This document shows, piece by piece, positions 1 through 64,000 of a stretch of 64,000 bases of DNA. Position 1 is the stretch's first letter, and every line of letters begins with the position of its first letter. Source of the stretch: Singulisphaera sp. GP187 (GTDB lineage Bacteria > Planctomycetota > Phycisphaerae > Phycisphaerales > SM1A02); NCBI GenBank assembly GCA_945871915.1, contig CAMBXO010000005.1:62001-126000 (forward strand), in the 5' to 3' direction. Under the pieces are notes generated by a model. That model searched no databases. It was given only the letters and a program-made list of their open reading frames with translations, and was not told where the DNA came from. A program made the position numbers and the translations under genes.

Positions 1-63
1 AAGCCCGGGTGCGAAGAACATATAAAGACCGAATACAAACAGACTGACGCGAGCCTGACTCAT
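1..63 (-). CDS. N-terminal fragment of an unknown membrane or secreted protein
   Basis: Only the first 21 codons lie in the window; the gene runs leftwards off the edge. It starts with ATG and reads MSQARVSLFVFGLYMFFAPG and on, a short polar start followed by a hydrophobic stretch, as in a signal anchor or first membrane helix. An AGGAG Shine-Dalgarno motif lies seven bases upstream (fwd 70-76), which supports the start. It diverges from the binding-protein gene at 349, and the roughly 285 bases between them hold no other gene I can support. No function can be assigned. Confidence 0.6.
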   Translation of the reverse strand, partial: MSQARVSLFVFGLYMFFAPGL

Positions 64-348
64 GGGGTCACTCCTCTTGTGAATGTGGTTGGCTATGCTT
101 CGAATTCTTTAGACGCAACACTTGTCGTGACAACAATCGAAAATGCATGAGGTGTTCGGAGCACCCGGCTCGCAACAGCCCCTTGCACTCGATGCATGAT
201 TTTGTTGCTTCATCATTCATTCGGAACCGGCCCTTTCAAGTGTGTGTTGATGGCGTGAATCGTTTGTTGTTGCACGTGACCTTGCGGTCGATTCTTTCGC
301 AGAAGTGCACATGCAATCCTAACTCACGCGATTGCTATCCTCCGAAAA

Positions 349-1605
349 ATGGCTTCGTTTCGAAATAAGTACGCACTCATGGCGGTGGCAGGGATTGGCT
401 TGGTCGCCTGGCTTGCCTTCGACTATCTGATCGTGAATCGTGACCCGATCGTTGTCGGGATTCTTCACTCACAAACCGGTCCCATGGCGGTCAGCGAGAG
501 TTCGATGATCGACGCTGAGGTGCTTGCGCTCGAGCAAGTCAACGCATCCGGTGGGCTCCTCGGTCGGAAGGTCGAGTGGTTGATTGCCGACGGCGCATCC
601 GATTGGCCTCGCTTTGCCGAGCAGGCCCAACACCTCATTGTCGATGAACAAGTCTGTGTGGTCTTTGGGTGCTGGACCAGTGCAAGCCGCAAGAGCGTGC
701 TACCAGTCTTTGAGAAACTCGATCACCTTTTGATTTATCCGATGGCCTACGAGGGCCTAGAGCAATCTGACCACGTCATCTATACGGGGGCGGCGCCGAA
801 TCAGCAGATCACGCCCGCGGTGCAATGGTGCAACGAAAAACTTGGCGCCAAGCGATTCTTCCTGATTGGTTCTGATTACATCTGGCCTCACTGTGTCAAT
901 GCAATCATTAGCGATCAGCTTGCTGGACTTGGTGCCCAGCGTGTGGGTGAGTTGTATGTGCCATTTGGCAGTACCGACTTGGCGGCAGCGGCCCGCGCGA
1001 TTGCGGCGGCCAAGCCGGATGTCGTACTGAGCAGTGTGGTGGGTGATTCAGCACTGGCACTTGCAAAGGAACTTCGCAAGGCCGGGATCCGTCTCGACCA
1101 GACGCCCGTGCTGACCTTCGCGCTCGCTGAAGATGAACTTCGATCGATTTCGCGTGAGGACATCGTGGGGACCTATGCCGCATGGAATTATTTCCAGAGC
1201 ATCGATCGACCTGAAAATAGGGAATTCGTTCGCGCGTTTAAAGAAAGATATGGTCAAGACCGATCCGTCTCAGATGTGATGAGCACCGCGTACAACAGTG
1301 TGATGCTGTGGGCGCAAGCGGTGCGAGAGTCGGGGACGACTGATGTGCAGCAGGTTCGATATGCCATTCGACATCAAAGTCTCAATGCACCGGAGGGCAT
1401 CATTGCCGTTGACCCGGCCACGCAGCACACCTGGCGGCCCGTTTCCATTGGGCGAATTCGACACGATGGGCAGTTCGACATTGTGTGGACCAGCAAGACC
1501 GCCGTGCGACCTGTTCCATTTCCGATGACACGAACGCGGAAGCAGTGGGAGGAATTCGTGAACGATCTCTACCAAGGATGGGGCGGAAAGTGGGCGGCAC
1601 CATGA
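349..1605 (+). CDS. UrtA-like urea/amide-type periplasmic substrate-binding protein, membrane-tethered
   Basis: 418 residues. Residues about 7-29 form one hydrophobic helix without a clear cleavage or lipobox site, so the protein is probably anchored in the inner membrane facing the periplasm. The rest has the type I periplasmic-binding fold of the urea/short-chain amide family (UrtA, FmdD, AmiC): VVGILHSQTGPMA near the start, VFGCWTSASRKSVLPV, LLIYPMAYEGLE, and FFLIGSDYIWPHCVNAI. No permease or ATPase gene accompanies it. Instead its TGA overlaps the ATG of a chemoreceptor-like gene (ATGA), so the likely role is ligand sensing, with the binding protein presenting a small amide or amino-acid-like ligand to the receptor. 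The family is clear; the ligand is inferred only from family. Confidence 0.85.
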   Translation: MASFRNKYALMAVAGIGLVAWLAFDYLIVNRDPIVVGILHSQTGPMAVSESSMIDAEVLALEQVNASGGLLGRKVEWLIADGASDWPRFAEQAQHLIVDEQVCVVFGCWTSASRKSVLPVFEKLDHLLIYPMAYEGLEQSDHVIYTGAAPNQQITPAVQWCNEKLGAKRFFLIGSDYIWPHCVNAIISDQLAGLGAQRVGELYVPFGSTDLAAAARAIAAAKPDVVLSSVVGDSALALAKELRKAGIRLDQTPVLTFALAEDELRSISREDIVGTYAAWNYFQSIDRPENREFVRAFKERYGQDRSVSDVMSTAYNSVMLWAQAVRESGTTDVQQVRYAIRHQSLNAPEGIIAVDPATQHTWRPVSIGRIRHDGQFDIVWTSKTAVRPVPFPMTRTRKQWEEFVNDLYQGWGGKWAAP

Positions 1606-3605
1606 GTCCCGACATGCCCGCTGCGCACGCAAAGTTTGGAGTCCGTCGCTCGATCGCCGGTCGTCTTCTGCTTTGGTTCCTCGTTATCTCGCTTGTTCCC
1701 TGTGCTGTGCTGACAACGATTACAGCCCGTAGTGCGTCCCATGCTCGAGAGGAGGCGGTGCGAAACAACCTCATTCAACTGGCGGCTGAACGATCCAACG
1801 AACTTGAAACCTATGCGGTGGAGCGGATCGCAGACGCAACCATGCTTGCAACGGGTCCCATTGTCATCAGTGGCATGAAGGCCATCCTCTCGGGGGACCC
1901 CGCGCGGGCGGCTGAGGCCACGGCGAGTATCGGCGACATCGCCGCCAGGTTTGGCTACCTTGAATTTCTGCTGCTCGATGCGGCCGGAACGATTCGCTAC
2001 TCACTCACTCCAGAGTTCAAAGTGTCGGCCTCGGTGCTCGCCGCTCCTCTGTCGACCACCGAACTTGCAAGTGGATGCCTTCGATCGAAGGCTTTACTCC
2101 AGACCGATCTGACCGCGTTTCAAACTTATACCGATCCGAAGGCACCGATTGCATTTGTGACCAGTCCGATCCTTGCTGATGGACGCGTCATCGGCGTTTT
2201 AGCCGCTGGAATTGGAGCAGAGAGAGTTTGGCATGTGCTGTCGAACATGAGCGGGCTGGGTGAAACCGGCGAGATTGTGGTGGGTGAGCAACTTGGCGAC
2301 AGCGTGCGCATCACGGCGCCACTTCGGCATTCAATGGATGCGGCGTTCCAAATGAAGATTCCCCTCGGTGGGGGTGCCGGTCGCGGCTCTCAACTTGCCG
2401 CAAGCGGACAGCGGGGTGATGGCGTGGTTCAGGATTACCGAGGCAATGAAGTCGTCGCCGCGTGGTGCTACTTGCCAAGTTATCGATGGGGCATGAATGT
2501 GAAACAAGATTCCAGCGAGGCCTTTGCCGAGATTCGCAATCAACGCCAGACGATTCTCTGGCTGTCACTTGCAACGGTGCTCGGCGTGGCGTTGACAGCG
2601 ATGGTGGTTGCGAGAAGCATTTCCCGTCCGCTGCAAACGGCGGTTGCGGTTGCTCGGCAAGTCGCCGGCGGAGATCTTCGCGCCACCGTCGGCGAGCATT
2701 CCAACGATGAAACTGGTTCACTGCTCGACGCGATTCAGACCATGACCAACGACTTACGTGGTTTGATTTCGCGCATTCAAGGTTCATCGGTGACCTTGGA
2801 TGGAATTGCATCCGCCATCCAGGCAACCAGCGCCCAACAACAGCGGGTTGTTGCAGACCTTGGAGGCACGACCAGCGATGCGGTCTCAGCGGTTACAGAG
2901 ATCACAGCAACCAGCGAAGAACTCTCGCGGACCATGGCCGAAGTGAACACCCTTGCGGCGAAGTCCGGCGAGAAGGCAGTGGAAGGCCGCAAAGATCTCG
3001 CAGGGATGGACGCCACGATGCGCACTCTTGACGCCAGCACGGCATCGATTAGCGGAAAGTTGGCCAAGATCAGCGAGCGAGCGGCGAGCATTACCAGCGT
3101 GATCACGACTGTGGTCAAGGTTGCGGATCAGACCAATCTTCTTTCGATCAATGCTGCGCTCGAAGCGGAGAAGGCGGGCGAGCACGGGCTGGGATTTCGC
3201 GTGGTGGCTCGCGAGATCACGCGACTTGCGGATCAGACTGCCGAGGCATCGCTTGACATTGAACGGATGGTGAAGGAGATGCAGAAGAGCGTGACCGCAG
3301 GGGTGAAGGAAATGAGCGACTTCTCAGATCATGTCAGCGGGGGCGTTCGCGAAATTGGTGTGGTCTCGGAAAAGCTCGGCGAGATCATCACGTCGGTCCA
3401 AGCGATTTCAGCCAGGTTCGGCAGTGTCGCTCAAGGAATGGAAGCGCAGACGCAGGGCGCGCAGCAGATTCGGTCGGCCATGTCCCGGCTCTCTGACGGA
3501 GCCAGCCGCACTGCAGGTGCCGTGGACGAATCCAATAAGGCCACGGTCGAACTGCGTGCATCGGTCAGTGAACTCAAGAATGAGGTCTCACGGTTTACCG
3601 TGTGA
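1602..3605 (+). CDS. Methyl-accepting chemotaxis protein, WspA-like
   Basis: 667 residues. The start at 1602 overlaps the preceding stop as ATGA; an open frame extends further upstream but lies inside the previous gene. Order: cytoplasmic N-terminus, TM1 about 20-42, a roughly 270-residue periplasmic sensor region (probably Cache-like), TM2 about 316-335, HAMP about 336-390 (ending near GEHSNDETGSLLDAI), then the coiled-coil signalling domain. The hairpin tip (about 506-545) reads VADQTNLLSINAALEAEKAG followed by GFRVVAREITRLADQTAEAS. The EAEKAG and LADQTA forms resemble WspA and other alternative-cellular-function receptors more than flagellar ones. The protein would control a CheA-type kinase; no CheA, CheW, CheR, CheB or WspR gene is in the window. 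Its partner is probably the UrtA-like protein encoded just upstream. Confidence 0.88.
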   Translation: MSPDMPAAHAKFGVRRSIAGRLLLWFLVISLVPCAVLTTITARSASHAREEAVRNNLIQLAAERSNELETYAVERIADATMLATGPIVISGMKAILSGDPARAAEATASIGDIAARFGYLEFLLLDAAGTIRYSLTPEFKVSASVLAAPLSTTELASGCLRSKALLQTDLTAFQTYTDPKAPIAFVTSPILADGRVIGVLAAGIGAERVWHVLSNMSGLGETGEIVVGEQLGDSVRITAPLRHSMDAAFQMKIPLGGGAGRGSQLAASGQRGDGVVQDYRGNEVVAAWCYLPSYRWGMNVKQDSSEAFAEIRNQRQTILWLSLATVLGVALTAMVVARSISRPLQTAVAVARQVAGGDLRATVGEHSNDETGSLLDAIQTMTNDLRGLISRIQGSSVTLDGIASAIQATSAQQQRVVADLGGTTSDAVSAVTEITATSEELSRTMAEVNTLAAKSGEKAVEGRKDLAGMDATMRTLDASTASISGKLAKISERAASITSVITTVVKVADQTNLLSINAALEAEKAGEHGLGFRVVAREITRLADQTAEASLDIERMVKEMQKSVTAGVKEMSDFSDHVSGGVREIGVVSEKLGEIITSVQAISARFGSVAQGMEAQTQGAQQIRSAMSRLSDGASRTAGAVDESNKATVELRASVSELKNEVSRFTV

Positions 3606-3607
3606 TA

Positions 3608-3640
3608 GCGGTGGGCACCCGGTCACGCTTCGACCACCGC
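3608..3640 (+). terminator. Possible weak hairpin after the chemoreceptor gene
   Basis: GCGGTGG (3608-3614) pairs with CCACCGC (3634-3640) over a 19-base loop, directly after the chemoreceptor stop. No T-run follows, so intrinsic termination is doubtful. It is the only structure seen between this gene and the tRNA. Confidence 0.25.
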
Positions 3641-3717
3641 ATGACGCGACGCTCAAGGATGAGTAGACTTGCCGATTCGCCTGCGAGGGGACCAGACCTC
3701 GGGCGCAAATTTGGATG

Positions 3718-3791
3718 CGGGGCGTAGCTCAGTTTGGTAGAGCGCTTGGTTCGGGACCAAGAGGCCGCAGGTTCAAATCCTGTCGCCCCGA
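3718..3791 (+). tRNA. tRNA-Pro (anticodon CGG)
   Basis: Complete cloverleaf. Acceptor CGGGGCG (3718-3724) pairs perfectly with CGCCCCG (3784-3790), discriminator A. D arm GCTC...GAGC. Anticodon stem CTTGG/CCAAG around loop TTCGGGA, which places CGG at 3752-3754 and reads CCG proline codons. T arm GCAGG-TTCAAAT-CCTGT. CCA is not encoded. The DNA just downstream holds decayed gene fragments, so this tRNA may once have been an integration site. Confidence 0.97.
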
Positions 3792-3826
3792 TTCCGTTAC
3801 TCGAAACCGCAAGGCGGCGTCTTGGC

Positions 3827-4066
3827 TCAGCCAGGCTCCGCTTCCGGCGAGTGTTCCTGCACGCGGGCATTGGTTCCAGCGCGTTGAGAAAGTGTTTTTC
3901 CGTCACAATCGATCGCTCCATGTTTCGCCGCAAAATACCGGGCGATCTCGTTCATCTGTTCGATCCGCGTCAACTTCTCAAGAAACGACAAAGCGCGAAA
4001 CGCTTCACGCTGACGCAGGCGGTTTCCCTCAAATGTTGTGTGGCTCCAATCCAGCGGTTCATCCAT
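3827..4066 (-). CDS. Small conserved hypothetical protein (about 79 aa)
   Basis: The N-terminal half (DWSHTTFEGNRLRQREAF, then LTRIEQMNEIARYF) resembles a small helical protein that I recall, from memory only, as accompanying toxin-antitoxin-like or nucleotidyltransferase genes; that link is uncertain. The chosen start is ATG at 4066 because GGAGG sits eight bases upstream; an in-frame ATG at 4081 overlaps that site. The last 25 residues are polar and look less protein-like, perhaps read-through after a frameshift. The start overlaps by eight bases the stop of a short upstream reading frame (4059-4187), so it was probably the second gene of a two-gene unit whose first gene has decayed. Function unknown. 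Confidence 0.5.
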   Translation of the reverse strand: MDEPLDWSHTTFEGNRLRQREAFRALSFLEKLTRIEQMNEIARYFAAKHGAIDCDGKTLSQRAGTNARVQEHSPEAEPG

Positions 4067-4187
4067 CGGTGGGGCCTCCATGAAGCAGTCGCAACTCGGC
4101 GATGTCGGCCGTCACCGGAACGATCGGCCTTGCCGGCGTGTCTGCCGAAACAGCAAGGATCGCGCCGAAAGCATACGTGCGAGAAGA
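4059..4187 (-). pseudogene. C-terminal remnant of an unknown gene preceding the small protein
   Basis: An open stretch of 42 codons with no credible start reads AILAVSADTPARPIVPVTAD and continues IAELRLLHGGPTDG to a TGA that overlaps the start of the small protein at 4066. The overlap geometry is that of a real coupled gene pair, and the composition is protein-like, but an in-frame TGA at 4188-4190 closes the frame upstream. I read this as the tail of a broken gene. Its family is not recognised. Confidence 0.35.
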
Positions 4188-4188
4188 T

Positions 4189-4314
4189 CAGGGCGGTATC
4201 TGTTGAGCACTGTGCCAGCATTGCGTGTTTCGAAGTCGACAACACATCCTTGAATCCGTTCAGCATCCAGTTGATGATTCGCCGCTGCCGCTCGTTGACC
4301 GGCCGGCGGGCAAG
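4189..4314 (-). pseudogene. Fragment of a Fic-family protein (C-terminal winged-helix part)
   Basis: The frame reads ARRPVNERQRRIINWMLNGF followed by KDVLSTSKHAMLAQCSTDTAL. This matches the region after the Fic catalytic domain, where family members carry LNERQ..., then TSKWAKLxxCSxDTALRDI. Right after DTAL the expected continuation RDIxDLLARG appears in another frame (DLLAR begins one base into it), and an in-frame TGA at 4315-4317 cuts it off upstream. The Fic catalytic HxFx(D/E)GNGR motif is absent. It is therefore a remnant without activity. Assignment rests on motif memory. Confidence 0.5.
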
Positions 4315-4370
4315 TCATTTACCGCTTGGTGTGCGGTGAATAACTGGGTGATTCGCCGCAGGTGGCCCCC

Positions 4371-6158
4371 TCACTCCTGCACCGCACGCCGCCCACACCA
4401 CTCTCCCCAGCACTTTCGAATAGCCGCATGGAAACGCTTGGAATACGCCGCTGCATCCACCAGCGGCGATTGCTGCATGTGCGATCGCAGCGTGGCCCGC
4501 AGGGTTGTGAGTGCCTTGGCATCCGCCGCCAGGCTCGCCGCAATTGTTACGAACGCCTGCGCATCCTTCGCAATCCACTCTGCGTGCCCAACCGCACTCA
4601 CCAAACTTGCTGAAACACGCGACGCATGTCGATGCCCACGCACACACACCACCGGCACACCCATCCACATGGCCTCGCAAGTGGTGGTTGTTCCGTTGTA
4701 GGGAACCGTATCCAGTGCCACATGCACTCGCTGATAGAGACGCAGATGTTCTTCTTTACTTTTCGAGTACGCCACCAACTCCAATCGACTGGCTTCGATG
4801 CCTGCCTTCCTGAATTGCTCGATGATCCAGTTTCGACCAGCCGAATCGGAAAGTGTCTGTGATTTCAACAGCAGTCGTGATTCGGGCACATGCTTCAGTA
4901 GGGCAGCCCACATTTCCACCGTCTGACTTCCAATCTTTGCTGCATTGTTGAAACTTCCAAACGTAATCGGCGAGCCATCGCTTGGCATGGCGGGTTCCGG
5001 CGCATCACTCGGTGGCGTGTAGCAAAGAAAGCAGGGGTCCAGCCGCAAGAGTCGCTCCGAATTCAATGCCTCGCTTCCCACCGGATCAGTGATCGAATCC
5101 ACCAGTCGCCAATCCATTGCACTCATGCCAGTCGAGTGCGGATAGCCGATCGCATTCACAATAAGCGGCGCAGGCTTTCGTGCCACCACACCAAGGCGAT
5201 TGCCCTCGCTGTGACCACCCAGTTCAAGCAAGACATCAATGTTCCGTTCGCGAATCAGTTTCGCAATCGCCCCGTCGCTCATCGCGGCGCACGCATGCCA
5301 AGCCTGCACCGCAGTGCGAATGCGCGCTGTCATGGCATCGGTGTTGGACGGCGTCGCCGTAGAGAACACTTCGATGGCCGCAACGCTTGCGTCGTGCAAG
5401 AGAAGTGGCTCAACAAAGAATCCCACCGAGTGATCTCGAAGATCGCTTGAAAGAATGCCGATGCGAATGGGGCGAGCAGGATCGGGCTTCTTCGCAGCCG
5501 TATCCCTTAGCGTGCCGCCATCCATTGAACTGCGCCCGGCAACGCGCTCCACCATCAAGCCAAAGTTGTTGTGCGCCTTTGCCAACTCGCCCGGCTCGAT
5601 TGGCAAGTAATTCATGAGCATCAGCAGACTTGAATGCAACTTCAGTTCGCCCGGATTGGCCGCGACACCCGCTTGCGTTATGCCAACTGCTTCATCCAGT
5701 TGCCCCGCGCGAGCCAAAGCAAAGGCCAGATTCGCACTGGTTCCAGGTGCAGTTGGCTCCAAAGCGTGGGCACGCCGCCCCGCCTCAATGGCCTTGGTGG
5801 TGTCATCCACTTGCACATACGCAACTGCAAGACTGAGCCACGCCAACATGTAGGACGGCTCCATCTGCGAGATGAGCTCCCACTGCGTAATGGCCTCAGC
5901 GATTCGGCCCGCACTGAACAACCCATTGGCCAGCGTGTTTCGATAGGCCATGACACCCGGTGCAGCAGAAACTAAACGCGCTAAGTGATGCAGCGACTGT
6001 TCATGTTCACCGGCCGCCTGCAGAAGCGTGCCCAAAAGATTGAGAGCCTCACAATCATTGGGCCGCAACTTAAGGTGCAAACGAACCGTCGCAATAGCCG
6101 CCTGCGTGTTGCCTGCCGCCATGTCCCGATTCACTCGCACCCAAAGGTCGTCAGCCAT
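4371..6158 (-). CDS. TPR protein with SPINDLY-type O-GlcNAc transferase domain (GT41)
   Basis: 595 residues. Residues 1-170 are tetratricopeptide-like repeats (for example NDCEALNLLGTLLQAAGEHE, then YMLAWLSLAVAYVQVDDTTK). From about 205 to 580 lies the split GT41 catalytic region: RIGILSSDLRDHSVGFFVEP, IDVLLELGGHSEGNR, APLIVNAIGYPHSTG, then FGSFNNAAKIGSQTVEMWAA, HVALDTVPYNGTTTTCEAMW and MGVPVVCVRGHRHASRVSAS. Eukaryotic members transfer GlcNAc or fucose from nucleotide sugars to Ser/Thr; bacterial substrates are mostly unknown. No signal peptide, so cytoplasmic. It lies 30 bases downstream of the DedA gene on the same strand and is probably cotranscribed with it. Family confident; donor and target unknown. 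Confidence 0.87.
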   Translation of the reverse strand: MADDLWVRVNRDMAAGNTQAAIATVRLHLKLRPNDCEALNLLGTLLQAAGEHEQSLHHLARLVSAAPGVMAYRNTLANGLFSAGRIAEAITQWELISQMEPSYMLAWLSLAVAYVQVDDTTKAIEAGRRAHALEPTAPGTSANLAFALARAGQLDEAVGITQAGVAANPGELKLHSSLLMLMNYLPIEPGELAKAHNNFGLMVERVAGRSSMDGGTLRDTAAKKPDPARPIRIGILSSDLRDHSVGFFVEPLLLHDASVAAIEVFSTATPSNTDAMTARIRTAVQAWHACAAMSDGAIAKLIRERNIDVLLELGGHSEGNRLGVVARKPAPLIVNAIGYPHSTGMSAMDWRLVDSITDPVGSEALNSERLLRLDPCFLCYTPPSDAPEPAMPSDGSPITFGSFNNAAKIGSQTVEMWAALLKHVPESRLLLKSQTLSDSAGRNWIIEQFRKAGIEASRLELVAYSKSKEEHLRLYQRVHVALDTVPYNGTTTTCEAMWMGVPVVCVRGHRHASRVSASLVSAVGHAEWIAKDAQAFVTIAASLAADAKALTTLRATLRSHMQQSPLVDAAAYSKRFHAAIRKCWGEWCGRRAVQE

Positions 6159-6188
6159 GCGGGGGTTCCTCAGACATTTCAGTGCACT

Positions 6189-7016
6189 TTACGGTGTTGC
6201 AGACATTCGAAGGGCGGCACTGGGCACCGCAAAGATTCGAAACCACCGAACGCTGGCTCGCGGTGGCCGGCGCTTTGATTTTCGGCCATCGAGCCATTGA
6301 TGCACCAGCCACAGACCAATGACAATGGTCAGCGTCACTGCCACGGCGATCATGATCTGGTGAAAGCGACTGGTGATGCCAGCGTGTGCCGTGGCGTGAT
6401 AGCCAAGCCACCCAACCATCATCTGCATGGGTGCAGAAATCATCACGCAGAAACATTCGACCAGAAGGAATTTCCACCACGCCATATGCAACAGGCCGCA
6501 CATGGTGATGACCGGAGTGCGCGTGCCCGGAATAAATCGTGCCGCAAACAGTACCCATGCACCGCGAGCATCGATTTGCCACTTGATTTCTAACAGCCGC
6601 CGCGGGTGAAAGAATCGCCTGAACCATCGTGTGTGCATCACTCGTGTTCCAAAGTGCCTGCACATCCAGAACCAGCCTGCGTCGCCCAGCACAATGCCGA
6701 AATAGGCGGCGATTGCGAAGCGTGCGAAGAGCCACCAATCCGTTGCAGCGATCCATCCCGCAGGAATGAGAACAAGGTCTTCGCTGAAATGCAGACCGAT
6801 GCCGCTTACGACGAAGGCCGTAAAAATGGCAATCGATCCGTAATCCTCAATTCCTTGCGCAATCCAGCCTGGCATCTCCGGTTCGCTGGAATCCGTTGGC
6901 GCCGCAGTCGGAGTGGTTGCGCTCCCAGTCTGATTCACGACCTCAGGCATCAGGGGTGCGTTGGCACACAGCACGCAGGCCAGGGCTGCACTAAGAAGAA
7001 ATCGAATGGAAATCAT
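6189..7016 (-). CDS. DedA-family inner membrane protein
   Basis: 275 residues with an N-terminal signal-like helix, a polar Pro/Thr/Ser-rich stretch (about 25-50), then the VTT/DedA domain. Visible landmarks are LVLIPAGWIAATDWWLFARF and the arginine motif ARFIPGTRTPVITMCGLLHM typical of DedA proteins, and several membrane helices to the C-terminus. DedA proteins act as lipid scramblases or carrier-lipid flippases and affect membrane potential and cell division. The gene lies between the membrane pyrophosphatase and the GT41 gene on the same strand; a hairpin at 7058-7086 separates it from the pyrophosphatase. The N-terminal extension before the domain is longer than usual. Confidence 0.85.
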   Translation of the reverse strand: MISIRFLLSAALACVLCANAPLMPEVVNQTGSATTPTAAPTDSSEPEMPGWIAQGIEDYGSIAIFTAFVVSGIGLHFSEDLVLIPAGWIAATDWWLFARFAIAAYFGIVLGDAGWFWMCRHFGTRVMHTRWFRRFFHPRRLLEIKWQIDARGAWVLFAARFIPGTRTPVITMCGLLHMAWWKFLLVECFCVMISAPMQMMVGWLGYHATAHAGITSRFHQIMIAVAVTLTIVIGLWLVHQWLDGRKSKRRPPRASVRWFRIFAVPSAALRMSATP

Positions 7017-7057
7017 GTCAATGCGAGTATAGAAGGGTTCAAGGTGCTCATACGAAA

Positions 7058-7086
7058 CGCGGCCCGCTCTTGTGGAGCGAGCCGCG
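7058..7086 (-). terminator. Rho-independent terminator of the pyrophosphatase gene
   Basis: On the minus strand CGCGGCTCGCTC pairs with GAGCGGGCCGCG (12 bp including one U-G) around a CACAA loop and is followed by TTTCGT, a short weak T-run. It stands just after the membrane pyrophosphatase stop at 7113 and before the DedA start at 7016, so some readthrough into DedA is plausible. Confidence 0.6.
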
Positions 7087-7112
7087 ATGTTTTTAGAAAT
7101 GTTTCACAACGC

Positions 7113-9650
7113 TCACTTCGCGTCGGATGGAATACGCATGCAGTAGAAACTTCGATACACAAACACCAGTGCAATGGCGAAGAACACCGCACCAATCCAA
7201 TTCTTGTACGGCTGCACCTGGTCCTGCACCGCGATCTCCACGGCCAGCAAACCAAAGAGTGTGGTGAACTTAATCACGGGATTCAGGCTCACGGAACTGG
7301 TGTCCTTAAATGGATCGCCCACGGTGTCGCCCACCACGGTGGCCGCGTGCAGATCGGTGCCCTTCATTCGCATGTCCACTTCCACAATCTTCTTGGCGTT
7401 GTCCCATGCACCACCAGCGTTGGCCATAAAGATGGCCTGAAAGAATCCAAAGAACGCAATGGCCACCAGGTATCCAATGAAGAAATATGGATTGAAGAAG
7501 GGGAGTGCCAGAGCCATGCAGAACACCACGATAAAGATGTTGAACATGCCCTTCTGTGCGTACACGGTGCAGATGCGGACCACTTCCTTGCTGTCCTCCA
7601 CACTGGCCGTTGCCTTTTCCAGATTGATGTTGTTCTTAATGAACACCACCGCACGGTACGCACCCGTCACAACGGCCTGCGTGCTGGCACCTGTAAACCA
7701 ATAGATCACCGAGCCGCCGACCAGCAGACCCAGCAGGATTTCCGGTCGAACGATCGAGAGTTTGCTGACCACATCTCCATAGAGTTTGTCCAGCATCAGA
7801 ATGATGCCGAACACCATCGTGGTCGCACCCACAACGGCGGTGCCGATGAGCACCGGTTTGGCTGTGGCCTTAAAGGTATTGCCTGCGCCGTCGCCCTTCT
7901 CCAACAGATGCTTGGCATTTTCGAAATTTGGCTCGAAACCAAAGTCCCGCTTAATTTCCTCGCGAATGTTTGGCTTCTTGTCAATCTGGCTCAGCTCAAA
8001 GATGCTCTGAGCGTTGTCGGTAACGGGGCCAAAGCTGTCCACGGCAATCGTGACCGGTCCCATGCCAAGGAATCCGAACGCAATCAAGCCGAAGGCAAAG
8101 ATGGGTGCCGCAAAGTCGTACTTGTCAGGCATCAACTCCTGGATGTCTGGATGATTGCTGGCCCACCAGCCCAGTGCCATAAGGGATGCCAGGACAAGAC
8201 CCTTCCAGAAGGCCGAGAAATTGCCTGCCACGAATCCTGACAGCACATTCAAGCTTGCACCGCCCTGTGCGCTGGCATTGGTGACTTCTCGCACATGCCT
8301 GCTCTTGGTGCTGGTGAACACCTTGGTGAACTCAGGAATCAGCGCGCCGGCAATCGTGCCAAGGCTGATGATGATGGAGAGCACCCACCAGAGACCGGGG
8401 TAGGTGTAGGTGGCGGTATCCACGGCGATGCCAGCCAAGGCATCACCCGCAGCATTCACCAGAAGACCCGGCTGTTCTGCAAGCACCACGACCTCGCTGA
8501 ATCGCCCAAGCAGTGCATAACTTGCCACGAAGGTGACGGCGATGGAGACGATCGATGTAATCCACACAAGGCTGGTGAGTGGAGCCTCTTCATCGAAATC
8601 CTTTTTCGTGCCGAAGCGGGATTCGTTCCAGACTTCGTTGATGAAATAACTCAACAGGCTGGTGACAATCATCAGGGCACGCATGGCAAAGAGCCACACA
8701 ATCAGTTTGGAGCAAACGATCTCTCCGGACGCGCCGGTGTCACCAATCGCCAAGGCCAAGAATGCAATCAATGCCACGCCGGTCACGCCGTAGGTTTCAA
8801 AACCGTCGGCGGTTGGGCCAACCGAATCGCCTGCGTTGTCGCCGGTGCAATCCGCGATCACGCCGGGATTCTTTGGATCGTCTTCAGGAAGTTTGAAGAC
8901 AATCTTCATCAGGTCTGCACCAATGTCAGCGATCTTGGTGAAGATTCCACCGCAGATTCGCAGCGCGCTGGCGCCAAGGCTTTCACCAATGGCAAAGCCG
9001 ATAAAGGCCGGGCCAACCAGGGCCGTGGGCAGATACTTCAGAATCACAATCATGAAGAAAAGTTCCACGCTCACCAGCAGCAGGCCAACGCTCATGCCGC
9101 TGCGAAGAGGAATGGAGAGAACGGGCAGGCCTTGACCCTTCAGACTTGCAAAGGCCGTGCGGCTGTTGGCGATGGTGTTGATGCGAATGCCGAACCACGC
9201 CACGCCGTAGGAACCAAGAATTCCAAGCACGCTCGCTGCCAGAATGACAAAGATCGAGAAGCCGTCCTTGTGCTCCAAGTATCCGAAGTAATAAAAGATG
9301 CATGCACCGATCAGAATCCAGAGGCCGGCCAGAAACTTGCCCTGTTGCCAGAGATAACTCTTGCAAGTCTCCCAAATAATGTTGGAGACATCCGCCATGG
9401 ACTTGTGCACCGGCAGCGCTTTGGTCTGTGTGTACTGGTACCACCCGAACGCCGCAGCCAGAATGCACACAAGAAGGCCAAGCATCATCAGGTAATTGCC
9501 CTGAATGATCATCGAGCCAAATTTGAAGTTGGCCAAGTCGACCGATGGCACTTTGATGTCAGCCTCGCCAGCGAGTGCTGGCATGGCAAACAGTGCGGGA
9601 AGGGCAATGGCGGTCAGAGCCAACAGGCTCTTGTGAAAACGAGTCTTCAT
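7113..9650 (-). CDS. hppA: Membrane-bound proton-translocating pyrophosphatase, K+-insensitive type
   Basis: 845 residues. ATG at 9650 was chosen because it opens a signal-peptide-like sequence (LLALTAIALPALFAMPALAG) before the first core helix; the frame is open further upstream but without protein-like sequence. The enzyme hydrolyses pyrophosphate and pumps H+ (or Na+) across the membrane through about 16 helices. Substrate-binding loops are intact: DIGADLMKIVFKLPEDDPKN, IADCTGDNAGDSVGPTADG, NAGGAWDNAKK and VGDTVGDPFKDTSS. GNTFKATAKP places Lys594 at the position that is Lys in K+-independent and Ala in K+-dependent enzymes. It is the only gene between its promoter region (9651-9813) and the terminator at 7058-7086. 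The GDNAGDSVG form is a variant of the common GDNVGD motif. Ion specificity is inferred. Confidence 0.93.
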   Translation of the reverse strand: MKTRFHKSLLALTAIALPALFAMPALAGEADIKVPSVDLANFKFGSMIIQGNYLMMLGLLVCILAAAFGWYQYTQTKALPVHKSMADVSNIIWETCKSYLWQQGKFLAGLWILIGACIFYYFGYLEHKDGFSIFVILAASVLGILGSYGVAWFGIRINTIANSRTAFASLKGQGLPVLSIPLRSGMSVGLLLVSVELFFMIVILKYLPTALVGPAFIGFAIGESLGASALRICGGIFTKIADIGADLMKIVFKLPEDDPKNPGVIADCTGDNAGDSVGPTADGFETYGVTGVALIAFLALAIGDTGASGEIVCSKLIVWLFAMRALMIVTSLLSYFINEVWNESRFGTKKDFDEEAPLTSLVWITSIVSIAVTFVASYALLGRFSEVVVLAEQPGLLVNAAGDALAGIAVDTATYTYPGLWWVLSIIISLGTIAGALIPEFTKVFTSTKSRHVREVTNASAQGGASLNVLSGFVAGNFSAFWKGLVLASLMALGWWASNHPDIQELMPDKYDFAAPIFAFGLIAFGFLGMGPVTIAVDSFGPVTDNAQSIFELSQIDKKPNIREEIKRDFGFEPNFENAKHLLEKGDGAGNTFKATAKPVLIGTAVVGATTMVFGIILMLDKLYGDVVSKLSIVRPEILLGLLVGGSVIYWFTGASTQAVVTGAYRAVVFIKNNINLEKATASVEDSKEVVRICTVYAQKGMFNIFIVVFCMALALPFFNPYFFIGYLVAIAFFGFFQAIFMANAGGAWDNAKKIVEVDMRMKGTDLHAATVVGDTVGDPFKDTSSVSLNPVIKFTTLFGLLAVEIAVQDQVQPYKNWIGAVFFAIALVFVYRSFYCMRIPSDAK

Positions 9651-9769
9651 AAAGTGTGGATCCCTTTGTTGCGTCCGGGAACAGCGTTCCCTGTGAGGGC
9701 GGCAAGGATAACAAAGTGAGCAACTTTCAGCAACGGCACAGTTGATTGAGCGAACCGCCGGACAAGGTC

Positions 9770-9785
9770 CATCCATGCATGGATG
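9770..9785. other. 16-bp perfect palindrome upstream of the pyrophosphatase gene
   Basis: CATCCATGCATGGATG is a perfect inverted repeat located 120 bases before the hppA start and 29 bases beyond the end of the NHL gene. It could be an operator for a dimeric regulator. It contains ATGCAT, which is common in this genome, so chance cannot be excluded. Confidence 0.3.
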
Positions 9786-9813
9786 AGAATTCACAATCCA
9801 TTTTGTTCCCTGT

Positions 9814-11109
9814 TTACTCCCCAATGTGCATCAGAAATTCAGGATTGTCCGGCAATTCCGCAAAGGGCTTGTCATCCGCCTTGCCATCCTTCAGGTGGAA
9901 TCGCAGAATTTTCTTCCCCTCTCGGCTTGCCACAAAGAGCCAGTTGCCCTGAACCACGATGGCCGAGGGAGCCTTGAGTCCGCCTTCGTCTTTCTTGATA
10001 AAGGGATCGACCGCTCCACTTGCAAGGTTCACTTTGAACACGCCATCAACGCCGTTATCCCCGATGAACATCGTTGTGCCGTCTGGTGTGAAAGCCAATT
10101 GAATCGGGTGTTTCAATCCATGACTTGCGTCGGCAACAATCTTGATGCGGCGGCCCGTAGTGGTGTCGTACCCGCTCACTCGCGCACCCGTGCGATCGCA
10201 GACATAGAGCAACCCATCTGGTGCAAAAGCAATTCCTCGTACTTCCGTAATGCCTTCGGGGCTGCTCTTGGCGTTGGGCACAATGACGCCCGGTGCTAAA
10301 TCCGCAAGATGACTCAACGCCGCTGGTGGCGAGAGCGGCTGGCCAGCGTTGGGTTGCCCAAGTCCTACATAACGCGTCACGGTATTGGTGTCTTGATTGC
10401 TGACATACACCTGCCCATCTGGCCCAATGGCCATCTGATACGCGTGCACCATCGCCGGATTTTCCGGGCCCTGTTTGACGAAATCTGCAATGAACGGATA
10501 CACGCCCTGATCATTCTTTGCACCAAAGTGCAGAATTCGGGTGTCCTTCATGAAAGCATTCATCGCAAGAAATCCGCCGTCTGGAAGCGGTGTCAACCCG
10601 CGTAAATCATGGGGCGCCGCGCCTGCGGGGCCGTCGGCCAGTGGTGCATTGACTGGCCCTTGCAAATGTCCTTCGCCGGTCAAAGCCCAAATGCCCTGCG
10701 GCTTTCCATCCACACCGTGCATCGTCAGAAGCCACTGAACATCCGTGGGCTTGACGGTGTGATCGTGCTTTCGCTTGTCGTTCTTGGAGTCCTTTGCGTC
10801 TGAAGGGGTCGAACTGCCAGCGGTGGAAGATGCCGAGTTGGCTGCATCGTCGGACTGATGGTCCTTCTTGTCTTGTTTGTCCGTCTTGTCCTCTTTGTCC
10901 GCTTTATCTTTCTTGTGATGCTTTGTGTCAGGATCATCGGACGGATTGGCCGCGGGTGCATCTTGTGTTGGTTGAGCCGCCGACACTTCAGAATCCCTGT
11001 GACGATCCTTGCGAGGCGGCTTGCCTTCACCGCAAGCCAGTGCCACGCAACACACGAGAGCAAGCGAGGAAGCGGCAAACGTGAATGAAGCGATGCGAAC
11101 AGGAATCAT
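9814..11109 (-). CDS. Secreted NHL/SMP-30-like beta-propeller protein with Lys/Asp-rich linker
   Basis: 431 residues from ATG at 11109. Residues 1-28 look like a signal peptide (SFTFAASSLALVCCVALACG); the Cys could be lipidated but the lipobox is poor. Residues about 30-110 form a charged low-complexity linker of repeated KDKxDKxD units. The rest has NHL/gluconolactonase-like propeller blades, for example AYQMAIGPDGQVYVSNQDTN, EVRGIAFAPDGLLYVCDRTG, PIQLAFTPDGTTMFIGDNGV and APSAIVVQGNWLFVASREGK. Such proteins bind ligands or partners at the cell surface or periplasm; no catalytic assignment is possible. It diverges from the DUF4956-like gene across a 70-base region holding an 11-bp hairpin. 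Confidence 0.75.
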   Translation of the reverse strand: MIPVRIASFTFAASSLALVCCVALACGEGKPPRKDRHRDSEVSAAQPTQDAPAANPSDDPDTKHHKKDKADKEDKTDKQDKKDHQSDDAANSASSTAGSSTPSDAKDSKNDKRKHDHTVKPTDVQWLLTMHGVDGKPQGIWALTGEGHLQGPVNAPLADGPAGAAPHDLRGLTPLPDGGFLAMNAFMKDTRILHFGAKNDQGVYPFIADFVKQGPENPAMVHAYQMAIGPDGQVYVSNQDTNTVTRYVGLGQPNAGQPLSPPAALSHLADLAPGVIVPNAKSSPEGITEVRGIAFAPDGLLYVCDRTGARVSGYDTTTGRRIKIVADASHGLKHPIQLAFTPDGTTMFIGDNGVDGVFKVNLASGAVDPFIKKDEGGLKAPSAIVVQGNWLFVASREGKKILRFHLKDGKADDKPFAELPDNPEFLMHIGE

Positions 11110-11144
11110 TGGATGCCTTCGGTTTGGGTTGCTATGCGGCTGAC

Positions 11145-11170
11145 CAGCGTGCAGGTTAGCCTGCACGCTG
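11145..11170 (+). promoter_or_regulatory. 11-bp perfect hairpin abutting the start of the DUF4956-like gene
   Basis: CAGCGTGCAGG (11145-11155) and CCTGCACGCTG (11160-11170) pair perfectly around a TTAG loop. It ends nine bases before the ATG at 11180, where a Shine-Dalgarno site would be expected but is not seen. It lies between two divergent genes, so it may be an operator in DNA or a translational control hairpin in the five-gene mRNA. There is no T-run, so it is not a terminator. Confidence 0.45.
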
Positions 11171-11179
11171 AGAACCACT

Positions 11180-11965
11180 ATGAAGATCTCTCGATTCCAG
11201 TTGCTGCTCACCGTTGTGTTGACCATGTCCAGTGCGGCTGCGGTGTATGCCGGTGGGGAGGTTGGCCTTCTCGATGCCATGACGCAAAAGAGTGCGGTTG
11301 GATCGCATGAGCGACTTGGCAGCAGTTTCGATCAATTCACCCACCCGTGGTTCCTGATGCGGTTGGTGATCGGTTTGGTGCTCAGCATTGTGCTGTCGCT
11401 GGTTCTGGCCGTCCATCCGCGGCGAAGTACCCGCTTGGATCCGTTGAGTGATCTGGAAGAACGCAAGACGCTGATTCTGCTTGGCATGGTGGGAGCGGTG
11501 GTTGCGGAACTGGTCACCGTTGATAGCACGATGGCGCTGGTCATCTTTGGTATTGGCGGATTGATCCGCTTTCGCACGGTTCTTCGAAACCCCAAGATCA
11601 CCGGCAAGGCCATTCTGGTGGTGCTGATTGGTTTGGCGTGCGGACTGGGCGAATTTGCGACGGCGATTTTTGTCACCGCGTTTTCTTGGGGTCTGATTGT
11701 GTGGCTCGACAGTCATCTGAGTGCGAGAATAAAAATCCGGGTGCACCCCAAGGTAGATCTTGCGGAAGCCCATTCCATTGTGCTGAACTATTTTCATACG
11801 CACAGTTGCCGAGTGAAAGCCATCAATAAGGTTGAGGCCAAGCATCAGATCACCGCGTTGGTTTACATTGCAACCAACGCAGACCCCAAAGCCATGGAGG
11901 CGGAGATCAAGGCCGCGTTGCCTCGCGCAGGCGAGGGGTGCGAAGTGGAAATTGAGGTCGAGTGA
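11180..11965 (+). CDS. DUF4956-like multi-pass membrane protein
   Basis: 261 residues. A signal-like N-terminus (about 1-25) is followed by helices near 55-75, 95-115, 117-128 and 145-170. The core LVIFGIGGLIRFRTVLRNPK followed by ITGKAILVVLIGLACGLG resembles DUF4956 proteins, which carry an IRFRT motif between helices and often accompany VTC-like polyphosphate polymerases; MgtC-like proteins are another possibility. A soluble C-terminal domain (about 175-261) is compatible with a small regulatory fold. No polyphosphate polymerase gene is nearby. Its stop overlaps the GTG start of the ABC ATPase gene (GTGA), which makes it the first gene of a five-gene operon. Function unknown. Confidence 0.7.
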   Translation: MKISRFQLLLTVVLTMSSAAAVYAGGEVGLLDAMTQKSAVGSHERLGSSFDQFTHPWFLMRLVIGLVLSIVLSLVLAVHPRRSTRLDPLSDLEERKTLILLGMVGAVVAELVTVDSTMALVIFGIGGLIRFRTVLRNPKITGKAILVVLIGLACGLGEFATAIFVTAFSWGLIVWLDSHLSARIKIRVHPKVDLAEAHSIVLNYFHTHSCRVKAINKVEAKHQITALVYIATNADPKAMEAEIKAALPRAGEGCEVEIEVE

Positions 11966-12783
11966 TCCCTGCGATCGGTGCTCCGACGGCTGCGGGTGGT
12001 GACGCATCCATGCCGCGTGGGCTTGGCATTCGGGCGAAAAATGCGTGCGTTTGCTTTGGTGATGTGGTGGCCTTACGCCATGCGTCACTGACCATTCTGC
12101 CGGGCGAATTCATTTCTATTGTCGGGGATTCTGGTGGAGGCAAGACCACGCTTCTGCGCGCGATCGGTGGATTGCGTGCGCTGAGTTCAGGTTCAATCGA
12201 ATTTCATAGTGCCTCGGGAGCGAATTGGATTCCAGGACCACGCGATATCGGTTTCTGTTTTCAGGAGGGACGGCTGCTTCCGTGGCGAAGTGTGTTGGCC
12301 AATGTTGCGTTGCCTTTGGAACTTGAGGGCGTTGCCAGTGGTGAGCGATTGGACGCGGCGAGAGCCATGCTGGAGCGCATGCGCATGGGTGGCGTGGAGC
12401 GACGCATGCCCTCGCAACTTTCTGGCGGCATGCGAATGCGTGTGGCGATGGCTCGCGCGCTGGTCACGCGGCCCCGCGTGCTGTTACTGGATGAACCCTT
12501 TGGTTCGCTTGATGAAGTCACGCGGCTTGCCCTAGAAGATGAATTGCTTTCTTTGGTGCGAGAGAGCGGCGCGACCGCCATTCTGGTCACCCACGCGATT
12601 GGGGAAGCGGTTGTGCTTTCCGATCGCGTAGCGGTTTTGCGGGGCCGCCCCGGATCTTTGCAGCCTGCGATTCCTATTTCGCTTCCAAGCCGTGACGACG
12701 AGGGTCGCTTAAGTGTGGAGTTCGCAAGTCTGTGCGCAATCGTGCAACACGAATTGCGTGGTTCGCAGGAGAGCAGCGTATGA
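11962..12783 (+). CDS. ABC transporter ATPase of the nitrate/taurine/HMP-importer type
   Basis: 273 residues from a GTG that overlaps the preceding stop; ATG at 12010 is an alternative and would remove 16 residues outside the domain. Walker A GDSGGGKTTLLRAIGG, Q-loop FCFQEGRLLPWRSVLANVAL, signature LSGGMRMRVAMARAL, Walker B VLLLDEPFGSLDE and the switch histidine in VTHAIGEAV are all present. Q-loop and signature match the SsuB/TauB/ThiZ group that energises import of nitrate, sulfonates or pyrimidine precursors. It is coupled to the permease by an ATGA overlap. The substrate follows from the binding protein at 13566. Confidence 0.92.
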   Translation: MIPAIGAPTAAGGDASMPRGLGIRAKNACVCFGDVVALRHASLTILPGEFISIVGDSGGGKTTLLRAIGGLRALSSGSIEFHSASGANWIPGPRDIGFCFQEGRLLPWRSVLANVALPLELEGVASGERLDAARAMLERMRMGGVERRMPSQLSGGMRMRVAMARALVTRPRVLLLDEPFGSLDEVTRLALEDELLSLVRESGATAILVTHAIGEAVVLSDRVAVLRGRPGSLQPAIPISLPSRDDEGRLSVEFASLCAIVQHELRGSQESSV

Positions 12784-13562
12784 AGCGAACACTCACCACC
12801 ATGCTGCCGCCAGTGCTGGTGCTGGTGGCATTGCTCACGGCGTGGCAAATTGGCGTTCAGGTGTGGAACCTGCCGCGCTACCTGCTGCCATCGCCGTGGT
12901 TAATTCTGTGCAGCGCTTGGCAGGAGCAATCGAGATTGTTGGCAGGAATGTTGCAGACCGCCATGGCTGCAGTGGGTGGATTTGGGCTTGCGGTGTTCAT
13001 TGGCGTGGTCACCGGAAGTTTGTTGGGCGCGAGCCAGCGATTGCAAAAAGGTTTCTATCCAATCGCTCTCCTGTTGCAAATGGTGCCGCTTGTCGCCATC
13101 GCGCCATTGCTGGTGATCTGGCTTGGCTATGGACTTCGCAGCACCATGGCTGCGGCATGCATCGTGGCCATTTTTCCGGTGCTGGCTAGCACGCTCGATG
13201 GCATGCGAGGCACCGATCCTGGGCTTCGCGAGATCTTTGCCATTCACCACGCCGGAAGATTGGCACGGTGGTGGAAACTGGAATTGCCGGGAAGTCTTCC
13301 CTCCATCGTGACCGGGTGCCGAGTGGCCGCAGGGCTTGCGGTCATTGGTGCGGTGGTGGGAGAATTTGTCTCCGGGTATGCGGGCGATCAGGCACCGCTT
13401 GGCATTGTGATCGTGTCCAGCATGCGAGAGGCACGAACCGATCTGGTCTTTGCCGCGGTGGGATTGTCGGCGTGTGTTGGATTCCTTTTATTCGGTATCG
13501 TCAGTGGTCTTGGCTGGTTGCTGTTACGAAGGTGGCACGCCAGCGCCGTACAGGAGAATTGA
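12780..13562 (+). CDS. ABC transporter permease (SsuC/TauC/ThiX type)
   Basis: 260 residues; ATG at 12780 overlaps the TGA of the ATPase gene. About six membrane helices, starting with LPPVLVLVALLTAWQIGVQV. The cytoplasmic coupling loop reads EIFAIHHAGRLARWWKLELP followed by GSLPSIVTGCRVAAGLAVIG, matching the EAA motif of binding-protein-dependent permeases. GEFVSGYAGDQAPLGIVIV resembles the loop of the nitrate/sulfonate/thiamine-precursor family. It forms the membrane channel, probably as a homodimer with the ATPase. Confidence 0.9.
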   Translation: MKRTLTTMLPPVLVLVALLTAWQIGVQVWNLPRYLLPSPWLILCSAWQEQSRLLAGMLQTAMAAVGGFGLAVFIGVVTGSLLGASQRLQKGFYPIALLLQMVPLVAIAPLLVIWLGYGLRSTMAAACIVAIFPVLASTLDGMRGTDPGLREIFAIHHAGRLARWWKLELPGSLPSIVTGCRVAAGLAVIGAVVGEFVSGYAGDQAPLGIVIVSSMREARTDLVFAAVGLSACVGFLLFGIVSGLGWLLLRRWHASAVQEN

Positions 13563-13565
13563 ATC

Positions 13566-14537
13566 ATGAAACCCATTCGATGGATTTTGGCTCTGGTGAC
13601 ATGTCTGATGGTGGCCACGTGCAACGACCCAACTTCCGCACCGGGGCTCGTGCAGATCCGTTTGCAACTTAATTGGGTTCCTGAACCTGAGTTTGGCGGC
13701 ATCTACGCCGCAGAATTTGATGGACTTTTTCGCGAGGCGGGTCTTGAAGTCGAAATCATTAAGGATCCGGGCGGCGCCGCCGTGCAACAAATGATCGCGC
13801 AAGGTGTCTGCGATGCCGGCATTGTGAGCGGCGACCAACTCTTGCAGTTTCGAGAACAGGGTGGAGATCTGGTGGCCATCTACAGCGTGTTTGATCACAC
13901 TCCCTATGGAATCATGGTGCACGCCGCGGGTGCGCCGGAAACGCTGAAGGAAGTCTGGCAGGGCACGGGGATCTTGGCGATTGAATCTGGGTTACCCATT
14001 TGGAAATTTGTCGATGCCACCTATGGAGCCTCAACACGCAAACAGGTTCCCTATGGAGGCGCCATCGCTCAATTCCTTAGCGATCCAACACTGGCGCAGC
14101 AATGTTTCGTGACCAGTGAGCCGCCGCTGATGGACATTCAAAAAGTTCCGGTGAAAGTTTTTTCGGTTAGCGATATCGGCTTTGATCCCTACAGCGCGGT
14201 GGTGGCCATTCGGCGAGATGGCATGAAACCCGAAGTGCAAAAGAAATTTGTCGAAGCCATGCAGAAAGGCTGGCAGCGATACATGGCAAACCCCGCTCAA
14301 TACAACCCTCGCATCGCGGCGTTGAATCCAGCCATGGCTGTTGAAGCCATGAATCTGGGTGCCAAGCGCATGCAACCTTTGTTGCTTACGCCGTGGACGG
14401 CCGAGCACGGCATGGGCAGCATGAATCCCGCACGGTGGCAGGCCATGATCGATGTGCTGCACTCGGCCGGGGTCATCAAGACTCGCCCGGATCCGGCCGT
14501 GCTGATGCAGTGGCCGCTGGCATCAACGAAACCGTGA
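13566..14537 (+). CDS. NMT1/THI5-like substrate-binding protein (pyrimidine or riboflavin precursor type)
   Basis: 323 residues. The N-terminus (IRWILALVTCLMVATC) is a signal peptide; the Cys may be lipidated although Thr before it is unusual. The mature part opens with IRLQLNWVPEPEFGGIYAAE and FDGLFREAGLEVEIIKDPGG, the hallmark of ThiY-type binding proteins for hydroxymethylpyrimidine precursors; RibY riboflavin-binding proteins share it. It starts three bases after the permease stop. With the two preceding genes it forms a complete importer. No TPP or FMN riboswitch was recognised upstream of the operon, so the substrate stays an inference. Its TGA shares one base with the ATG of the methyltransferase gene. 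Confidence 0.87.
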   Translation: MKPIRWILALVTCLMVATCNDPTSAPGLVQIRLQLNWVPEPEFGGIYAAEFDGLFREAGLEVEIIKDPGGAAVQQMIAQGVCDAGIVSGDQLLQFREQGGDLVAIYSVFDHTPYGIMVHAAGAPETLKEVWQGTGILAIESGLPIWKFVDATYGASTRKQVPYGGAIAQFLSDPTLAQQCFVTSEPPLMDIQKVPVKVFSVSDIGFDPYSAVVAIRRDGMKPEVQKKFVEAMQKGWQRYMANPAQYNPRIAALNPAMAVEAMNLGAKRMQPLLLTPWTAEHGMGSMNPARWQAMIDVLHSAGVIKTRPDPAVLMQWPLASTKP

Positions 14538-15286
14538 TGCGCCGACCGCCGCTAACAGTGTTGCCCACCACGCTGTGGGAATATCCAAGTCAGCACTTTG
14601 ACATGGTGGACGCCGACGGGTTTACCGTTACGGTGCAGGGCGACAAGGATTATGTTGGTGCAACACCGTCGTGGGTCATTTGGCAATTGCTCACGCGATA
14701 CACCCGCGAAGGTGATGTGGTGCTTGACCCCATGTGTGGATCGGGCACCACGCTTGATGTGTGCACACACCTTAAGCGAAGTGGTGTGGGGTTCGATCTG
14801 TCGCCGGGTCGAGACGACATTCGTCAGGCCGATGCACGGCATCTTCCGCAGGCTGATGCCAGTGTGGACTTTGCATTTGTGGATCCGCCCTATTCAACGC
14901 ATGTTGAGTATTCAGACAATCCGCAGTGCATTGGCAAGTTGGATGCGGGTGGTGCCGATGGCGGACAGGGTTATTACCAAGCCATGGATCAGGTGCTGCA
15001 CGAACTGCATCGCACGCTCAAAAATCGCAGGTATGCGGCGGTGTATGTCAGCGATTCATGGAGAAAGCGGCGGGGCGAAGTCGGTGGTGGGGGCGGAATC
15101 CTGATGCCGATTGGCTTTGAATTGTTTGGGCGCATGCAGAAACTGTTCACCATGATCGACATTATTTGTGTGGTGCGACACAACACCAAACTGGAACGAA
15201 GCGACTACGCCCGCTCTGCGATTGACGGCAACTTTTTTCTTCGCGGCTTCAACTACCTGCTGATTGCAAAAAAAGTTGACGCTTAA
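14537..15286 (+). CDS. Orphan DNA methyltransferase (DPPY type, N6-adenine or N4-cytosine)
   Basis: 249 residues. ATG at 14537 is embedded in the previous stop (TGATG). Motif I for AdoMet binding is VVLDPMCGSGTTLDVC and the catalytic motif IV is FAFVDPPYSTHVEYSDN; motif I precedes IV. A poly-Gly turn follows RKRRGEVGGGGGILMP. The protein is small and shows no separate target-recognition domain. No restriction endonuclease gene is near, so it is a solitary methyltransferase or possibly an RNA methylase. Tight coupling to an import operon is odd. Its TAA overlaps the TAA of the convergent lipoprotein gene inside TTAA at 15283-15286. Confidence 0.78.
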   Translation: MRRPPLTVLPTTLWEYPSQHFDMVDADGFTVTVQGDKDYVGATPSWVIWQLLTRYTREGDVVLDPMCGSGTTLDVCTHLKRSGVGFDLSPGRDDIRQADARHLPQADASVDFAFVDPPYSTHVEYSDNPQCIGKLDAGGADGGQGYYQAMDQVLHELHRTLKNRRYAAVYVSDSWRKRRGEVGGGGGILMPIGFELFGRMQKLFTMIDIICVVRHNTKLERSDYARSAIDGNFFLRGFNYLLIAKKVDA

Positions 15287-17748
15287 GGCAAGCCGTCGTA
15301 GGCAACGGGGCGTTCCCGCCCCCAGTCGATCACGATGTTCCACGCAACGGGGTCGTCGCCGTGCAGGATGGCAAGCTTTCGCAAGGCCCGTGCGTCAATT
15401 TCCTCGCGGATGCGCAGCACCGTTCCAAGCACGGGTGCTTCACGCTCCAGCTGCGAAAGTGTGTCGCGGTTTGTGCGCATGGCATCTGTGACCCATCGCT
15501 TGCGGGCCTGGATCATGGCGGGCAACGCACGATCATTCTGTTGTTGTCGTTCTTCCAGAATCTTTTCCGCACGGAGCCGTGCCTGCTCATTCATGGCAAG
15601 TCCATGAGCCAGTTGTTCCAGCGCATGGGCGGGCGGCTTGCGTTCAAGAAAGAGTTCGGGATAGGCCCGCCGCCAATACGCCAGACGCAGCGAGCGGGCT
15701 TCGGCGGGCGAGATGGCCTCGCAAATCTCATCAAGGAGATCCCGTTGCACACGCATGCGCATTTCGGCACTCATGGCAATGGCTGCTATGCCACTCTTGA
15801 CAACTTTGCCCATTTCAAATCCCATTTCTTTTTCACTTACGCCGCGCAATTGAGCTCGCTTCAGATTCAAGACCAGACTTCGCAACGCCTGCACGCACGC
15901 CTGACGCAGCAATTCAGCACTCTCGATAATGGGCACGCTGCTGTCAACCAACGCCATGTCGGCAATGGCGCGGCTTGCATCGCTGAGTTCCAATTCCTCG
16001 ATTGTGGTGGCAAGGTCGATCGTGGCTTCTCGGTCAAGGCGAAAGAGTGTTTGAACCGGCATGTCACGCCAACCAAGCCCCGCAAATTCCGCCGCGCGTT
16101 CCAATCGCAGCCGCTCCACCTGCGGGTCATTCGAGTCAAGCCCCATCAAGGCCGCCGCATCGGCAAGAACCGGATCCTCAATCAGTTGAAGGCGTGATCG
16201 TGCGGCATCCAATTCGGCCACCGCCATGCGAATGCGCCGCTGCAATTCCGAAAGACTGCTCTCGTCACGAAGGCCTTCTTCCACCAGCTTCTGCATCGGC
16301 TGCAATCGACTCAAGCTGTCGGTGTAGACAGTGTTCCACCGTTCCTGCGCGTCACTGACCAGCAGTCGCATGGGGTCTTGGCGATCTGGATTGCCCTTGG
16401 CCAAAGATGGAATGCGAATGGCAGCCCACGCCGCAAAGTCTGAAGGCATGAGTTGGCCAAGGGCATCGCTTGACTTACGAATGGGCAATCGCTGGGTGGG
16501 CGGAATCGGATCGGGGTCCGGAAGCCCTCGCTGCAATCGAGCAGCAATGTCAGGATCAAAAATGGTGTCGAGTGTTCGGCGCAATTCGTCAGGGCTTTCT
16601 TTCTGCATGCGTTGCATGGACACTCGCATGTCTTCAGGCAAGGCCTCAAGAACGCGTGCATTGAGGAACTTCAGGAGTTGGTTTCGCTCCTTTCGTAAGT
16701 CCTTCAGAGCCGGGGCCTCGGGATCTCGCATGACAATGTCCGCGATCTGCTGACGAAGAACGCGGTCGGCAGTTTCATACACCTCGTTGGCCGTTCGGAT
16801 AATCGCACGCGTGGCGGCGGGAATTGTGGTGAGTTCCATGGCAACTTCAGCGAGCAACTCCTGTCCATGGCGGGGTCGCCGCCGATCGGCCACATCCACC
16901 ACCGCATCTCGCAGGCGATCAAGCGTTTCGGCAGGCAGCGTTGACCGAAGGCCTTCAATAGTGGAGAGCGCAAGTCGAATCACCGAATCATTCACCCGGC
17001 GAACACGCAGGCGTATCTGCTCCGTGACCAGTTTCTCATCCACCTTTTCACCGGCGGCCAGCAACCGCTGCCTCAACTCGATGGCTTGAGCTGGCGCATG
17101 CAGTTTGGCATCTGCCACCGCGCGAGCCAACGGTGCAAGCGACCGCGCATAGGTTCGCAGGGCATCCGCCAGTTGCGTGCGCCGCGCATCATCAAGCGGC
17201 AACGATGGCAACAACAAACGCAGGTCGATCATCGCAGGGCCATTGGCTTCGGCCACATTTCGCCAGCGATCAATCGAGCGGTTCACACGCAGATCCTCCA
17301 TCGGCTCACTCCACGCAGGTCCAAGGCACGCCCCCCAATCATTCAGCAGCGCTTCATCGAGTGCTTCCATTCGATTCATGATGGATGCATGGCGTCGTGC
17401 AAAACCCTGCACCGTGTTCAGATCGGTCATCCATTCCCCAGGGTTCTGCGTCTCGAATGGATTGGACAACACATGAATGGAGTCACTCAAGCGCGTGGCA
17501 TCTTCAGCCGCAAGCGAAGCCCAGTGGATCAAATATTGATCGTGTGCCGAATCGATGCACGCCCACTTTGCTTCGTCGTTCCGCAGGCCCATGTCCACAA
17601 CGACCCGTGTTGACATAGGAATTGGGTAACTATCGAATCGCTGCGGAATACCTTCGCACCCCGTCAACCAAGGCACGAGCGCAAGCATCGCACAGGGCAG
17701 CCATCGAAGAACCAAGCCACGCCAAGGGCACATATGGGGATTCTGCAC
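15283..17748 (-). CDS. Large helical lipoprotein of unknown function
   Basis: 821 residues. A signal peptide with a good lipobox (LVPWLTGC) makes lipidation at about Cys31 likely; the start may be ATG at 17748 or the Met at 17733. The remainder is almost wholly Arg/Glu/Leu-rich predicted helix with coiled-coil character, for example LRKERNQLLKFLNARVLEAL, LSELQRRIRMAVAELDAARS and EKILEERQQQNDRALPAMIQ, interrupted by a proline-rich hinge near 420 (PDPDPIPPTQRLPIRK). No enzyme motif was found. It stands alone on the minus strand with a 394-base region upstream. It could be a structural or tethering protein of the cell envelope. No family recognised. Confidence 0.8.
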   Translation of the reverse strand: MQNPHMCPWRGLVLRWLPCAMLALVPWLTGCEGIPQRFDSYPIPMSTRVVVDMGLRNDEAKWACIDSAHDQYLIHWASLAAEDATRLSDSIHVLSNPFETQNPGEWMTDLNTVQGFARRHASIMNRMEALDEALLNDWGACLGPAWSEPMEDLRVNRSIDRWRNVAEANGPAMIDLRLLLPSLPLDDARRTQLADALRTYARSLAPLARAVADAKLHAPAQAIELRQRLLAAGEKVDEKLVTEQIRLRVRRVNDSVIRLALSTIEGLRSTLPAETLDRLRDAVVDVADRRRPRHGQELLAEVAMELTTIPAATRAIIRTANEVYETADRVLRQQIADIVMRDPEAPALKDLRKERNQLLKFLNARVLEALPEDMRVSMQRMQKESPDELRRTLDTIFDPDIAARLQRGLPDPDPIPPTQRLPIRKSSDALGQLMPSDFAAWAAIRIPSLAKGNPDRQDPMRLLVSDAQERWNTVYTDSLSRLQPMQKLVEEGLRDESSLSELQRRIRMAVAELDAARSRLQLIEDPVLADAAALMGLDSNDPQVERLRLERAAEFAGLGWRDMPVQTLFRLDREATIDLATTIEELELSDASRAIADMALVDSSVPIIESAELLRQACVQALRSLVLNLKRAQLRGVSEKEMGFEMGKVVKSGIAAIAMSAEMRMRVQRDLLDEICEAISPAEARSLRLAYWRRAYPELFLERKPPAHALEQLAHGLAMNEQARLRAEKILEERQQQNDRALPAMIQARKRWVTDAMRTNRDTLSQLEREAPVLGTVLRIREEIDARALRKLAILHGDDPVAWNIVIDWGRERPVAYDGLP

Positions 17749-18142
17749 AAAAACTTGGCCTCTGGCTTCAGTCGCTCTTGGTATGTGCCGAAACCCTTGT
17801 CAAGCGACTTCTTCCGTATTTGTGTGACGAAGAACCGCAGAATTATTGAAGGATGACTTGCATTTTCGATCATTGAATGGAAAGGTTAAGGTGATGCATG
17901 ACGGGCCTTCGGAGGGTTGGCCCGTCAGAGCCAGAACGGAACGCCGAACGCGGGAACGAACGGCGAATCCAGAAAACATGTTGAAGCTGAGGGGCTTCAA
18001 CCGTCGGATTGGATGGAATGCTCGGACGCGAGGAGGGTCGCGCCCGGCAGACGGAGTGGGAGGAACTCAGATCAGAACGATGCAGGTGGTGGGTGAACGC
18101 GGTGGACCGCGCGGCGATGCCGCGCCATGCAGGAGGCAACGA
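17749..18142. other. 394-base intergenic region between divergent lipoprotein and beta-helix genes
   Basis: No gene is supported here. It should hold the promoters of both divergent genes. One clear structure is a perfect 9-bp hairpin, TGACGGGCC/GGCCCGTCA with an 11-base loop at 17899-17927; no T-run follows. The 18143 frame stays open through much of the region, but the GGAGG site before 18143 argues for the later start. Confidence 0.5.
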
Positions 18143-19411
18143 ATGGAACCAATCAGCGAACATGTCGTGTGCAGTGGAGCCCGAACGGATGCTAGGCGGC
18201 GCCGGGTGTGGGGTGTGTTCACCCTTGCTGTGTCAGCTGGCGCAGCCATGGTCGCATTCGTCAACGGCACCTTTCTTGGGAGTGCCACCAGCGGATTGTC
18301 GATCGATGCATTGCAAAGTTCATGGACCAGCGAGTTGGCTGCAGAGCTTCGAGGCGCGGTCCGTGTACCCGGTGACTATGCAACCATTCAACAGGCTATT
18401 GCGGGCTCGTCGGATGGCGCCACAATTGTGATCGCGCCGGGCGTGTATCACGAACGAATTTCACTTCGCAATCGCACGCTGCATCTGTGGGGGGTCGGCG
18501 GGGCGAAGGCAACTCGTCTTGTTGGAGATGGCACCGCTGGACCGATCGCCGATATTCAAGGCGGCTCGATTCAGTTTGATGGCATCGCCTTTCAAGGCGG
18601 TATCGGAGAGGCTGGTCGCGGGGCGTCCGTACTGGACGGCGCGGCTCGTTTCACGGACTGCCAGTTTCACGGCAACTGCGGTGGTGCCAAAGCAGTTGAT
18701 GCGCAAGTTCGCTTTGAGGCCTGCAGTTTCTTGGACAATCGTGCGGAAATCTCAGGCGGTGCGCTGCAGTCGGAGCGCAGCGACATTCGCCTCGATGGCT
18801 GCACGCTTCAGGACAACGCCGCTGGAACGTGCGGTGGTGGCGTGAGTGCCTCGCGTGGCACCTTGGATTTGTTTGAAACCACGCTCTCAGGCAATCGATT
18901 GAACGGCGGCGCGTGGGGTGGCGGGTTGTATGCCGAGGGAACTGAAGTGATCGTGCGACGCGGTTCATTTCGTGGCAATACGTCCGGGGAGTCGGGAGCC
19001 GCCGCGTATCTGTTTGGTGGCCATGGGTCGCTGCAGCAAGTCGATTTCATGGACAACATTTCGCCAGCCGCATGGAGCGTTCATGGTCAGAACGCAAGCG
19101 TGCAAGTGACTGGTGGCCGGTTGCAAGGCAGTGCCATGAGCAATTTCGCGGGCGATGTAGTGAGCGATCATGTGGTCTTTGAAGAAGCCGCTGGCGAGGA
19201 TTGCGATTCCGACGGGCTTCCAGATCGATGGTCGATTGACCGAGGTTGGACCAGGGATTGCGATGGCAATGGTCGTCCTGATTCCTGTGATGCCGATGGC
19301 AACGCCAACGGAATCGTTGATGCGTGCGAGCGATCGTTGGCCCTTGCTGACACCGATGCTTCGCTTGAAATTGAATTTCCACCAGTGGATCCGAACGTGC
19401 CTACGCCGTAA
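18143..19411 (+). CDS. Secreted right-handed beta-helix protein with C-terminal Asp-rich calcium-type repeats
   Basis: 423 residues. ATG at 18143 has GGAGG seven bases upstream. A basic stretch (ARRRR) and a hydrophobic helix (about 22-45) form an export signal. VPGDYATIQQAIAGSSDGAT opens a pectate-lyase-like beta-helix with repeated turns such as VRFEACSFLDNRAEISGGAL and IRLDGCTLQDNAAGTCGGGV. The C-terminus has two Asp-rich segments, DCDSDGLPDRW and DCDGNGRPDSCDADGNANG, resembling thrombospondin type 3/dockerin-like calcium loops frequent in planctomycete surface proteins. Role probably adhesion, polysaccharide binding or cell-surface structure; no catalytic residues identified. A strong terminator follows. 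Confidence 0.82.
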   Translation: MEPISEHVVCSGARTDARRRRVWGVFTLAVSAGAAMVAFVNGTFLGSATSGLSIDALQSSWTSELAAELRGAVRVPGDYATIQQAIAGSSDGATIVIAPGVYHERISLRNRTLHLWGVGGAKATRLVGDGTAGPIADIQGGSIQFDGIAFQGGIGEAGRGASVLDGAARFTDCQFHGNCGGAKAVDAQVRFEACSFLDNRAEISGGALQSERSDIRLDGCTLQDNAAGTCGGGVSASRGTLDLFETTLSGNRLNGGAWGGGLYAEGTEVIVRRGSFRGNTSGESGAAAYLFGGHGSLQQVDFMDNISPAAWSVHGQNASVQVTGGRLQGSAMSNFAGDVVSDHVVFEEAAGEDCDSDGLPDRWSIDRGWTRDCDGNGRPDSCDADGNANGIVDACERSLALADTDASLEIEFPPVDPNVPTP

Positions 19412-19444
19412 GTAATCGGATCGCTGAACAGACATCCACCGCTG

Positions 19445-19483
19445 GCCCGACCCGAGCCTCGCTGTTCGGGTCGGGCTTTTTTT
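19445..19483 (+). terminator. Strong Rho-independent terminator
   Basis: GCCCGACCCGA (19445-19455) pairs perfectly with TCGGGTCGGGC (19466-19476) around a ten-base loop and is followed by seven Ts. It ends transcription of the beta-helix gene and isolates it from the metal transporter gene at 19503. Confidence 0.93.
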
Positions 19484-19502
19484 CTCGTGTAAACTTGCAT
19501 TC

Positions 19503-20888
19503 ATGAAGGCGCGCCATGATGTCGAGCCCGATGTTGACCCCGGTCTGAAATCTCAGATCAATGGGTGGCGACGGGCATCCATCGCTGTGTCGCTTCCGGA
19601 AGTTCATGCAAGCGTCTCCGTGGCGAAAGACGCAAGTTTCTGGCGCAAAATGCTCGCCTTTGCCGGCCCTGGTTTGATGGTGTCGGTTGGCTACATGGAC
19701 CCCGGCAACTGGGCGACCGATCTGGCTGGCGGTGCGCAGTTTGGCTACACGCTGCTCAGCGTCATTTTGATCAGCAACCTGATGGCCATTCTTCTTCAGC
19801 ACCTTTCACTGAAACTTGGCATCGTGGCTCAACGAGATTTGGCGCAGGCGTGCCGAGATAGTTCATCGCGAACATGGTCGTTTATGCAGTGGGTGTTGTG
19901 TGAGGTGGCGATTGCCGCGTGCGATCTTGCCGAAGTGATCGGGTCGGCCATTGCGCTCAATTTGCTCTTTGGCATTCCACTGGTGGTCGGTGTCCTGGTG
20001 ACCGTGCTCGATGTGTTGGCCGTTCTGTTTCTGCAGAGTCGCGGCTTTCGAGTTCTGGAATGCATCGTGGGCGGACTCATCTTGACGATTGGTGGTTGCT
20101 TTGCCTACGAAATGGCGGTGGCTAGCCCCGAGATTTCCAACATGCTGGGTGGATTGCTGCCCAAGCCCGAAATCGTCACCAACCCTGCGATGCTTTATAT
20201 CGCCATCGGAATTCTGGGCGCCACCGTGATGCCGCACAACCTGTATTTGCACTCCAGCGTTGTGCAGACTCGAGCCTACGAACGCAATGACGAAGGCAAG
20301 GCGATGGCGATTCGGTTTGCAACGATTGATTCCACCGTGGCGCTTCTGTGTGCGTTCTTTATCAATGGAGCAATTCTTGTTCTCAGTGCGTCAGCCTTTC
20401 ATGGAACGGCCCATCAAGATGTTGCGGATATCAGCGACGCTTACCAATTGCTGACACCGGTGCTCGGAGCCTCGATGGCTAGCACATTCTTTGCGATTGC
20501 TTTGCTTGCTTCGGGGCAGGCCAGCACGCTGACGGGCACGCTGGCAGGGCAGATTGTGATGGAAGGTTTCCTGAATCTGCGACTGCGTCCATGGATTCGG
20601 CGTTTGATCACGCGGCTGATTGCGGTGGTTCCTGCTGCAGTGGTTGCGGTGCTGTATGGCGAGAGTGGCGTTGGAAAGTTGCTCATTCTGAGTCAAGTGA
20701 TCCTGTCTTTGCAATTAAGTTTTGCCGTCGTTCCGCTGGTTCGCTTTACCGGTGATCGAGTGAAGATGGGGCGATTCGTCAATCCGGCGTGGTTGGCAAC
20801 CACGGCGTGGACGATCGCTGCCGTCATCATTGGCCTCAATGTTTTCCTGTTGTGGCAGACCGTACAAGGTTGGATGGGCGTGGATTGA
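19503..20888 (+). CDS. mntH: Nramp-family divalent metal (Mn2+/Fe2+) transporter
   Basis: 461 residues with about 11 membrane helices after a roughly 45-residue cytoplasmic N-terminus. The two unwound metal-binding helices are clear: [15 protein letters not shown] in TM1 (DPGN) and [20 protein letters not shown] in TM6 (MPHN). [20 protein letters not shown] also matches the family. It imports Mn2+, Fe2+ or similar ions by proton symport into the cytoplasm. The gene starts 20 bases after a strong terminator, so its promoter must lie within or immediately around that terminator. UspA follows 12 bases after its stop. Confidence 0.95.
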
Positions 20889-20900
20889 CTGGAGGCATAC

Positions 20901-21332
20901 ATGTACAACACCATTCTCATTCCACTCGAAAATTCATGTGCCGATCAAGCCATTTTGCAGCACATTCGGCCTCTGGCCAAAGTGCATGGCTCACGGTTGA
21001 TTCTGATCCATGTGGCCGACGGCTTTGTGGCTCGCTATCAATCGCAATTGAATCTGCAGGACTCGGAAGAGATGAACACAGATCGCGACTATCTCAGTCG
21101 TCAGTGTGCAGAATTGTCACGCGAAGGCTTTGAAGTCTCTGCGATGCTTGAACAAGGGGACCCGGCGGCGCGCATTGTGCAAATTGCTGAGGAAAAGAAG
21201 TGCGACCTGATCGCCATGAGCACGCACGGGCACGGCATTGTGAAAGATGTGCTGCTTGGAAGCGTGGCCTCTGGCGTGCGACATCGAACGGCGATTCCAG
21301 TCCTGCTGGTGCGAGCGCCGCACGTCGACTGA
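20901..21332 (+). CDS. Universal stress protein, UspA family
   Basis: 143 residues, a single Usp domain of normal length. It starts NTILIPLENS and ends in the nucleotide-binding region AMSTHGHGIVKDVLLGSVAS, close to the G-x2-G-x9-GS/T motif but with Ser at the first glycine, so ATP binding is likely but not certain. It is in a probable operon with the Nramp transporter, as Usp genes often are with ion transporters, and may modulate it. Confidence 0.92.
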   Translation: MYNTILIPLENSCADQAILQHIRPLAKVHGSRLILIHVADGFVARYQSQLNLQDSEEMNTDRDYLSRQCAELSREGFEVSAMLEQGDPAARIVQIAEEKKCDLIAMSTHGHGIVKDVLLGSVASGVRHRTAIPVLLVRAPHVD

Positions 21333-21374
21333 ATGTCGTGAACATGTCCAGTCACGGAAGCCCCCAGCAATGAT

Positions 21375-23375
21375 TCACGTGGATGGGTCGCCCCGTGCAA
21401 GCCACGCTTCCTCATGGCTTGCAAGATCTCGTTCAATGGTTTCTCGTTCCTTCAGAAGGCGATCCAACTTGGCACGGTCACGCGAACACGCTGGGCTGAC
21501 AAGGTCCATGTCGATTGCGGCACGCCGAGAAGTGAGTGTGGAGATGGCTGTCTCAAGTTGATCCGAAGTTTTGCTGTCCAGCGACGAACGCTTGCGTTTG
21601 TGGGTGGCTGGCGTGGCCGTGTGTTTGGCGGCGGTCTTGTTCGCAGTCTTGAGTCGCGAGGGCTGATCGGCGATTGGTTTGGCCGCGGGCACGGGTGGGG
21701 GCGGTTTGGCCGCAATCGTTTTGGCATCTGCAGCCTGCTTGGCTTCCCATTCGTCATAGGTGCCGTCAAACAGCGTGGTGTTGCCATGCCCATCCATCAC
21801 GATCAGACGATCGCAGGTGCTTGCAAGCAGCGCACGATCATGGCTCACCAGAACCAGTGCACCATCAAACCCGCCGTCATCGGGATCCATGGCCAAGGCG
21901 CCCTCAAGGCGTTCCGCACTTGGAATGTCCAGATGATTGGTGGGCTCATCGAGCACCAACAGGTTGTGACCACCAGCGACAAGCCCCGCGATCACGGCCC
22001 TTGCACGCTCTCCACCAGAAAGTTCTCCCAATGGTTTTTCCTGTTCGACTCCTGAAAAGAGAAATGCACCGGCAAGATCACGGGCTTCCTGTTCGGTCAA
22101 TGTTGAACCACCGGGACGAGCCGGAACGGTCCGCTGCAGGTGTTGCCAAATGGTTAGGGTGCGATCAAGGTGTTCATGCGTCTGGCGAAACCATCCGGCA
22201 TGCATCTTGGGACTTCGTTTGATCAATCCAGAATCGGATTCAATCTCACCCAACAGCGTTCGAATGAGTGTGGTCTTTCCAGAACCATTGGGACCGATCA
22301 CGCCAATGCGATCACCCGGTGCGATCACCAGGTCCAGCCCCCGAAAGAGCAGCCGATCTCCCAGTGTCTTGCCGATGCCTTCGGCCACCAGCACAGAATC
22401 GCCAACGCGTGGGCTATTTGGCAGCCGGATTCGAATGGAATCGAGTTCGATGGGGCGTTCAACCAACATGTCCCGCTTGAAACGGTCTAACCGCGTGGCC
22501 CGACCGCGGGCCTGCTTGGCTCGCTGCCCCGCTTTGTAGCGAAGGATGAATCGCTCTTCGCTGCGAATCTTGTCCAATTGTTTTTCGTGTACCCGCATCT
22601 GCGAGAGATGTCGCTCGGCACGCAATGAAACAAAGGCTTCGTAGTTACCGGGGTAACTCCGCACGCGGCCCTCATGAATTTCCTCAATGCGATGCACCAC
22701 GCGATCGAGCAGTCGTCGATCATGGCTGATGATAATGACGGCGCCAGCAAAGTTGTCCGCCAAGAAATTTTCCAGCCACTTGCAACCATCAATGTCAAGA
22801 TGGTTGGTGGGTTCATCCAGCATGATCACATCCGGGTTTTGAAGCAGCAATTTTGCAAGGCTCAGGCGGGCTTTCTGTCCACCGCTCAGCCCGGTGATTG
22901 GAATGTCAAATTGCTCATCAGAAAACCCAAGCCCATGCAACACGGCGTCCACCAAGTGATCATTGCTCCAACCGCCGCCTCGCTCGATGGTTTCCTCAAG
23001 TTGGACTTGTCGGTCGAGCAACCGTGCAAGTTCATCTCCCTGTGCGGTGGCCATCGCTTCAAACACATGTTCAAGATCCGCCTTGGCCTGATCGGCTTCC
23101 GCCATGGCTTTGGCCGCCGCACTGCGAAGCGTGTCCCCTTGGTCAAAAAGATGTTCCTGTGCCATGTAGCCCACACGCAGTCCACGCTGCATGCTGACAT
23201 CGCCACTGTCCATCTTGGCTGTGCCGCAAAGAATCTTGAGCAGGGTTGTCTTTCCGCAACCATTGCGGCCCACAAGGCCAATTCGCTCGCCAGGTTCAAG
23301 TCCAAATGTGGCGCCGTCAAGCACCTGTTTGGCACCAAGCGTGATGCGAAGATTGCTGGCTGCGAAAATCGGCAT
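21375..23375 (-). CDS. ABC-F family ATPase (ribosome-associated, Uup/EttA-like)
   Basis: 666 residues with two nucleotide-binding domains and no membrane segment. NBD1 has GLVGRNGCGKTTLLK, LSGGQKARLSLAKLL and DVIMLDEPTNHLDI. An arm/linker with RYKAGQRAKQARGRATRLDR follows. NBD2 has GVIGPNGSGKTTLIR, LSGGERARAVIAGLV and LVLDEPTNHLDIPS. After a Pro/Ala/Lys linker (about 555-600) the C-terminus forms a coiled coil (LDRLLKERETIERDLASHEE), the DNA-binding or ribosome-contact tail of Uup-like members. ABC-F proteins relieve stalled or misconfigured ribosomes. Probably transcribed alone, downstream of tRNA-Arg and its terminator. Confidence 0.93.
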   Translation of the reverse strand: MPIFAASNLRITLGAKQVLDGATFGLEPGERIGLVGRNGCGKTTLLKILCGTAKMDSGDVSMQRGLRVGYMAQEHLFDQGDTLRSAAAKAMAEADQAKADLEHVFEAMATAQGDELARLLDRQVQLEETIERGGGWSNDHLVDAVLHGLGFSDEQFDIPITGLSGGQKARLSLAKLLLQNPDVIMLDEPTNHLDIDGCKWLENFLADNFAGAVIIISHDRRLLDRVVHRIEEIHEGRVRSYPGNYEAFVSLRAERHLSQMRVHEKQLDKIRSEERFILRYKAGQRAKQARGRATRLDRFKRDMLVERPIELDSIRIRLPNSPRVGDSVLVAEGIGKTLGDRLLFRGLDLVIAPGDRIGVIGPNGSGKTTLIRTLLGEIESDSGLIKRSPKMHAGWFRQTHEHLDRTLTIWQHLQRTVPARPGGSTLTEQEARDLAGAFLFSGVEQEKPLGELSGGERARAVIAGLVAGGHNLLVLDEPTNHLDIPSAERLEGALAMDPDDGGFDGALVLVSHDRALLASTCDRLIVMDGHGNTTLFDGTYDEWEAKQAADAKTIAAKPPPPVPAAKPIADQPSRLKTANKTAAKHTATPATHKRKRSSLDSKTSDQLETAISTLTSRRAAIDMDLVSPACSRDRAKLDRLLKERETIERDLASHEEAWLARGDPST

Positions 23376-23439
23376 GGGGGGCGGGAAGCGTAGCCCCCAA
23401 TGGGCCAGAGCAGGTGGGCTGCACGCACTCCTTACCTAT

Positions 23440-23470
23440 AAAAAAACACCCGAAACCCTCGTTCTAGGTG
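23440..23470 (-). terminator. Terminator of the tRNA-Arg transcript
   Basis: On the minus strand CACC, GAAC and a GAGG loop pair back through GTTTC and GGTG, followed by seven Ts (fwd A-run 23440-23446). It lies just after the tRNA-Arg and upstream of the ABC-F start. The stem is imperfect but the T-run is strong. Confidence 0.55.
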
Positions 23471-23483
23471 GCAGTTCCAACAA

Positions 23484-23557
23484 CGCACGCGGCAGGATTT
23501 GAACCTGCGACCCTCGGTTCCGAAGACCGATGCTCTGATCCGCTGAGCTACGCGTGC
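23484..23557 (-). tRNA. tRNA-Arg (anticodon TCG)
   Basis: Minus-strand cloverleaf. Acceptor GCACGCG pairs with CGCGTGC, discriminator G. D arm GCTC...GAGC. Anticodon stem TCGGT/ACCGA around loop CTTCGGA gives anticodon TCG for CGA arginine codons. T arm GCAGG-TTCAAAT-CCTGC. CCA not encoded. It lies 27 bases downstream of the metallopeptidase stop on the same strand. Confidence 0.97.
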
Positions 23558-23584
23558 AAGGGGGCACAAGTGTAGCGAGTGCCT

Positions 23585-25555
23585 TTACGGCAACACGCCA
23601 AGGGCCGTTTGGCAATCCCGTGCGAGTGAGTCAATCGTCAGCGGCCCGCCGACGGCTTGTCGCAACCAATGGTCAGGAGTCACGCGACCCAAACTTGTGA
23701 TGCGGCGAGTCTCTGCTGCAAGATTTTTGCCCACAAGATGAGAGCGAATCTGATGGCTCATGACATGCCCGATGGTGTAGTCCGCCAGATACAACGGGTG
23801 TGCGATCATGTGCTGATAGGCGGCCAAAATGCGATACGGATCGTTGCCAAAATACGGCTGATAGAAGCGCGCCCACAGGCGATCAGCAATCGCCAAAACT
23901 TCCGTTCTCAATTGTTCCGCAGTGGAGTTTGGATTGGCATAAATCCAACGCCATGTCTGAAGTTCCAGCAGACTTGGGCCAGCAATCTGGCACGCCGCAA
24001 GCATGGTGGCAATCGAATCCAAATGAAATGCTTTCGCTGCTTGTTCAGGCGTTTCCAAGCCCAGCACGCGCCGACCCATGGATTGATACAGAAACGCAAA
24101 GGCTTCCGTGCACGCAGTATTGGGCACATTTCTCAGCAGTGGTCTGGGCGCAAAATGCGTGCTGCACAATTGCTCAAGGTTGTGACCCAGTTCATGCATG
24201 GCGGTGTCGAATCCATCCCATCCCAATTCGTGATCCAGGCGACTGGTTCGAAGCCAGGCTCCGTACTCCGGCAAACCGGGCCGCATGGCATGGCCACTTC
24301 CTCTGGCAATTTCCACTGTGATGCGTGAACCAAGAAACTCCGCATCGGCCTTTGCAAATCCAAGCCCCTGCAGAATGTCTGGAAGTTTCTTCTGAAAAGT
24401 CGCTTCGTCAGGAAAGAGCCGCTTGACTGCGGCATTCAATTCCGCTGCGGGCGTGACCTCGGCGACTTCTTCAAAATAAATATCGTGCGGCTCCAGCGGT
24501 CGGCCGAGCCGTTTGGCCATCCACTGTGCAAGGGTTGTGCGAACAGGGTGTTCCAGTAAGTCGATCAGCAATCGCTCGACATCGCTCTCTGGAATCTCTC
24601 TGGCGAGGTCAAACTTTCTTGCCATCGCGGTTGGCGCCTCGGGGTAGAGCGGATCAAACTTGAAAGCAAGATTGCGTTGCTGCAGCCAATGTTGGTACCG
24701 CTGCGGGCCATGCAATGTTCCGGGATCGCCTCCGCCCAATTGATTGGTCTGCGGATTCCAGTCCTTCGTGTTGCGGGCCTCCATCACACTTGCAGGAATC
24801 GTTCCGTCCATGTGTCGTGCCATCACCCACATCAACGCTCGCTGCCGGGTCAGTCCTTCTGATGTGCCGTAATTGGCTTTGATTTCTTCTCGCACGAGCC
24901 AGTGTGCAAGGAGTTTTCTTCCCGTTGGCATGAAACGCTTCCCAGTGGAATCGACGACAGCCTCAACCGGAATATGAAAGTTGGCAACAAACACATTGGC
25001 TTCGTGACTGATGCGTCGGGAAAGATCGCTCAGATCGGCTGGGATTCGAGGGCCAAAAGCCTGCGCCAACCTGGCCTGCGCCCAGTGGTCGATAGTCCAC
25101 TGGCCGCCCTCCTTCAGCATGTGTGACAGATTGCTGCGTGGAAAATTGAGCAGGGCCACAAACGCTAATTGCTGCCGGTACATCTGATCTGAAAGATCTG
25201 GCGCAGGATCAAATTTGGCCAGCAGATCATCGACGCCAGGGAATGGCTCCACTTGGACATCCGTCCACCACCGCAGATCCCTGCGAATCTCGTACAAATG
25301 TCCGCTGATGCTTTCCATCGCCGCCTCGAGTCGATCAAGCAGTCGGCTTCGAGCTGCGGCATCTGCAACAAAATACGTTCGGCATAGTGACCCCATCGCT
25401 TCGTGATCGCCGTCGGCCTTGCACCAACGAGAGGCCACCTGTCGAACACCTCGTTCCGCATCGTGTCGATGTTGTGGGCCAACTTTTTCCACGATCGATT
25501 CAACGATCGAGGCGAGTCTGACATCAGAATCCATGGTTTGGGAAGATGGCTGCAT
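23585..25555 (-). CDS. M3-like zinc metallopeptidase
   Basis: 656 residues without signal peptide, so cytoplasmic. The zinc site is AMHELGHNLEQL (HExxH near residues 454-458) with the third ligand probably the Glu in NTACTEAFAFLYQSMG about 30 residues later, the spacing of M3/gluzincin oligopeptidases. It is highly helical and similar in length to M3 oligopeptidases (OpdA, PepF), but the N-terminal two thirds do not clearly match a named subfamily; M32-like is an alternative. Expected role: endo- or carboxypeptidase cleavage of short peptides. The tRNA-Arg follows on the same strand. Confidence 0.75.
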   Translation of the reverse strand: MQPSSQTMDSDVRLASIVESIVEKVGPQHRHDAERGVRQVASRWCKADGDHEAMGSLCRTYFVADAAARSRLLDRLEAAMESISGHLYEIRRDLRWWTDVQVEPFPGVDDLLAKFDPAPDLSDQMYRQQLAFVALLNFPRSNLSHMLKEGGQWTIDHWAQARLAQAFGPRIPADLSDLSRRISHEANVFVANFHIPVEAVVDSTGKRFMPTGRKLLAHWLVREEIKANYGTSEGLTRQRALMWVMARHMDGTIPASVMEARNTKDWNPQTNQLGGGDPGTLHGPQRYQHWLQQRNLAFKFDPLYPEAPTAMARKFDLAREIPESDVERLLIDLLEHPVRTTLAQWMAKRLGRPLEPHDIYFEEVAEVTPAAELNAAVKRLFPDEATFQKKLPDILQGLGFAKADAEFLGSRITVEIARGSGHAMRPGLPEYGAWLRTSRLDHELGWDGFDTAMHELGHNLEQLCSTHFAPRPLLRNVPNTACTEAFAFLYQSMGRRVLGLETPEQAAKAFHLDSIATMLAACQIAGPSLLELQTWRWIYANPNSTAEQLRTEVLAIADRLWARFYQPYFGNDPYRILAAYQHMIAHPLYLADYTIGHVMSHQIRSHLVGKNLAAETRRITSLGRVTPDHWLRQAVGGPLTIDSLARDCQTALGVLP

Positions 25556-25591
25556 TTCCCAATTCTAATGGCTGCGGAACTCGGTTTCGCC

Positions 25592-26521
25592 CTAGCGAGC
25601 GACGGCTGGCGGTGGCACTAAAGTTGGCTGAAACTTGCGAGCCATTTCATCCTGCCACGATGCGATCCGTGGAAAAAAGTGTGCGGCGGCACCTCGTTCG
25701 GGGTCGATTTCGCCCCGCACAACAAGCAGCGCGGAGGTGACCAGCAGCGTGAGCACCATCCATGTGAAGCGGCGGGCCCACGTCTGATTTCGAGGCGGTG
25801 AGGCAAGTTGCCGTAGCGCGCTGCCCATGGCACCAAGCCCAAGAAGCACGACTACCCATCGCAAACTTGGAAGAAAGGGTTCCAAAGGATCAAGCAGAAC
25901 GGTCGCAAGGATTGCGAAGGTCATGGCCGAAAGAAATTGCGCGCGCCATGCTCTTGCGATGCTGCGGGGCTCGATCCACTCCGGAATGTCCCCCTGCATC
26001 AGTTGCTGGATGTTGTGTTGCAGGCTCTCCATGCCGGCTTCGGCAGGCTGCGCGACTTCACGGCGAGTCGCTACAGGTTGCGCCGACGGCGGTCGTTTTT
26101 GATCGGCACGGCGTTGAGCGTCGGCACCTTCAGAGGCCGCTCGTTCGAGGTCGGATTGAGTCTTTGTGCGGACAAGGTCAGGCCGGGGGCGGTCGATCCA
26201 TCGTGTGTTGTTCACCCCCGGTTCTTGCAGCAGCATGTGATCCCGCTGTTTGCGGTACTCCATGAGCGTGATCCACTCGCCTCTGATCGATCGGTGCATT
26301 CGGCCAAGGGCGGGGCTATGTTTTTGGTACGCGTGCACCACACATGCTTCGAACAATCCATCAAAACCGGCTGCAATCTGCCAGTCTTCGGTGCCAACCG
26401 GTGCAATGCGGTCTTCAAGATCAAGATGCCCCGTCGAAACAAGCGCGGCGAGGCGAGACTCCGGAACTGAATCGTGTCGCGGACCATCTTCGCACCAAAT
26501 TCGATAGGTGATCTTGTCCAC
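25592..26521 (-). CDS. Membrane protein with GYF_2-like N-terminal domain, function unknown
   Basis: 309 residues, starting at GTG 26521. Residues 1-60 (ITYRIWCEDGPRHDSVPESR, then LVSTGHLDLEDRIAP and DWQIAAGF) resemble the small GYF_2/DUF4339 domain, in which a queried displayed value and a threshold-like helix recur. Then comes a disordered Arg/Gln/Pro-rich region (about 110-165), followed by three hydrophobic segments (FLSAMTFAILATVLL, LRWVVVLLGLGAMGSAL, FTWMVLTLLVTSALLVV). It is probably an inner-membrane protein with a cytoplasmic N-terminus. No enzyme motif. The SmpA-like gene diverges from it at 26578. Confidence 0.65.
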   Translation of the reverse strand: MDKITYRIWCEDGPRHDSVPESRLAALVSTGHLDLEDRIAPVGTEDWQIAAGFDGLFEACVVHAYQKHSPALGRMHRSIRGEWITLMEYRKQRDHMLLQEPGVNNTRWIDRPRPDLVRTKTQSDLERAASEGADAQRRADQKRPPSAQPVATRREVAQPAEAGMESLQHNIQQLMQGDIPEWIEPRSIARAWRAQFLSAMTFAILATVLLDPLEPFLPSLRWVVVLLGLGAMGSALRQLASPPRNQTWARRFTWMVLTLLVTSALLVVRGEIDPERGAAAHFFPRIASWQDEMARKFQPTLVPPPAVAR

Positions 26522-26577
26522 GGAAAGTCAATGCCAGCATAACACACTTGCATTGGAATTCGTACTCTGTAGTCGCA

Positions 26578-26919
26578 ATGGGTCGCCGAACATGTTCGAA
26601 CCTGCTCGCGATGTGCATGGTGATTGCAAGCCTTTCATGCGAGTCGGTGTACCAAGAGAATTGGGGTCGGCTGAAACCCGGCATGACCAAGGAACAAGTT
26701 GAGGAGTTGCTTGGATCTCCCAGCAGTCACTACGAACCCAGAAGTGAAGATGGACGGGTCATCATTGCGCAGGAGCGTTGGCAGTACGGCGACAATCTGA
26801 GTTCGCTTGCAACGGGCGCCATGTTTCCCAGTGAAGCCCATCCACGCGCGTGGGTGGTGTATTTCAATGAGCAAGGTCAGGTGACCTCTTTCCGCGCCGC
26901 GGATTGGGCGCAGGAATAA
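26578..26919 (+). CDS. SmpA/OmlA (BamE)-like small lipoprotein
   Basis: 113 residues from ATG at 26578; an in-frame ATG at 26548 would add ten residues before the signal peptide. The signal ends near IASLSCESV, a plausible though non-ideal lipobox. The mature part has LKPGMTKEQVEELLGSPSS, the diagnostic SmpA/OmlA motif, then a short beta region with WVVYFNEQGQVTSF. The fold matches BamE, which supports outer-membrane barrel assembly; many planctomycete paralogues have no known role. The Ser/Thr kinase gene follows 18 bases later and may be cotranscribed. Confidence 0.75.
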   Translation: MGRRTCSNLLAMCMVIASLSCESVYQENWGRLKPGMTKEQVEELLGSPSSHYEPRSEDGRVIIAQERWQYGDNLSSLATGAMFPSEAHPRAWVVYFNEQGQVTSFRAADWAQE

Positions 26920-26937
26920 ATTCAACAAGGGGTTTCC

Positions 26938-29562
26938 GTGCGATTGAATGCAGAAGAATTGTTGCGGCGGCTCGAGGAGCGTGGATTTTCCACCGACGCA
27001 TCGTCCATTCAAATGCTGACATCGGATTTACAAGAACAGGGCGATCGCCACGCACCCGACGACCCGCTTCCAAACTCGATCGGTCCCTTTGAAATTCTTG
27101 GGGAACTCGGGCAAGGTGGCTTTGGCGTGGTCATGCTGGGTGCGCAGCAAAAGCCGGTGAAGCGGTTGGCCGCTGTGAAACTTCTCAAGAAGGGGATGGA
27201 CAGTCGAAGCGTGCTCACGCGGTTTCGTGCGGAGCAGCAGGCACTGGCGCTCATGGATCACCCCGCGGTCGCCACGGTGTTTGAGAGTGGCCTTTCTGAA
27301 GATGGTCGTCCGTGGTTTGCCATGCCGCTGATCACAGGCGTTGCGATCACGCATCACGCCGATCTAGAAAAACTGAGCCTGCTCCAAAGGCTCCACTTGT
27401 TTCGTCGCGCCGCCGAAGGTGTTCAACATGCCCACCAGCGGGGCGTCCTGCACCGCGATTTGAAACCCGCCAACATTCTGGTGGGCGTGGAAGGTGAGTC
27501 CGTTCAGCCGCGAGTGATTGACTTTGGAATTGCCAAGGCCGTCGAAGGATCCGATCCGCTTACCTCATTGGCCACGCAGGGCGAATCTCTTGTGGGAACG
27601 CCGGCCTATATGGCGCCTGAGCAAGTTGCAGGCAACGCCGAACTTCGGAGTGATGTGTGGGCGATGGGGGTCATTCTGGGTGAACTGTTGTGTGGTGCCC
27701 GTCCGCTGGATCGCGATCCGGTTCGCACCCCTGATGGATTGTTTGAGCCAGCGCGATTTATGCGACCCTCTCTTCGGTTTCAACGGTGGCTTCAACAGGA
27801 CCATTCGGCCGCCAATCAAGCGGCGGCGTGCCGAGGTCTAACTGGCGAGGCGCTTGGCCACGCTTTGCGTGGAGATCTTGATGCAATTGTGGGCAAGTGT
27901 TTGGAAGAGGAACCGCAGCGGCGCTACGCCGACATGAGTGCCTTGATTGACGACATCGATCGGCATCTTTCTGGTCATCCGGTGGTGGCTCGTCCGGCCA
28001 GTGCGGGCTACCAATTGAAACGATTCGTTTGGAGAAACAGGCTGGCATCAAGTGCGGCGGCCATCGTGGCTACGTCGCTGGTGGCGGCAACTATATTCAG
28101 CACGCGAAGTGCGATGCATGCAGAGGCCGAAGCCCGAACCGCCAGGGCGGTGACGGATTTTCTGATTGAGACGCTGAGTTCGGCGGACCCGTGGAAGCAA
28201 GAGGGTCAGCGTGACATGCTCGTTCGCGATGCACTCGATGTGGCTTCACGGCGACTGGAAGCTGGAGAGTTTGCTGGGCAGCAACAGCCGGCAGCCCGGA
28301 TTGCATTGGCCATTGGTGTGACGCGATTGCAATTGGGTATGGCACAGGAAGCTTTGCCGAGTTTGGAACGGGCTGTCGCGTTGACCAAAGAGTCGGTTGG
28401 CACACATGATTCGGCGTACGCCGAGGCGCAACATCGACTGGCACTTTGTCTGCAAACGCTCGGAAAGGCCACTGAAGCCGAGGCTCCAATGCGAGAGTCT
28501 GTCGCATTGCATGAACAACTGGATGGGATCGACGCGACGATCACCGTGATGGCCACCAATGACTTGGCGCTGCTCCTAAATGAACTGGGGCAACTTGAGC
28601 AGTCGGAACACATGCTTCGCACAACACTGGGCAGAATCCGTTCGCTGCCTGTTCGAGATGACAAATCTTTTTCGGCAACGGCCGGCAATCTTGGCATGTT
28701 TCTTCAAGGGAGTGGGAAACCCGATGAAGCGAAAAAATTGCTAGAAGAAGTGCTGCAATCCAATCGAGAACGCCTTGGACGGGACAACCTGGAGTTGTCG
28801 ATGGACTACAACAATCTTGGGTTACTTCAGAAGGACATGGGTGACTTTGCAGAGGCCCAAACCAGCACGCAGGAATCCATCCGCATTCTTGAGAAGGGGC
28901 TTGGAACACAACATCACTTTGTTGCCTTGGTGCAAATCAATCTGGCCGAAGTCATGATGCGACAGGGGCAACTTGACGAAGCGGTGGCGGTGATCGCCAA
29001 GGCCGTGGCGACCTACCAGGCGCTCTACGGACCGAGCCATCCAGAAGTGGCTCGCGGAAAAAACATGATGGGGTTTGCATTGATCGATGGGAAAAAATGG
29101 GTCGAGGCGGAGGCTTCGTTTCGCGATGCCATCCGGATTTGGAAAGAGACTTTGGGAGTGGAGAACTCCAATGTGGCCTCCGCATTGGTCAATCTTGCAA
29201 GGGTGCTTCAGAGCGATGGGCGTCCAGTCGAGGCGCTGCCACCATCTGTGGAAGCTTTGCAGATCATCGAGAAAGTTGCCACGCCAGATGATCCTCGCCC
29301 CTGGGTTTTTCTTGGAAGGCAGGGGAGCATTCTTGCGGATCTCGGCCGTTGGGAAGAAGCCAACGCTGCGTTGGAAAAGAGTTTCCGTGGACTTGAATCC
29401 ATTCATGCACCGGCGGGGCGACAGCAAGTGGTTCTTGAGGCGTTGGTACGGTGCAACAACAATTGGGGAAAAGCCGTTCCCACCGGTTCTGGAATCGCGG
29501 CCGCAATGCAGTGGCAACAGAAACTGGACGCGTTGAAGGCAGCCGCGATTAGGAGCCCTTGA
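26938..29562 (+). CDS. Membrane-anchored Ser/Thr protein kinase with C-terminal TPR repeats
   Basis: 874 residues from a GTG start. The kinase domain covers about 45-350: glycine loop LGELGQGGFGVVMLG, Lys in AAVKLLKKGMD, catalytic HRDLKPANIL (about 172-181), Mg-binding VIDFGIAKAVEG and AYMAPEQVAG. All PknB-type residues are present, so it should be active. A single membrane helix lies at about 364-385 (SSAAAIVATSLVAATIF). The remainder is a tandem TPR region (for example AYAEAQHRLALCLQTLGKAT, LSMDYNNLGLLQKDMGDFAE), outside the membrane if topology is standard. It faces an ECF-type sigma factor gene tail-to-tail with 14 bases shared; this pairing is common in planctomycetes. Confidence 0.93.
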   Translation: MRLNAEELLRRLEERGFSTDASSIQMLTSDLQEQGDRHAPDDPLPNSIGPFEILGELGQGGFGVVMLGAQQKPVKRLAAVKLLKKGMDSRSVLTRFRAEQQALALMDHPAVATVFESGLSEDGRPWFAMPLITGVAITHHADLEKLSLLQRLHLFRRAAEGVQHAHQRGVLHRDLKPANILVGVEGESVQPRVIDFGIAKAVEGSDPLTSLATQGESLVGTPAYMAPEQVAGNAELRSDVWAMGVILGELLCGARPLDRDPVRTPDGLFEPARFMRPSLRFQRWLQQDHSAANQAAACRGLTGEALGHALRGDLDAIVGKCLEEEPQRRYADMSALIDDIDRHLSGHPVVARPASAGYQLKRFVWRNRLASSAAAIVATSLVAATIFSTRSAMHAEAEARTARAVTDFLIETLSSADPWKQEGQRDMLVRDALDVASRRLEAGEFAGQQQPAARIALAIGVTRLQLGMAQEALPSLERAVALTKESVGTHDSAYAEAQHRLALCLQTLGKATEAEAPMRESVALHEQLDGIDATITVMATNDLALLLNELGQLEQSEHMLRTTLGRIRSLPVRDDKSFSATAGNLGMFLQGSGKPDEAKKLLEEVLQSNRERLGRDNLELSMDYNNLGLLQKDMGDFAEAQTSTQESIRILEKGLGTQHHFVALVQINLAEVMMRQGQLDEAVAVIAKAVATYQALYGPSHPEVARGKNMMGFALIDGKKWVEAEASFRDAIRIWKETLGVENSNVASALVNLARVLQSDGRPVEALPPSVEALQIIEKVATPDDPRPWVFLGRQGSILADLGRWEEANAALEKSFRGLESIHAPAGRQQVVLEALVRCNNNWGKAVPTGSGIAAAMQWQQKLDALKAAAIRSP

Positions 29563-30085
29563 CTCGCTTTCGCAGCCAGACTCTTGCCGCGCGGAGGTCG
29601 CGTTCGACTGTTGGTTTACTGACACCGAGACGGGTGGCGGCTTCAGCGACAGAAAGCCCTTGAATTGCGACGAGGGCAATGACATCTGCTTGTCGAGGTT
29701 GCACCACCCGAAGTGCCTCGAGGACTTGCACGAGGTCGTTCTGTGGATCGGTCGACTGGGCAGCAGTGGCTTTGGTGTCCGCCGGTCGAGTGCGAAACTT
29801 GGCTCCGCGAGCTCGGGCGCGATCGATCAGCGCCCGCTTCATTGACAGTACAGCAAGGCCCTGCAACTGCTCAGAGTTCTTGAGTTGGTTCCGTTGCAGG
29901 AGCAGCCGAAGAGTTGCCTCGGCGACGAGGGAGGATGGACTGACGCGATCTGGTCCCGCAGCTCGCTGCATGAGTTGATGCTGCGCCAACACACGTGCTG
30001 CAAGCGTACGAAGCGTTTTGTAGTGCGAGCCAAGCATGCCAACCATCGGTTTGGTTTGGACGACTTTGTTGGAGACTTTTTTCAT
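29549..30085 (-). CDS. ECF-type RNA polymerase sigma factor (planctomycete kinase-linked group)
   Basis: 178 residues. The N-terminal half (LVAEATLRLLLQRNQL, then LAVLSMKRALIDRARARGAK) matches sigma region 2 of the TIGR02999-like planctomycete sigma group. Residues about 143-174 (LSVAEAATRLGVSKPTVERD) form the region 4 helix-turn-helix. ATG 30085 has an AGAGG motif only one base away, so Met14 or Met17 may be the true start. It would redirect RNA polymerase to a set of promoters and is probably controlled by a Ser/Thr kinase; the neighbouring kinase gene is the obvious candidate. No anti-sigma gene is adjacent. Confidence 0.87.
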   Translation of the reverse strand: MKKVSNKVVQTKPMVGMLGSHYKTLRTLAARVLAQHQLMQRAAGPDRVSPSSLVAEATLRLLLQRNQLKNSEQLQGLAVLSMKRALIDRARARGAKFRTRPADTKATAAQSTDPQNDLVQVLEALRVVQPRQADVIALVAIQGLSVAEAATRLGVSKPTVERDLRAARVWLRKRVKGS

Positions 30086-30470
30086 ACCTCTGAATTCACT
30101 CTTTGGACTTCATGCACTCCGTACCACACCGACATCCCATGTGAGCCACCGCTCATTGCCGCTTGGCTCATGGATTGCCACATGCCGACAACAACCTTTC
30201 ACCCCTTGCATCTCGAAATGTGGTCGACCCAAAAAAAACAACGAGCCGAACCTGCGAAAACCCGCGGAAGGACTCGATTGTGGAGGAGAACCGAACAAGC
30301 CACCACTCCACGTAAGAAATAACGCGTAGGGGTGCCCACAGAACCATCATGAATGGCAATAGATTCTTGAAACTCAATCATTGAACAAAAAAAAGAATGG
30401 CAGGAATCTGAATTCCTGCCTAGTTGAGGCAAATTTGTTTGCAAGACTGACTTGATATGAAATAAATTTC
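30086..30470. other. 385-base intergenic region between the sigma factor and atpD
   Basis: No gene is supported. It must contain the sigma factor promoter (minus strand) near 30090-30150; no confident -35/-10 pair was picked. The last part holds the atpD terminator (30384-30420). It is AT-richer than its surroundings, with A-runs near 30230 and 30386. Confidence 0.5.
30384..30420 (-). terminator. Rho-independent terminator of atpD
   Basis: GGCAGGAAT and ATTCCTGCC pair perfectly around a four-base loop (30399-30420). On the minus strand they are followed by ATTC and a run of eight Ts (A-run 30387-30394). It lies about 50 bases after the atpD stop. Confidence 0.88.
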
Positions 30471-31961
<1,491 letters not shown>

Positions 31962-32026
31962 TCACGATCGCCGAGAGGGGTTCAAGGATAGCCATGACCG
32001 CCGGAAGCCGCTATGGGGTTTGGAAC

Positions 32027-32245
32027 TCAAGCCCGCTGATCAATCAGCAGGCCTCGAGCAATTTCCGTGGCAACTTCAATGCGATCTGCCGCCATGGTGT
32101 ACAGCGGAAGGGCGTTGGACTGTCCAACAATTGGCGGTGCCAGGCTCGGATCGGCTGCAACGCTCACGCGTGCGGCGGCAAGATTGGCAGTATGGACAAC
32201 GGTTGTTGGCACAAGCTCATGGATGTGAACCGGAGAAACGAGCAC
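32027..32245 (-). CDS. Small unknown protein (72 aa)
   Basis: A GTG-started frame nine bases after the beta-helix gene stop. Sequence such as IHELVPTTVVHTANLAAARV and the ending YTMAADRIEVATEIARGLLI is amphipathic and protein-like. The spacing suggests cotranscription between the beta-helix gene and atpD, although 113 bases then separate it from atpD. No family recognised; no clear Shine-Dalgarno site. It may be a real planctomycete-specific small protein or a fortuitous frame. Confidence 0.45.
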   Translation of the reverse strand: MLVSPVHIHELVPTTVVHTANLAAARVSVAADPSLAPPIVGQSNALPLYTMAADRIEVATEIARGLLIDQRA

Positions 32246-32254
32246 GCCGGGATT

Positions 32255-33556
32255 CTACTTGGGCATCCACGCCGGTTCTTTGGGCGGCGGGGGCGCGGGG
32301 TCGTTGCGTGAGGGAGCCGCTGGTTCAACCGGTGTGCCGTCCTTGGCGGCCTCTGCCGACGCAGTCTTGGATCCAATTCTCCATCCAAACTCTTGAGCCT
32401 TGGGTTCGAGCGGTTCTGCGAAGCGAGGCTCGATGCGAGGATCGACATCCAAGACCTGCGGTTGCGATTGCATGCCAAACGGTTCGCCGATGGCTTCAAA
32501 CGCCGCGGGGATTTCTGCACTCCACCATAGATTGGCATTCAGTTGCACGGCACTGGCGGGCAAGGATTCTGGAGTGTCACAGAGATGTTCAATGCTCCCG
32601 GGTATCCACGAGAAAATGTTTCGTGTGAACGTGATTCGCTCCACCTCACCGCAGCCATCTTGCACCGAATAGATATTGCGACGAGGGTCGGTCACGGTGT
32701 TGGCTTCAAAGAACAATTGGTCGACGGAACCGATGCGTGCAAAACTCTCGGCCTCTGGAATATTGTTCCGCGAGACAAGGATGCGAGACGCAGGCGGTAG
32801 CGAAGGCTCGCCCGTTGCGCATGAACCAATGTCAAAGGCCGTTCCGACCCGAAGCCCGAAGGTGTTGACGCCAATCGAAACTCGGTTGCAGTTGCGGCCA
32901 ATCACAATGCCCGTGGTCTGCGGAAGTTCCTTGCGAGTGTCAAACATGCTTGCGTTGAGGCTGATCTGATTGACATGGTCCAGAACCACCGCCGATTGAT
33001 TCCATCCTTGGATCGAAAGATCAAAGCAGTCCACTCGCGAAACATTGCGGAGGCGAACCGACACCTGCTTCTCCAATTTCATCGTCTGCGTGATCTGCAA
33101 GGATGCAAGGCGGACATTGGAATCCCACGGCGCTGCATTCGCAGGCAGATTCGCTTCGCCTTCAATACTGATGGAGGCCACCGAGGCATTGCCGACCATC
33201 AGATTTCGCACAACCACATTGTGAGGACGCACCAGTCGAATTCCAAATTCTGCCGGCTGAATGAAGACCGGCTTGGAGGGGTCGTCGCTGGGCTCTCCGC
33301 AAATGACAACAGGCTTCATTCGTTCGCCGCGAACGTCGGTGAGGGTGATCGGCGGATGGATTCCCTGTTCAAGAACCACTTCATCCCCGGGACGAAGGAA
33401 CGGCGCAAGTGAATCGAAATTCTGCCCCATGGTGATGCGAAAGACGCGGCCGCCCTGTGGATTGGTGGACGCAACTGGAAATGGCGGAGTTGCCTGCGCA
33501 TCGACACCAGGCGACTGGATCGACACCATTGCACACAGTAGGGCCGCGTACATCAT
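32255..33556 (-). CDS. Secreted beta-helix (pectate-lyase-like) protein, function unknown
   Basis: 433 residues with a signal peptide (YAALLCAMVSIQSPGVDA). The body is a parallel beta-helix: LAPFLRPGDEVVLEQGIHPP, RPHNVVVRNLMVGNASVASI, VDCFDLSIQGWNQSAVVLDH and SVDQLFFEANTVTDPRRNIY. The C-terminus (about 395-433) is Ala/Pro-rich and probably unstructured. Members bind or cleave polysaccharide, but catalytic residues could not be assigned. It lies 21 bases downstream of manA and upstream of the small ORF and atpD on the same strand. The context gives no clear role. Confidence 0.72.
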   Translation of the reverse strand: MMYAALLCAMVSIQSPGVDAQATPPFPVASTNPQGGRVFRITMGQNFDSLAPFLRPGDEVVLEQGIHPPITLTDVRGERMKPVVICGEPSDDPSKPVFIQPAEFGIRLVRPHNVVVRNLMVGNASVASISIEGEANLPANAAPWDSNVRLASLQITQTMKLEKQVSVRLRNVSRVDCFDLSIQGWNQSAVVLDHVNQISLNASMFDTRKELPQTTGIVIGRNCNRVSIGVNTFGLRVGTAFDIGSCATGEPSLPPASRILVSRNNIPEAESFARIGSVDQLFFEANTVTDPRRNIYSVQDGCGEVERITFTRNIFSWIPGSIEHLCDTPESLPASAVQLNANLWWSAEIPAAFEAIGEPFGMQSQPQVLDVDPRIEPRFAEPLEPKAQEFGWRIGSKTASAEAAKDGTPVEPAAPSRNDPAPPPPKEPAWMPK

Positions 33557-33577
33557 GCAAGCAAGCCTAGCCTCGAC

Positions 33578-34618
33578 TTAGGCGATCCAGCGATCCATCG
33601 GATCTGGAACACTGATTCGCAGCACGCACGAGCCCTTTTTGAAGTGGGCCGTCATGCCTTCGGCTGCGGCTGGAACCAAGAGGGTTCGCCACGCACCCGC
33701 TTCGACTCGTTGCGGCTCGGAAATTGCAACACCACCGGCCAGCACGATCCAGCACGAAGGTCGCTGATGGGTGACGACCGGAAGTGCAGCATCCTGAAGT
33801 GCCTCGAGCCGCTCCATTCGGTAGTCGCGGGTGTTCAGCAGAAGTGTTGTTCGAAATTCCCTTGTAAGAACAGGCGGCATGTCGAGGGCATTCACCACTG
33901 GAATGGAATCCAGTTGCTGTTCGTTGCCAAAGAGCATGCTGGCGAGGGCTTGATCGATATGAAGGGGTCGGGTGGAATCGTTGCGATTCCAATCAAACAC
34001 TCGAAAGGTGGTATCGCTAGGCGTTTGGATTTCCGCCACGGTAATCCCTTCGCCGAGGGCGTGACACAACCCGCTGGGCAAGTGGATGCAGTCACCGGCT
34101 CGGACTTTGATTTCGATGAGATACGGAATAATGTCACCGCCTCGCCGCAGTGTCTCGTGGAATTGTTCGCGAGCAACACCGGCTCGAATACCTCGCCAAA
34201 TCCGTGCACCGGGTTGTGCATGCAGCACCATCCAACTTTCGTTCTTGAGCTGGCATGTGGCATCGGCCTGCGACAGGGCCTCGCTTGGATGCACTTGCAC
34301 GGAGAGGTGTTCGGCCGTATCGAGAAACTTCACCAGCAGCGGAAACCGCCCGACGGGCGAAAGTTGTGCGCGACCCATGATGGATCGTTGATCGTGATGG
34401 ATCGCGTCGTGAAGCGTTTGGCCGGCATAGATACCGGTCTCGATTTCGGAACTGCCACCCGGAGTCGATAGCTGGAGGTCGGCAAGTTCCCAGCTCTCAC
34501 CGATGGGTAATGCACCAGCCTGCGGTTTCGCAAATTTTCCCCATTGAACAAAGGTGGCGCCTCCCCATGCTCGCCCTTTGGCGATTGGTCGAAGCAGCAT
34601 TGGAGGCATCACATGCAT
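33578..34618 (-). CDS. manA: Mannose-6-phosphate isomerase, type I (zinc)
   Basis: 346 residues. It interconverts mannose-6-phosphate and fructose-6-phosphate, feeding GDP-mannose and surface glycans. Zinc ligands typical of type I/ManA are visible: LSVQVHPSE (Gln, His) and the Glu in LKNESWMVLHA, with IHLPSGLCHALGEG giving the later His. PVGRFPLLVKFLDTAEHLSV is the conserved preceding strand. The start is ambiguous: ATGs at 34618, 34609 and 34600 are all in frame and none has a good Shine-Dalgarno; the family core begins at MLLRPIAKGRAWGG (34600). It sits 23 bases after the FabZ-like gene. Confidence 0.9.
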   Translation of the reverse strand: MHVMPPMLLRPIAKGRAWGGATFVQWGKFAKPQAGALPIGESWELADLQLSTPGGSSEIETGIYAGQTLHDAIHHDQRSIMGRAQLSPVGRFPLLVKFLDTAEHLSVQVHPSEALSQADATCQLKNESWMVLHAQPGARIWRGIRAGVAREQFHETLRRGGDIIPYLIEIKVRAGDCIHLPSGLCHALGEGITVAEIQTPSDTTFRVFDWNRNDSTRPLHIDQALASMLFGNEQQLDSIPVVNALDMPPVLTREFRTTLLLNTRDYRMERLEALQDAALPVVTHQRPSCWIVLAGGVAISEPQRVEAGAWRTLLVPAAAEGMTAHFKKGSCVLRISVPDPMDRWIA

Positions 34619-34640
34619 AAGAGAACGGTTGCTCAGTGTC

Positions 34641-35129
34641 TTACATCGTCATGCCGGTGATCTGAGTTTCAAAGACCAGTTTGCCGTTGACCACACCTTG
34701 CGCAACGCTAATGAACCGTCGGCGATTCCGTTCCAGTTGCTTGGCCAGCAGATACAGCGTGTCGCCTGGAACGACTTGCCCACGAAACACCGTGTGATCG
34801 CAGTGGGTGAACCCCAGAAATCCATGCAGGTTGGCGCTAATGGTTTGCACAATGCTGCAAAGTTGGGCGGCCGCCTCGATCATGAGCACACCCGGGAAGA
34901 GCGGTCGGCCCGGAATATGGTGGGGCACCCAGAACTCGTCGTGGCGGATTTTTCTCATTCCAAGTCCAGTGGCAGAATCCGTGTTCATCCACACCACATG
35001 ATCAATCATCCTCATGTGGCCTGTTTGGGGCAAAACCTTGGAAACTTCCTCTGCTGAGAGCCGAACCGCCGTCAGGTCCAGTTTTTCAAGGTCAAAAAGG
35101 AGTTCGTTTGCCAACAGGCGTCCTTCCAA
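34641..35129 (-). CDS. FabZ-like hot-dog fold dehydratase
   Basis: 162 residues. The catalytic signature HHIPGRPLFPGVLMIEAAAQ corresponds to HFPGxPxxPGVL(I/M)xEAxAQ of (3R)-hydroxyacyl-ACP dehydratases, with the His and Glu present. It would dehydrate 3-hydroxyacyl-ACP in fatty acid or lipid A related synthesis. No ATG begins the frame: the open frame starts at TTG 35129, and a second TTG at 35114 has GGAAGG seven bases upstream and may be the real start. The first 35 residues before the hot-dog domain are extra relative to E. coli FabZ. It probably leads an operon with manA and the genes to atpD. Confidence 0.8.
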   Translation of the reverse strand: MEGRLLANELLFDLEKLDLTAVRLSAEEVSKVLPQTGHMRMIDHVVWMNTDSATGLGMRKIRHDEFWVPHHIPGRPLFPGVLMIEAAAQLCSIVQTISANLHGFLGFTHCDHTVFRGQVVPGDTLYLLAKQLERNRRRFISVAQGVVNGKLVFETQITGMTM

Positions 35130-35260
35130 TTAGAGGTTGCGGGGGGAAGATAACGAAAAATGCCTTTTTGGGGTCTGATCTGACCAGATAGCCGTTCATT
35201 CGCTACCATGGCCATAACTGGTGGGACAACCCCGCCGCCAACCTGAGGAGGCATCCAACG

Positions 35261-35443
35261 ATGGAAACCTATGAGACGCTGAAACGGAAGGTTGAAGAAG
35301 TTGCGGAGGACATGGCAAAGGCTTTCGGAGGCAATCGGGCAGCCGGAACGCGTGTTCGCAAGGCCATGCAGGAAATCAAGGCAGTTTGTCAGGACATTCG
35401 AGTGAAGGTGCTCGATGTGGGCAAAGCACCCCCGACATCTTGA
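35261..35443 (+). CDS. Histone H1-like protein Hc1 family
   Basis: 60 residues: ETYETLKRKVEEVAEDMAKA, then NRAAGTRVRKAMQEIKAVCQ. It matches the short Hc1-like proteins found in chlamydiae and planctomycetes. It lacks the long Lys/Ala-rich tail of chlamydial Hc1, so it is the N-terminal module only. GAGGAGG lies nine bases upstream of the ATG. Expected to bind DNA and affect nucleoid compaction, by family. Monocistronic; a hairpin follows at 35482-35511. Confidence 0.8.
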   Translation: METYETLKRKVEEVAEDMAKAFGGNRAAGTRVRKAMQEIKAVCQDIRVKVLDVGKAPPTS

Positions 35444-35481
35444 TTTGAGTTGATTGGAGCGATTTCTGGGGTGTTTATGGC

Positions 35482-35511
35482 CGAGGTTCAAGCCTGAGCT
35501 TGAGTCCCTCG
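35482..35511 (+). terminator. Hairpin between Hc1 and the hydrolase gene, possible bidirectional terminator
   Basis: CGAGG-T-TCAAGC pairs with GCTTGA-GTC-CCTCG around a CTGA loop. It lies between two convergent genes (stops at 35443 and 35528), the right place for termination, but no T-run follows on either strand. Confidence 0.4.
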
Positions 35512-35527
35512 ATCGCATGGCCATGGC

Positions 35528-36091
35528 TCACGCTTGAAGGTGTTTCACCAGTTCAAGGCACCCTTTGAATGCAGGGTGAGTCGCGTCGCCGAGCAATTCG
35601 TAGATGGATGACAACGCACCCGTCGGCATGGCGCCAGCGTGTTCCATGCGCCGAAGAGCGGGTTCAATCTGTGACGGTTGACCAGCGGAAATGCAATCCG
35701 TGCAGACAAAGGGAATCCGACCGGCCGCTGTAAGGTCAAGGACGCTTTGCAGAACGCACACATGGGCTTCAATGCCGCAGACCAGAACGGTGGATCGGCG
35801 CGTGGCCGCCAGACGCGAGGCAACTTCTGGCGTGATGGAACTGAACATTGTCTTTGAAAATATTGGAGTTCCTGCCGGGAGTGCGGCGGTGATTTCCGGA
35901 ACGGTCGGCCCAAGTGCTTTGGGGCTTTGTTCCGTCACGATGATGGGTAGATCAAGAAGTTTGGCAGCTTTGCACACGATGGCGGAGTTGTTGACGAGTC
36001 GTTGCCACTGGTGAATTGAATTGGCAAAGCGCTCCTGAATGTCCACCACCAACAGGACGGTGTCATCGATGCGTAAGCGTGGTGTGGGCAT
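35528..36091 (-). CDS. Isochorismatase-family cysteine hydrolase
   Basis: 187 residues, a single isochorismatase-like domain. The catalytic triad is visible as Asp17 (LLVVDIQERF), Lys80 (IFSKTMFSS) and Cys112 (GIEAHVCVLQSV), as in nicotinamidase and N-carbamoylsarcosine amidase relatives. It resembles the YcaC/ISOC1-like group, whose substrates are mostly unknown. Cytoplasmic. It is the last gene of a series running from pfkA, 12 bases after purB. Confidence 0.88.
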   Translation of the reverse strand: MPTPRLRIDDTVLLVVDIQERFANSIHQWQRLVNNSAIVCKAAKLLDLPIIVTEQSPKALGPTVPEITAALPAGTPIFSKTMFSSITPEVASRLAATRRSTVLVCGIEAHVCVLQSVLDLTAAGRIPFVCTDCISAGQPSQIEPALRRMEHAGAMPTGALSSIYELLGDATHPAFKGCLELVKHLQA

Positions 36092-36103
36092 TGGATTTTT
36101 GGA

Positions 36104-37546
36104 TTACACGCGAAGGGTCGGTTGATGACCAAGCGTGGCGGCATAACGACGGCGAATCGGCTCGGCAATCTCAGCGATCCAGCGGTCGGTTTGTTCCGCG
36201 CTTCGTCCGCAAAGTCGATTGGGATCGATCGCCGATTGGAAATCAATGCCCTTGAATGTGGCTTCTTGACTGAGGCTTTGAAGAAGCGTGTGAGGTTCTC
36301 CCTTTTTCACGCGGTCCATGGCCCTCATGGCGTGTGTGCGAATGATTTCGTGGGCCTTCTGACGATCGGCGCCTGCTTTGGTGGCCGCCATCAGCAATTC
36401 TTCGGTGGCCACGAACGCAAGTTCCTGTTGCAGGCGAGTGGCGATCACGGTTGGGTTGACCACCAGACCGCCAAGCACATTGGTCATGACTTCAATCGCA
36501 CCGTCGAGCGCAAGAAACGCTTCGGGCATCACCAGTCTGCGGGCACTGGAATCATCAAGTGTGCGCTCCAGCCACTGCTCGGCCGCCGTGTTGAGTGCAA
36601 CTGGTGCAAGCCCCATGACGCATCTGGCGAGACCCGTTGCGCGTTCGCATCGCATGGGATTTCGCTTGTAGGGCATCGCGCTCGAACCAATTTGATCGGT
36701 CTCAAAGGGTTCTTCGACTTCACGAAGGTGCGCCAGCAACCGCACATCATTGGCGCATTTGTGAATGGCAGTGGCGGCCAGTGCACATGATCCAACCACC
36801 GCGGCATCAAATGCGCGAGGCGAAGTCTGCCCACACACCCACCATGTTGCATCTTCACGCCATCCGAGTCGTTTGCAAAAGCCTCGCTCCAGTGCATCCA
36901 CTTTTGCACTCTCTCCAAGCAGCGCCATGAAACTGGCCTGTGTGCCGGTAGCGCCTCGAAGACCCTTCAAACGAATGTGGCGAAGGCGCATCTCGATGTC
37001 TTCCAATGAAATGGCGAATTCCTGCCCCCAGAGTGTGGCTCGTTTGCCAACGGTCACAGGTTGTGCAGGCTGAAAGTGTGTGAATCCAAGGCACGGTAAG
37101 GATCGATGCGTTTGAGCGAATGCCGCGCAGCGATCCACCAAACGAGCAAGCCCGGCCGCCGTCAGTTGCAAAGCCTCGCGAAGGATGATGGCGTCGGCAT
37201 TGCACACCACATCTTGACTGGTCATGCCCATGTGAATGACACCTTTCGCCGCCGGAGCGGCCTCACCAAAGGTGTGCACATGAGCCATGACATCGTGTCG
37301 AAGCGTGGCCTCGTGTCGTGCCGCGCTTGCAAAATCAATCCGATCAAGATTGTCTCGCATCTGGTCAAGCGCCGCCGGTGGAATGGGAAGCCCGAGTTCG
37401 TGTTGGGTTTCAGCAACGGCGAGCCAGATGCGTCGCCATGTACCGATGCGGCGTGCATCCGACCAAAGTTTCAACATCTCGGTACCCGCAAAGCGCGTTG
37501 CAAGGGGGCTCTGCCAGCGTTCGGTTGGGGCGAAAGAGTCGCTCAC
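36104..37546 (-). CDS. purB: Adenylosuccinate lyase
   Basis: 480 residues. The fumarase/aspartase superfamily signature SSAMPYKRNPMRCE lies at about 286-299, and GMTSQDVVCNADA carries the other conserved active-site segment (TS..D). The enzyme splits SAICAR and adenylosuccinate in purine synthesis. It overlaps plsY by four bases (ATGA at 37543-37546), a coupling that does not reflect a shared pathway. Length fits the longer animal/clostridial-type lyases. Confidence 0.94.
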   Translation of the reverse strand: MSDSFAPTERWQSPLATRFAGTEMLKLWSDARRIGTWRRIWLAVAETQHELGLPIPPAALDQMRDNLDRIDFASAARHEATLRHDVMAHVHTFGEAAPAAKGVIHMGMTSQDVVCNADAIILREALQLTAAGLARLVDRCAAFAQTHRSLPCLGFTHFQPAQPVTVGKRATLWGQEFAISLEDIEMRLRHIRLKGLRGATGTQASFMALLGESAKVDALERGFCKRLGWREDATWWVCGQTSPRAFDAAVVGSCALAATAIHKCANDVRLLAHLREVEEPFETDQIGSSAMPYKRNPMRCERATGLARCVMGLAPVALNTAAEQWLERTLDDSSARRLVMPEAFLALDGAIEVMTNVLGGLVVNPTVIATRLQQELAFVATEELLMAATKAGADRQKAHEIIRTHAMRAMDRVKKGEPHTLLQSLSQEATFKGIDFQSAIDPNRLCGRSAEQTDRWIAEIAEPIRRRYAATLGHQPTLRV

Positions 37547-38250
37547 GACCCGATGCTATCGGGGTTGGTTGTCTTCTTTTTTCCGACGCAAGGTTCTGTT
37601 CCTGCAACAAGGCGTGAGATGTTGGCTCGATGTGCCAGCATGACGGCAAGGGCAATCAATCCGGTCAAAGCCATCGGGCGAAGCGGCGTTCCCGGTTCAC
37701 CATTCACAGGCCACGGAAGCGTGACCGCGCACCACACCGGCATCAGCGCCGCGGAAATCAGACTGGACAGACTCACAATTCGTGTGAGTTTCATGGAAAC
37801 GATCCATGTCAGCAGGGCGAGCAGTGCAGCCCATGTCAGCACCGGCCACATGGCAATCATGCAACCGAATCCAGTGGCAACTCCCTTGCCACCTTTGAAA
37901 CCAATCCAAGGGCAGAACACATGCCCCAGCACTGCGGCGGCCACCATGCATGTCCATCCCCACGTCATGGCGGAAGTCATGTGCACGATGGGTGTGCCGA
38001 GTGCCCCGGTGAAAGTCCCAGCGAGCAGAACGGGAACACTTCCTTTGAGTGCATCGAGAACAAAACAGAAAATCCCCCATCGGCGTCCCAAGGCTCGTCC
38101 GACATTTGTCGCGCCCACATTTCCGCTTCCAACGGATCGCAGATCAATGCCATGCAATTTCGCCAGGATCACACCGAATGGAATGCTGCCGCTCAGAAAA
38201 GCGATTCCCCACCACATGGGCCACGGACTCAGCATGGAGGTCGTTTCCAT
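37543..38250 (-). CDS. plsY: Acyl-phosphate:glycerol-3-phosphate acyltransferase PlsY
   Basis: 235 residues, with five or more membrane helices. The three PlsY motifs are present: LSGSIPFGVILAK, SVGSGNVGATNVGRALG and GFKGGKGVATGFG. It makes lysophosphatidic acid from acyl-phosphate and glycerol-3-phosphate at the inner membrane. The C-terminus is Lys-rich and soluble. It starts nine bases after the GT9 stop and overlaps purB by four bases. Confidence 0.94.
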   Translation of the reverse strand: METTSMLSPWPMWWGIAFLSGSIPFGVILAKLHGIDLRSVGSGNVGATNVGRALGRRWGIFCFVLDALKGSVPVLLAGTFTGALGTPIVHMTSAMTWGWTCMVAAAVLGHVFCPWIGFKGGKGVATGFGCMIAMWPVLTWAALLALLTWIVSMKLTRIVSLSSLISAALMPVWCAVTLPWPVNGEPGTPLRPMALTGLIALAVMLAHRANISRLVAGTEPCVGKKKTTNPDSIGS

Positions 38251-38259
38251 GTGCTGAGA

Positions 38260-39297
38260 TTAGCGGGGGAGTTGAAGCAGTTGCAGGCAGGCGTGTGTGA
38301 CATCGCCCACGCTGATGCGATCCATGCCGCAGTAGCTGCCAAGGCGATCGGCGACGAGTTGTGCCGGAAGAAATGGTTCGGCAACCACATGGATTTCGCG
38401 AATGGAACCCGCTGGCTCGTGCAACAAAGTCCAACGCGGATCGGTGGGACCAAACAGACAGACGCATCGGGTGCCGAGTCCAGCAGCAAGATGCCGAGGG
38501 CCCGTGTCATTGGTCACCACAAGATCGGCCAAGCGGATGGCCCCTTTGAGGGACTCAAGCGAAACGCCTCGATCCATCAGGTTGATAGCTGTTTGGCCAC
38601 TTGCTTTCACCACACCGGCAACCACTTCGGCTTCCGAAGGGCTTCCGGTGACGGCAACTGTTCCGTTGTGTGCCGTTAGCAATCGCTTTGCCAATGAACC
38701 GAAATGCTCGGCGCTCCATCGCTTGTCCGCTCGGTTGGCGCCAGGATTGAAAATGGAAATCGGTCGTGCAAGGCCCGCGAGAAGTTTTTCACCGGCGACG
38801 AGTTGCTCAGGCGTGCATGTCAATTGGACCGTGCGATCCGTGACCGGCGTCTGTGTTGCCCACGCAACAAGATCGGCGTACGCATCGACCGCACTCACCG
38901 GGCGACCACCCTTGGATTGCGGCAGTCCATGCGACAACATCCAGCCTCGGCCATCCCGTGCCCATCCAATCCGAGTGTGGGCGCCGGTTGCAAGAGCAAA
39001 GAGAGCGCTGCGTGGACTATTTGGAAGTAACAGCACACCGTCAAATTTCATTTTGCGAAAGTGGCTCGCGTGTGTGAATGGCCCCAGCCAACCCTTCATG
39101 GTGTGAGCGTGAAATGCATCGACACTTGGTAGCCCTGCAATCAGCGGTTCGAGCACGGGTTTACCCACGCATTCGATGCAGGTTTCTGGCAAGTCCCTTC
39201 GCAGGGCCCGCAGCGATGGAGTGCACATCACCATGTCACCGATCCAGGATGGAAGCACCACCAACAGTTTCTTCACGTGAGAGAGTGGCGATTTCAT
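38260..39297 (-). CDS. Glycosyltransferase family 9 (heptosyltransferase-like)
   Basis: 345 residues; ATG at 39297 overlaps the TGA of the gmhB-like gene (ATGA). LLVVLPSWIGDMVMCTPSLR opens the first Rossmann domain as in WaaC/WaaF, and the nucleotide-sugar site is in the second: FNPGANRADKRWSAEHFGSL, DLVVTNDTGPRHLAAGLGTR and CVCLFGPTDPRWTLL. It would add ADP-heptose to lipid A-core or a similar glycan. Adjacency to the GmhB-like phosphatase of ADP-heptose synthesis supports this. Confidence 0.9.
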   Translation of the reverse strand: MKSPLSHVKKLLVVLPSWIGDMVMCTPSLRALRRDLPETCIECVGKPVLEPLIAGLPSVDAFHAHTMKGWLGPFTHASHFRKMKFDGVLLLPNSPRSALFALATGAHTRIGWARDGRGWMLSHGLPQSKGGRPVSAVDAYADLVAWATQTPVTDRTVQLTCTPEQLVAGEKLLAGLARPISIFNPGANRADKRWSAEHFGSLAKRLLTAHNGTVAVTGSPSEAEVVAGVVKASGQTAINLMDRGVSLESLKGAIRLADLVVTNDTGPRHLAAGLGTRCVCLFGPTDPRWTLLHEPAGSIREIHVVAEPFLPAQLVADRLGSYCGMDRISVGDVTHACLQLLQLPR

Positions 39298-40166
39298 TCG
39301 CCCGCCCACAGTGGCGTGGAACCGCCGTGGACTTGCCACCATCGATCGGTCGTGCGTCGCAACTCGGCCGCCAACCCCAAGGCAATCAATTCGCCGCCTT
39401 GCACCGTTGCCGTGACGGCTTGGCGGCTCCACTCCAGTGACACCAGACGAACGCCGCTTCGCTCCGCCAGGGACTCCGCTGCAGTGGTAATGGCCGAACG
39501 AAGAACTTTATCGTTCAGCACATTGGGATTCGCCGCGTGAAGCGTGACGACGGATGCCAAGACGGTTGGTGCGTCCACCTGAAGAATGCGAGACGCGGCC
39601 TCATTAACATGCGTTGCAAAATAATCTGCGGCACTGTTTCCATGAGGCGAGCCAATCAAAATGGAGCGGCAACCTGCTGCGGCGCCTGCCTGCACATCTC
39701 GTTCTTGGTCGCCGATGATCCAACTGCTTGCGAGATCAATTCCGTGGTCAAGCGCCGCAGCCTGCAGCATGCCCGGCGACGGTTTTCTCCATGCATGTTC
39801 GCGGCGGTATTCGCTCACGGATCCTTCGGGATGGAACGGACAGAAATAAAATGCGTCGATGACGCACATGAGTCCGGTCGCCTGACACAACAGGGTTTCG
39901 AGCCGAGCATGCGTAGCCACCACTGCGGCCTCGTCATACTTTCCGCGAGCAACGCCGCCCTGATTGGTCACCACAATCAACTTGAATCCGTTCTCTCGCA
40001 GCGAGACCAAGCCCTGTGACACGTGCGGCAGCAGCACCACCTTGGATGGATCGCCAAGGTCTCCATCATTCTCCATAAGTGTTCCGTCGCGGTCGAGAAA
40101 GACTGCGCGGTCACGGGTGGTGGCCGGGTCTTTCGATCCGGCGGTCCCCTTTGGCAATGAGCTCAC
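39294..40166 (-). CDS. gmhB: GmhB-like heptose-bisphosphate phosphatase with an extra C-terminal domain
   Basis: 290 residues. HAD motifs: VFLDRDGTLMEN, LIVVTNQGGVARGKYDEA, RKPSPGMLQ and SWIIGDQERDVQAG. It should dephosphorylate D,D-heptose 1,7-bisphosphate for ADP-heptose. Two departures from E. coli GmhB: the zinc loop reads CPFHPEGS...EYRREHAWRKP, so the first Cys and His remain while the two later Cys are replaced by His and Trp; and about 90 residues follow the HAD domain (about 200-290) with no recognised family. Coupled by overlaps to pfkA upstream (40163-40166) and GT9 downstream. Confidence 0.82.
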   Translation of the reverse strand: MSSLPKGTAGSKDPATTRDRAVFLDRDGTLMENDGDLGDPSKVVLLPHVSQGLVSLRENGFKLIVVTNQGGVARGKYDEAAVVATHARLETLLCQATGLMCVIDAFYFCPFHPEGSVSEYRREHAWRKPSPGMLQAAALDHGIDLASSWIIGDQERDVQAGAAAGCRSILIGSPHGNSAADYFATHVNEAASRILQVDAPTVLASVVTLHAANPNVLNDKVLRSAITTAAESLAERSGVRLVSLEWSRQAVTATVQGGELIALGLAAELRRTTDRWWQVHGGSTPLWAGE

Positions 40167-41317
40167 ACCACCACCGCAGGCTTGGGTTCTGGATAGTGGG
40201 TGTGTGGCACTCCGTCGCCAAAACTGATTCCGATGGCACGACCTGCAGCAATCAGTGGATGGTCCAGCGGCACCAGTCGCTGCTTGCCTGCAGCGCAGAG
40301 CAAGTCGACATCACTAAAAATATTGTTCTGCCTGACCACCATCCGATTGCGACCGCCATGCATGAGCGTTTGAATGGCGTGGTATCCAAAGTGAGTTGCC
40401 AGAATTCGATCTGCTGGTATCGGAGTTCCACCTCGTTGGATGTGCCCCAGCACCGTGGTTCGCGTTTCCACTCCGCACATTCGCCCGATGGCCGCCGCAA
40501 CATGTTGGCCGATCCCGCCCAGTCGCGTGGGTTCAGGACTGTGCGCGACGGTGTGCGCCACAATCTGTTCGCCGCCTCGCAGTCGAGCGCCTTCTGCCAC
40601 CGCCACAATGGCAAAGCCAGGGCCCTTGCACATGCGAGCATTGATGTATTGAGCGACCGATTCCATTTCAACAGGAATCTCCGGAAGCAAGATCACATCA
40701 CTGCCGCTCGCCAGCCCAGCGGTGAGCGTGATCCAGCCGGCATTTCTGCCCATGAGTTCGCAGACCATCACGCGATGATGGCTGTCGGCAGTGCTGTGCA
40801 ATTTGTCCAGTGCTTCCGTTGCGGTGTTCACCGCTGTCAGAAATCCGAAACTGATTTCAGTCCCAACAATGTCGTTGTCAATGGTTTTGGGAACCCCGAT
40901 CACATTCAGCCCCTTGTCCATCAAACCACTGGCGGCCGCCATGGTTCCGTCACCACCAATCACAATCAGTGCATCGAGGCGGTGACGATGTGCAACTTCA
41001 ACGCACTGGTCAGTGACATCTCGAAAAACAGGTCGACCTTCATGATCGTCCCCCACATGATGACGGCGTGGATTGCAGCGATTATTGCTGCCCAGAATGG
41101 TGCCACCACGAACCAAGATTCCGGCCACGTCTTTGGCGGTCATTGGGTGGATGCGATCATCGATCAATCCCTGAAACCCATCTTCGATGCCTGCAACTTC
41201 GATGCCGTGCTGAAGAATGGCTGTCTTGGTTACGGCGCGAATGACCGCATTCAAGCCAGGGCAATCGCCACCGCCCGTCAGCACACCAATGCGGCGAATG
41301 TTGGATGGCGGAGTCAT
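40163..41317 (-). CDS. pfkA: 6-phosphofructokinase
   Basis: 384 residues from ATG 41317; ATG 41341 would add eight residues. RIGVLTGGGDCPGLNAVIRA is the phosphate loop, VIGGDGTMAAASGL the nucleotide site, GVPKTIDNDIVGTEISFGFL the catalytic region, and GRNAGWITLTAGLASG follows. GGDGT favours ATP over PPi as phosphoryl donor (PPi enzymes have GGDDT), while Lys in PKTIDND is shared with the mixed/PPi-related clade. It is the first gene of a six-gene minus-strand series and diverges from lysS across 68 bases. Confidence 0.92.
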   Translation of the reverse strand: MTPPSNIRRIGVLTGGGDCPGLNAVIRAVTKTAILQHGIEVAGIEDGFQGLIDDRIHPMTAKDVAGILVRGGTILGSNNRCNPRRHHVGDDHEGRPVFRDVTDQCVEVAHRHRLDALIVIGGDGTMAAASGLMDKGLNVIGVPKTIDNDIVGTEISFGFLTAVNTATEALDKLHSTADSHHRVMVCELMGRNAGWITLTAGLASGSDVILLPEIPVEMESVAQYINARMCKGPGFAIVAVAEGARLRGGEQIVAHTVAHSPEPTRLGGIGQHVAAAIGRMCGVETRTTVLGHIQRGGTPIPADRILATHFGYHAIQTLMHGGRNRMVVRQNNIFSDVDLLCAAGKQRLVPLDHPLIAAGRAIGISFGDGVPHTHYPEPKPAVVV

Positions 41318-41385
41318 GATCGTCCCAAAGTCTAGCGGCATGCATGGTCGACGGACCCAATTGTGAAAGCGATACCATTTGGTGG

Positions 41386-42972
41386 ATGGCCGCAGAACCA
41401 CAAAAGAAAGACGAAGCGCCTGCAGATGAAGTGCATCCATCCGTCTTGGAAGCAGCGCGCCGCGCCAAACTGGATCGATTGCGAAACGAGTGGAACGTGG
41501 AGCCTTTTGGCGGTCGCGTGGAAGGGTTGGTTTCACTTGCCGATGCTCGCGGTGCCTTTCAAGAGGAACTGCAGGGGCGATTCGATGCGGAATCCGCAAA
41601 GGCCAAGGCCGATCCCGCGTACACACCCGTGGATTCGCGACCCACGCGTCGAGTGGCAGGTCGCGTGGTGCAGCATCGTGATCTTGGAAAGTTGGTTTTT
41701 ATATGGCTTCGAGATCACTCCGGCGATTTGCAGGTGAGCCTGAGCAAAGCAAGCGTTCCCGAGCGTGAATTCGAGTTGGCCAAGGCCGTGGACTACGGTG
41801 ACATTGTCTCGGTCGAGGGACCGGTTGGACGAACGAACAAGGGAGAAGTTTGTGTGTGGGCTCGTTCTATTTCTATGCAGTGCAAAAGTCTGGCGCCGCC
41901 ACCGGGTAAGTGGCACGGCCTTGAAGACAGCGAGATTCGATACCGCCATCGTTCCACGGACATGTGGGCGACACCCAAGACGCTTGCAACCTTTCAGGCT
42001 CGCAGTCGCATTGTGAGTTTGGTGCGGCGCTTTATGGAGGCTCGCGGATTTTTGGAAGTGGAGACGCCCATGATGCAGCCGCTGGCAGGCGGCGCGGCGG
42101 CGAGACCTTTTGTGACAACCCACAACGCGCTGGACATGAATCTATTTCTGCGGGTGGCACCCGAGTTGTATTTGAAGCGACTGCTGGTGGGTGGCATGCC
42201 CAAGGTGTTTGAGGTCAATCGGAATTTTCGAAATGAAGGGGTGGATCGCAGCCACAATCCAGAGTTCACGGCGCTGGAGGCGTATGAAGCCTTTGGTGAT
42301 TGCTGGACCATGCTGGAACTCACAGAGAGTTTGGTGCATGAAACCGCAGCGGCCATGGCTCGAGAAAATGGTGACGCGGCGCCGGGACCCACGCTTCCGT
42401 TTGGTGCGATGCAGATCAACTATGCCAAACCCTTTGTGCGTGTGACCTTTGCCGAACTCTTCAAGCGAGGAGTCGGCGTGGACATGTTTGATGAGGCAAA
42501 AGTTCGTGCCGAAGCCACCAAGCTGAACATCCACAATGCGGCAACGCTGGATCATTGGTTGTTGGTGGAAGCGATCATGAGCCACGCATGCGAACCGCAC
42601 ATTGATCCCACCAAGCCGACCTTTGTCACCGACTGGCCCAGTGCCATCAGTCCACTGACCCGACCTCGCCGAGACGATCCGCGTCTGTGCGAACGGTGGG
42701 ATTTGTTTGTTGGGGGCATGGAATTGGGGCCCGCCTATACCGAATTGAACGACCCAGATATTCAGCGACAGAAGTTCACAGAACAATTGAAGGGCATCGG
42801 CGCCGAAGAAACAACATTCCGAACGCTGGACGAAGATTTTCTGAGTTCACTGAAGGTCGGCATGCCACCCGCAGGCGGCATGGGTTTGGGCATCGATCGA
42901 CTGGTGATGCTGCTCACCAACTCGCCAAGCATTCGAGATGTGATTTTGTTTCCGCTGCTCAAGAAGTCGTGA
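41386..42972 (+). CDS. lysS: Lysyl-tRNA synthetase, class II
   Basis: 528 residues from ATG 41386 (the frame is open back to 41344 without a better start). An N-terminal OB-fold for the tRNA anticodon (RRVAGRVVQHRDLGKLVFIW) precedes the class II core: motif 1 near FMEARGFLEVETPMMQPLAG, motif 2 VFEVNRNFRNEGVDRSHNPE, FTALEAYEAFGD, and motif 3 GMGLGIDRLVMLLTNSPSIR. The substitutions GMELGPAY for the usual GREIANAF are notable but lie in a tolerant loop. The transglutaminase gene starts immediately after its stop. Confidence 0.95.
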   Translation: MAAEPQKKDEAPADEVHPSVLEAARRAKLDRLRNEWNVEPFGGRVEGLVSLADARGAFQEELQGRFDAESAKAKADPAYTPVDSRPTRRVAGRVVQHRDLGKLVFIWLRDHSGDLQVSLSKASVPEREFELAKAVDYGDIVSVEGPVGRTNKGEVCVWARSISMQCKSLAPPPGKWHGLEDSEIRYRHRSTDMWATPKTLATFQARSRIVSLVRRFMEARGFLEVETPMMQPLAGGAAARPFVTTHNALDMNLFLRVAPELYLKRLLVGGMPKVFEVNRNFRNEGVDRSHNPEFTALEAYEAFGDCWTMLELTESLVHETAAAMARENGDAAPGPTLPFGAMQINYAKPFVRVTFAELFKRGVGVDMFDEAKVRAEATKLNIHNAATLDHWLLVEAIMSHACEPHIDPTKPTFVTDWPSAISPLTRPRRDDPRLCERWDLFVGGMELGPAYTELNDPDIQRQKFTEQLKGIGAEETTFRTLDEDFLSSLKVGMPPAGGMGLGIDRLVMLLTNSPSIRDVILFPLLKKS

Positions 42973-44481
42973 ATGGGTATGCGTGGCTTTCGAGCGAACC
43001 GTGTGCAATGTGGAATCGGCGCGATCATCTCGCTGGCGGGCGTTTCCATGGTGCAGCCCGTTGCGGATCAACCATTGGAGCGCTGGTACGAGGTTCGAGT
43101 TGGTGGCAAGCCGGCCGGATGGACTCGCTCGGTTGAAACGCGTGTGCCTGAAGGGTGGCGAAGTGAAAGTGAAACACGCTTGCGTTTGTCGCGTGGCGGT
43201 CTGATGCTGGATTCCACTTCAACAGGATGGATGATCGAAAACGAGGCCGGTCAGGAAGTACGTGGAGGTCGAACGCAGACGGGCAGCGGCCAGAGTGTGC
43301 GAGCGTCGTGGCGATATGAAGCCGACGCAATTGTGGAATCAACAATCGACGGCGATCGCATCACCGAACGACGCCTTCCGCCAGTGGCCGCCGATGCCGT
43401 GCCACCCCATGCCGCGGAGATTGCAGCGGAAGCCTTGCGCTCTGCGGGAACGGCTCGATTTTCACAGAATCTCTTTGAGCCATCGCAGGGGCCGGTAGCG
43501 CACGCCGTGCATGCGACTCGCGAGAAAAACGAAACCATTGTCACGCCGCAGGGCATGATCGAGACCACTCGGTGGCGTTTGGCGGGTGACTTGGTTCCAG
43601 CAGGGACCATGGAGTGGCGCGGAGCGAAGGGCGAACTCATGCGCAGCGTTTCTCCAACAGGGCTTGGCGACATTGAAAGTCTTGCCACAACAGAAGCCGC
43701 AGCCAAGGCCTCATTGGAGCGAGCTGGTTCGGCGCCTGAAGTGCTGGTGGCCAGTTTCGCTTCGCCGGATCGGCCACTGGCGGACGTGTCGAAGCTTCGT
43801 CGCACGCGCCTCAACATTTCGTCACTCGCCGCACCGCTCGACGCGCCGCCAAGCATTGGTGTGCAACGTGTGAAAGCCATGAACGGAGCGTTTGAAGTCG
43901 TTGTGGATCTGGATGTGCCCGCATTGGAGGCGACGGATGTGGATCGCTCAAACCCCGCGTATTTGGAGGCATCTCCCGCGATTGATTGCAAGGATCCCCA
44001 AGTGCTCACTCTGGCGCAGACGGCATTGGTGGATGCCTCGCCCGATCTCCAACAGCGAAGCGAGCGTTTGCGAAGCGCGGTGTTCAATCATTTGAATCGA
44101 AAGAATCTTTCAAGCGCCTTAGCTAGTGCAAGTGAAGCGGTCCGCACTCGAAGCGGTGATTGCACGGAGCACGCGGTGTTGCTGGCCGCCTTGCTTCGTA
44201 CACAGGGCATTCCGTCGCGCGTGGTGGTTGGTCTTGTTTGGTGCGAGCGATTTGCTGGTGCGTCAGATGTGTTTGGATGGCATTTATGGACGCAGGCCTT
44301 GATTGCAGGGCGATGGATTGATTTGGACGCAACGCTTCCCGCAGGTGGTTCGGTCTTTCATCCAGGGCATGTCGCTCTTGCCACCACCGCACTCGCGGAT
44401 CCGGCTGGAGATGCAGCGTGGGTTCGCTTGCTGTCGGCGATTGGAAATCTTCGAATCGAGGTCCTAGATGGTGCCCGTTAG
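42973..44481 (+). CDS. Secreted transglutaminase-like protein
   Basis: 502 residues; ATG directly follows the lysS TGA. A signal sequence (about 8-28, VQCGIGAIISLAGVSMV) is followed by a roughly 330-residue beta-rich region of unknown family. The C-terminal transglutaminase-like core has Cys in RSGDCTEHAVLLAALLRTQG, His in GWHLWTQALIAGRWIDLDAT and the Asp within it, a complete Cys-His-Asp triad. It could be a protease, amidase or crosslinking enzyme in the periplasm. Its end overlaps nnrD by 14 bases. Confidence 0.85.
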   Translation: MGMRGFRANRVQCGIGAIISLAGVSMVQPVADQPLERWYEVRVGGKPAGWTRSVETRVPEGWRSESETRLRLSRGGLMLDSTSTGWMIENEAGQEVRGGRTQTGSGQSVRASWRYEADAIVESTIDGDRITERRLPPVAADAVPPHAAEIAAEALRSAGTARFSQNLFEPSQGPVAHAVHATREKNETIVTPQGMIETTRWRLAGDLVPAGTMEWRGAKGELMRSVSPTGLGDIESLATTEAAAKASLERAGSAPEVLVASFASPDRPLADVSKLRRTRLNISSLAAPLDAPPSIGVQRVKAMNGAFEVVVDLDVPALEATDVDRSNPAYLEASPAIDCKDPQVLTLAQTALVDASPDLQQRSERLRSAVFNHLNRKNLSSALASASEAVRTRSGDCTEHAVLLAALLRTQGIPSRVVVGLVWCERFAGASDVFGWHLWTQALIAGRWIDLDATLPAGGSVFHPGHVALATTALADPAGDAAWVRLLSAIGNLRIEVLDGAR

Positions 44482-45376
44482 CACCGTGCCGCGACTTCCG
44501 CCGCGTGATCCCTTGGGACACAAGGGCACATTCGGAAACGTTGTGGTGATTGGTGGTCACGCCGCCAACCCGGTCATGCTCGGTGGGCCGGCGCTGGCGG
44601 CGCGAGCGGCATTTCGAAGCGGGTGCGGATTGTGCACGTTGGCCATGCCGCAACCGTTGCTGGCCTCGGCGTTAGCTGTTGCTTCCAGTGCAACAGGCTG
44701 TCCATTGCCTGTCGATGAGACTGGCGAGTTGCAGCCATCGGGCGTTGCACATGTGTTCGATCCGGTTGTTGCAAGAAGCCACGCCGTGGTGGTTGGTCCC
44801 GGACTTGGGCAGAGTTTCGCAGTGCAACAAATCGTCCTGCGACTAGCAAGCACCGTCACTGTGCCGCTGGTAGTGGATGCCGATGGGCTGAACGCACTTG
44901 CCGCAACGGAGGATTTTGCACGAGATCTCACCGCACCAACCGTGATCACGCCGCATGCTGGAGAATTTTCCCGTCTCTCGCATCGATTGAACTTGCCGTG
45001 CGACCTTGAAAAGTCCGAGCTTTGGCCCGAGGCAGCACATCGCATGGCGCAGCGATTGGGTTGTGTTGTGGTACTCAAAGGTGCGCACACGGTGGTGAGT
45101 GATGGAGCACGAGTGTGGGTCAACACGCTTGAGGAACCAGCCCTTGCAACGGGGGGCAGCGGCGATGTTCTGGCAGGACTCGTGGGCGGATTGGCCGCGC
45201 AGTTTGTTGGCCGTGACGGCCACGGGCCGCTCGATCTTTTTCACGTGGCGTGCGTGGCGGTCTCGGTGCATGCACGGAGCGCAGCACAATGGGCGCAACT
45301 GCACGGCCATGCTGGGATGCTGGCTTTGGAAATTGCCGACGGCATTCCCGATGCGATGGCTTCGATGCGAGCGTGA
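44468..45376 (+). CDS. nnrD: ADP/ATP-dependent NAD(P)H-hydrate dehydratase
   Basis: 302 residues of the ribokinase-like YjeF C-terminal domain. KGTFGNVVVIGGHAANPVML opens it, PTVITPHAGEFSRL and TGGSGDVLAGLVGGLAAQ (the GxGD base) complete the active site. It repairs damaged NAD(P)H hydrates. The N-terminal epimerase (NnrE) half of the common fusion is absent, so an epimerase should be encoded elsewhere. It overlaps the transglutaminase gene by 14 bases. Confidence 0.9.
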   Translation: MVPVSTVPRLPPRDPLGHKGTFGNVVVIGGHAANPVMLGGPALAARAAFRSGCGLCTLAMPQPLLASALAVASSATGCPLPVDETGELQPSGVAHVFDPVVARSHAVVVGPGLGQSFAVQQIVLRLASTVTVPLVVDADGLNALAATEDFARDLTAPTVITPHAGEFSRLSHRLNLPCDLEKSELWPEAAHRMAQRLGCVVVLKGAHTVVSDGARVWVNTLEEPALATGGSGDVLAGLVGGLAAQFVGRDGHGPLDLFHVACVAVSVHARSAAQWAQLHGHAGMLALEIADGIPDAMASMRA

Positions 45377-45435
45377 GAGCACGGCGAGTTGGCGGATTGT
45401 GCATGGAGTGGTGAGGCGGCGATAGACTTTCGTTG

Positions 45436-46485
45436 ATGACGAACACAGTGAACCGCGATTCCGGCGAGCCCATGCCGCACATAGCTATTCGGGACATGGT
45501 GGCCAATTCGTATGTCAATGGTGTGTATGCACTGGTGAATCCGCAGTTGGGGACCACGCGGCAAGGAAAGCCGTTTTTCAAAGCCCTCATTCGAGATGCA
45601 ACGGGCGAAGTGCCGATTCGCGTGTGGACATTTGAAGAAGCGGCCATGAGCGATGTGACACACACGGGGTTTGTCTTTATCAGCGGACAAACGCAGAGTT
45701 ACCAAGGGCAAGTGCAAATGATCGCCGAGACGATTCGCGGCGTTGAGGTGAGTCACACAGATCTTGCTCGCCTTCTGCCTGTGACCAAGGGCGATATCAC
45801 CAGCATGATGCATGAGGTCGGTGAGTTGTTGCGATCCATGAAGCATCCGGGCATGGTGGTGCTTGCCGAGCAATACCTTTCGACCGCTTCACTGATGGAT
45901 CGCTTTCGCAGCGCGCCCGCGGCGGTGAGTGTTCACCACGCATTTATTGGCGGACTGCTTGAGCACACACTTCAGTTGATGAAACTTGCCGACGCCATGT
46001 TGCCTCGATATCCGGGGCTCAATCGGGATTTGGTCCTGATGGGACTCTTTCTGCACGATCTTGGCAAGACATCTGAATTGGAGTGGGAAAAAGGCTTCAG
46101 TTACACGGTTGACGGCAATCTGATTGGGCATGTGGTGCGAGGCGCGGTGTGGCTGCACGGCATGGCGGCCAAGGTTGCAGCCGAACGCGGCGCGGTGTTG
46201 CCGCCTGAAGCCTTGCGAGTGCTGATGCACATGGTCATCAGTCATCACGGACAGTTGGAGCACGGTGCGGCCAAACTTCCGAGTACGCCTGAGGCCATGT
46301 TTGTTGCCATGCTTGACAATCTTGATGCCAAGGTGGCGGCCTCGCTGGTGGCCGCGGCGCGAGACAAGGGTGATACGCATACGCCAGGCCACGAATTCAG
46401 TGACAAGGTGTGGGCATTGGATGTGAAGGTGTATCGCCCCGATCCGTTGCAGCCAGCCGTTGTGTCGCCACCCACGCATGCCTGA
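45436..46485 (+). CDS. OB-fold plus HD-domain protein (YhaM-like 3'-5' exoribonuclease)
   Basis: 349 residues from ATG 45436; a TTG one codon earlier is also in frame. The N-terminal part (about 20-100) is an OB-fold, GKPFFKALIRDATGEVPIRV. The C-terminal HD phosphohydrolase domain has HHAFIGGLLEHTLQLMKLAD, the metal pair in LFLHDLGKTSELEWEKG, and LMHMVISHHGQLEHGA. This order matches YhaM, a 3'-to-5' exonuclease of short RNA and DNA. The C-terminal tail is Pro-rich. It is the last gene of the lysS-led cluster, 59 bases after nnrD. Confidence 0.87.
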   Translation: MTNTVNRDSGEPMPHIAIRDMVANSYVNGVYALVNPQLGTTRQGKPFFKALIRDATGEVPIRVWTFEEAAMSDVTHTGFVFISGQTQSYQGQVQMIAETIRGVEVSHTDLARLLPVTKGDITSMMHEVGELLRSMKHPGMVVLAEQYLSTASLMDRFRSAPAAVSVHHAFIGGLLEHTLQLMKLADAMLPRYPGLNRDLVLMGLFLHDLGKTSELEWEKGFSYTVDGNLIGHVVRGAVWLHGMAAKVAAERGAVLPPEALRVLMHMVISHHGQLEHGAAKLPSTPEAMFVAMLDNLDAKVAASLVAAARDKGDTHTPGHEFSDKVWALDVKVYRPDPLQPAVVSPPTHA

Positions 46486-46489
46486 TGAA

Positions 46490-46507
46490 GCGTGCGGCGC
46501 AGCACGC
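46490..46507. terminator. Short hairpin between convergent genes
   Basis: GCGTGC and GCACGC form a 6-bp stem with a GGCGCA loop five bases after the HD-protein stop and just before the convergent stop at 46514. The following plus-strand sequence CCGGTCTTTA has a poor T-run. It may terminate both genes weakly. Confidence 0.35.
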
Positions 46508-46513
46508 CGGTCT

Positions 46514-47839
46514 TTATGCAGGCAAACGGGTCAGCAACGCATCTCGCAATTCCGTCATCAGATTCTTAGGAACCAAGGCAAAGCACCATGAACGGCGTGC
46601 CGCCAGCGTGCGAGCAATCCGTGCGGCCCCGGCCATTGCTTCGTTGCTGTGAAGCGACTCGAGTTCTTCAGACCGATGCAATCTGGCTGTGTTGCGTTCT
46701 CGAATCAACTCCTCATACATCGAACGCCGCCGCGGGTCTCGATGAGGTATGGACGAAATCATGGCCAAAGCTCGCTGACGCTCCGGACTTGGACCGGTCG
46801 AGTGCGTTTGAAGCAAGTGAGGATCGCACCATGCTCGACGAAAGGGGACGCCTTGTGGCATCGGGTCCTTTGGCATCGTCAGCGGCAAGCGAACATTTGC
46901 TGTGACCATCGCAAAGCTGGGTGGAATCCAACCTCGCCACGAACGCATCCACGCGTCGCTGGCAGGTTCATACAGACTGCCGCCAAGACCATGCACAAAC
47001 AGATCGGCCAAGGCAGTGCGGGCGATGACACTCATGAAAAAAGCTCGCGGCAGCAAGGTTCCACCGCTTGCCAGCGCGGCGCGCGTTTGTGCTGCATTGG
47101 CCCGCTGCCGTTGGCCCTGTGGTCCAAGCAGCCAAAGCGGCAACTCGGCGTCCGTTCGCTGCACCCGAAGCGGTCGCGCGGATCGGGGAGCCATGACCAA
47201 AGCTTTGTTCAATGTTGTCGCACACGCCACAGGATCGTGCAGCATCGCTTCGATCAAGCATTTGGCAAAACTTGTTTGCATCAAATCACTTGCCCGCACA
47301 ATGTGAGGCATTGCAAGCCATGGCTCTGCAAGTGACAGCATGGCAAGCGTGCCCTGCATGGCAGCATCGGTTGCGGTGGAATGTGTTGAGAGAGCCAATT
47401 GAATGGCGTCCAATCCGTGAACGATGTCCGGCAGAACGCCCGAACCCGCATCCACGGAACGAGGTGGTTCGGCAGGGCACCGCATGCTTGCAGTTTCACC
47501 ACCGCTTCGAAGAAATCGATGTCCCCGCAGACCCCACCAACCATCGGGTCTTTGAAACGGCCACTCCACATGCATGCCGTCGAATCCATCTTGATCCACC
47601 ATCACATGCACGGCCGTGGCGTGTTCGCGCTGTGCCACACCCTGCACCCACATGTTTTTCGCAAGGATGCCTGGATGCCACGCTTCGCTTTGATGGCCAC
47701 ACGCGATCACCGGAGCATCCGGAAGGTTGAGCGCCGCGCGGGCCTCACTTCGCCATTGGTTGATCGACGCGTGCTCGACGAACGACGGGGGTTCTGTCAG
47801 TGCGTGACCAGCATGCACGACGACCTCCACGCCTGACAT
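46514..47839 (-). CDS. Conserved unknown protein, possibly BshC-like
   Basis: 441 residues, cytoplasmic. Landmarks are ACGHQSEAWHPGILAKNMWV near the start, VMVDQDGFDG, and ARTALADLFVHGLGGSLYEP in the middle. These recall BshC (the bacillithiol cysteine-adding enzyme), which has a HQPG-like N-terminal motif, and unnamed planctomycete relatives. The match is loose, so no reaction is assigned. It starts six bases after the GT2 stop and ends a three-gene minus-strand operon. Confidence 0.6.
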   Translation of the reverse strand: MSGVEVVVHAGHALTEPPSFVEHASINQWRSEARAALNLPDAPVIACGHQSEAWHPGILAKNMWVQGVAQREHATAVHVMVDQDGFDGMHVEWPFQRPDGWWGLRGHRFLRSGGETASMRCPAEPPRSVDAGSGVLPDIVHGLDAIQLALSTHSTATDAAMQGTLAMLSLAEPWLAMPHIVRASDLMQTSFAKCLIEAMLHDPVACATTLNKALVMAPRSARPLRVQRTDAELPLWLLGPQGQRQRANAAQTRAALASGGTLLPRAFFMSVIARTALADLFVHGLGGSLYEPASDAWMRSWRGWIPPSFAMVTANVRLPLTMPKDPMPQGVPFRRAWCDPHLLQTHSTGPSPERQRALAMISSIPHRDPRRRSMYEELIRERNTARLHRSEELESLHSNEAMAGAARIARTLAARRSWCFALVPKNLMTELRDALLTRLPA

Positions 47840-47845
47840 GGCGGT

Positions 47846-48688
47846 CTAGGCTCCGTGGTGCCGGGCGGGGCATTCAAGTCCGCGCGAGGCCGCTGTAGCA
47901 AGACGATGGCGACAATGCCGGATTTCCCGGTGCATGGTCTCTCGATACAGATTCAATCGCCGCTCTGGATCGTCGAGTTCTGCGCCAAAGGATCGATTCA
48001 AATCTTTGTAGATGCGTTGCACTGGTATTTCCCGAATGCGAAGTCCATTGGCAACGGCCTGCACCCAGAATTGCATCGGAAAGTCGTAGCCATCCACGGA
48101 AAGGTGCAGCGTTCGAACGGCGGCCACGCGGTACGCCTTGAATCCACAGAATGCGTCCGTTAAGTCCAGTTGCAGCCGATCATTCAATTCGGCTGTCATG
48201 TTCATGTTCACTCGTCGCCGCTGTTCGGGAGCTGGATCGTCTCGATGATCCTCGGCCAGATAGCGACTTCCGCTGATCACATCCGCCGAAAGGTGCTCGA
48301 TCGCATGCACAAAATCCGGAATCTGTTTCGGCTCGTGTTGCTCATCGCAATCCATTGTGATCACCCATGCGTAGGTGTTGGCATCTGCGTAACGAATGAT
48401 TTCCTGCATCGAGCGGCCATACCCACGATTCTCCGAATGGCGAATCACTTCGATCGGATGGCGGGCAAGTAAGCCGGCGGTGGCATCCGTGCTGCCATCG
48501 TCAATCACCAGGACATCGCGCGCGTAACTTTGAACGCGATTCAAGACGCTTTCAATCGTTGCGGCCTCGTTGAAAACGGGAATCGCAAGAAGAATGGACG
48601 AGCGATCGATGGACATCTGTGCCAAGGGTAGGGGGAGTGTGGGGGTCTGGGAAGCCGAAAGCAAACATTCAATCATCGCGTGCCGCAT
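47846..48688 (-). CDS. Glycosyltransferase family 2 (dolichyl/polyprenyl-phosphate mannose synthase-like)
   Basis: 280 residues from ATG 48688; the GT2 domain starts near Met25 (48616), which is an equally possible start, and neither has a Shine-Dalgarno. ILLAIPVFNEAATIESVLNR, the DDG of VLVIDDGSTDATAGLL, GYGRSMQEIIRYA, and DCDEQHEPKQI (the DxD equivalent) are visible. No membrane anchor is seen, so it is a cytoplasmic, perhaps membrane-associated enzyme using a nucleotide sugar. It lies between two unknown genes in the same operon. Confidence 0.85.
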   Translation of the reverse strand: MRHAMIECLLSASQTPTLPLPLAQMSIDRSSILLAIPVFNEAATIESVLNRVQSYARDVLVIDDGSTDATAGLLARHPIEVIRHSENRGYGRSMQEIIRYADANTYAWVITMDCDEQHEPKQIPDFVHAIEHLSADVISGSRYLAEDHRDDPAPEQRRRVNMNMTAELNDRLQLDLTDAFCGFKAYRVAAVRTLHLSVDGYDFPMQFWVQAVANGLRIREIPVQRIYKDLNRSFGAELDDPERRLNLYRETMHREIRHCRHRLATAASRGLECPARHHGA

Positions 48689-48713
48689 GCATCATGCAGC
48701 GTTCAGCGATGTG

Positions 48714-50201
48714 TTACGGATCCAATCCAAGGGCATTCCAACGCTTGACAATGTCCGCACGCGTGGTCGGATCCATGCGAGAGCCGTCGGCCTCTTGCCT
48801 TCGAATAAAGTCACCCTTGTTCGAAAACCATTCACGGCTGGCGGGTGCATCGGGATTGGACTTCGCTTGGAGAACCCATGTACTTGAATCGCCTTCAGGT
48901 GCCCAGTGCATCCATCGCTGGCTGATTCGATTGGTACTTGGATCCAAACAATAGAAGGCAAAATCGCCTCGTGCATCCGCATTCCGTGGGAGAAGTTTTC
49001 CAACGATGAGTGCAATGGCCTGCGGCAAGTACACCTCAGACGGAAGGGTCCACGCCATGGGGTCGCCGACTGTTCCGGTGTCGGTGGCGACGAACAGCTG
49101 CGAGGGTTTCAGGGGATCGGTCGTGCGGCGCCGCAATCCGATTTGCTCGAAGCGCTGGCGAGGCCCGCTTCCTTTCTGCTCGCTGCGCACACTCCACGCT
49201 TCGCTCTGCAAGTCCCAGCTCACCCAATAATGTGCCACTGTTTCAACGCGATCGAATCCCTCGGGTCCAATGGTTCGTGCAACGAGCGTGACCAAACAGC
49301 CTTCTTCAACAGCTTCGGCATTGCTGGAGGTTGCTTTGCCACCTCGCTCAGCACTTGAGCGGGGCGAGGTGCGAATGGACAGATCAACCCATCCGATTTC
49401 TTCCTCGGCACCATCATCGGCCAACTGCCAAAGCCTGCGAAATTGGGAGCCACCATCTGCAATCGCTTTCAGCTTTTCTGGCGTGAACGCAGCAAGAATT
49501 GCCTTCCCGCGAAGCATGTGCTTGGCTCGCTCATCGTTCACGACATGAGGGTCGAGAATCGAAATGGTTTCGACTGATCGATCCAAAATCGATTCGACTT
49601 CCGCAAAATCCGCGGGGTCCGTCGCCACGCTTAGGGTAAGAAAAATGCCGTCACCCAGTTGCACCAGATACCAACCGGCGACGGAAATCGAAGTGTCGCG
49701 CGTGAGCGTGGCCCATTGCGCCATCGCTTTGCGCTGAGCCATGGAAAAAAAACGCTCCTCCATTTTTTTTGAAGTGACCCCTCCAACCGTAACGCTGCCG
49801 AGCGCGTGGACGGCGTGCTGCTCAAGTGATGTCGATTCGTCGGGTGAAAAAACAACTTCCACACGCATGCGCCACGTTGGCTTGGCGGTTCCGGCAGTCA
49901 CTTGCCAGGCGGGAAATTCTTCTTGATCAAGGCGTTGCGACGTGGTTCCGATCGGCACGTGCATCGTGATGCCGATGGCTCCAAATTCCAAAGTTTCAAA
50001 TCCTGATGCCGGACGAGTCGCTACGGCGGGAGGCAGAGAGGTTGCGGAAGCTCGGTCGTCGCCTGAATGTCCTATAATAGAACCTTTATCAGACCCATTT
50101 GTGGATTGTTGAATGGAATTCGTCGGGTGTGATGCGTGCGCAAATGCTTGCAGCACAAGGCAGTTCACTAGCGTGGCCAACTTCATCGCCTGTTTCAGCA
50201 T
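48714..50201 (-). CDS. Secreted protein of unknown function
   Basis: 496 residues from ATG 50201; Met6 at 50186 is an alternative. A hydrophobic N-terminus (about 7-23, KLATLVNCLVLQAFAHA) is a signal peptide. The mature part is beta-rich with no motif I recognise, for example FGAIGITMHVPIGTTSQRLD, ISVAGWYLVQLGDGIFLTLS and MAWTLPSEVYLPQAIALIVG. It is first in an operon with GT2 and the BshC-like gene. It diverges from the ribosomal operon across about 130 bases. Confidence 0.7.
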   Translation of the reverse strand: MLKQAMKLATLVNCLVLQAFAHASHPTNSIQQSTNGSDKGSIIGHSGDDRASATSLPPAVATRPASGFETLEFGAIGITMHVPIGTTSQRLDQEEFPAWQVTAGTAKPTWRMRVEVVFSPDESTSLEQHAVHALGSVTVGGVTSKKMEERFFSMAQRKAMAQWATLTRDTSISVAGWYLVQLGDGIFLTLSVATDPADFAEVESILDRSVETISILDPHVVNDERAKHMLRGKAILAAFTPEKLKAIADGGSQFRRLWQLADDGAEEEIGWVDLSIRTSPRSSAERGGKATSSNAEAVEEGCLVTLVARTIGPEGFDRVETVAHYWVSWDLQSEAWSVRSEQKGSGPRQRFEQIGLRRRTTDPLKPSQLFVATDTGTVGDPMAWTLPSEVYLPQAIALIVGKLLPRNADARGDFAFYCLDPSTNRISQRWMHWAPEGDSSTWVLQAKSNPDAPASREWFSNKGDFIRRQEADGSRMDPTTRADIVKRWNALGLDP

Positions 50202-50220
50202 GCATATCACTGTAACCACC

Positions 50221-50248
50221 TTGACGGAGAATGGAATTTGGGTAACTT
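50221..50248 (+). promoter_or_regulatory. Candidate promoter of the ribosomal protein operon
   Basis: TTGACG (50221-50226) and TAACTT (50243-50248) with a 16-base spacer, about 85 bases before rpsJ. The -35 box is near consensus and the -10 weaker. It lies in the gap between the secreted unknown gene and rpsJ, where a strong plus-strand promoter is expected. Confidence 0.45.
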
Positions 50249-50332
50249 TGCCCCCTCGCCTCTTTCGCAACAGCAGGGCACGGTTCTTGCGGCGGAAGGG
50301 CAAATCTCGTGAACGCAAGGCAAGAAAACGCC

Positions 50333-50641
50333 ATGATAGGCGGCAAAATTCGCATCCGCATGGAAGCCTACGACCACCAGGCTCTCGACGCTTCGGCGCG
50401 AGAAATCGTGGATCACGCCAAGCGCACCGGCGCTCGAGTAGCGGGTCCTGTGCCGTTGCCAACACGTCGCGAGATTTACACCGTGAATCGTTCGCCCTTC
50501 ATTGACAAGAAGAGTCGCGAACAGTTTGAGATTCGCACACACAAGCGCATCATTGACATTACGGATGTCAATCCACGCACCGTCGACGCGCTGAACCGCT
50601 TGGTGGTTCCCGCCGGCGTGTTCATCAAGATCAAGGCCTGA
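50333..50641 (+). CDS. rpsJ: 30S ribosomal protein S10
   Basis: 102 residues, the normal length, starting at ATG 50333. An in-frame GTG at 50309 would give eight extra residues and is less likely. [20 protein letters not shown] starts the protein and [20 protein letters not shown] is the conserved core. S10 assembles late into the 30S head and also binds NusB for transcription antitermination. It leads the S10-spc-alpha operon. Confidence 0.95.
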
Positions 50642-50658
50642 TTTCAAGGGAACCCTCA

Positions 50659-51348
50659 ATGACCGCCACCGCAATTCTTGGCAAAAAAATCGGCATGAGC
50701 CGCTGGTTCATGGCTGACGGCCAGAACATTCCAGTGACCATCATTCAGGCGGGTCCATGTGTCATTACGCAAGTCAAAACGGCCGCGTCAGACGGATACG
50801 CAGCCGTTCAACTTGCATTTGATGACGCCAAGCCACGCGCGAGTCGCCAACCCATCATTGGCCACGATGCGAAAGCTGGCAGCGAGCCCAAGCGATGGCA
50901 CCGCGAACTTCGTCTTGACAACGACAAAGAAGCCGAGGGCTTTACGCTTGGTCAGACTTTGACCGTGCAATCGTTCGAAGGAACCAAGTTTGTGGATGTC
51001 ACCGGCACAACCAAGGGCCACGGATTCACAGGCACCATGGTGCGATGGAATTTCAAGGGCTTGTGTGCAAGTCACGGTACCGAACGCAAGCACCGTTCAC
51101 CCGGCAGCATCGGCGGCGGCGGAACCGATCGCGGTCGCGGCCCCAAGTTGAAACTCGGCAAGAAGATGAGCGGACATTACGGTGACGAACGCGTCACCAT
51201 CCGAAGTCTCGATGTCGTGAGTATCGATCAAGAAAAAAATCTGCTGGTGGTTAAGGGGGCGGTCCCCGGAGCCAGCAATGGGTATCTCTTCATCCGGACG
51301 CCGAAGCGTCTTTACAAGCGAAAGGCTCGAATTCAGGCCGGTAAGTGA
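50659..51348 (+). CDS. rplC: 50S ribosomal protein L3
   Basis: 229 residues, slightly long. AILGKKIGMSRWFMADGQNI begins it and GHGFTGTMVRWNFKG and PGSIGGGGTDRGRGPKLKLG cover the part contacting the peptidyl transferase region; HYGDERVTIRSLDVVSIDQE follows. L3 starts 50S assembly. It is followed not by the usual few bases but by a 134-base structured gap before rplD. Confidence 0.96.
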   Translation: MTATAILGKKIGMSRWFMADGQNIPVTIIQAGPCVITQVKTAASDGYAAVQLAFDDAKPRASRQPIIGHDAKAGSEPKRWHRELRLDNDKEAEGFTLGQTLTVQSFEGTKFVDVTGTTKGHGFTGTMVRWNFKGLCASHGTERKHRSPGSIGGGGTDRGRGPKLKLGKKMSGHYGDERVTIRSLDVVSIDQEKNLLVVKGAVPGASNGYLFIRTPKRLYKRKARIQAGK

Positions 51349-51482
51349 CCTGAATTGCTAGGAAGGCCCGTTCGGGAACCACCTAGGCAGCAACAAGCAA
51401 ACCAAAACCGAGTCGATCCCTACCGCCACCGTGAAGTGAAGGTGTCGGAGGGTAGGCGAGTGGGCCAAACGGCCAAAGGTCA
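51349..51482 (+). promoter_or_regulatory. Structured rplC-rplD intergenic leader
   Basis: 134 bases with three hairpins. HP1: CTAGG (51358-51362) with CCTAG (51382-51386), inner CCCG/CGGG. HP2: CCTACC-G-CCACC (51419-51430) with GGTG (51441-51444) and GGTAGG (51451-51456). HP3: GGCC-AAAC-GGCC (51463-51474), directly before the AAAGGT Shine-Dalgarno of rplD. Other gaps in the operon are mostly under 40 bases. It may be an L4 autogenous control element or an internal promoter region. No terminator T-run is present. Confidence 0.55.
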
Positions 51483-52139
51483 ATGATCATGATTGAACTC
51501 CCAATCCTAGATTTGCACGGCAAGAAAATTGACGTGCTCAAGATCGATGAAAGCACCCTCGGCGGAGAGGTGCGACACGCTCTGCTGAAGCAGGCGTACG
51601 TCACAGTGCATACCAACCAGCGCCAGGGTTCTGCAAGAACCAAGAGCCGAAGTTTGGTCGCAGGTTCCACTCGCAAGTTGTACGCCCAGAAGGGCACCGG
51701 AAATTCGCGCGTTGGTGCATCGCGCGTTCCTGGCCGCAAGGGTGGCGCCGTTGCGTTTGGCAAAACTCGAACACGCGAAGATTTCCGATCGCACATGACC
51801 CGCAAGATGCGGCAGCTTGCCAATCGAAATGCTCTCTTGGCCAAGTTGGTGGACGGCGAAGTGAAGTGCTTCAGTGCCCTGCAGTTCAAGCAGCCACTCA
51901 CCAAGGATTTTGCCGCGGTGCTGAAAGCATGTGGCGTCGATCGAAGTTGCCTTGTGGCCATCGATGGCAACAATAAGAATGCCCGTCTTTCCGCCAGAAA
52001 CATTGAGAATGTGACCGTCACTCGCATTGAGCAATTGAATGCATTTGACCTGTTGAACCACCGCTTTGTTGTGGTGGATAAGGCAAGTCTGCAAGCATTC
52101 ATCGATGGGTCCGCGACTCATGACAAGGAGGCCGCCTAA
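51483..52139 (+). CDS. rplD: 50S ribosomal protein L4
   Basis: 218 residues. The extended loop is recognisable in RQGSARTKSRSLVAGSTRKL and GNSRVGASRVPGRKGGAVAF, which reaches the exit tunnel. MIMIEL offers two ATGs (51483 and 51489). The stop shares one base with the rplW start (TAATG). In gamma-proteobacteria L4 represses its own operon; here it is preceded by a folded leader. Confidence 0.95.
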   Translation: MIMIELPILDLHGKKIDVLKIDESTLGGEVRHALLKQAYVTVHTNQRQGSARTKSRSLVAGSTRKLYAQKGTGNSRVGASRVPGRKGGAVAFGKTRTREDFRSHMTRKMRQLANRNALLAKLVDGEVKCFSALQFKQPLTKDFAAVLKACGVDRSCLVAIDGNNKNARLSARNIENVTVTRIEQLNAFDLLNHRFVVVDKASLQAFIDGSATHDKEAA

Positions 52140-52417
52140 TGGAAGCCACCCACATCATTCGGCGTCCCGTGGTCACCGAAAAGGCCAGCACGCAAACGGG
52201 TGCCGCCAATCGTTACACCTTTGAGGTGGATGGCCGCGCTCGCAAGGATCAGATCAAAGCGGCGGTTCAACAGCTGTACAAAGTTCGTGTGCTCGCAGTG
52301 AGCACACAGATTCGTAAGGCACGGGACAAGCAGTACAAGTATGGACTGGTTGCCGGTGCGCTTACGAAACGGGCCATCGTCAAAGTGCATCCAGAGGACA
52401 AGATTGAGCTCTTTTGA
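52139..52417 (+). CDS. rplW: 50S ribosomal protein L23
   Basis: 92 residues. IRRPVVTEKASTQTGAANRY and QIKAAVQQLYKVRVLAVSTQ are typical. L23 lies at the tunnel exit and is the docking site of trigger factor and SRP. ATG at 52139 overlaps the rplD stop by one base. Confidence 0.95.
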   Translation: MEATHIIRRPVVTEKASTQTGAANRYTFEVDGRARKDQIKAAVQQLYKVRVLAVSTQIRKARDKQYKYGLVAGALTKRAIVKVHPEDKIELF

Positions 52418-52431
52418 GCTGAGGCATACCC

Positions 52432-53286
52432 ATGGCGATTCGCGTCTACAAAAAAACCACCAACGGCCGTCGCAACGCAAGTGTGAACATGCACATTGAA
52501 GTGACACGGTCCACTCCTGAAAAGAGCTTGTGTCGCCCGCTGCCTCGGACCGGTGGCCGCAATGTTCAAGGAAAATTGACGGTGATTCAGCAGGGTGGCG
52601 GCCATAAGCGTCGCTATCGCCTGATTGATTTCAAGCGTCGCAAGGACGATGTTGTGGGAACCATTGCCACTGTTGAATATGACCCAAACCGAACCTGCCA
52701 TATCGCCCTGGTGAAATATTCAGATGGCGAAGTGCGGTACATCCTGTGCCCCAAGGGCCTGACGGTTGGTGGCAAGGTGGTCAGCAGCAAGAATCAAGTT
52801 GAACCCGATGTGGGAAACTGCATGCCGCTCAAGCACATTCCGACCGGTCTTGATGTTCATTGCATCGAGATGATTCCGGGAAAGGGTGGGGCGCTGGTCC
52901 GATCTGCGGGAGTTGCCGCGCGGCTGACGAACAAGGAAGGTCGCTTGGCGACCTTGGTTTTACCAAGCGGCGAAATCCGCCAAGTGCTGCTGGAGTGCCG
53001 TGCCACCATTGGCGCTGTGGGGAATGCAGACAATGGCAATGTGGTTTTGGGTAAGGCTGGCCGCGCTCGATGGCTTGGTCGTCGCCCACGCACTCGTGGT
53101 GTGGCCATGAGTCACCATCAGCATCCACACGGCGGTGGCGAAGGTCGCTCCAAGGGCGGTCAGGTTCCCAGCAACGCCAGCGGAACATTGTCCAAAGGTG
53201 GCCGCACGCGTCGTCGCGGCATGTCCAGCGATGAACTCATTATTCGTCGGCGCTACAGCCGCCGCTATGGCCAATTGAAAGTTTGA
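52432..53286 (+). CDS. rplB: 50S ribosomal protein L2
   Basis: 284 residues, about ten longer than E. coli L2. NVQGKLTVIQQGGGHKRRYR, IPTGLDVHCIEMIPGKGGAL and the active-centre region AMSHHQHPHGGGEGR with the conserved His are intact. L2 is needed for subunit joining and peptidyl transfer. Confidence 0.96.
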   Translation: MAIRVYKKTTNGRRNASVNMHIEVTRSTPEKSLCRPLPRTGGRNVQGKLTVIQQGGGHKRRYRLIDFKRRKDDVVGTIATVEYDPNRTCHIALVKYSDGEVRYILCPKGLTVGGKVVSSKNQVEPDVGNCMPLKHIPTGLDVHCIEMIPGKGGALVRSAGVAARLTNKEGRLATLVLPSGEIRQVLLECRATIGAVGNADNGNVVLGKAGRARWLGRRPRTRGVAMSHHQHPHGGGEGRSKGGQVPSNASGTLSKGGRTRRRGMSSDELIIRRRYSRRYGQLKV

Positions 53287-53301
53287 TTTAGGAGACCACC
53301 C

Positions 53302-53604
53302 ATGAGCCGATCCGCTAAAAAAGGTCCGTATGTCGACGAGCGTCTTTATCGCAAAGTTGAAAAGATGCAGGCGTCGCAACGGCGTCTGCCGCTGAAAACC
53401 TGGAAGCGATCCTGCACCATCGTGCCGGAGTTCGTGGGCATCACCTTCCAAGTGCACACGGGTCGAAGTTTCTTCGATGTGTTTGTCACGGAAGACATGG
53501 TCGGTCACAAACTCGGTGAGTTTGCCGCAACGCGCATCTTTAAGGGACACACGAACAAGAAGGAAGGCATTGAAGGCGGAGCCAAGGATTCCGCAACAGG
53601 CTGA
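53302..53604 (+). CDS. rpsS: 30S ribosomal protein S19
   Basis: 100 residues: [20 protein letters not shown], then [20 protein letters not shown] and [20 protein letters not shown], all typical. S19 binds 16S rRNA in the head with S13. A GGAG motif lies upstream of the ATG. Confidence 0.95.
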
Positions 53605-53616
53605 TCGGAGAACGCT

Positions 53617-53946
53617 ATGTCCTACACCAGTTCACATCGTTTCGCACGCATCGCCCCCCGCAAAGCACGGTTGGTCGCTGACTTGATCCGAGGCAAGCCC
53701 GTGGATCAAGCCTTGACCGAGTTGCAATTCACCAAGAAGCGGGGCGCGTTCTTCTTGCGTTATGTGCTTCGCAGTGCGATTGCACAGGCCGAGCAGGCCA
53801 ACATTGATCCGGGCCGTCTGTTTGTGAGTGAGAGCCGCGTCGATGAAGCCCCAACGATCAAGCGATTCCAGCAGAAGGATCGTGGTCGTTCCCACCAAAT
53901 TCTCAAGCGCAACAGTCATTTGATTGTGGGCGTGGACGTCCGCTGA
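53617..53946 (+). CDS. rplV: 50S ribosomal protein L22
   Basis: 109 residues. HRFARIAPRKARLVADLIRG and AQANIDPGRLFVSESRVDEA-like regions are recognisable, with the tunnel-lining loop KRFQQKDRGRSHQILKRNSH. Its hairpin meets L4 in the exit tunnel where macrolides bind. rpsC starts ten bases later. Confidence 0.93.
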   Translation: MSYTSSHRFARIAPRKARLVADLIRGKPVDQALTELQFTKKRGAFFLRYVLRSAIAQAEQANIDPGRLFVSESRVDEAPTIKRFQQKDRGRSHQILKRNSHLIVGVDVR

Positions 53947-53956
53947 AAGGCACATC

Positions 53957-54661
53957 ATGGGTCAAAAAGTTCATCCATTTGGTTTCCGAGTCGGCATCAC
54001 CGAAGCGCACAAGAGCCGTTGGTTTGCTCCCAAGGCGCTCTTTGGCGAGTTGCTGATCGAAGACTATAAAATTCGTAAGTACATCGATAAGCGACTCAAT
54101 CGAACGCCGCCCTTTGCGGCGGTGAGCGATGTGCATATCGAGCGCACCCGAGAAGAATTGACCGTGGTCATCAAGACCGCGCGACCCGGCCAAGTGGTGG
54201 GACTCAAGGGTGCCGAAGTTGAGAAACTGACCGCAGATTTACAGACGCTGACCGGCCGCAAGGTGGGAATCAAGATCATCGAAATCAAGAATCCCGAAAT
54301 CGATGCCCGCCTGATTGGCGAAACGCTGGCTGAGCAATTGAAGAAGCGAGCAAACTTTCGCAAGGTGCTCAAGATGCGTTGCGAAGGTGCTATGCAAAAT
54401 GGTGCCTTGGGCGTGAAGATTCAGTTGTCGGGCCGACTGGGCGGTGCGGAAATGAGTCGCACGCTGAGTTCCCGCCTCGGAAAGATTCCGTTGAGCACGC
54501 TTCAAGCCAATGTGGACTACGCCATGATTCATGCCTTCACAACCAGCGGCGCGCTTGGAGTGAAAGTGTGGGTTTACAAGGGGATGTACAGCCAAGATCA
54601 GCCGGATGAAGTGATTTCGAACGCAGCGGGCGGTCGCGCTCGAGTTCGCGGTCGTCGTTGA
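53957..54661 (+). CDS. rpsC: 30S ribosomal protein S3
   Basis: 234 residues, starting at ATG 53957 (GQKVHPFGFRVGITEAHKSR); the frame is open 11 codons further, into rplV. The KH domain (KTARPGQVVGLKGAEVEKLT) and C-terminal half (MRCEGAMQNGALGVKIQLSG, RLGKIPLSTLQANVDYAMIH) are complete. S3 forms part of the mRNA entry helicase. Confidence 0.95.
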   Translation: MGQKVHPFGFRVGITEAHKSRWFAPKALFGELLIEDYKIRKYIDKRLNRTPPFAAVSDVHIERTREELTVVIKTARPGQVVGLKGAEVEKLTADLQTLTGRKVGIKIIEIKNPEIDARLIGETLAEQLKKRANFRKVLKMRCEGAMQNGALGVKIQLSGRLGGAEMSRTLSSRLGKIPLSTLQANVDYAMIHAFTTSGALGVKVWVYKGMYSQDQPDEVISNAAGGRARVRGRR

Positions 54662-54683
54662 GAGAAAAACAGAAGGATCCGCC

Positions 54684-55103
54684 ATGAATTTAATGCCCAA
54701 ACGAGTGAAGTTTCGCAAAGAGCACAGAGGCAAGCTCAAGGGCCAGGCCACGCGCGGCAACTATGTTGCCTTCGGTGATTACGGGCTGCAAAGCCTGCAG
54801 CCTCATTGGCTCACGGCACGCCAGATTGATGCGGGCCGTATCGCGGCGCAGCACTTTCTGCGTCGACAAGGCAAGTTGTTCATTCGCGTCTTTCCAGACA
54901 AACCCATTTCCAAGAAGCCACTGGAAACACGCATGGGTAAGGGCAAAGCAGATGTTGAGTACTGGGCTGCCCGAATCAAGCCAGGCACCGTGCTCTTTGA
55001 GATTGCCGGCGTTCCAATGGATTTGGCGAAGCAGGCCTTTGCCCGCATCGCGCACAAGATGCCTGTGCGGTGTCGCTTTGTGGAGCGAAGAATCGCCGTC
55101 TGA
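54684..55103 (+). CDS. rplP: 50S ribosomal protein L16
   Basis: 139 residues. MPKRVKFRKEHRGKLKGQA and GDYGLQSLQPHWLTARQIDA start it; LFIRVFPDKPISKKPLETRM, GKGKADVEYWAARIKPGT and FEIAGVPMDLAKQAFARIAH are conserved. L16 orders the A-site and central protuberance. Confidence 0.96.
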   Translation: MNLMPKRVKFRKEHRGKLKGQATRGNYVAFGDYGLQSLQPHWLTARQIDAGRIAAQHFLRRQGKLFIRVFPDKPISKKPLETRMGKGKADVEYWAARIKPGTVLFEIAGVPMDLAKQAFARIAHKMPVRCRFVERRIAV

Positions 55104-55115
55104 ACGGAGCCCATT

Positions 55116-55319
55116 ATGCAGATACACGAGATCAGAAAACTGACCCCCGAACAAATCTCAAGCGAGCTGGCTTCCCAGCGCCGCAAGATTTTCGATCTTT
55201 CTACGCAAGCCGTTACGCAGAAAGTCGCCAACACAAGTCTTTTCAAAACCGCTCGACAAACCATTGCCCGCCTGCTGACTGAGCAGGGGGCACGCAACAA
55301 GACCGGAGCCAAGGCATGA
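55116..55319 (+). CDS. rpmC: 50S ribosomal protein L29
   Basis: 67 residues: EIRKLTPEQISSELASQRRK, then the helical end TARQTIARLLTEQGARNKTG. L29 sits beside L23 at the tunnel exit. Its stop overlaps the rpsQ start (ATGA). Confidence 0.9.
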   Translation: MQIHEIRKLTPEQISSELASQRRKIFDLSTQAVTQKVANTSLFKTARQTIARLLTEQGARNKTGAKA

Positions 55320-55627
55320 GTCCAGCTGCATCGATCAAAGTCACAGACAACAGTCCGCGCCGTATCGGCGTGGTCGAAGGCGATCGCCGCGACAAGACCC
55401 GAACGGTTGTGGTGGCATTTGTTGCCCGCCATCCCAAGTACGGCAAGTTCACCAAGCGGCGCACCGTGCTGCATGTGCATGACGAAAAGAACGAAAGCCA
55501 TGTCGGTGACCGAGTCGAGGTTGCCGAGTGCCGTCCATTGAGTCGCACCAAGAATTGGACTTTGATTCGCGTGGTCACCAAGGCTCCAATGAAACTGCTT
55601 GCCATGACAGAGGAGGCGGGTCGCTGA
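55316..55627 (+). CDS. rpsQ: 30S ribosomal protein S17
   Basis: 103 residues, with about 15 extra at the ends relative to E. coli. RRIGVVEGDRRDKTRTVVVA, HPKYGKFTKRRTVLHVHDEK and VGDRVEVAECRPLSRTKNWT are typical of the OB-fold. Start ATG 55316 overlaps rpmC. Confidence 0.93.
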   Translation: MSPAASIKVTDNSPRRIGVVEGDRRDKTRTVVVAFVARHPKYGKFTKRRTVLHVHDEKNESHVGDRVEVAECRPLSRTKNWTLIRVVTKAPMKLLAMTEEAGR

Positions 55628-55645
55628 AAAGCACCCGGTTGAACC

Positions 55646-56032
55646 ATGATCCAGAAGGAATCACGAATAGAAGTCTGCGACAACAGCGGCGCGAAAGAAG
55701 CCATGGTGATTGGTGTTCTTGGCGTCAGCACGGCCAGAGGTCGCTTTACCCGCGTCACCATGGGTGTTGGTGACAAGGTGTTGGTCGCGGTGAAGTCAGC
55801 CATTGCAACGGGCGAAGTGAAGAGTGGCGACAAGGCCACCGCGGTCATTGTGCGAACCAAGTACCCAACGCGCCGTTCGGATGGCAGTTATGTCCGCTTT
55901 GACTCGAATGCTTGCGTGCTGATCGATGCCGAAGGCAATCCGCGTGGCTCTCGCATCTTTGGTGCCGTGGCCCGCGAACTGCGTGAAAAGAATTTCATGA
56001 AGATCGTTTCCCTTGCTTCGGAGGTTGTCTAA
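55646..56032 (+). CDS. rplN: 50S ribosomal protein L14
   Basis: 128 residues. [55 protein letters not shown] and [20 protein letters not shown] are all conserved. L14 contacts 16S rRNA in an intersubunit bridge. rplX starts two bases after its stop. Confidence 0.96.
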
Positions 56033-56034
56033 CC

Positions 56035-56376
56035 ATGCCTCGACACATTCGTAAAGGTGACACCGTCATCGTCACGGCTGGCAATCACCGCGGATCGGTC
56101 GGCGAGGTGCTTGAAGTGATCACCGATGCTGATCGCGTGGTGGTCAAGGGTGTCAATGTGCGCACCAAGAACCTTCGCAAGACCCAGCAGCGCCCACAAG
56201 GCGGACAGGTGAAGCAGGAATTCCCCATTCACATTTCCAATGTGAGCCCAGCGGTCGATGGCAAGCCCAGCCGCGTGAGGTTTGTGACCAAGCCCGACGG
56301 AAGCAAAGTGCGCGTTGCCGTTCGTGGCGGCAAAGAACTGCACACACTTCGCACCTCCCCTGGCAAGAAGGGCTGA
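56035..56376 (+). CDS. rplX: 50S ribosomal protein L24
   Basis: 113 residues. The KOW motif is in HIRKGDTVIVTAGNHRGSVG, followed by GEVLEVITDADRVVVKGVNV. IHISNVSPAVDGKPSRVRF is the later conserved part. L24 initiates 50S assembly at the tunnel exit. Confidence 0.94.
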   Translation: MPRHIRKGDTVIVTAGNHRGSVGEVLEVITDADRVVVKGVNVRTKNLRKTQQRPQGGQVKQEFPIHISNVSPAVDGKPSRVRFVTKPDGSKVRVAVRGGKELHTLRTSPGKKG

Positions 56377-56390
56377 ACGAGAGAGCAATC

Positions 56391-56984
56391 ATGGCAGCAA
56401 CACGAGACATTCCCCGTCTGCAAAAGGCCTACCAGCAAGAGGTCATTCCAAAGGTTCTCAAGGAGTTTGGCTTGAAGAACCCCCATCAGGCTCCCAAGGT
56501 CGCCAAGATTATTGTGAGCACTGGCGTTGGCAAGCGATTGGAAAATCAGAAGCTGAAGCCGGAGCATCGCGACGCGGTGATCGACACCTATCGCAAGATC
56601 ACCGGGCAAAACCCCATCATGATCAAGGCCAAGAAGGCCGTGAGCAACTTCAAGGTGCGCGAAGGCTCGCCCAGTGCGTTTATGGTGACGCTTCGAAGTG
56701 ATCGCATGTGGAGTTTTCTGGATCGACTGATCAATCTCGCCATTCCCCGAATCAAGGACTTCCGCGGAGTGAATGACAAGAGTTTTGATGGTGGCGGAAG
56801 TTGGGCCATGGGTCTTACGGAGCAAGCTGTATGGCCCGAGATCAACATGGCCAATGTGCATTTCCTTCACGGCATGCATGTGAATGTTGTCTTTGAAAAC
56901 AGCGATCCCAAGATGAGCCGATTCGTGCTCGCCGAACTGGGGATGCCCTTCGTGCGACCGGAACCCTCCAAGCAGAAGGCTTAA
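56391..56984 (+). CDS. rplE: 50S ribosomal protein L5
   Basis: 197 residues, about 15 more than E. coli because of a slightly longer N-terminus. PHQAPKVAKIIVSTGVGKRL, ITGQNPIMIKAKKAVSNFKV and TLRSDRMWSFLDRLINLAIP are typical. L5 binds 5S rRNA in the central protuberance. Confidence 0.95.
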   Translation: MAATRDIPRLQKAYQQEVIPKVLKEFGLKNPHQAPKVAKIIVSTGVGKRLENQKLKPEHRDAVIDTYRKITGQNPIMIKAKKAVSNFKVREGSPSAFMVTLRSDRMWSFLDRLINLAIPRIKDFRGVNDKSFDGGGSWAMGLTEQAVWPEINMANVHFLHGMHVNVVFENSDPKMSRFVLAELGMPFVRPEPSKQKA

Positions 56985-56999
56985 ACCGAGACCACCCCT

Positions 57000-57185
57000 A
57001 TGGCCAGCAAAAGAACATTTGTCAAAATGAAGCGGACCCCAAAATTCAGCACGCGCAAGCGTAATCGGTGCGAGATCACCGGTCGCAGCAATGGCGTGTA
57101 CCGCAAGTTCCGCGTGTGTCGTCACATGCTGCGAGAACTCGCACTGCTTGGCATGGTGCCTGGCATGCGTAAGGCCAGCTGGTGA
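57000..57185 (+). CDS. rpsN: 30S ribosomal protein S14, short form with partial loss of zinc ligands
   Basis: 61 residues, the length of the zinc-binding (type Z) S14. The zinc form has C-x2-C...C-x2-C; here Cys24 and Cys40 remain but the partners at 27 and 43 are Thr (RCEITGRS) and Met (VCRHMLRE). The other conserved parts, [23 protein letters not shown] and [10 protein letters not shown], match. It therefore looks like a short S14 that no longer binds zinc by the canonical four Cys. It sits in the normal spc position between rplE and rpsH. Confidence 0.93.
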
Positions 57186-57205
57186 ACCCGAACTGAGGAA
57201 CCCAC

Positions 57206-57604
57206 ATGCCCCTGCACGATCTCACCGCCGACATGTTGACTCGCATCCGAAATGCTGTCAGCAACAACGCACGCCAAGTCATTGTCTTGGACAACAAACT
57301 CAATCGAGGTGTGGCCAAAGTGCTGCACGACGAGGGATTCATTCGCGGATTTGATCCAGTGGCCGACGGCCGCGGCGGTCTGATCCGAGTGGATCTGAAG
57401 TACGGGCCAGACGGCCAGAGCGTGATTCGTTCGATTGACCGAGTGAGTAAGGCCGGCTGTCGCGTGTATGCCGGAGTCGAAGAAATTCCAAAGCCGGAAC
57501 AAGGTTTAGGAATCGCCATTGTCACCACCAGTCGAGGCGTGATGAGTGATCGCGCGTGCCGCGAATCGCGGCTCGGAGGCGAAGTCGTCGCCGTGGTTTG
57601 CTGA
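57206..57604 (+). CDS. rpsH: 30S ribosomal protein S8
   Basis: 132 residues: HDLTADMLTRIRNAVSNNAR, SIDRVSKAGCRVYAGVEEIP and IAIVTTSRGVMSDRACRESR, the last being the conserved C-terminal motif. S8 nucleates the 16S central domain and, in E. coli, represses the spc operon at rplE. Confidence 0.95.
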   Translation: MPLHDLTADMLTRIRNAVSNNARQVIVLDNKLNRGVAKVLHDEGFIRGFDPVADGRGGLIRVDLKYGPDGQSVIRSIDRVSKAGCRVYAGVEEIPKPEQGLGIAIVTTSRGVMSDRACRESRLGGEVVAVVC

Positions 57605-57626
57605 GAAAGAGTCAGAGGAACACCCC

Positions 57627-58184
57627 ATGAGTCGCATCGGACGAAAAATAGTTACCGTGCCTGCTGGCGTGAAGGTTCAAGTGAACGCTTCCACCCGCGT
57701 GGTCGATGTTCAGGGCCCTAAGGGCAAGTTGGCATTTACCTATCGCCCGGAAGTTTCGGTGTCGTACAGCGAGGCTGACAAAGCCATCAAGTGCGATATG
57801 GATCCGGCCATTGTCGAGCTCGGTAACAACAAAGCCTATTGGGGCACGACTCGATCCTTGCTCAACGGCATGGTGCTCGGCGTGCAGAAGGGCTTTGAAA
57901 AGAAACTTGAAATCGTCGGTGTGGGTTGGAGCGCTCGCATGCAGGGCAAGAAACTTGTGCTTGCATTGGGTTACGCCAATCCAATTGAACTGGCGATTCC
58001 CTCCGATGTGGCGGTCAATATCAATGGGTCATTTCTGGAATTGAGCAGTCCAAGTAAACAATCGGTCGGGGCTTTTGCCAGCCACATTCGATCGAAGCGT
58101 AAACCCGAGCCCTACAACGGCAAGGGTGTGAAATATTCCGACGAGGTCATCCAGCGCAAGCAGGGTAAGGCCTTCGGTAGCTGA
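57627..58184 (+). CDS. rplF: 50S ribosomal protein L6
   Basis: 185 residues from ATG 57627 ([20 protein letters not shown]); the open frame further upstream lies inside rps[21 protein letters not shown] and [20 protein letters not shown] are the conserved segments. L6 is near the sarcin-ricin loop. Confidence 0.95.
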
Positions 58185-58203
58185 TTTACGGAGCACCACC
58201 ACC

Positions 58204-58566
58204 ATGCCATCTGCAACACTTCTCAAGAAAATTCGTCGATCCCGCCGCAAGCTCGGGCTTCGCAAACGCGTCAACGGCAATGCCGAACGCCCACGGTTGA
58301 CCGTGTTTCGTTCGATCAAGTTTATCTACGCACAGGTGATCGACGATGTCAGCGGCCGCACCGTTGCACAGGCCAGCGATCGAATTGCCAAGGGTGGAAA
58401 CATCAAGGCCAAAACCGGAAGTGCCAAGACGGTTGGTGCAACACTGGCCGAGCGAGCGATCAAAGCGGGCGTCACCAAAGTGGTGTTCGACAGAAACGGT
58501 TACCTCTATCACGGCCGCGTTAAGGCGCTCGCCGACGGCGCCCGCGAGGGCGGCCTGAAGTTCTGA
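58204..58566 (+). CDS. rplR: 50S ribosomal protein L18
   Basis: 120 residues. [40 protein letters not shown] and [20 protein letters not shown] are typical. Binds 5S rRNA with L5 and L25. It starts 20 bases after rplF. Confidence 0.95.
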
Positions 58567-58582
58567 ATCCAAAGGAAACACC

Positions 58583-59323
58583 ATGCGAGGCAAGTTCGAA
58601 GAACGAAACAACGACTCCACAACCGTGGGGGTTTACCGCACCAGTTCCACCGTCGCCGGTGGACGCCGCTTCAGCTTTGGAGCGTTGGTGGTGGTCGGTG
58701 ATAAGAATGGAAGCGTTGGACTTGGTTACGCCAAGAGCAATCAGGTTCCGCAGAGTGTGGAGAAGGCCCAGAAGGAAGGCCGCCGAAAGATGCGACGCTA
58801 TCCATTGCAAGGCCACACCCTTCCGCACACCGTGGAAGGTCAGTTTGGCGCCAGCAAAGTTCGATTGGTTCCCGCAGCACCTGGAACGGGCGTGATTGCA
58901 GGTGCGGCTGTGCGTGCCATTCTGGACATGATCGGCGTGCAGGATTGCCTGACGAAGTGCTATGGCAGCAGCAATCCAAAGAATCTAGTCAAGGCCACCA
59001 TGTTGGCACTCGACCGATTGCGAACTCGCGAAACGGTTGAAGCGGTGCGAGGCGTTTCGCTGGCGCATACCGATGTGGAAGAAGCCATTCGCAAGGGCAG
59101 TTCGGCAAGTCCGATCGCCCGTTCTGGCGAGAAGGCGCAAGCCCCAGTGAACACCGTCGGTGAAGAACGCCGGAGTGGTCGCGGTGGCGGTGGTGGTCGC
59201 GGTGGTTCAGGTCGCGGCCCCGGTGGGCCAGGTCGTGGGCGAGGCGGCTTTGATGGTCCTCCATCGGCACCTCCTCACAGCGAATCGAAACCAAGTGGCG
59301 AGAACGCTCCGCCAGCAAACTGA
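58583..59323 (+). CDS. rpsE: 30S ribosomal protein S5 with long Gly/Arg-rich C-terminal tail
   Basis: 246 residues, against about 165-170 in most bacteria. The core runs to about 172: VAGGRRFSFGALVVVGDKNG, GLGYAKSNQVPQSVEKAQKE, KVRLVPAAPGTGVIAGAAVR and KCYGSSNPKNLVKATMLALD are intact, so function is normal. Residues about 173-246 are extra and disordered, with RRSGRGGGGGRGGSGRGP and GRGRGGFDGPPSAP like RGG RNA-binding regions, then a Ser/Pro end. The tail is in frame with no stop or shift. Confidence 0.95.
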   Translation: MRGKFEERNNDSTTVGVYRTSSTVAGGRRFSFGALVVVGDKNGSVGLGYAKSNQVPQSVEKAQKEGRRKMRRYPLQGHTLPHTVEGQFGASKVRLVPAAPGTGVIAGAAVRAILDMIGVQDCLTKCYGSSNPKNLVKATMLALDRLRTRETVEAVRGVSLAHTDVEEAIRKGSSASPIARSGEKAQAPVNTVGEERRSGRGGGGGRGGSGRGPGGPGRGRGGFDGPPSAPPHSESKPSGENAPPAN

Positions 59324-59360
59324 TGTGCATGCATGAAACGAGATCAGGAGAACACTCCCA

Positions 59361-59810
59361 ATGATGATTCACGATATTACTGAGAAGGTCGGCGCTCATA
59401 AAAAGCGAACACGCGTTGGCCGCGGCGAAGGCAGCGGCAAGGGCGGTACGAGCGGTCGAGGCCATAAGGGTGCCAAGAGCCGAGCTGGTTGGAGCAGTCG
59501 CCCCGGTTATCAGGGCGGTGCCACACCGATTGCTCGACGCTTCCCCAAGCGTGGGTTTTCGAACGCCGGATTCCGAACGTTGTTCCATGAAGTGAATGTG
59601 CAACTTCTGGAAAAGCATTTCGACAACGGCGCCGTCATCGATGCCAAGGCACTGGCGCTCAAGGGCATCATTCGAGATGTCAAACTTCCAGTCAAAGTGC
59701 TTGGGTCGGGTGAGCTCACCAAGAAATTGACCGTGAACGCGGCCAAGTTTAGCGCGACAGCCAAGACCAAGATTGAAAAGGCCGGCGGCACCGCAGCCGT
59801 TCCCGCCTAA
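59361..59810 (+). CDS. rplO: 50S ribosomal protein L15
   Basis: 149 residues. KRTRVGRGEGSGKGGTSGRG, SRAGWSSRPGYQGGATPIAR and RRFPKRGFSNAGFRTLFHEV are typical. It directly follows rpsE; no rpmD (L30) gene lies in the 37-base gap, although it is usual there in most bacteria. Confidence 0.94.
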   Translation: MMIHDITEKVGAHKKRTRVGRGEGSGKGGTSGRGHKGAKSRAGWSSRPGYQGGATPIARRFPKRGFSNAGFRTLFHEVNVQLLEKHFDNGAVIDAKALALKGIIRDVKLPVKVLGSGELTKKLTVNAAKFSATAKTKIEKAGGTAAVPA

Positions 59811-59823
59811 AGAACCAGTCGTC

Positions 59824-61242
59824 GTGATTCAAGCCTTCGCAAACATCTTCCGCATTGCAGAATTGCGAAACCGCGTGTTGTTCACGCTGGGCATGCTTGT
59901 GATTTATCGAGTGGGGTTCTGGATTCCGTTGGTCGGCGTCGATCAGACACAGTTGGCTGAGGCGGCGAGCAAGGCCAGCGAAAACGCAACGGGCTTCGGT
60001 CGCATCGTGCAGTTTGCCAGCATCTTTTCGGGCGGCAGTCTGCAGCAGAGCACCATCTTTGGTCTTGGCATCATGCCCTACATCACTGCGGGGATTATCT
60101 TTCAGTTGCTCGGACAGGTGCTGCCTGGCCTTCAGGAATTGAAGAAGGAGGGGGCAGGCGGTCAACAGAAACTCTCCGAGTGGACGCGGTATGCAACCGT
60201 TGGTCTTTGCATCTTTCAAGGATGGATGTGGTTGAGTTATCTCCGCGGGCAAAACCTTGTGCAGCCGCAGTTTGATCAGGGAAGCACGCTGGTGGTCTTC
60301 TATGTGGCCGGCTTTTCAGCCCTGACCGCAGGAAGCCTTTTCTTGATGTGGCTTGGTGAACAGATCGACAAATACGGAATCGGCAACGGCGTCAGCATTA
60401 TTCTGACCGCAGGCATTTTGGCCCGTATGCCTTCAGCCATTGGATGGGTGGTCGACAACTTTGATCCGCGTCAGAGCAGCGATGCCGAAGGCACGGTCGG
60501 ATTGGTGGGCGTGCTCCTGCTTGCAGGCGGATTCATTGCTGTGACCGCAGGCGCCATCATTATTACCGTGGCTCAGCGGCGAATTCCGATTCAGCAAGCC
60601 AAGCACACCGTTGGCCGTCGCGTGTACGGCGGGCAAAAGACGTACCTGCCACTGCGACTCAATCATGCAGGCGTGATGCCGATTATTTTCGCCAGCAGTT
60701 TCATGGTGTTCCCATCCGCATTCTTTGGATGGATTGCCTCCAATGCACAGGCTGGCGGTGGCGAGATTGGATTCTTTGGACGCATCGGAATCTTTCTTTC
60801 CGAGGCGTTTCAGAACGGCGCGTATCCCTATGTGGTGCTCGAAATCGTGCTGATTTATTTCTTCAGTTACTTCTGGACCACCGTGCAATTCAGTCCAGAT
60901 GAAATGAGCAAGCAGCTGCGAGATCATGGAAGCATGATTCCCGGCATTCGCCCCGGTCCGTCGACGAGTGATTATCTGGAGCACATCATGGAGCGCATCA
61001 CCTATGTCGGTGCTGGGTTCCTGGCAGTGATCGCGATCATTCCGACGCTGGTCACGCAACAACTGGGCATTCCATTCAACGTGAGTCAGTTTCTTGGCGG
61101 GACCGGTTTGCTGATTGTGGTTAGCGTTGGATTGGATGTGGTGCAGCGCATCGAAGCAAACTTGCTCATGCGAAATTATTCCGGATTCCTTTCAGGCAGC
61201 CATCAGTCCAACGGTCCACGCATTCGGAGTGCACGAGCGTGA
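59824..61242 (+). CDS. secY: Protein translocase subunit SecY
   Basis: 472 residues with ten membrane helices. The start is GTG 59824, 13 bases after rplO; an upstream TTG at 59773 would be inside rplO. Recognisable parts are ELRNRVLFTLGMLVIYRVGF (TM1), FGLGIMPYITAGIIFQLLGQ (TM2), IDKYGIGNGVSIILTAGILA (cytoplasmic loop), GRRVYGGQKTYLPLRLNHAG and ATLVTQ-like FVG segments to the C-terminus. It forms the Sec channel. The stop overlaps map (GTGA). Confidence 0.93.
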   Translation: MIQAFANIFRIAELRNRVLFTLGMLVIYRVGFWIPLVGVDQTQLAEAASKASENATGFGRIVQFASIFSGGSLQQSTIFGLGIMPYITAGIIFQLLGQVLPGLQELKKEGAGGQQKLSEWTRYATVGLCIFQGWMWLSYLRGQNLVQPQFDQGSTLVVFYVAGFSALTAGSLFLMWLGEQIDKYGIGNGVSIILTAGILARMPSAIGWVVDNFDPRQSSDAEGTVGLVGVLLLAGGFIAVTAGAIIITVAQRRIPIQQAKHTVGRRVYGGQKTYLPLRLNHAGVMPIIFASSFMVFPSAFFGWIASNAQAGGGEIGFFGRIGIFLSEAFQNGAYPYVVLEIVLIYFFSYFWTTVQFSPDEMSKQLRDHGSMIPGIRPGPSTSDYLEHIMERITYVGAGFLAVIAIIPTLVTQQLGIPFNVSQFLGGTGLLIVVSVGLDVVQRIEANLLMRNYSGFLSGSHQSNGPRIRSARA

Positions 61243-62228
61243 GTCGCACACCCGTTCAAGATCAGACGGTGTCCGCTCGCAATGCAATCGATGTCGAGCG
61301 AAGTTGGTGGGTGCGCCTTGATACGCGTTCGCCTGCACGGCTGGATCGATCTGCACGGAGTGGTCGGCGCTCGTCACCATCGGTTGTTCATCCCGTAGCC
61401 GAGATCAGAACGGAAGGGGACATTGAATTGATGGCACATGCGGGGCGGGTTGCGGCCATGGCTTTGCGTGCAGCGAGTGCTGCATGCGTAGTAGGTGCAA
61501 CCACCGCGGCAGTCGATAGCGCGGCTGCGGGAGTGATTGCGGCCGAGCGATGCGAGCCTGCCTTCCTTTCGATGACCAGTGCGGTTGACGGTCGACGATT
61601 TCCTTCGGCGACATGTGTCAGCGTGAACGAGCAAGTGGTGCATGGTGTGCCGGGCGAACGGCGGCTGTGCGATGGAGATGTGGTCAAGGTGGATTGTGGT
61701 GTTCGGTATCGCGATTGGTGCGCGGATGCCACCGTAACGGTTGGCGTGGGCACCGTAAGCGAAGAATGCCGCGTGATGATTGCTCGCGCCAAAGAGATGC
61801 TCGCTGAAGCACTGAAGATGGTGCGACCGGGTCGTCGGTGGAGCCAAATTGCTGAACGCCTTCAGTGCATCGCCCTCGAAGGTGGTTATGGACTTTTGAC
61901 GGACCTCATTGGGCACGGCATTGGCCGACAATTGCATGAGTGGCCAGAGGTTCCGAACTCCTTGAGCCAATCACTCCTCCAGCGACGAGACTTCACGCTG
62001 TTGCCGGGCATGACGATCGCCATTGAGCCCATGCTGGCTTTGCTCGATCACACGCCAGTGCAACGCGATGCAGATGGTTATCCGATTGGCATTGCAACGC
62101 GATTGGCATCCAATGGATGGACGGTGGAAGCCGTGAGCGGTCTTCCCAGCGCACACTTTGAGCACACCGTGGCGGTCACCGCCAGTGGTGCGCGTCTTCT
62201 GACTTCTCTTGAGGAGGACCACTCCTAA
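61239..62228 (+). CDS. map: Methionine aminopeptidase, type I
   Basis: 329 residues with a roughly 60-residue Arg/Ser-rich N-terminal extension before the domain. All metal ligands are visible: His in QVVHGVPGERRL, Asp in VVKVDCGVRYRDWCADATVT (two), His in IGHGIGRQLHEWPEVP, Glu in TIAIEPMLAL and Glu in HFEHTVAVTASG. It removes the initiator Met from new proteins. The GTG start overlaps secY; infA follows directly. The extension may help ribosome association as in other long MetAPs. Confidence 0.93.
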   Translation: MSRTPVQDQTVSARNAIDVERSWWVRLDTRSPARLDRSARSGRRSSPSVVHPVAEIRTEGDIELMAHAGRVAAMALRAASAACVVGATTAAVDSAAAGVIAAERCEPAFLSMTSAVDGRRFPSATCVSVNEQVVHGVPGERRLCDGDVVKVDCGVRYRDWCADATVTVGVGTVSEECRVMIARAKEMLAEALKMVRPGRRWSQIAERLQCIALEGGYGLLTDLIGHGIGRQLHEWPEVPNSLSQSLLQRRDFTLLPGMTIAIEPMLALLDHTPVQRDADGYPIGIATRLASNGWTVEAVSGLPSAHFEHTVAVTASGARLLTSLEEDHS

Positions 62229-62444
62229 ATGGGTAAGGAAGACAAGATCACCCTCGATGCCGAGGTCACGGAAGCACTGCCAGACGCCATGTTCAAGGTG
62301 AAACTGCAGAACGAACAAGTGATTCTTGCCTATGTGAGCGGCAAAATGAGAAAGTTTTTTATCCGCATCTTGCCCGGTGACAAAGTCACCATTGAATTAA
62401 GTCCCTACGACATGACCAAGGGACGCATCGTTTACCGTTACTGA
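62229..62444 (+). CDS. infA: Translation initiation factor IF-1
   Basis: 71 residues: [40 protein letters not shown] and [16 protein letters not shown]. This is the usual OB-fold IF-1, which blocks the A-site during initiation. It starts immediately after the map stop. Confidence 0.95.
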
Positions 62445-62458
62445 ACAAGGAAGCAACT

Positions 62459-62575
62459 ATGAAGGTTCGAAGCAGCATCAAACGACGCACACGCGACTGT
62501 CAGATCGTTGTCCGAAAGGGCAAGCGATTTGTGATCAATAAGAAAAACCCTCGCTTGAAACAGCGACAAGGCTGA
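62459..62575 (+). CDS. rpmJ: 50S ribosomal protein L36, zinc-ligand-depleted form
   Basis: 38 residues: [20 protein letters not shown] followed by [14 protein letters not shown]. The zinc form of L36 binds through Cys11, Cys14, Cys27 and His33; here only Cys14 remains and the others are Thr, Asn and Leu. Everything else matches, including the KQRQG end. It lies in the usual place between infA and rpsM, with AGGAAG upstream of the ATG. Confidence 0.93.
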
Positions 62576-62593
62576 AACAGAGGAGAACGAATT

Positions 62594-62971
62594 ATGCCCC
62601 GACTCGCCGGTATCGACATTCCAGAACGCAAGAAAATCTTTTTCGCGCTGCAGTACATCCACGGAATCGGCTCCAAGGTGGCCAAGGACCTTCTGACGGA
62701 AGTCGGAGTGGATCCGGATCGCCGCGCCAATACGCTGGACGACAAGGAATTGTCAACGCTCGCGCAAGCGATCGACAGTGCCCATGTGGTGGAAGGTGCC
62801 TTGCGGCGCCAGACCCAGCAGGACATTCAACGATTGAAGGACATCAAGTGCTACCGAGGCGATCGACATCGCAAGGGGCTGCCGGTTCGCGGGCAGCGCA
62901 CACGCACCAATGCCAGAACGCGCAAGGGTAAGAAGCGCACCGTTGCTGGTAAGAAGGGCATTAAGGGCTAA
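62594..62971 (+). CDS. rpsM: 30S ribosomal protein S13
   Basis: 125 residues. PRLAGIDIPERKKIFFALQY, IHGIGSKVAKDLL and GDRHRKGLPVRGQRTRTNAR are the family signatures. S13 contacts tRNA in the P-site and the 50S head bridge. First gene of the alpha portion. Confidence 0.95.
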   Translation: MPRLAGIDIPERKKIFFALQYIHGIGSKVAKDLLTEVGVDPDRRANTLDDKELSTLAQAIDSAHVVEGALRRQTQQDIQRLKDIKCYRGDRHRKGLPVRGQRTRTNARTRKGKKRTVAGKKGIKG

Positions 62972-62996
62972 TCGCAGCCACTCGTAAGGAATCAAT

Positions 62997-63371
62997 ATGG
63001 CAAGTAAAAAGAAAGTCAGAAAGAACGTCGTCAAAGGCATCGTGGTGGTGACAGCCAGTTTTAACAACACCATGATTACCGTCACCGATATCAACGGTGA
63101 AACGCTTGCATGGGACTCTGCAGGCACCGTTGGTTTCAAGGGTGCTCGCAAGAGCACGCCGTTTGCAGCAAGTCGTGCAGCCGAAAAGGTGGCCGGCAAG
63201 GTGAAGCGCATGGGCATGCGTGAGGTGGAAGTTCGCGTGAAGGGGCCAGGCCCCGGTCGCGAGAGCGCCGTCACCGGATTGCAGAACAATGGCTTGAAAG
63301 TGCTGGCCATCGAGGATCACACCCCGATTCCGCACAACGGATGCCGTCAGCCTAAGAGGCGTCGCGTCTGA
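62997..63371 (+). CDS. rpsK: 30S ribosomal protein S11
   Basis: 124 residues: [40 protein letters not shown] and [20 protein letters not shown] are conserved. S11 forms part of the platform. In many bacteria rpsD follows, but here a 150-base gap leads to rpoA. Confidence 0.95.
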
Positions 63372-63521
63372 CTTTGTTTGTGGGCCTCTGTGGCCTACGA
63401 TCTTCGGTTCGTCACTTTCCCGTCGCATAGAAGAGCCGTCCAGCCGCATCGGCAGGGCTGAACGAGCTCGAGAAGCAACGGGATTCCTCGTTTCTTTCAC
63501 TGCCGACTCTGGAGACTCATC
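63372..63521 (+). promoter_or_regulatory. 150-base region before rpoA with short hairpins
   Basis: Likely hairpins are GGCC/GGCC near 63380-63400, and AGCC...GCCG/CGGC...GGCT (63434-63459). No T-run is seen, so readthrough from the ribosomal genes is expected. It may hold a separate rpoA promoter; no confident -35/-10 pair was chosen. rpsD is not here. Confidence 0.35.
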
Positions 63522-64000
63522 ATGCATGTTCGATGGCGCGGACTTGAACTTCCATCGCGAGTGACCGTTGACCGGTCCACCCTCACGCCCACCTTCGGTC
63601 GCTTTACGGCGGAACCGTTTGAGCGTGGTTTCGGCACCACCGTTGGCAACGGCCTTCGTCGCATTTTGCTGTCCAGCCTTGAAGGCTCGGCAGTGACCAG
63701 CGTGAAAATCGCTGGAGTGACTCACGAATTCACAAGTCTTCCCGGTGTGATGGAGGATGTCACCGACATCATCCTGAACGTGAAGCAATTGATCGTCAGC
63801 ATGCAGGACGATTCCCCCAAGGTCATGCGTCTGTTGGCGGAGGGCCCTGGTGAAGTGACAGGCGACCTGTTGGAGTGCGACAGCTCGATCCAGATTCACA
63901 ATCCGGAAACCATTCTTGCCACACTCACCGAGAAGCGCGAATTTGCTGTTGAGTTCACCGTTCAGAAGGGCCGCGGTTACATGCCGGCCAGCGAACAGTG
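63522..64000 (+). CDS. rpoA: RNA polymerase alpha subunit, N-terminal part (cut by window end)
   Basis: The first 159 codons are in the window. It starts MHVRWRGLELPSRVTVDRST and has the alpha N-terminal domain motif FERGFGTTVGNGLRRILLSS plus HEFTSLPGVMEDVTDIILNV, which dimerises and binds beta and beta-prime. The C-terminal domain lies beyond the window. Confidence 0.96.
   Translation, partial: MHVRWRGLELPSRVTVDRSTLTPTFGRFTAEPFERGFGTTVGNGLRRILLSSLEGSAVTSVKIAGVTHEFTSLPGVMEDVTDIILNVKQLIVSMQDDSPKVMRLLAEGPGEVTGDLLECDSSIQIHNPETILATLTEKREFAVEFTVQKGRGYMPASEQ

Follow-up and report, generated by a model that had tools for sequence, protein, structure and literature searches.

Results

A solute-binding protein gene joined to a receptor gene

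Near the start of the window (the whole 64,000-nucleotide stretch of DNA that was analysed), a gene for a solute-binding protein (SBP) runs directly into a gene for an MCP-type receptor. The two genes and their main features are:

349..1605, + strand: gene for a sensory SBP of the UrtA/AmiC family, 418 amino acids (PF13433, TIGR03407, AF2/Foldseek)
352..432, + strand: N-terminal hydrophobic helix of the SBP, residues 2-28, a putative membrane tether (AF2 helix; by eye)
1519..1602, + strand: C-terminal extension of the SBP, residues 391-418, with a helix at 397-410 (AF2, alignment)
1602..1605, + strand: ATGA start/stop overlap of the SBP and MCP genes
1602..3605, + strand: gene for a dCache-HAMP-MCP receptor, 667 amino acids (MCPsignal, HAMP, weak dCache_1)
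1728..2537, + strand: predicted periplasmic dCache domain of the receptor, about residues 43-312 (AF2 and Foldseek)
2604..2759, + strand: HAMP domain of the receptor, residues 335-386 (profile match)
2952..3494, + strand: MCP signalling domain of the receptor, residues 451-631 (PF00015, E 8.8e-30)

Both open reading frames are present as claimed in an earlier sequence-only reading, which had described a UrtA-family SBP gene overlapping an MCP gene at an ATGA. In a profile search, the SBP was assigned to Peripla_BP_5 (PF13433, E 5.3e-149), and it scores under the curated cut-off for UrtA (TIGR03407, 470 bits versus 492.75). Its AF2 model (pLDDT 91.5) has 8tg1 as the top Foldseek match, followed by UrtAs and AmiC. 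Inspecting the N-terminal helix by eye, we saw neither a cleavage motif nor a lipobox; the hydrophobic stretch is retained in SBP orthologues, while the transport UrtA of another genome, G044, has an AQA-type signal instead. At the other end of the protein, R395, W400, W411 and W415 are invariant across the 14 sequences of alignment A3. A Trp-rich C-terminal tail of this kind is usual in sensory SBPs, whereas transport UrtAs lack it. The tail was considered as a dCache-docking element and dropped: SBPs fused to Ser/Thr kinases (STPKs), in which no dCache was seen, carry the same tail, and it is therefore not simply such an element.

With 38.1 bits against a cut-off of 45, the dCache_1 profile match of the receptor is weak. 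An AF2 model of MCP residues 34-313 (pLDDT 93.8) finds the solved ligand-binding domains of Mlp24, PctA/B and McpH in Foldseek (E about 1e-9), and by this predicted fold the receptor is a double Cache. The four MCP partners of SBPs that were scanned all score below the dCache_1 cut-off of 45 (38.1, 44.8, 38.9 and 38.1), while three of the four histidine-kinase (HK) partners score above it (66.4, 52.1 and 69.2) and one below (41.1).

Conservation of the pair and its surroundings

Within the genus, in which several genomes are 73-83% complete, the SBP and the orthologous MCP are both encoded in 9 of 16 genomes, and neither is found in the other 7, from which we conclude that the pair is dispensable. 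This joint retention in relatives supports the proposal that the two genes form a sensory pair and not part of a transporter. The distance between the SBP and MCP genes does not exceed 25 bases at any of 19 distinct junctions. A four-base NTGA overlap is possible at 14 of them; two have a one-base TAATG overlap, one an eight-base overlap and two a gap, of 1 base (L141) and 22 bases (L142). The junctions lacking NTGA are those of L134, L136, L137, L141 and L142. Start codons at the 19 junctions were picked by inspection.

Looking by eye through the 18 kb around the pair, we found no permease gene, in agreement with the earlier claim that no urea-type permease adjoins it. Further downstream, at a distance of 8 kb (window 11962-14537, identified by eye), is an ABC transporter of a different type. 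None of eight scanned MCP loci has a UrtB match within 4.2 kb downstream. Regarding a UrtBCDE set elsewhere in the genome that might use the window SBP, matches to BPD_transp_2 (UrtB/UrtC-type) are limited to contig C17, where they adjoin a different SBP, 25% identical to that of the window. The genes neighbouring the window pair match none of the relatives' neighbour genes; several neighbours do recur from relative to relative, so that no single block is shared by every genome.

The ligand pocket

Four positions of the UrtA pocket are changed in the window SBP (P. marinus numbering for UrtA):

745..747, + strand: Ala133, replacing urea-binding Gln144 (alignment; site as described in PMC10392092)
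883..885, + strand: Trp179, replacing UrtA-pocket Phe192 (alignment)
1039..1041, + strand: Val231, replacing urea-binding Asn246 (alignment; AmiC also has Val)
1120..1122, + strand: Ala258, replacing UrtA-pocket Ser274 (alignment)

The window pocket thus reads WSYAEYWVA, as against WSYQEY[FY]NS in all 22 transport UrtA rows, with five of the nine positions retained (W109, S111, Y130, E135 and Y177). The equivalents of Gln144 and Asn246 are both kept in 22 of 22 transport UrtA rows, and according to the mutant descriptions in PMC10392092, changes at Q144 and N246 of P. marinus UrtA decreased or abolished urea binding. The four substitutions among the nine positions (Gln and Ser to Ala, Asn to Val, Phe to Trp) make urea an unlikely ligand for the window SBP; since key pocket residues are replaced, we set it aside as the likeliest candidate. 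As for the small amide suggested in the earlier reading, the replacements are partly shared with the amide sensor AmiC, and a less polar, amide-like compound is more likely than urea. Among the MCP-paired SBPs, the urea pocket is retained in 3 of 16 rows, so one ligand cannot fit all pairs; the SBP of Tautonia sociabilis has this pocket intact. Furthermore, neither urease alpha nor FmdA has a match in any of the 16 genus genomes, and urea or amide catabolism was accordingly discarded as the context of the pair. In G044, urease and a transport-type UrtA are encoded on one contig (C7:91615 and C7:102095).

The Che cluster and its output

The window genome encodes one CheA and three MCPs. Its CheA cluster, on contig C1, has the order CheW-CheR-CheW-CheA/REC-CheB, followed by REC-PP2C (REC-SpoIIE), and contains no MCP gene of its own. 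The receptor had been read as belonging to a Wsp rather than a flagellar system, with c-di-GMP as output. The first part agrees with the gene order and with the lack of a flagellin match in all 16 genus genomes; the second part is not supported, as the cluster ends in REC-SpoIIE/PP2C and no GGDEF is found there. A WspR-type output of the cluster itself was thus rejected, REC-SpoIIE/PP2C standing in the place of GGDEF. As an HD-GYP gene lies upstream of the cluster and three GGDEF genes are located elsewhere, some link to c-di-GMP is nonetheless conceivable. The best FHIPEP/FlhA matches in the genus score 534-641 bits, versus 716-863 for the best match in each of the other family and order genomes having one; given these lower scores, the genus genes may serve non-flagellar export.

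No Che gene was found near the pair in the window's genus, in G030 or in G407. Physical linkage is seen in more distant relatives. In the distant planctomycete G417, the genes SBP1-SBP2-MCP-CheW-CheR-CheW-CheA/REC-CheB-REC-PP2C follow one another in order, a single opposite-strand ORF separating CheA and CheB. Tautonia sociabilis and a MAG (L134) have the order SBP-MCP-CheW-CheR-CheW-CheA (loci L134 and L142); a REC-PP2C homologue adjoining these two clusters was not found, the best homologues being on stretches without Che genes. At L143, CheW comes next after the SBP-MCP pair, and L141 has the order SBP-MCP-CheR-CheB-REC-PP2C.

A clade of sensory SBPs

In a quick tree, sensory SBPs separate from transport UrtAs with an SH-aLRT branch support of 98. 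The final tree was computed without L128_g (misframed) and the long branches L130_g, L039_g and L119_SBP2, and of the 41 UrtB loci it includes only alternate ones; it also omits L133, L143 and L162 (duplicates or fragment). For the split into sensory and other SBPs, six rows labelled none/unknown were left uncounted except L145, which was counted as sensory by its tail. Members of the sensory clade have an MCP, a histidine kinase or a Ser/Thr kinase as output; the HK label of L121 (G368) is a guess, as its dCache ORF ends early and a PAS-kinase ORF lies further on. One dCache type is common to the MCP and the separate HK partners. SBP and dCache distances correlate (r 0.85, n 30), a relation that is confounded by shared descent.

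Discussion

We consider the best explanation of the pair, at a probability of about 0.72, to be a two-part periplasmic sensor in which a tethered SBP docks on a dCache-MCP that signals through a Wsp-ordered CheA cluster with a REC-PP2C output. The SBP would be co-produced with its receptor through translational coupling and would stay tethered to the inner membrane, where it would close on a small ligand. This is unlikely to be urea; a less polar compound resembling an amide is the better candidate. The MCP would receive the closed SBP at its dCache domain and would control the genome's only CheA, encoded in the Wsp-ordered cluster elsewhere in the genome. CheA would phosphorylate the REC-PP2C phosphatase, which may act on a partner-switch protein or another phosphoprotein target, and not on a flagellum. 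On this view the lone pair would signal to the C1 cluster; in distant relatives, pair and cluster are physically linked.

dCache domains usually bind ligands directly, and the window receptor may therefore have an input of its own, the SBP being a modulator or second input. The closest solved folds (Mlp24, PctA, PctB and McpH) do bind their ligands directly; against this, the SBP and MCP co-occur, their genes are in near-universal contact, and one dCache type goes with the SBP and tracks it whether the output is an MCP or an HK, so that we hold this alternative to be unlikely. Still less probable is that the SBP continues to bind urea and that the pair is a urea sensor. Urea-binding proteins are the top fold matches and five of the nine pocket residues are kept, but the two residues replaced by Ala and Val are those retained in every transport UrtA row, and the genus genomes show no urease alpha or FmdA match.

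We give very little credence to a role of the SBP as a transport component serving an unlinked permease, such as the LIV-type permease genes on C17 or the other ABC transporter in the window: the C17 permeases adjoin their own SBP, the scanned MCP loci have no UrtB match close downstream, and the window SBP has a putative anchor without visible cleavage site and the tail of the sensory clade. Equally remote is a flagellar chemotaxis receptor working with an SBP, as Tar does with MBP. Although an MCP domain and a FHIPEP/FlhA match are present in the genome, flagellin matches are absent from the genus, the low-scoring FHIPEP match is perhaps a non-flagellar export gene, and the sole CheA cluster has a PP2C output.

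Beyond the tethered, docking sensor that we favour for the window, we see even odds that the SBPs form a new sensory clade of UrtA/AmiC type, acting as a portable membrane-tethered input module, usually Trp-tailed, that has repeatedly been rejoined to differing outputs (dCache-MCP in Wsp-ordered PP2C arrays, dCache-HK and STPK fusion). Besides Planctomycetota, it would extend to records that bear the labels Cyanobacteria, Proteobacteria and others, with the pocket of the window's branch rebuilt for a non-urea ligand. In the open-licence literature searched, we found no report of a UrtA-type SBP-MCP pairing. Many non-flagellar chemosensory arrays lack a known input, and a dedicated SBP offers a direct handle on the ligand; with one SBP clade and interchangeable outputs, natural swaps allow docking tests. 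Tautonia sociabilis, a named strain that is not known to be pathogenic and in which SBP-MCP directly precedes a Wsp-ordered cluster, may be open to experiment. For the window's branch, the annotation 'urea ABC transporter substrate-binding protein' would mislead.

Comparison with known systems

With UrtA (TIGR03407; 8tg1, 7s6e, 7s6f and 8hic), the window SBP has family and fold in common, at 42-48% identity in Foldseek alignments. It differs in its putative anchor, its extra C-terminal tail, its score below the curated cut-off, the lack of an adjoining UrtB/C-type permease gene and the four changed residues of the urea pocket.

In the cytosol, the target of AmiC is AmiR. This amide sensor of Pseudomonas aeruginosa (1pea/1qo0, 1qo0 being the AmiC-AmiR complex) has the same fold as the window SBP at 31-32% identity (Foldseek), is likewise sensory rather than a transport protein, and likewise lacks the Gln and has Val at the Asn position that hold urea. 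Unlike AmiC, the window SBP has a putative membrane anchor and an MCP as its partner.

The Wsp order, wspABCDEFR, corresponds to MCP-CheW-CheR-CheW-CheA/REC-CheB-RR (PMC8552884). The window genome's cluster shares CheW-CheR-CheW-CheA/REC-CheB, without the MCP, and G417 has the full order with SBP-MCP in front; the WspA likeness of the window receptor rests on this gene order. In contrast to Wsp, the output is REC-PP2C instead of WspR/GGDEF, and an SBP is added. In its account of Wsp distribution, PMC8552884 reports the system, by its own criteria, only in beta- and gammaproteobacteria.

At the gene level, the window SBP has a gene of its own that adjoins the receptor gene and is retained along with it. 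LuxP-LuxQ and NspS-MbaA are, besides MBP-Tar and BctC-BctE, further examples of receptors stimulated by SBPs. The general mechanism of such receptors is treated in PMC9602780, the main text of which contains no occurrence of Peripla_BP_5. In MBP-Tar and BctC-BctE, a transmembrane receptor responds to an SBP, as we propose for the window pair, but the window SBP gene differs from these in being dedicated, in contacting the receptor gene and in probably belonging with a Wsp-ordered array.

The gene pair and its conservation

The two genes of the pair are as follows.
349-1605: SBP gene, encoding a solute-binding protein (SBP) of the UrtA/AmiC family, 418 residues (Peripla_BP_5 profile match, E 5e-149)
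1602-3605: MCP gene, encoding a dCache-HAMP-MCP chemoreceptor (MCP), 667 residues

The ATGA overlap read from the sequence alone was confirmed, the stop codon of the SBP gene and the start codon of the MCP gene both lying within these four bases. In a structure model, the periplasmic part of the MCP has a pLDDT of 93.8 and solved chemoreceptor dCache domains as its matches; with the Pfam dCache profile it reaches 38.1 bits, below the cut-off. About 110 bases past the MCP stop codon lies a tRNA-Pro (cgg) gene (3718-3791), and 8 kb downstream of the pair, by eye, an ABC transporter set (11962-14537) comprising an ATPase, a permease and a substrate-binding protein of another type.

That the two genes belong together, as the sequence-only reading held, is upheld by their co-conservation. 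The SBP is present at about 70% identity or more in nine of the 16 genomes of the genus, including the window's own, and absent from seven; the same nine encode an orthologous MCP (50–62% identity; a fragment in G015), while the seven SBP-less genomes gave only lower-identity signalling-domain matches, or none, for the MCP. Several genus genomes are incomplete, and in G002 and G011 the pair, or the MCP itself, is interrupted by a break in the assembly. The pair also occurs in three genomes from other genera of the family (G031, G030 and G407). None of the window's own neighbour genes had a match among the neighbours of the relatives' pairs.

A four-base NTGA overlap is possible at 14 of the 19 distinct SBP-MCP junctions examined (the window; eight further junctions of the genus or G031; G030, as GTGA; G407; SBP2-MCP of G417, a genome from another family of the phylum; and loci L135 and L143), although these counts, like those of the pair, come from related genomes and so are not independent events. 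The remaining junctions have a TAATG overlap (L134, L136), an eight-base overlap (L137), or a gap of one base (L141) or 22 bases (L142).

The SBP is not an UrtA

Three features that define UrtA are missing from the window SBP, which is therefore not an UrtA: a model score over the cut-off, UrtBCDE genes alongside (by eye, the 18 kb around the pair contain no permease gene) and the urea pocket. It scores 470 bits against the UrtA model TIGR03407, less than the cut-off of 492.75. Residues 2-28 form a hydrophobic N-terminal helix in the AF2 model, with neither an AxA nor a lipobox motif seen by eye in the N-terminus, whereas in G044 the UrtA of transport type starts with an ordinary signal sequence that ends in AQA. 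By eye, the SBP orthologues also keep the hydrophobic stretch, but the G302 SBP and G417 SBP2 have lipoprotein-like N-termini instead; thus, the conserved trait may be tethering rather than the helix as such. On the 21.9-kb contig C17 of the window's genome, the fetched stretches (L028/L034, L086/L087) are exact reverse complements about the contig midpoint, so that the doubling of LIV-type permease and SBP genes there is probably an assembly artefact.

Nine pocket residues are named for P. marinus UrtA (W120, S122, Y141, Q144, E146, Y190, F192, N246, S274), and mutating S122, Q144, Y190 or N246 is reported to decrease or abolish urea binding (PMC10392092). We mapped these positions onto 77 aligned SBPs (see the table). 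The window SBP reads WSYAEYWVA, as do eight of the 15 other MCP rows; four more are altered (YSYAEYWVA, WSYAEYWVG, WSYAEYWAS and G417 SBP2). The one altered histidine kinase row, L138 (WSYAEYWVS), lies on the same tree branch as the altered MCP rows. As the Gln and Asn side chains hold one urea amino group, their replacement by Ala and Val suggests that the window-type pocket may have space for a non-polar group at that site. In AmiC (1pea), the amide sensor of Pseudomonas aeruginosa, Pro aligns with the Gln and Val with the Asn.

Output partners and the sensory clade

UrtA-like proteins at E 1e-60 or better occur in 41 of 392 genomes of the phylum and, where neighbours were read (part of the 41), include both transport and sensory types. 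Partners are a dCache-HAMP-MCP (G417, G407), a dCache-HAMP-histidine kinase (G138, G302, G405, G289), a Ser/Thr kinase with the SBP fused to its C-terminus (domains confirmed in G315 and G207, and by ORF look in other members of their family), or a fused histidine kinase (domains confirmed in G338). By eye, a porin-like gene lies directly upstream of the histidine kinase pair in G138 and G302 (L120, L122). For named genomes, partners were assigned with custom HMMs among the best 80 loci listed.

Table. Output partners and C-terminal tail pattern (W[GNDES] and a second W, at most two residues apart) among the best 80 loci listed, and urea set WSYQEY[FY]NS in the 77-SBP alignment
Partner; loci; tail pattern; urea set
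UrtB permease downstream; 41; 1/41; 22/22
MCP with dCache; 8; 8/8; 3/16 (L039, L124, L142)
Histidine kinase (HK) with dCache; 13; 10/13; 15/16
dCache, other or unseen output; 3; 1/3; 3/3
Ser/Thr kinase, fused; 3; 3/3; 4/5 (fifth, L128, misframed)
HK, fused; 6; 0/6; 9/9
Unknown; 6; 1/6; 6/6

Single-polypeptide fusions with the SBP C-terminal to a Ser/Thr kinase were Pfam-confirmed in L127 (3099-5498) and L128 (4690-7107), and found with a custom kinase HMM in L146, L149 and L175.

In a quick SBP tree (core columns only, 73 rows, SH-aLRT support), one branch with support 98 separates 40 sensory rows from 28 others, which comprise the UrtB rows and six rows of cyanobacterial SBPs fused to an HK. 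The latter, although sensory by architecture, are therefore not members of the sensory clade. Cyanobacterial L152, L155, L156, L164, L166 and L182 carry the SBP at the histidine kinase N-terminus, with no visible signal peptide, and a full urea-type pocket; they are possible urea-sensing kinases. Among the sensory rows the output label changes at least seven times, counting labels of unseen output (dCache-other, unknown). Distances among SBPs correlate with those among their dCache partners (r 0.85, 30 pairs; 0.76 for 25 pairs, near relatives removed), a correlation to which shared descent contributes.

The chemosensory cluster

The window's genome encodes three MCPs (one MCP gene is apparently split across contig ends C4:6-995 and C11:1-162) and one CheA. 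The CheA cluster, on contig C1, reads HD-GYP (REC-GAF-HD), CheW, CheR, CheW, CheA/REC, CheB, REC-SpoIIE(PP2C). This is the order of wspABCDEFR (PMC8552884), but the cluster has no MCP gene and carries a PP2C-type response regulator (REC-PP2C) in the place of WspR. The array is thus Wsp-like by order, not Wsp by output; of the Wsp (c-di-GMP) receptor type proposed from the sequence, the Wsp side is supported and a c-di-GMP output of the cluster is not. By similarity, five further genus genomes have the same order (L079-L083); in G031 (L078) and G030 (L085) an MCP gene lies upstream of CheW, and REC-PP2C ends all seven clusters. The G044 cluster (L084) is of another kind.

Flagellin was matched in none of the 16 genomes of the genus, whose FHIPEP matches are divergent. 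The FHIPEP gene of the window's genome (C1:228884-230833, ~630 bits) may be part of a non-flagellar export system.

Pair and cluster are adjacent in G417, in the row SBP1-SBP2-MCP-CheW-CheR-CheW-CheA/REC-CheB-REC-PP2C, where a single opposite-strand ORF separates CheA from CheB; SBP1 is 61% identical to the window SBP. Linkage in named genomes was judged on the eight MCP-type loci among the best 80 listed, MAG labels being as deposited and possibly wrong. In L134 (a MAG with the label Planctomicrobium piriforme) and in L142 (Tautonia sociabilis GM2012), SBP-MCP-CheW-CheR-CheW-CheA runs to the end of the stretch examined. In L143 the MCP is followed by CheW, at a contig end. L141 (a MAG with the label Gammaproteobacteria) reads SBP-MCP-CheR-CheB-REC-PP2C; neither CheA nor CheW was found in its stretch. 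No Che genes were found in L133 (13.2 kb) or matched on the short contigs of L135, L136 and L137, nor were any found near the pair in G030 (19.9 kb), in G407 (11 kb) or in the window's genus. Linkage is thus real, yet not universal.

Proposed mechanism and comparison with known systems

From the observed gene anatomy, pocket and gene order, we propose that the pair probably works from SBP through dCache/MCP and CheA to REC-PP2C. Ligand would close the putatively anchored SBP, and the closed SBP would engage the dCache domain, a contact that we infer. The MCP would then alter CheA activity in the Wsp-ordered array, and phosphorylated REC-PP2C would act on a phosphoprotein or a partner switch, these targets being presumed.

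In titles and abstracts of the open-licence literature, we found no report of an MCP with a dedicated SBP of the UrtA/AmiC type, or of such an SBP at the head of a Wsp-ordered cluster whose output is PP2C. Stimulation by ligand-loaded SBPs is described in PMC9602780 for chemoreceptors, kinases, cyclases and Ser/Thr kinases, and we propose that the window pair works like these known SBP-receptor pairs.
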